Made by a program: the position numbers and the translations under genes
Assembly (NCBI GenBank): GCA_029259875.1
Contig: JAJDEK010000453.1
Span: 1 to 15,374, forward strand
Direction: 5' to 3'
From: Planctomycetaceae bacterium
GTDB lineage: Bacteria > Planctomycetota > Planctomycetia > Planctomycetales > Planctomycetaceae
DNA: 15,374 nucleotides
Shown here: in pieces, positions 1 through 15,374 of the stretch
Layout of the letters: every line of letters begins with the position of its first letter
Position numbering within the stretch: the first letter of the stretch is position 1
Notes under the pieces: generated by a model
Database searches by the model: none
Told to the model about the DNA's origin: nothing
Seen by the model: only the letters and a program-made list of their open reading frames with translations

Positions 1-2
1 CC

Positions 3-2051
3 ATATTTTGACATCGCAGTGATCAGTGCTTTGGGGAAACTGGTTTGGGATCGACCTTTCATCGCCGTTTCAAAGCCTGACATGAGGATTTCAGCATGTG
101 ATTTTTCGGGTGCCAATTCTAGTAGTTTCGCACAGACCATCAGGTCATTACGCGAGCCGGTCGAAGCAAACCGGCGCATGATGCGTTCTAGAATATATTT
201 TTCGACGAGGGGATACTTCCAGACTTCCGCTTTTGAAAAATAAGCCAGCAATGCTTCTCGGTTTTTAGCAACCCGTTTTTCCAATGACCACCACAGGATC
301 AGGGGAAGATGTACGTCTTCAAGGTCTTCTGAACGGCTTAGTAAATGAAAGGCAATTGGCAACCCGATTTCTGCGGGAAGTCGTTTGGATGAACTGGCAA
401 GTTGGCTACGCACTTGCACGTGTGGTTCAGTTAAAGTAAGAGCAATTAATTGTTGCCCGATTTTTGCAGGGACTTGGTTTTCATCGCATAATAGTCTGAT
501 AGTCCAAACGCGAACAAAAGGGTCTTTATGCTGTAAGGACTTCTGTGCCACCTTTTCATCCAAGCCACCGCTCAGATTCAGAGCCCAGAGTGCTTCTAGT
601 GCTGATTGTCCCTCTGAATTGAACAGTTTCTGTTTTAAAGCGGGAATGGCCGAAGCATCTTTTCGATCTCCAAACAAGCGTAAAGCTTGCTGGCGATACC
701 ATTTGTTGGGGTGATCCAGAACGTCAATCAATTCCAGCGAAGTTTTTTTGCCCAGATCAAAGGAAGCAACAGGCTTGGCGTCTTTTGCATTGATACGATA
801 GATGCGGCCATCTCCTTTTTCCACATTGCCCTGATAATGTTGGAGGTGAGCAATTTGAGGCTCGTACATATCGCAAAAATAAATCGCACCATCGGGGCCG
901 AGCTTTATATCGACGGGTCGAAAACGTTTATCAGTGGTTGCCACTGGTCGCTGTAAGTCTTCAGTTTTATAAGAAGATCCATCTTTAAAGATTTGACTTT
1001 CCACTACGCGGCCTTGCAGAGGTTCGATACCGAATAAATGGCCGTGATATTTTGAAGGGAGTGTATCTGCTTCATAGATAATAAAGTTATGAGTGAAGCG
1101 AGGAACCTTAGCATGTTTCATTGCTTGGAAATATCCAAAGGCATAAGGATTCGAAAGGGGCCCATGTTTCCCAAACCCTTTTTGATAATAGCTACCTTGG
1201 GTGTAATGAAAGCCGCGCGTATTTCCGCCATTGTGTCCGGAATAAATGCGACCTTTTTCATCAACTTCCACGCCAAAGGCATTTCCACCCCCTTCAGCAA
1301 AAATCTCATAGATTTTCTTTTCAGGATGATATCGCCAGATCAGCTGACCTAAAGAAGCGATGGCTTCTTTATCTTTTTGTCCGGGTTTTTTCACTTTGCC
1401 AGACACTGTGCTTCCCTGTGAAGAATACAGCCAACCATCGGGCCCCCAACGCAGACTATTGACTACGGAATGCGTATCTTCCATGCCGAACCCTTCAAGA
1501 TGAACTACAGGATCGCCATCGGGAACATCGTCGTTATCTTTGTCAGAATAAAATAGCAGATAAGGAGGGTTTAATACCCAGACGCCACCACGTCCTTTTA
1601 CGAACGAAGAGGCAATATTCAAACCATCGAGAAACGTTTTGTGTTTGTCGTATTTACCATCGCCGTCGGTATCTTCATGAATCGTGATTTTATCCGCTCC
1701 CCGTTCGTGATGAGGAGGCGGCAATGGAATCTTATCGTAGACAGCACGCAGATGTTTGTCCTTGCTTAGAACTCTGAGTCCTTCCGGGTTGGGGTATTGC
1801 AAGTAGTTGATGACCCACATTCGACCACGTTCATCAAAATTTTGAAAAATGGGCTGTTTGACATGCGGTTCGGCCAGTACCTGCTCAATTTTGAGGTCTT
1901 GGGGAACTGTGAACATCTTCAGCGAATCCGCTGGGCTGAAAAATTCTCCTCCTTTATTATTCGGAGGTGGTTCTGGCGGAGCAGCCTGGCTGACTGCGAA
2001 TGCATACATTATTTGTGAGATCGTAAACAGAAAGAACAATCGATGGCTCAT
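3..2051 (-). CDS. PVC-type membrane-bound dehydrogenase with HEAT-like repeats, C-terminus off window
   Basis: This is a partial gene: 683 codons are visible and the 3' end runs off the left edge. The start is ATG at 2051 with AAGGA about 8 nt upstream, followed by a signal peptide (hydrophobic stretch, residues 5-22). Residues about 45-420 form a propeller-like domain matching the planctomycete 'PVC-type putative membrane-bound dehydrogenase' family: RGRMWV (75-80), RWGPDGWLY (201-209), GGGNAFGVE (254-262), DIKLGPDGAIYF (381-392) and a closing GDGRIYRI (413-420). Two Asp-rich loops, DTDGDGKYD (127-135) and DKDNDDVPDGD (170-180), look like calcium-binding loops. From about 440 to the edge the protein is helical with HEAT-like periodicity. 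Full-length relatives usually end in a c-type haem domain (CxxCH), which would lie outside the window. It is likely periplasmic and involved in sugar or polyol oxidation; the substrate is unknown. It is divergent from the gene at 2388. Confidence 0.85.
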   Translation of the reverse strand, partial: MSHRLFFLFTISQIMYAFAVSQAAPPEPPPNNKGGEFFSPADSLKMFTVPQDLKIEQVLAEPHVKQPIFQNFDERGRMWVINYLQYPNPEGLRVLSKDKHLRAVYDKIPLPPPHHERGADKITIHEDTDGDGKYDKHKTFLDGLNIASSFVKGRGGVWVLNPPYLLFYSDKDNDDVPDGDPVVHLEGFGMEDTHSVVNSLRWGPDGWLYSSQGSTVSGKVKKPGQKDKEAIASLGQLIWRYHPEKKIYEIFAEGGGNAFGVEVDEKGRIYSGHNGGNTRGFHYTQGSYYQKGFGKHGPLSNPYAFGYFQAMKHAKVPRFTHNFIIYEADTLPSKYHGHLFGIEPLQGRVVESQIFKDGSSYKTEDLQRPVATTDKRFRPVDIKLGPDGAIYFCDMYEPQIAHLQHYQGNVEKGDGRIYRINAKDAKPVASFDLGKKTSLELIDVLDHPNKWYRQQALRLFGDRKDASAIPALKQKLFNSEGQSALEALWALNLSGGLDEKVAQKSLQHKDPFVRVWTIRLLCDENQVPAKIGQQLIALTLTEPHVQVRSQLASSSKRLPAEIGLPIAFHLLSRSEDLEDVHLPLILWWSLEKRVAKNREALLAYFSKAEVWKYPLVEKYILERIMRRFASTGSRNDLMVCAKLLELAPEKSHAEILMSGFETAMKGRSQTSFPKALITAMSKY

Positions 2052-2387
2052 TGTTCTGTATCCTTTAATTCAATAACTCGGTGGTTTTAATAGATTCAGG
2101 CGGGTGTTCAGCATTTTTACTTTGGGATGAAAACGTAGTTTGAATTCTTAAAGTAAATTCAGAAACTACTCTTTAGTCTGAGCAGAGAAGAGGTCAAAAT
2201 CAAGTATCAAGCTGAGATTCCGTGTTGGTTTTCCTAATTGTGAAAGCCTAAGTCTGTCTTGAGGCTTAAGAAAAAGTGTGGTCTATAGTAGATCTTTGCT
2301 GCTCTCTTTCCTTACGATAAATGGGAATAAGATTTCAAAACAAAGGTGTCATTTTCAACAAATCACTCGAAAATAGGACAATATTAG
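2052..2387. other. Divergent intergenic spacer
   Basis: This 336-base spacer lies between two divergent secreted-protein genes and must carry both promoters. No coding potential was seen. On the plus strand, TTGAGG (2259-2264) followed 17-18 nt later by TCTATAG (2282-2288) is a weak promoter candidate. An imperfect hairpin with arms AAGCCTAAG and CTTGAGGCTT lies at about 2243-2268. Neither element is strong. Confidence 0.4.
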
Positions 2388-3323
2388 ATGACTAACAAAC
2401 AGGTGACCCTCGCGATCATAGGTTTGTGTTTTTGTTCTCAGATGGTTTTTGGCCAAAATCAAAAGGACTCCGAACAAGAAATACATCCTTTGCCTAAAAC
2501 AGTAGCACAGGACGCGAAGCTTCAAGAAGAATATGCCGCCAAAGCATTTTTTGAAGGACCAATCTGGGACCCGATCGGAAAGAAATTATACTTCACTTCT
2601 TTCGTTGACAAAGATACTAAGATTTTAAAGTTGGAAGGACGAGGAGAAGCCATCGTTTGGCTCGATCATACCAAAGGTATCAACGGAACTTATCTTTCCA
2701 AAGAGGGACACATGCTTGGGGCACAGGCATACGGCCAACATGTGATGAGTTATGGATTCGGCGAGTCTGGTCCGAGTGAGACAACCATTGTGGCTCAAAA
2801 TCCGAAGTGGAACCAACCCAATGATGTCTGCCAAACTCCGAACGGAAATATTTATTTTACGGATCCTGATTTCAAGAATCGCAAAACGAGCGCCGTTTAT
2901 GTTAAGACAACTGATGGAATGGTTAAAAAAATTATCAACAGTATGCCGGTTCCCAATGGTGTGATTGCTGCCAACGATGGCAAGACGCTTTATGTAGGTG
3001 ATAGTCATGACAAGCTCTGGAAGAGTTTTCCCATCAAAGCAGATGGAAGCGTCGGGGAGGGCAAAGTCTTTTTCAATCCCGATACGAAGCGACAAGATTC
3101 ACCCGATGGTATGACAATCGATTCTAAGGGGAATCTGTATCTTTCGGGGCGAGGCGGGGTCTGGGTGTCAAGTCCTCAAGGAGAATCTTTAGGGTTGATC
3201 CCCGTGCCTGAGTTTTGTTCGAATGTGACCTTTGGAGGAGCTGATGGAAAAACGTTGTTTCTAACATGCTCAAATAAAGTTTACAGTTTGAAAATGAATG
3301 TCAAAGGAGCCCAGTTTCCATAA
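2388..3323 (+). CDS. Secreted SMP-30/gluconolactonase/LRE-family beta-propeller
   Basis: A 311-residue protein with an N-terminal signal peptide (MTNKQVTLAIIGLCFCSQMV, then FGQ). An AGGA about 9 nt before the ATG supports this start. The rest is a six-bladed propeller of the SMP-30/gluconolactonase/LRE type. Putative metal-site residues fall in the usual family positions: Glu56 in FFEGPIW, Asn190 in VPNG and Asp240 in SPDGM. Other family signatures are QPNDVC (143-148), IYFTDPDF (155-162) and LYVGDS (201-206). Family members hydrolyse lactones such as gluconolactone using one divalent metal. The substrate here cannot be read from sequence. Planctomycetes often place such genes beside PVC-type sugar dehydrogenases, like the divergent neighbour at 2051, so lactone hydrolysis after sugar oxidation is a reasonable inference. 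The gene ends 36 bases before the convergent pilT stop, and no clear terminator was seen between them. Confidence 0.85.
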   Translation: MTNKQVTLAIIGLCFCSQMVFGQNQKDSEQEIHPLPKTVAQDAKLQEEYAAKAFFEGPIWDPIGKKLYFTSFVDKDTKILKLEGRGEAIVWLDHTKGINGTYLSKEGHMLGAQAYGQHVMSYGFGESGPSETTIVAQNPKWNQPNDVCQTPNGNIYFTDPDFKNRKTSAVYVKTTDGMVKKIINSMPVPNGVIAANDGKTLYVGDSHDKLWKSFPIKADGSVGEGKVFFNPDTKRQDSPDGMTIDSKGNLYLSGRGGVWVSSPQGESLGLIPVPEFCSNVTFGGADGKTLFLTCSNKVYSLKMNVKGAQFP

Positions 3324-3359
3324 AGATCGTTTTTTGTATTAGGTATTTGTCAAACGTGA

Positions 3360-4514
3360 TTACAGAATAGCAGCTCCCTTGACGTCGATGCCTTTCAGAA
3401 CCATCTTCAACTCTTCTACATTTGGTGAAATTTCGAATGCATCTGCCCGACTGATGAATTCCCGGTCGATAAATCCTTTCAGGCTATCATTAAATTGCTG
3501 CATGCCTTCATCTTTACCAATACGGATGGCAGCAGCCAGCTTTTCGTCCTGTTCTTCAAGGATCAGTTTTCGCACGGTAGGGTTGAAGGTCATGATTTCG
3601 ATGATGGGTACACGACCTGGTGCATCAACAATCGTCTTCAAGAGTTTTTGAGCAACGATGGCGCGCATATTAAATGCCAGACTGCTCCTCAATGCTTTAT
3701 GCATATCTTGGGGGAACAAGTCGAGGATACGGCCAATACAACTGGGAGCGTTGGATGCGTGGATCGTACCGAATACCAGGTGGCCTGTTTCCGCAGCATG
3801 AATCGCGGTAGAAAATGTTTCCATATCACGCATTTCGCCTACGAGCATAATGTCGGGGTCCTGACGCACGGCATGTTTCATTGCAATTTCAAAGTCTTTT
3901 ACGTCAATACCGACTTCGCGCTGATTGATCAGGCACTTATTCTGAGTGTAAACGAATTCGATCGGGTCTTCAATCGTCAGAATGTGTTTGCGATAGTTGT
4001 CGTTGACCCAGTTCAACATCGAAGCAATCGTGGTACTTTTACCACTACCGGTGACGCCTGCGAGCAACACCATGCCCTGGTCAAATTTACAAAGTGATTC
4101 CATTACAGCAGGTAGATACAAGCCTTCAAAGTTCGGAATAGAACGTTCAATTTTACGGGAGACCATGCCGGGAACGCCCAACTGGATAAATAAGTTCACA
4201 CGAAACCGCCAAGGCACTCCTTCATATTCCACCACATAAGAAAAGTCAGCTCCTCCTTCATCATGGAAAATTTTTGTGTTTCGCTCATCCATCATGGGAG
4301 TGAATAGAGCCATCATCTGGTCTCGGTCGATGGGTTCCATCTGCAGTTCTCGCAGAGTCCCTTTGACGCGTAAGATTGGAGCTTTACCCACCTGCATATG
4401 CAAGTCGGAACCGCCGTGCTTGATCAACTGGCGGAACACTTTGTCGACATCATTTTCAGCATGCCCCGTCAAAGGGGAGATATCTTTCGGTTTTGCAGGA
4501 ACGGTTGTTGCCAT
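3360..4514 (-). CDS. pilT: Type IV pilus retraction ATPase PilT
   Basis: A 384-residue cytoplasmic hexameric AAA+ type ATPase of the secretion ATPase superfamily, PilT/PilU branch; it drives pilus retraction. The start is ATG at 4514 with GGAG 7 nt upstream. An N-terminal PAS-like domain includes GGSDLHMQVG (34-43). It is followed by Walker A GVTGSGKST (153-161), Asp box ILTIEDPIEF (178-187), Walker B LVGEMRD (224-230) and His box TGHLVFGTIH (243-252). The C-terminal TVRKLI (313-318) sits where PilT carries its AIRNLIRE-type motif, and GMQQFNDSL (337-345) is also PilT-like. Length is slightly above the usual 345-375. The paralogue PilU is the main alternative. No other pil gene is visible nearby, but four prepilin-like DUF1559 genes lie within 9 kb. 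Confidence 0.93.
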   Translation of the reverse strand: MATTVPAKPKDISPLTGHAENDVDKVFRQLIKHGGSDLHMQVGKAPILRVKGTLRELQMEPIDRDQMMALFTPMMDERNTKIFHDEGGADFSYVVEYEGVPWRFRVNLFIQLGVPGMVSRKIERSIPNFEGLYLPAVMESLCKFDQGMVLLAGVTGSGKSTTIASMLNWVNDNYRKHILTIEDPIEFVYTQNKCLINQREVGIDVKDFEIAMKHAVRQDPDIMLVGEMRDMETFSTAIHAAETGHLVFGTIHASNAPSCIGRILDLFPQDMHKALRSSLAFNMRAIVAQKLLKTIVDAPGRVPIIEIMTFNPTVRKLILEEQDEKLAAAIRIGKDEGMQQFNDSLKGFIDREFISRADAFEISPNVEELKMVLKGIDVKGAAIL

Positions 4515-4760
4515 AAATTAACTCCACTATGAAATGATCTCTTCGGGGCCAGAGCCCTTAGCCGAAATGAAATATCGATCGGATTCATGATCAGGAAACA
4601 GAAGGTTTTGTCACCTTGATCCTACTCGGTTTAATTCTAATCTATACTATTATTCTGAAGACTCTGAGAGAACATGCAAGGTCCTTTTCCAGTGATCAAG
4701 CGAAATTTGTCTCTCTTCCATCAAATCAGTTGCTTTTTGTCGAACGAACAAATTATTTGG

Positions 4761-5543
4761 TCAAGAAACGGTACTTTTAAAGCGAATTGGAATACCACGT
4801 TCGGCTAAATAACGCTTTGTTTCATCGACAGGATGAGTGCCATAATGAAAAATGCTTGCAGCCAGCGCCGCACTCGCATTTCCTTCAGAGAGGACTTGAT
4901 ATAAGTGTTCAGGACAGCCTGCACCACCGCTGGCAACCACGGGGATCGTGACTGCTTCTGCGACGGCTTTTGTCATCGGTATATCGTAACCGTCTTTGGT
5001 TCCGTCGGCATCCATCGAAGTTAATACGATTTCGCCTGCGCCAAGGTCTTCCATTTTTTGCGCCCATTCGACCGCTTCGAGTCCCGTTGGAACCCTCCCT
5101 CCATTGACATGAACTTCCCAGAACTCTTTTCCTGCTTTCTGGACTCGTCTCGGGTCAATGTTCACAACGATGCATTGGCTACCAAATCGTAATGCCGCTT
5201 CCTTGATTAATTCAGGATCTTTAACGGCAGAGGAGTTGATAGAAACTTTATCACAACCCGCACTCAATAAGGCGCGAATGTCATCCAAGGTTCGGATACC
5301 ACCTCCGACAGTAAGCGGCATAAAAATGACTTCAGATGTTCGTCGGACAATATCGAGAATGATCTCTCGTTCTTCGTGGCTGGCAGTGATGTCCAGGAAA
5401 ACCAGCTCGTCAGCTCCCTGTTCTTCATAGCGCGCGGCGACTTCCACGGGATCACCCGCGTCCTGAAGATTGACAAAGTTGACCCCTTTGACAACGCGGC
5501 CTGCATGGACATCCAAGCACGGGATGATTCGTTTTGCCAGCAT
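4761..5543 (-). CDS. hisF: Imidazole glycerol phosphate synthase cyclase subunit HisF
   Basis: A 260-residue (beta/alpha)8 barrel of normal length for the family. HisF pairs with the HisH glutaminase and converts PRFAR plus ammonia to IGP and AICAR in histidine biosynthesis. Both catalytic aspartates are in place: Asp11 in IIPCLD (6-11) and Asp130 in VVNID (126-130). Phosphate-binding loops are visible as VGGGIR (79-84) and VASGGAG (203-209). The start is ATG at 5543; its ribosome site is weak (TGGAA about 10 nt upstream). The gene shares its strand with pilT, 246 bases downstream. No other his gene is present. A decayed copy of its 5' end is found at about 8241-8478, so this gene marks one boundary of a local duplication. 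Confidence 0.97.
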
Positions 5544-5798
5544 TAGATAGCATTCCAGAATTTTAATGAAATGAGAAAGAAGTGAGTCAGTTTAAATTAA
5601 CGAAAGCTCGTTTGGTGACTCAGTTTATTTATGTAGTTGCTAGATTAAACGACTCTGATGATTTTCGATAGCGATTCAGTCTTTTTGCGTTTGATTGCGA
5701 AGACTTTGAATGGCTTCAGTTGCACTAGTACTGTTCAAGAAATCGTTTCCAGTGAACAGGAAGTTAATGATTAATACTTTTAAAATGTGTGAAAAATA
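5544..5798. other. Spacer between hisF and the first DUF1559 promoter
   Basis: This spacer must contain the leftward hisF promoter and the upstream part of the rightward DUF1559 promoter. TGAGTCA (5583-5589) and TGACTCA (5616-5622), each followed by GTTTA, form a short repeat that is both inverted and nearly direct. The stretch CAGTTGCACTAGTACTG (about 5721-5737) can fold weakly; at the matching place before the second DUF1559 gene there is a perfect hairpin (8531-8549). No reading frame was seen. Confidence 0.4.
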
Positions 5799-5826
5799 TT
5801 GACTGTCGCACAATGTTTTATATACT
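5799..5826 (+). promoter_or_regulatory. Sigma-70-type promoter of first DUF1559 module
   Basis: TTGACT (5799-5804), a 16-base spacer and TATACT (5821-5826). The same two hexamers with the same spacing recur at 8606-8633 before the paralogous gene, although the spacer bases differ. That conservation supports function. Initiation would be near 5833, leaving a leader of about 400 nt. Confidence 0.7.
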
Positions 5827-6230
5827 TTACAAATAATTCTTATGTATATTAATTATGTCATGTATATCAATGTTTATTGATGTTCAATAGGTGTAAATGA
5901 TTATTTTTGGCAGTGGTTTGTTGGTTTTAATGCTGACATATAAATTGTTTCCTATCTCGTTTTTTGTTCGATAGATCAGTGAATAATCATTCGACTGGTC
6001 AATATAAATGCTTCTAAGTCTAAATAAATAATTGTTTGTGTTTACTTCGAAATCCATTAATTCCTAGTGGAGGCGCTAACAGATTTAGGCAGTGTTTTTG
6101 AATTGATCTTTAAAAAGTGACCTCTCTTTTTTTTAAAGTCATTTCAATCGCTCGGTTTCTTTTGTTTGAGCCAGAACACGAAGTCGTAATTTTATTTCAT
6201 TCCTTATCGAATTTTTTCTGGAGGTGAAAG
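5827..6230 (+). promoter_or_regulatory. Long conserved 5' leader of first DUF1559 gene
   Basis: This is the untranslated stretch between the predicted promoter and the ATG at 6231. Several blocks are shared with the leader at 8634-9004: CATTCGACTGGTCA within 5975-6001, a block at 6039-6078 containing TGTTTACTTCG and TTCCT-GGAGGCG, ATTGATCT with TAAA near 6103-6115, and TTTGAGCC-GAAC-CGAA near 6165-6185. Between the blocks the two leaders diverge. The internal GGAGG at about 6069-6073 looks like a ribosome site but has no following start codon with a convincing frame. A structured or regulatory RNA is possible; no known riboswitch was recognised. Confidence 0.45.
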
Positions 6231-7235
6231 ATGCAACGGCACGTTAGAAAACGTGGGTTCACACTAATTGAACTCTTGGTAGTGATCGCCATCATAGCGA
6301 TCTTAATTGCTCTCTTATTACCCGCGGTACAACAGGCTCGTGAAGCTGCACGTCGCTCAACTTGTAAAAACAACTTAAAGCAAATTGGGCTTGCTTTACA
6401 CAACTACCACGATGCCCACTCTGCGTTCCCGTATTCTGTCTCACATGCTCACAGTATCACTTCTGGATCAGCAAGCCATCCTATTGGGCTTAACCACCGC
6501 GGGTGGTTGTTGCTATTGCCCTATATCGATCAGGCTCCCTTGTACAATCAGTTCAATTTTAGTTTAGCAGCAAGTACAGGAGCGCCCACTGCAAAGCCTG
6601 TCCCAGGTGGATTGCTGCCTGGATCACCAGGGAATGCGAATGATTTGGTGATCTCAAGGATCATCCCGGCGTTTATGTGTCCTTCAGACGATAACGTCAC
6701 ACATTACAATTCGACTACTAGCGCTCACTATGCTATTGCTCCCGGAAGTTCAACTGAAAAGGCAGCTCATACAAACTATGACTTCAGTGTTACACGGACT
6801 TCCAGTTCGGCAAGTATCTGGTCACAGGAGTCAAGAACAACTCGTCGTATGTTTGGTCTTGATGCTTCTAGTCGAATCCGAGACGTCAAAGACGGGATGA
6901 GTAATACCGTTGCGGTCGCAGAAACCACTCGTTTTACTTTCAACGGAGTGTCAGCTACATGGGGACATGCGAAGTGGGTTGGCCATGGCGTTGATTTAAC
7001 CTATTCACGTGGAATTAACTGGTGGCCCTGCTGTGCTTGGGATTCACCACCGTTTCAACGTCCCACAAATCCTGGAAGACTTGGCGACTGGTCTACAGTT
7101 GGCAGTCTCCATACGGGTGGGGCTCATGTGTTACTGGGTGATGGTGCGGTCAGATTCATCAGTGAAAATATTGATGCTACTACCCGTAATAACCTGGCCT
7201 ACATTTCAGATGGAAATCCGCTTGGAGAGTTTTAA
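6231..7235 (+). CDS. DUF1559 prepilin-like protein, module A
   Basis: A 334-residue protein. GGAGGTG 4 nt upstream fixes the start. It has a type IV prepilin/type II pseudopilin leader: charged MQRHVRKRG, cleavage expected after Gly9, then FTLIEL with Glu14 at the +5 position, and a hydrophobic helix to about residue 33. [16 protein letters not shown] (46-61) follows, the DUF1559 core with its conserved cysteine. The C-terminal H-X9-DG signature has His294 and Asp304-Gly305, and the protein ends in LGEF. DUF1559 proteins are greatly expanded in planctomycetes. They are presumed to be processed by a prepilin peptidase and displayed at the membrane or in a pseudopilus; the role is unknown. A hairpin and a lipoprotein gene follow at once. 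It is homologous at DNA level, including the upstream region, to the gene at 9005. Confidence 0.92.
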
Positions 7236-7254
7236 ACTCTAATCCGAACAAATT

Positions 7255-7289
7255 GACCACGGGTGATGTTTTCTTGCACGCCCGTGGTC
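7255..7289 (+). terminator. Stem-loop between DUF1559 A and its lipoprotein gene
   Basis: Perfect 9-bp arms GACCACGGG (7255-7263) and CCCGTGGTC (7281-7289) enclose a 17-base loop. It lies 19 bases after the DUF1559 stop and is followed by a pyrimidine-rich rather than pure T run. It could be a partial terminator or an mRNA-stabilising 3' hairpin. Confidence 0.6.
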
Positions 7290-7354
7290 TATCTCTCTTG
7301 CTTCCTTTTCTTAGCATTTCTTCTGAATTTCAGATTGGACAGGATATTAATCAG

Positions 7355-7795
7355 ATGTGGCACAATCGACTATTTTTGAGCTGTTTATTCTTTTGCTTGG
7401 TTGGATGTGGCGGTGCGAGCAAAAACACCCTGGAAGTCTACCCCGTTAGTGGGGCCGTAACCGTTGATGGAGAGGCATTACCGAATGTTTCAGTCACTTT
7501 TTTCCCTGAGAAATCCACTAAAGGCAACGGTGGTTTTGGTGCCACAGATGAGTCTGGTAATTTTACGCTTAAAGATCGTGATCAACGCGATGGTATTGCG
7601 GAAGGAACTTATCGAGTGTTGTTCACACGTCTGGTAAAGCGAGACGGAACCCCCATTGGAAATGATCAAATGGCAGCAGATGTCGAAGCCAAAAATTCAC
7701 TTCCAGAGAAATATAATGATCCTGGCCAATCACCAGTTACAGCCACTATTGCTAAATCAAATAAGCCATTCAAATTTGAGTTGAAAACGAAATAA
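7355..7795 (+). CDS. Lipoprotein with transthyretin/carboxypeptidase-regulatory-like fold
   Basis: A 146-residue protein. I chose the ATG at 7355, although the frame opens at 7253, because it gives a classic lipoprotein signal: MWHNR, a hydrophobic core and lipobox LVGC with Cys18. AGGA lies 10 nt upstream. The mature part is a small beta-sandwich pattern common in planctomycetes: VSGAVTVDGEALPNVSVTF (31-49), GTYRV (84-88) and a C-terminal LPEKY (116-120) followed by paired short strands. This resembles transthyretin-like/carboxypeptidase regulatory-like domains that follow DUF1559 genes in many planctomycete genomes. It is probably anchored in a membrane facing the periplasm and may be a partner of the upstream pseudopilin-like protein (inference from position). 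A 14-bp terminator follows about 85 bases downstream. A decayed C-terminal copy lies at 7990-8106. Confidence 0.85.
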   Translation: MWHNRLFLSCLFFCLVGCGGASKNTLEVYPVSGAVTVDGEALPNVSVTFFPEKSTKGNGGFGATDESGNFTLKDRDQRDGIAEGTYRVLFTRLVKRDGTPIGNDQMAADVEAKNSLPEKYNDPGQSPVTATIAKSNKPFKFELKTK

Positions 7796-7880
7796 TTGTC
7801 AGCTTTGGGATTTTGTTTTCTCTCAGACTCGCTTGAACTTCCAGCAAAAAAGAACACTTCGTTGCACTAGTCCCTTATGA

Positions 7881-7918
7881 AACAAGGACAAGCCTTAAAA
7901 GGCTTGTCCTTGTTTTTT
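7881..7918 (+). terminator. Rho-independent terminator of module A
   Basis: A perfect 14-bp stem (7881-7894 with 7901-7914), loop TTAAAA, and a T run through 7918. It closes the DUF1559 A/lipoprotein transcript. A weaker homologous copy is found at 8169-8205. Confidence 0.92.
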
Positions 7919-7989
7919 ACATTTTATGATGACTGTCTTTATGGAGTTCAAGTCATTCGCAATGGCAAGAGGTACCGTTTTTTAACAGC

Positions 7990-8106
7990 AGACCACAGTT
8001 ATTTCCAAAGAAATATACGAATTCCAATCGTGAAATGAATCTTACAATAGCGACGGTTAAAAGTCCTGCAGCGACGCTCGACTATGAGATCACCTCAAAA
8101 AAATAA
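7990..8106 (+). pseudogene. C-terminal remnant of a transthyretin-like lipoprotein
   Basis: One frame reads PQLFPKKYTN, then TIATVKSPAATLDYEI, ending SKK and a stop at 8104-8106. It aligns end to end with the C-terminus of the intact lipoprotein at 7355-7795 (NSLPEKYNDP, TIAKSNKPFKFEL, KTK-stop). At DNA level the match includes the bases around CTTCCAGAGAAATATA and the terminator that follows. There is no upstream start, signal peptide or N-terminal half; the frame is blocked by stops just upstream. It is best read as the surviving tail of a duplicated lipoprotein gene. Confidence is limited because the segment is short (about 37 codons) and diverged. Confidence 0.6.
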
Positions 8107-8168
8107 GCTGCTTTGATAGATGACCTCAGCCAAACACTCTTAGTTACCAATGTGCTGGTCCCTATTAT

Positions 8169-8205
8169 AACAAGGGCAGGACTTCTAAGGTCTACCCTTG
8201 TTTTT
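8169..8205 (+). terminator. Duplicated, partly decayed terminator
   Basis: AACAAGGG (8169-8176) pairs with CCCTTGTT (8195-8202), and GAC pairs with GTC in the inner stem after a small internal loop; a T run follows (8201-8205). Its placement 63 bases after the lipoprotein remnant and shared flanking bases (GGTCCCTAT against AGTCCCTTAT) mark it as a copy of the terminator at 7881-7918. Confidence 0.65.
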
Positions 8206-8215
8206 CAATGAAGGT

Positions 8216-8238
8216 CAACTCTCTTCTAGAGTTTCAAA
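8216..8238. repeat. Direct repeat, left copy
   Basis: A 23-base element with core TTCTAGAGTTTCAAA (8224-8238). It recurs at 8463-8485 with a single mismatch. The two copies bracket the hisF remnant with a period of 247 bases. The right copy overlaps the site of the former hisF start codon, so the left copy may be the start of a further lost hisF copy. Confidence 0.8.
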
Positions 8239-8240
8239 AG

Positions 8241-8478
8241 CAGTTCTCAGTGGTGAGAGGCAGGGAGATTACTTCTGGCTTTCGCTGGATAATGCTGCGA
8301 ATAATTTCGTATTCGTCAAAGCTGGCTGTAATTCCAGGAACACCAGTTCGCTGTCCTATTTCTTTAGAGAGTACGGTGACTTCTACGGGACCATCTGCGT
8401 CCTGAAGGTTGATAAAATAAGCTCACTTTACAACATGGCTTGTGTAGACGTTCAAAGAATCACAACTCTTTTCTAGAG
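8241..8478 (-). pseudogene. Decayed 5' fragment of hisF
   Basis: Read on the minus strand this segment aligns with the first roughly 80 codons of the intact hisF. Conserved pieces in order: VVK, then F-NLQDA, PVEV, KE-G, ITAS and EII. The N-terminal KR is also recognisable. An in-frame TGA (8423-8425) falls directly after VVK, and the residue matching catalytic Asp11 is Asn. There is one 3-base deletion inside and a small deletion near the former start. The similarity is clear from about 8270 to 8478 and fades to the left. It cannot encode a functional cyclase. Orientation and order relative to the downstream DUF1559 promoter match the intact hisF-DUF1559 A arrangement, showing it arrived as part of a larger duplication rather than as an isolated insertion. 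Confidence 0.88.
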
Positions 8479-8485
8479 TTTCAAA
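8463..8485. repeat. Direct repeat, right copy
   Basis: The right-hand copy of the 23-base element described at 8216-8238; the only difference is one C/T change at the eighth base. Confidence 0.8.
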
Positions 8486-8530
8486 TAACGTCTCTGATTT
8501 TCGATATTTTTTGCCATCTCTCATCTAGCT

Positions 8531-8549
8531 CCAACTGCGCTACAGTTGG
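8531..8549. repeat. Hairpin upstream of second DUF1559 promoter
   Basis: CCAACTG (8531-8537), a 5-base loop, and CAGTTGG (8543-8549) form a perfect 7-bp stem. It lies 56 bases before the -35 box. The equivalent site before module A keeps only a weak version. There is no T tract on either side, so it is not a typical terminator; an operator or a leftover is possible. Confidence 0.5.
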
Positions 8550-8605
8550 AAAGAAAGCCCTGTCTCTAAATTCAATAAATGATAAATATTATTTGCTGAA
8601 AAAGA

Positions 8606-8633
8606 TTGACTATCTAGCGTTGTTTCATATACT
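8606..8633 (+). promoter_or_regulatory. Sigma-70-type promoter of second DUF1559 module
   Basis: TTGACT (8606-8611), a 16-base spacer and TATACT (8628-8633). The hexamers and spacing are identical to the promoter at 5799-5826. Confidence 0.7.
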
Positions 8634-9004
8634 AAATTAATACTAATGTATATTAATAATTAAATGTATATTCTAAAATGTAGGTATTGATCACTAGTGT
8701 TGTTGTGTTTTAATGTATGAGGTAAGGTCAATAACTAGGACATCTCAAGACTTTATTCTTATTCAATACATCAGCGATCAGGCATTCGACTGATCATGAT
8801 AAATGTTTTTGTTTACTTCGGACCCCATAATTCCTGGAGGAGGCGATATCAAAGTGAGGCAGTAGTTTCAAATTGATCTCTAAAGCGACTTCAGCCTTAT
8901 GTTTTAAATTTATTTCAATGGCTCAGTATTGATTGTTTGAGCTGGAACGCGAATTCGTACTTATTTAATCTCATTTCTTAGCTAACTTATTCCGGAGGTG
9001 AAAA
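8634..9004 (+). promoter_or_regulatory. Long conserved 5' leader of second DUF1559 gene
   Basis: A leader of about 370 nt, a diverged copy of 5827-6230. Shared blocks: CATTCGACTGATCA inside 8770-8796 (same length as 5975-6001), 8810-8848 with TGTTTACTTCG and TTCCTGGAGGAGGCG, an ATTGATCTCTAAA block near 8873-8885, and TTTGAGCTGGAACGCGAA near 8936-8953. Preservation of patches while the intervening DNA drifts suggests selection on the RNA or DNA, but two copies are too few to prove it. Confidence 0.45.
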
Positions 9005-10063
9005 ATGCAACTGCATGTAAGAAAACGTGGATTCACTTTAATTGAACTACTAGTAGTGATTGCCATCATTGCGATCTTGATTGCTCTCTTATTGCCAGCG
9101 GTACAACAGGCTCGTGAGGCCGCACGCCGAACTGAGTGTAAAAATAACCTAAAACAAATTGGTCTTGCATTACACAATTATCATGAAACCTTCGGTTCTT
9201 TTCCGCCTGCACAAATTCGTGGTCGTAATAGTGGTGTTGAAAGGGGGAATGCTGCAAGTTGGGGGGCTATGATTCTTCCTTATATGGATCAAGCTCCGCT
9301 ATATAATCAGCTCAATTTTAACATCGGAATTTTTGAGGGAACCAACAAAACTGTGATAACTGGCTTGAGTGGTATTGATGCCGTTTTATGTCCCAGTGAT
9401 TCCGATCGAAATCCAACACGAAGCGTTCATAGTTCAACTACTGCGAATTACATGAGTTCAATGCCCAGTACTAGTTACGCCGGTAGTATAGGAGGATTCC
9501 AGAACGTTGATAGTACGTTCGCAGGATTGTCTGGAGGGTTTTTCACTTCTGATCCCGCACGACCCACCAAAATGTCAGGGTTTAAAGATGGAACTTCAAA
9601 CACAATTGCGGTAGGAGAAAGGTCATATCAGGTATGGACCGGTGGTTCATGGCTGGGAGTTCAGCATCATACATTTACGACAGCCAGTCCTGGAAATGAT
9701 ACTGCCTGCTGTTGGGATTGGTTCATGGCCGCTGGTTTATATCCAATCACCAACGAACTCAAGCCGGGAATGTCATCTCCGGCTTGGCGATTCGGGAGTC
9801 CTCATACGGGAGGAGCACAATTTCTAATGGCAGATGGTGCTGTCCGGTTCCTCTCGGAAAACATTGATCATATTGTTTCGCAAAGAAGCGCTTCGACTTG
9901 TGCCGCCCACGGCTGTGGCTGCGAGTGGAGTAATGATCCCGGTGCCTGTGCTACTGGAGTATCCGGCGGTGGCTGGAACGATAAAGCTTATTTGGCAAAT
10001 CATTGGGGAATTTATCAGCGATTACATCACCGAAACGATGGGTTGTCAGTTGGTGAATTTTAA
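9005..10063 (+). CDS. DUF1559 prepilin-like protein, module B, with Cys-rich C-terminal extension
   Basis: A 352-residue protein. GGAGGTG 4 nt before the ATG sets the start. The N-terminus MQLHVRKRG is followed by FTLIEL (cleavage after Gly9, Glu14), a hydrophobic helix and [16 protein letters not shown], as in module A. The H-X9-DG signature is His267 with Asp277-Gly278. Instead of the short tail seen in the other three copies (29 residues after DG), this protein carries 74 residues. The extra part includes [10 protein letters not shown] and GAC (Cys299, 304, 306, 315) plus a His/Trp-rich segment, then the usual GEF end. The extension could form disulfides or bind metal outside the cytoplasm. 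The middle of the protein differs strongly from module A, while the N-terminal DNA and the leader are similar. Function is unknown; it probably assembles or anchors through the pseudopilin helix. Confidence 0.92.
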
Positions 10064-10121
10064 ACATCTATTCCAACTCTATATTCTTTAAAAACAAAGT
10101 AATCTGTGTGCCTGTTTTTGG

Positions 10122-10159
10122 CCTGCATTTCTTTTCCTAAGGTGTGCAGGTTTTATTTT
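10122..10159 (+). terminator. Terminator after DUF1559 B
   Basis: CCTGCA (10122-10127) and TGCAGG (10145-10150) enclose a 17-base loop, extendable by two G-T pairs, and are followed by TTTTATTTT (10151-10159). The loop length equals that of the hairpin after DUF1559 A. It separates the DUF1559 gene from the lipoprotein gene at 10306. Confidence 0.6.
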
Positions 10160-10305
10160 AAGACATTCGGTACGGAATTTAGACTCTCATTGTAAATGAT
10201 GCTGAGGGACAGTCATCGATATATGTACTCGGAACGTCGAAAATTATCTGCCAGAGAATCCGGTTATTAAATCAGAGCATGCGATTACATTGGAAGGAAG
10301 AACTA

Positions 10306-10464
10306 ATGCTTAAAGAAATTCGAAAATTAGCGTGTGTGGCTTTGTTCTTTCCGTGCGTATTATCTGTCGCCTGCGGCAGTAGCAATAATGCGGAATCAAC
10401 TCAACCTGATCCGGGATTGAAAGCAGATGAATCTACTACGGAACTGGAGAAAACAGCAAAATGA
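10306..10464 (+). CDS. Small lipoprotein (52 residues), module B
   Basis: I chose the ATG at 10306 over the upstream in-frame ATG at 10279 because GGAAGGAAG precedes it at normal distance and it yields a compact lipoprotein signal. That signal is MLKEIRK, a hydrophobic core to residue 22 and SVAC with Cys23. The lipobox is slightly atypical (Ser at -3). The mature peptide is only about 30 residues, begins CGSSNNAES and is polar and acidic with no fold evident. It sits where modules A, C and D carry their lipoprotein genes, which supports it being real. A larger lipoprotein reduced by decay is the alternative. Convergent terminators follow at 10585-10617. Confidence 0.7.
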   Translation: MLKEIRKLACVALFFPCVLSVACGSSNNAESTQPDPGLKADESTTELEKTAK

Positions 10465-10584
10465 TGCCATCGGATTTCGAATGAAGTTTTGATCTTCTTT
10501 TATTTTGTATGTGGCGTTAGTGCGTGCACAAAATTGTTTTGTATTGCAGCGCAATTCACTTTATCGTCCTCTGACAAAATTCAA

Positions 10585-10617
10585 AAACCGGCTGCCCCAG
10601 ATTAGGGCAGTCGGTTT
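10585..10617. terminator. Bidirectional terminator between convergent modules
   Basis: AAACCGGCTGCCC (10585-10597) pairs with GGGCAGTCGGTTT (10605-10617) with one mismatch. On the plus strand it is followed by a broken T run; on the minus strand the A-rich left flank gives TTTTTG. It can serve both the plus-strand module B and the minus-strand module C. Confidence 0.8.
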
Positions 10618-10644
10618 AGTTTAAGATTCTAAAACAGTTAGAAA

Positions 10645-10671
10645 ATGAGAGCCAACTCATTAGCAGAATGA
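10645..10671 (-). terminator. Hairpin after mini-lipoprotein C
   Basis: In minus-strand reading, GCCAGCTCATT and AATGAGTTGGC form an 11-bp stem with one G-T pair and a 5-base loop, 12 bases after the stop. A homologous hairpin at about 12080-12109 follows mini-lipoprotein D. Confidence 0.65.
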
Positions 10672-10683
10672 GCTGGCTTATCA

Positions 10684-10836
10684 CTATTCTGGTGGAAGAG
10701 TGAGGGAAGCCTCATCTCCCACTTGGACAGGGGTTTCTTTATCCTCAGAAGGTTCTTTCGAGCTTCCACACCCCAAAATTGGTAACAGGAGGGCCATGCT
10801 TAAAAACAACAACCACACCTTGTGAAACTTTTTCAC
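10684..10836 (-). CDS. GTG-start mini-lipoprotein (50 residues), module C
   Basis: Too short for routine gene calling. AAGGAG lies 6 nt before the GTG at 10836; an in-frame ATG two codons upstream directly abuts AAGGAG, too close for normal initiation, so GTG is preferred. The peptide has basic residues (KKFHK), a hydrophobic core and lipobox ILGC with Cys23, giving a mature lipoprotein of 28 residues. The tail KETPVQVGDEASLTLPPE is nearly the same as that of the copy at 12116-12271, and the ribosome-site arrangement is identical in both. Conservation of frame, lipobox and tail between the copies argues strongly for translation. It follows the DUF1559 gene at 10932 after a hairpin and is probably its membrane-anchored partner. 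No known family was recognised. Confidence 0.8.
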   Translation of the reverse strand: MKKFHKVWLLFLSMALLLPILGCGSSKEPSEDKETPVQVGDEASLTLPPE

Positions 10837-10858
10837 AATCATCTCCTTAACATTTCAA

Positions 10859-10879
10859 CCAGATAAAAGATATATCTGG
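10859..10879 (-). terminator. Stem-loop between DUF1559 C and its mini-lipoprotein gene
   Basis: CCAGATA and TATCTGG form a perfect 7-bp stem with a 7-base loop, 22 bases before the mini-lipoprotein start. With no T tract it may reduce rather than end transcription, or protect the upstream mRNA. Confidence 0.5.
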
Positions 10880-10931
10880 AAACCAAACTAAATTTCAGAA
10901 GTATCTCCTCTAATCATAGAGAGAAAACGAT

Positions 10932-11987
10932 TTAGAACTCGCCCAATACCTGACTATCATTGATGCGCGTCAGTAAGGCGTAATTATCCTTGTCCATATT
11001 TTCACTCAGAAAACGAACAGATCCGTCTCCCAGTAAAACATGAATGCCTCCTTCATGGACGCTCGAAGCGACGTTTACATGATGCCTGTTGTCTGCGGTT
11101 GCACTAGAACCTGTCATACCCGGTACATGCACGGGGCCATTGATGTGGTAGCGTGCATTATTGATGTGGTTAGCATCAATATTGGGGTGATTCACAGCGA
11201 ATGTCCCATGGCGCCGATGTCCAGCCCAGATAGGAGTATAAGCATCATTGGTACGACCATTGATTGCACCTTCGCAAACGGCGATTGTATTACTAAGTCC
11301 ATCTTTGACATCTTTGATTTTGGAAGCGCCGTTAAAACCAAACATGCCTCGATATCGAATTCCGGTTTTTCCACTAGCCAAATTACTTGCACTCGTTTGA
11401 TAGATTGACCAGATTTGTCCCGTAGGCCATCCATTGCCATGTCCACCAGCACAGAACAGATAATTGGTTCTGGCATGATTAGCCATGTAGTTTGTTACAT
11501 CACTTCTAACTTCAATCGTCTCACCATCATCGGAAGGGCAGAGTAGAACGGGAAGTATTGTCTGGACTAGAGTGCTATTCGCATTGGGCCATCCACCCAC
11601 GACTCCAGTCCAACCACCAAGCGTATCCCACTGACCATTGGTGGCGATGTTGAGATTAAACTGATTGTAGAGTGGTGCCTGATCCATATAAGGTAGCAAC
11701 ATCAACCAGCCCGTGTGGTTTAATGCGAGCGTCGCACTCGAAATGGCGGTCATATTTGCGCTTCCCGCATTATTAGCGCCGAGAGGAAAGACGCGGTGAG
11801 TTTCATGATAATTATGAAGCGCCAGACCAATTTGTTTCAGGTTGTTTTTGCACGTACTGCGACGGGCGGCTTCACGTGCTTGTTGCACTGCCGGTAACAG
11901 GAGTGCGATGAGAATTGCAATAATGGCGATGACCACTAGCAATTCAATCAAAGTAAAACCATGCTTCTGCGAACGTCTCAGGTTCAT
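10932..11987 (-). CDS. DUF1559 prepilin-like protein, module C
   Basis: A 351-residue protein. The frame is open to 12065, but the ATG at 11987 has GAGGTG 6 nt upstream and places the prepilin leader correctly: MNLRRSQKHG, cleavage after Gly10, FTLIEL with Glu15. The hydrophobic helix and [19 protein letters not shown] follow. The C-terminal H-X9-DG is His311 with Asp321-Gly322, and the end is QVLGEF. It is a close paralogue of the gene at 12363-13436: from the NHARTNYLFCAGGHGNGW segment to the end the two are almost the same, while residues about 70-85 and 117-130 differ in sequence and length. It probably has its own promoter (12031-12059). It may be exported and displayed through the prepilin peptidase route; function is unknown. 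Confidence 0.92.
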   Translation of the reverse strand: MNLRRSQKHGFTLIELLVVIAIIAILIALLLPAVQQAREAARRSTCKNNLKQIGLALHNYHETHRVFPLGANNAGSANMTAISSATLALNHTGWLMLLPYMDQAPLYNQFNLNIATNGQWDTLGGWTGVVGGWPNANSTLVQTILPVLLCPSDDGETIEVRSDVTNYMANHARTNYLFCAGGHGNGWPTGQIWSIYQTSASNLASGKTGIRYRGMFGFNGASKIKDVKDGLSNTIAVCEGAINGRTNDAYTPIWAGHRRHGTFAVNHPNIDANHINNARYHINGPVHVPGMTGSSATADNRHHVNVASSVHEGGIHVLLGDGSVRFLSENMDKDNYALLTRINDSQVLGEF

Positions 11988-12030
11988 GATACACCTCTTT
12001 CGTAAAAAAATGAAAAAAATAAAAAAGTGA

Positions 12031-12059
12031 ATAGGAATCGGTAAAAGTATGTCTGTCAA
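12031..12059 (-). promoter_or_regulatory. Promoter of DUF1559 C
   Basis: In minus-strand reading, TTGACA (12059-12054), a 17-base spacer and TCCTAT (12036-12031). The -35 box is perfect and the -10 box is weak. The start of transcription would be near 12024, with a leader of about 37 nt. The matching place before DUF1559 D shows TTGAGT and TGTTAT at 18 bases. Confidence 0.5.
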
Positions 12060-12079
12060 AAACAAACATAAGGTTAAGA

Positions 12080-12109
12080 GCTAGCTCGTTACTGTAAAAT
12101 GAGCTGGCT
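12080..12109 (-). terminator. Hairpin after mini-lipoprotein D
   Basis: In minus-strand reading, AGCCAGCTCATT pairs with AACGAGCTAGCT with two mismatches. It is a decayed relative of the hairpin at 10645-10671 and lies at the same distance from the lipoprotein stop. Confidence 0.5.
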
Positions 12110-12115
12110 TGCTAC

Positions 12116-12271
12116 TTATTCTGGTGGAAGAGCAAGGGAATCTTCATTTCCCACTTGCACCGGAGTTTCATTATTTTCAGAAGGTCCTTTCGCGCCTCCA
12201 AAACACCCCGAAATTGGTAACAGCAGAGCTATGGCTATGGGCAACAACCATAGCTTTTGCGACTTTTCCAC
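12116..12271 (-). CDS. GTG-start mini-lipoprotein (51 residues), module D
   Basis: This is the paralogue of the gene at 10684-10836. The same AAGGAG with 6-base spacing precedes GTG at 12271; an in-frame ATG at 12277 is the alternative start. The signal contains KLWLLPIAIALLLP and lipobox ISGC with Cys23. The mature part is 29 residues and ends NETPVQVGNEDSLALPPE. Compared with the module C copy, the C-terminal 18 residues keep 14 identities, including ETPVQVG and LPPE, whereas the region just after the cysteine drifts. This suggests that the tail, not the linker, is the functional part. A strong 14-bp hairpin separates it from the DUF1559 gene upstream. Confidence 0.8.
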   Translation of the reverse strand: MEKSQKLWLLPIAIALLLPISGCFGGAKGPSENNETPVQVGNEDSLALPPE

Positions 12272-12302
12272 AATCATCTCCTTAATACTTGAACCAAGTA
12301 AA

Positions 12303-12340
12303 AGGCATATCTGAATTCAAAACGATATTCAGATATGCCT
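12303..12340 (-). terminator. Strong stem-loop between DUF1559 D and its mini-lipoprotein gene
   Basis: Perfect 14-bp arms (12303-12316 and 12327-12340) enclose a 10-base loop, 22 bases after the DUF1559 stop. In the minus direction the stem is followed by TTTTA. It is the strongest of the four intercistronic hairpins and should stop or thin out transcription before the mini-lipoprotein gene. Confidence 0.75.
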
Positions 12341-12362
12341 CGATAGTGGGCATCAACACAAA

Positions 12363-13436
12363 TTAGTATTCGCCTAATACTTGACTGTCATTGATTCGTG
12401 TCAGTAAGGCATAGGTATTTTTGTCCATGTTTTCTGTCAAGAAACGAACAGAACCGTCTCCTAATAAAACATGGATGCCTCCTTCATGGACGCTGGATGC
12501 AACTCCCACATGGTGCAACCTGTTAGCTGTTGCACTAGAACCGGTCATCCCCGGCACATGCACGGGGCCATTGATGTGGTAGCGGGCATTATTGATGTGG
12601 TTGGCGTCAATATTGGGGTGGTTCACAGCGAATGTTCCATAGCGACGATAACCTCCCCAGATAGGAGTGTAAGCATCATTGGTGCGACCATTGATGGCTC
12701 CTTCGCAGACGGCAATAGTATTGCTCATTCCATCTTTGACATCTTTGATCTTGGCAGCCCCATTGAAACCAAACATGCCTCGGTATCGAATTCCGGTACG
12801 ACCGTCTGCTAGATTGCTGGCACTTGTTTGATAGATGGACCAGATTCTTCCTCCAGACCATCCGTTCCCATGTCCGCCAGCACAGAACAAGTAATTCGTT
12901 CTGGCATGGTTGGCAATATAATTTGCAGCATCAGTTCTGACTTCAATCGTCTCGCCATCATCGGAAGGGCAGATCAGAACCGGCAGAATCGTTTGCACCA
13001 GAAGGCTATTGGCATTAGGCCATCCGCCTACGACCCCGGTAATCGAATTGGAAACCGTGCCAGAAGGGGGACCGAAGTGGCCATTGGTTGCAATGTTCAA
13101 ATTAAGCTGATTGTAAAGTGGTGCCTGATCCATGAAAGGTAATAGCATCAACCAAGCGGTGTGGTTTAATCCAAGAGTCGGTTCGACAGAGACGTCTTGG
13201 AAGTTCCCGCTGCCAATATTATTGGCGCCGATGGGAAAGACGCGGTGAGTTTCATGATAATTGTGTAGCGCCAGCCCAATCTGTTTCAGGTTGTTTTTGC
13301 AAGTACTACGACGGGCAGCTTCTCGTGCTTGTTGTACAGCGGGTAATAGCAATGCAATGAGAATCGCGATGATGGCAATCACCACCAGTAATTCAATCAA
13401 AGTAAAGCCATGTCTCTGTGAACGTTTCGGATTCAT
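12363..13436 (-). CDS. DUF1559 prepilin-like protein, module D
   Basis: A 357-residue protein. The frame is open to 13544, but AAAGGAG 7 nt before the ATG at 13436 and the position of the prepilin leader (MNPKRSQRHG, then FTLIEL, Glu15) select this start. It has the same architecture as module C: hydrophobic helix, [19 protein letters not shown], a central NYLFCAGGHGNGW segment, [18 protein letters not shown], and H-X9-DG with His317 and Asp327-Gly328. It ends in QVLGEY rather than the usual EF. It is a few residues longer than module C, mainly in the variable stretch after NIATNGH (GPPSGTVSNS). It is the first gene of the minus-strand pair of modules. Confidence 0.92.
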   Translation of the reverse strand: MNPKRSQRHGFTLIELLVVIAIIAILIALLLPAVQQAREAARRSTCKNNLKQIGLALHNYHETHRVFPIGANNIGSGNFQDVSVEPTLGLNHTAWLMLLPFMDQAPLYNQLNLNIATNGHFGPPSGTVSNSITGVVGGWPNANSLLVQTILPVLICPSDDGETIEVRTDAANYIANHARTNYLFCAGGHGNGWSGGRIWSIYQTSASNLADGRTGIRYRGMFGFNGAAKIKDVKDGMSNTIAVCEGAINGRTNDAYTPIWGGYRRYGTFAVNHPNIDANHINNARYHINGPVHVPGMTGSSATANRLHHVGVASSVHEGGIHVLLGDGSVRFLTENMDKNTYALLTRINDSQVLGEY

Positions 13437-14208
13437 GTTACATCTCCTTTGTAAAAAACAAAATAATGAGTATGAAAAAAAAAATTCTGTTGATAACAGC
13501 AGGAAAATATTCTGAAACTCAAAGGAGTTGTTTGTTAAAACCAATATTGCAGCAGAATCTAGAGAAGTAAGATTCGTACAAAAACAGCATAGATTTCAGC
13601 TAGAAAAATTGAATTGTTGTCATTAATGCTAAATGAATAGGTAGATTTACCCATTTTTTGAGTAAGCATATTAATGCGTTTGAGTTCATTAATGCACTAA
13701 TGATTAATTGAGTTTATAAGGAAAAATGTCAAAATGTCAAACAAATTCAATGGAAATTAAAAATAATCCTAAATTAGGATTGTTGCTTTAGTGAGGGGAC
13801 AAATCTTTCAGTAACTTAAAGCAAGTAAGTTTTTGGATGGCGTTCAAAACTCTTAACTTGCTTCTATGAAATGGATTCTGACCGAATCTAGGTATAGTTG
13901 AGACCAGTATCACGACACGATTTTCAGCGAATACTGCCGTTCATTTTGTTTCAAGAATATTGGTGCGATTGGGATTCTTGATGTCATTGGACTGTCATAG
14001 AACGTTTCCAAAAGACTTCAGTTTGGGTTAGGGCTGGCTTAGATCGAACAAAACTAGGGAACACGTACCAGCCAGCTTGTGGAAAGAACGGTGTTTGAGT
14101 CCAATAGAATTGACCTGCCGATGTTTGTGGGTCTTCAGAATACCAGCGAAATTGAAATCGGATTACAGTCTGTAATCGAGCCCTCTCATTAAACCGGAGA
14201 TTGAATAA
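13437..14208. other. Gene-poor divergent spacer with small repeats
   Basis: These 770 bases contain no convincing gene. A weak promoter for module D (minus strand) is TTGAGT at 13522-13517 and TGTTAT at 13498-13493, 18 bases apart. ATTAATGC occurs three times (13622-13629, 13670-13677, 13688-13695). ATGTCAAA is repeated in tandem near 13725-13740. Two palindromes are present: AATCCTAA-A-TTAGGATT (13765-13781) and GATTACA-GTC-TGTAATC (14161-14177). The latter lies 31 bases before the next gene's start. These could be operators; none matches a regulator site I can name. Confidence 0.5.
14161..14177 (+). promoter_or_regulatory. Palindrome ahead of the sialidase-like gene
   Basis: Arms GATTACA and TGTAATC are perfect, with a GTC centre, 31 bases before the ATG. 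The size and position suit a repressor operator or a small 5' hairpin in the message. Confidence 0.4.
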
Positions 14209-15374
14209 ATGAGTGCGTTGACGAAGTGGAAATTGTCGTTTTTAGTATCTGCTTTCATGGTTTTATATCAAATCACATTTCTTGCAGTTGGAGAAGCAGG
14301 TACTGCTAACGAAGAAAACGCCGAGAAAATAAAACGAGTATTACAATTACCACCATCTGCGAATAACCCTCGCAATAGTGAAGGTGACTTTATCACACTC
14401 AAAGACGGACGCATTCTTTTCATTTACACACACTTTACTGAAGGCGCTGCCGATCACTCATCCGCTTATCTCGCGGGACGCTATTCATCGGACGGGGGAA
14501 AAACATGGACTCAAAAAGATCAGACGATCATCGAGAATGACGGCAGTCAAAATATTATGTCAGTCTCCCTGCTACGGCTGCAATCTGGTCAAATTGCCTT
14601 ATTTTATGCCCGTAAGAACTCACTTCAAGACTTACTTCCTGTGATGAGAATTAGTAAAGATGAAGGCGTTAGTTGGAGTGAACCTGTTGAAATCATCCCT
14701 CCAAAACATGTTGGCTATTATGTCGTGAATAATGATCGAGTTGTCCAATTGAAAAATGGACGTCTTGTGATTCCTCTTGCTTTACATCAGAATCAACCTG
14801 GTTCAGATCGTTTTAATTTCAATGGTCGTTTTCTCTGTTATTACTCTGATAACAACGGCAAAACCTGGCAGCGCGGTGAGGAGGTTGTCGTGCAAAAACA
14901 AGCCGGGAACAAACAGCCTTATATGCAGGAACCTGGAGTGGTTGAATTAAAAGATGGGCGGTTGATGGGGTTCTGTCGTACGAATGGTGGTAGTCAGTAT
15001 GTTGCTTATTCTCGTGATGGAGGAAAGTCATTTTCCGAACTCAAGCCATCCAATATAATTGCACCCGTTTCGCCAGCCTCGATTGAACGCATCCCTGCTA
15101 CCGGTGATTTATTATTGGTTTGGAATAATCATCGGGAGATTAGCCCTCAATTGCGTGGTAAGCGGACACCGCTGACGATTGCTGTTTCGAAAGATGAAGG
15201 CAAGACCTGGCAGCACATTCAGAATATCGAAACGAATCCGAATGGCTGGTATTGTTATACTGCGGTCGAATTCACTAAGGATGGAGTGCTACTTGGGCAC
15301 TGTGCAGGCGACCGCACCAAAAACAATGGATTAGCCGAATCACAAATCACTTTTGTTCCGCTGTCGACAATTTA
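14209..15374 (+). CDS. Secreted sialidase-like (Asp-box/BNR) protein, 3' end off window
   Basis: 388 codons are visible before the right edge. The start is ATG at 14209 with GGAG 9 nt upstream. It has a signal peptide with a hydrophobic core at about residues 9-27. The mature protein is a BNR-type six-bladed propeller with five Asp boxes: SSDGGKTW (93-100), SKDEGVSW (149-156), SDNNGKTW (213-220), SRDGGKSF (268-275) and SKDEGKTW (327-334). QEPGVVEL (240-247) and conserved arginines resemble exo-alpha-sialidase-like proteins. Such proteins in planctomycetes are thought to act on sulfated or sialylated glycans; many in the family are of unproven activity. The length suggests the stop is close beyond the edge. 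It is divergent from the DUF1559 block and probably unrelated to it. Confidence 0.85.
   Translation, partial: MSALTKWKLSFLVSAFMVLYQITFLAVGEAGTANEENAEKIKRVLQLPPSANNPRNSEGDFITLKDGRILFIYTHFTEGAADHSSAYLAGRYSSDGGKTWTQKDQTIIENDGSQNIMSVSLLRLQSGQIALFYARKNSLQDLLPVMRISKDEGVSWSEPVEIIPPKHVGYYVVNNDRVVQLKNGRLVIPLALHQNQPGSDRFNFNGRFLCYYSDNNGKTWQRGEEVVVQKQAGNKQPYMQEPGVVELKDGRLMGFCRTNGGSQYVAYSRDGGKSFSELKPSNIIAPVSPASIERIPATGDLLLVWNNHREISPQLRGKRTPLTIAVSKDEGKTWQHIQNIETNPNGWYCYTAVEFTKDGVLLGHCAGDRTKNNGLAESQITFVPLSTI

Follow-up and report, generated by a model that had tools for sequence, protein, structure and literature searches.

The window analysed here, a contig of 15,374 nucleotides taken whole from a fragmented Planctomycetaceae assembly (3.59 Mb, 589 contigs, 74% complete; G000 below), carries in order a pilT-like gene, hisF, a DUF1559 gene (gene 1), a small lipoprotein-like gene, a fragment of hisF, a second DUF1559 gene (gene 2) and two more (genes 3 and 4). 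We compared it with 16 relatives from the same genus, Gimesia, among them the single-contig genomes G002 and G003 (99% complete). The features on which the analysis draws are the following:

3360-4514, minus strand: pilT-like gene (label is a reading of the sequence)
4761..5543, minus strand: intact hisF (260 aa), a gene of the type that gave rise to the fragment (PF00977, E 5.2e-87)
5799..5826, plus strand: promoter-like TTGACT-N16-TATACT, copy 1 (sigma-70-like motif)
5834..5856, plus strand: AT-rich palindrome-like box, copy 1 (pattern match, 1 mismatch)
6231..7235, plus strand: DUF1559 prepilin gene 1, 334 aa (PF07596 and PF07963)
7355..7795, plus strand: small lipoprotein-like gene, 146 aa, after DUF1559 gene 1 (label is a reading of the sequence)
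7879..7916, plus strand: terminator-like hairpin 3' of the lipoprotein-like gene (17-pair stem)
8083..8211, plus strand: 3' flank of the lipoprotein-like gene, second copy, including a hairpin (the homology possibly starts within the coding end, at 8050)
8206..8454, minus strand: decayed hisF start fragment, hisF nt 29-279 (nhmmer profile matches)
8455..9004, plus strand: region upstream of gene 2, apparently a copy, with homology to its counterpart before gene 1 (alignments)
8606..8633, plus strand: promoter-like TTGACT-N16-TATACT, copy 2 (sigma-70-like motif)
8638..8660, plus strand: AT-rich palindrome-like box, copy 2 (pattern match, 0 mismatches)
9005..9130, plus strand: putatively captured leader, with gene-1-type sites to 9115 (codon 37) and gene-2-type sites from 9130 (codon 42)
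9005..10063, plus strand: DUF1559 prepilin gene 2, 352 aa, read as a chimera (PF07596 and PF07963)
10932..11993, minus strand: DUF1559 gene 3 (domain match)
12363..13436, minus strand: DUF1559 gene 4 (domain match)

All four DUF1559 genes are full-length and combine a PF07963 N_methyl leader with PF07596, the architecture of DUF1559 prepilins. Intact HisF is 92-97% identical at the amino acid level in 15 of the 16 relatives, the assembly of the remaining one (G004) holding only the 3' end of the gene. The lipoprotein-like gene has no match in a Pfam search, and its homologues in other Gimesia likewise come after DUF1559 gene 1. Between hisF and a sialidase-like gene (5544-14208 in the window; the label is again a reading of the sequence), the seven genomes that reach the latter hold 2 to 4 DUF1559 genes, whose order and strand vary among genomes, marking this interval as a place of rapid turnover. 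G014 has six DUF1559 matches in the available stretch beside hisF, and in G001 (locus L131, about 7208-8187 in window orientation) a DUF1559 gene is seemingly in two pieces, the first frame being 191 codons long, which makes it a candidate young pseudogene.

The fragment is a real, decayed piece of hisF, as a sequence-only reading of this DNA had proposed. A profile of the window's hisF and 15 other Gimesia hisF genes matches 8454-8206 with an nhmmer E-value of 1.9e-27, and a 13-gene profile from which the window, G002 and G003 were left out gives 3.8e-26. Aligned as nucleotides, a check suggested by that reading, 8241-8478 and the hisF region score 68 with 140 of 206 columns identical (68%), far above 500 dinucleotide shuffles (mean 10.6, maximum 17). 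With intact HisF protein as the query, residues 8-79 match 8249-8461 (46%, E 8.7e-10) across one TGA, and the translation contains VVK, NLQDA, PVEV, ITAS and EII in the order that had been described. The match is also to HisF and not to HisA or another TIM barrel: when the conceptual translation was entered with X at the breaks, its sole NCBIfam match at E up to 1 was TIGR00735 HisF (E 3.6e-8; 33 bits vs a cut-off of 294.55), and PF00977 was found weakly in Pfam (E 0.053, below cut-off).

The extent given earlier, HisF residues 1 to about 80, is right in naming the start of hisF; its end at 80 has to be moved, as the profile extends the match to about codon 93 (8206), with the final stretch less certain. 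Both marks of decay that had been listed are present, an in-frame TGA at the position of Gly20 and a change of Asp11 to Asn, and two small deletions that had been missed (2 nt and 1 nt) shift the frame. About 83 codons are thus matched, with the TGA and two frameshifts, and a full-length HisF frame (~250 residues) is absent. Asp11 and Asp130 are the catalytic residues of HisF; in the fragment the former is Asn and residue 130 lies beyond the match. Differences between the fragment and the G002 hisF number 22, 20 and 29 at the first, second and third codon positions (73 sites each), as against 1/84, 0/83 and 32/83 between the intact hisF genes of G000 and G002, so the codon-position bias is lost in the fragment, as for a pseudogene. 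A plus-strand open reading frame of 92 aa (8198-8476) overlaps the fragment.

We assessed the spread of the fragment in 16 genomes with readable DNA upstream of hisF, the window included. In G002 a weaker hisF remnant (profile E 3.7e-6) follows the lipoprotein-like gene and precedes DUF1559 gene 2, and the equivalent place in G003 gives a hint only (E 0.16, not better than a distant match in G019 at E 0.34). Synteny supports G003: the stretches of G002 and G003 that hold the remnant are 88% identical over 799 columns, and hisF, gene 1, the lipoprotein-like gene and gene 2 follow in identical order in both. Both stretches are more decayed than the fragment in the window and carry deletions. No fragment was detected in the available upstream stretch of the other 13 genomes, which is short in G006, G007 and G011 (1.5 to 3.4 kb); the suggested look at orthologous loci yielded a remnant in one relative and a hint in another. 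A DNA search of 17 Gimesia genomes with the fragment found, besides itself, only intact hisF sites and was too weak for the G002 remnant that the profile detects. G000, G002 and G003 form a clade in a tree of three concatenated proteins (ultrafast bootstrap 100), and their three fragments group together (ultrafast bootstrap 99).

Fragment, upstream region and leader form a single run that is collinear with the hisF start, the intergenic region and DUF1559 gene 1. The alignment of the window's two DUF1559 upstream regions extends from the hisF start past the promoter motif to the start codon, and the non-coding DNA collinear with the hisF piece continues through the promoter to the leader, as in a segmental duplication. 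It had been pointed out that the fragment lies before the second DUF1559 gene as intact hisF lies before the first, and the collinear homology shows that the fragment reached this place as part of a copied segment.

The further claim, that the fragment records how the pseudopilin family expanded here, does not stand. Orthologues of the gene 2 body occur in seven other Gimesia (G014, G016, G009, G010, G001, G005 and G013) at 75-85% identity, the window's own body being 83-84% identical to those of G014 and G016, and no hisF fragment was detected in these seven loci. Duplication of the hisF segment therefore did not create gene 2, and we rejected this explanation; what the segment appears to have supplied is a control region and a leader. 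In six of these seven genomes the orthologue adjoins hisF.

The DNA before gene 2 has a different affinity from the body. The 200 nt upstream of gene 2 resemble the region upstream of gene 1 in the same genome (z 60.6 in G000, 15.2 in G003 and 11.6 in G002) and are unrelated to the upstream regions of the seven orthologues (z -1.1 to 2.3 in 21 comparisons of the three carriers). The ribosome-binding sequence is AAGGAGCA in all seven gene 2 orthologues and CCGGAGGTGAAAA in all three captured genes. Past the leader, window genes 1 and 2 are 39% identical. Upstream region, ribosome-binding site and the first ~37-42 codons of gene 2 are all gene-1-type in G000, G002 and G003. Because upstream region and body differ in orthology and the informative sites switch, we read gene 2 as a chimera whose joint probably lies in the prepilin leader, at codons 37-42. 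Informative sites were those that separate a gene-1 type (G000, G002, G003 and G014) from a gene-2 type (G014 and G016). Up to 9115, four of the five in window gene 2 are of gene-1 type and the fifth is neither, and past codon 42 gene-1-type sites recur (1 in G000, 4 each in G002 and G003). The chimera is supported most strongly by the upstream region and less by the coding sites, which are few. We rejected a simple insertion of gene 1 and the lipoprotein-like gene between hisF and gene 2, because the DNA upstream of gene 2 is of gene-1 type.

Decay of the hisF piece has not extended to the promoter motif of the copied segment, which is still exact in both copies. The two TTGACT-N16-TATACT sites are the best two of 7 promoter-like sites in 5500-9100; as shuffles give 9.0, the number of such sites is no sign by itself. 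The motif is exact in both copies of G000, G002 and G003, at two per genome with no other match there. Genus-wide enrichment is absent, the exact pattern matching 13 times in 17 Gimesia genomes and its reversed control 15 times. The captured putative promoter would drive gene 2.

Just downstream of the promoter motif lies the AT-rich box, whose core is self-complementary at 16 of 22 positions. Its pattern (≤3 mismatches) has 20 matches in the 17 Gimesia genomes vs 2 for the reversed control, and all except one (in G015) are followed on the same strand, after 185-430 nt, by a GFTLIE-type prepilin leader. The pattern was drawn from 9 of the 20 matches, and 10 of the 11 remaining ones precede such a leader. 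For the box genes of G003 (seven) and G000 (three) PF07596 is confirmed by position; the nine in G002, G016 and G007 are identified by their leader. Among 120 family genomes, 6 of them Gimesia, the box has matches in G000, G002 and G003 and none in the 114 genomes outside Gimesia. The bodies of the seven G003 box genes are no more alike (mean 0.38 over 21 pairs) than those of 28 other DUF1559 genes (0.39 over 378 pairs), which belong to the 30 highest-scoring among the 131 PF07596 matches of that genome; none of these 28 has the box at ≤5 mismatches. A rough chance estimate for all seven G003 box sites is 5e-19, assuming 120 genes and including four G003 sites that had been used for drawing the pattern.

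At its other end the fragment directly adjoins the second copy of the lipoprotein-like gene's 3' flank. A flank profile that includes the window, G002 and G003 matches 8050-8208 (nhmmer E 6.7e-12), and one from five other genomes matches 8083-8211 (E 1.5e-7). By its sequence the left joint, which sets hisF codon ~93 against this flank, could be that of a tandem duplication, which it resembles, and the second flank suggests that more than one unit once existed and was then pruned. Protein-level searches for a lipoprotein remnant before the fragment returned nothing significant (best E 0.36 overall; tblastn E 1.4 for the relevant stretch), and a terminator scan reported only the first hairpin (7879-7916), the one in the second flank being seen by eye. 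G002 and G003 have a single hairpin stretch adjoining the remnant, as against two flank copies in the window. The fragment is also flanked by a 23-nt direct repeat on the minus strand, an imperfect palindrome with 1 mismatch between its copies (8216-8238 and 8463-8485). This repeat was not found at ≤5 mismatches in 19 relative loci scanned, and its 17-nt core has two more matches in the genome at 2 mismatches, with 3 for the reversed control.

We consider it quite probable that the fragment is a duplication scar that accompanied capture of a promoter and leader by the pre-existing body of gene 2. The copied segment would have run from inside hisF, via the promoter and box between hisF and gene 1, into the prepilin N-terminus of gene 1, with the hisF piece as a non-functional passenger at its far end. 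In the ancestor of G000, G002 and G003 it would have been placed before the gene 2 body, replacing the latter's own upstream region, ribosome-binding site and first ~37-42 codons. A plausible order of events, reconstructed from the sequence, begins with tandem duplication of the unit from the hisF start through promoter, gene 1 and lipoprotein-like gene to the terminator, after which the leaders of the copied gene 1 and of gene 2 would have recombined, with loss of the second gene 1 body and lipoprotein-like gene. As the right-hand joint falls within the prepilin leader, which is highly conserved, homologous recombination there is likely. In its simplest two-step form this route does not predict a second lipoprotein-like 3' flank. 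The sequence-only reading is thus partly supported, having been right about a duplication and wrong about what the duplication made.

The same arrangement might have arisen without a tandem intermediate, if repair starting from the gene 2 leader had copied ~1 kb of the gene 1 side as far as hisF and rejoined illegitimately. G014, in which gene 1, the lipoprotein-like gene, gene 2's own upstream region and gene 2 follow in this order, indicates that one step could make the joint, and the right end in the conserved leader fits as well; the second lipoprotein-like 3' flank is left unexplained, however, and suggests that an extra copy once existed, so we regard this course as possible but rather unlikely. 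We give less credence to an incoming segment (hisF, gene 1 and lipoprotein-like gene) that recombined from another Gimesia before a resident hisF and chimeric gene 2, leaving the fragment as a remnant of the resident hisF. Such an origin would accord with the six of 15 relative loci in which the first gene detected next to hisF is gene 2. It would also fit the poorly resolved placement of the fragment within Gimesia in the hisF tree (support 34-57 at neighbouring nodes) and blastn scores that are higher for hisF of G011, G007 and G008 (79.7, 70.7 and 68 bits) than for that of its own genome (66.2). Fixed alignment, however, puts the fragment closest to the hisF genes of G002 (67.6%) and G003 (66.7%), with its own at 63.0%, and an earlier chimera would be needed in addition because the DNA upstream of gene 2 is of gene-1 type.

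A function for which the fragment is retained, such as antisense or regulatory action on gene 2, is very improbable. The fragment is still recognisable and stops about 125-150 nt short of the promoter motif, but the stretches in G002 and G003 are more decayed and have deletions, changes are spread over all codon positions, and Rfam at gathering thresholds gives no match to a known RNA element in the window. The fragmented state of the assembly would allow for an artefact; this and chance resemblance are nevertheless negligible and were rejected, given an alignment score far above shuffles, a gene order shared with two single-contig genomes and the remnant in G002.

The proposed capture of a leader by gene 2 fits into a wider pattern among the 54 DUF1559 genes of the hisF loci, in which clusters by upstream similarity disagree with clusters by body. 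By upstream region, body cluster 3 separates into two groups, with the seven orthologues in one and the three captured genes in the other; this is the only polarised case. Upstream cluster 1 fronts bodies that belong to clusters 1, 4 and 5 and whose identities are 0.36-0.43 in the cross pairs listed; bodies that change faster than control regions could mimic this discordance. A comparison in ten-codon windows of gene-3/4-type bodies gave no clear switch point, so the case for repeated swaps comes from cluster discordance. We tentatively suggest that control region and leader of Gimesia DUF1559 genes may be a module that is repeatedly exchanged between unrelated bodies by recombination in the leader. 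Promoter and box, so far in this genus only, might then define a small pilin regulon that recruits bodies, the hisF scar marking one recruitment.

Partial segmental (tandem) duplication can leave a truncated pseudogene of a neighbouring gene, and the truncated, decaying copy of a flanking housekeeping gene here likewise marks the end of a copied unit; the difference is that the body of gene 2 was not made by the copy, its control region and leader having been replaced. Formation of chimeric genes with promoter capture is also a recognised concept, which the locus resembles in that an existing body gains the promoter, ribosome-binding site and N-terminus of another gene, whereas in Gimesia the joint falls in the conserved leader of prepilins that form a very large family. 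The 131 PF07596 matches in G003 offer a large substrate for repeats of such leader capture. In Neisseria pilE, silent promoterless body cassettes are copied at a high rate into one expressed locus. Antigenic variation of this kind (compare PMC12871193) shares with the present case a conserved pilin N-terminus, a variable body and recombination between family members. In Gimesia, by contrast, a promoter and leader would have reached another complete gene over evolutionary time. All four DUF1559 genes of the window are full-length with N_methyl leaders.

The genes described here agree with known DUF1559 / SBP_bac_10 prepilins of Planctomycetes in combining N_methyl with DUF1559, in their many paralogues and in nearby genes for secreted proteins. 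According to excerpts of the literature, Planctomycetales genomes each hold at least 41 prepilin-motif genes, and two-domain genes are often flanked by signal-peptide genes (PMC8567305). Excerpts likewise report 68 paralogues of the DUF1559 family in P. limnophila, two of them essential (PMC10632474), and 74 in R. baltica, of which some show regulation under salt, cold and heat stress (PMC2754498), and count these prepilins among the largest gene families of Planctomycetes, with function unknown (PMC10632474, PMC8567305). Neither an exchange of control regions nor a shared promoter box is described in these passages. As scars go the hisF fragment is of an ordinary kind; what makes it interesting is the capture of a promoter and leader that it marks in a very large and unexplained family. 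Polarised capture of this type shows concretely how the expression of paralogues could diverge, and the box provides a handle for finding a regulator and a co-expressed subset of the otherwise unmanageable DUF1559 family.
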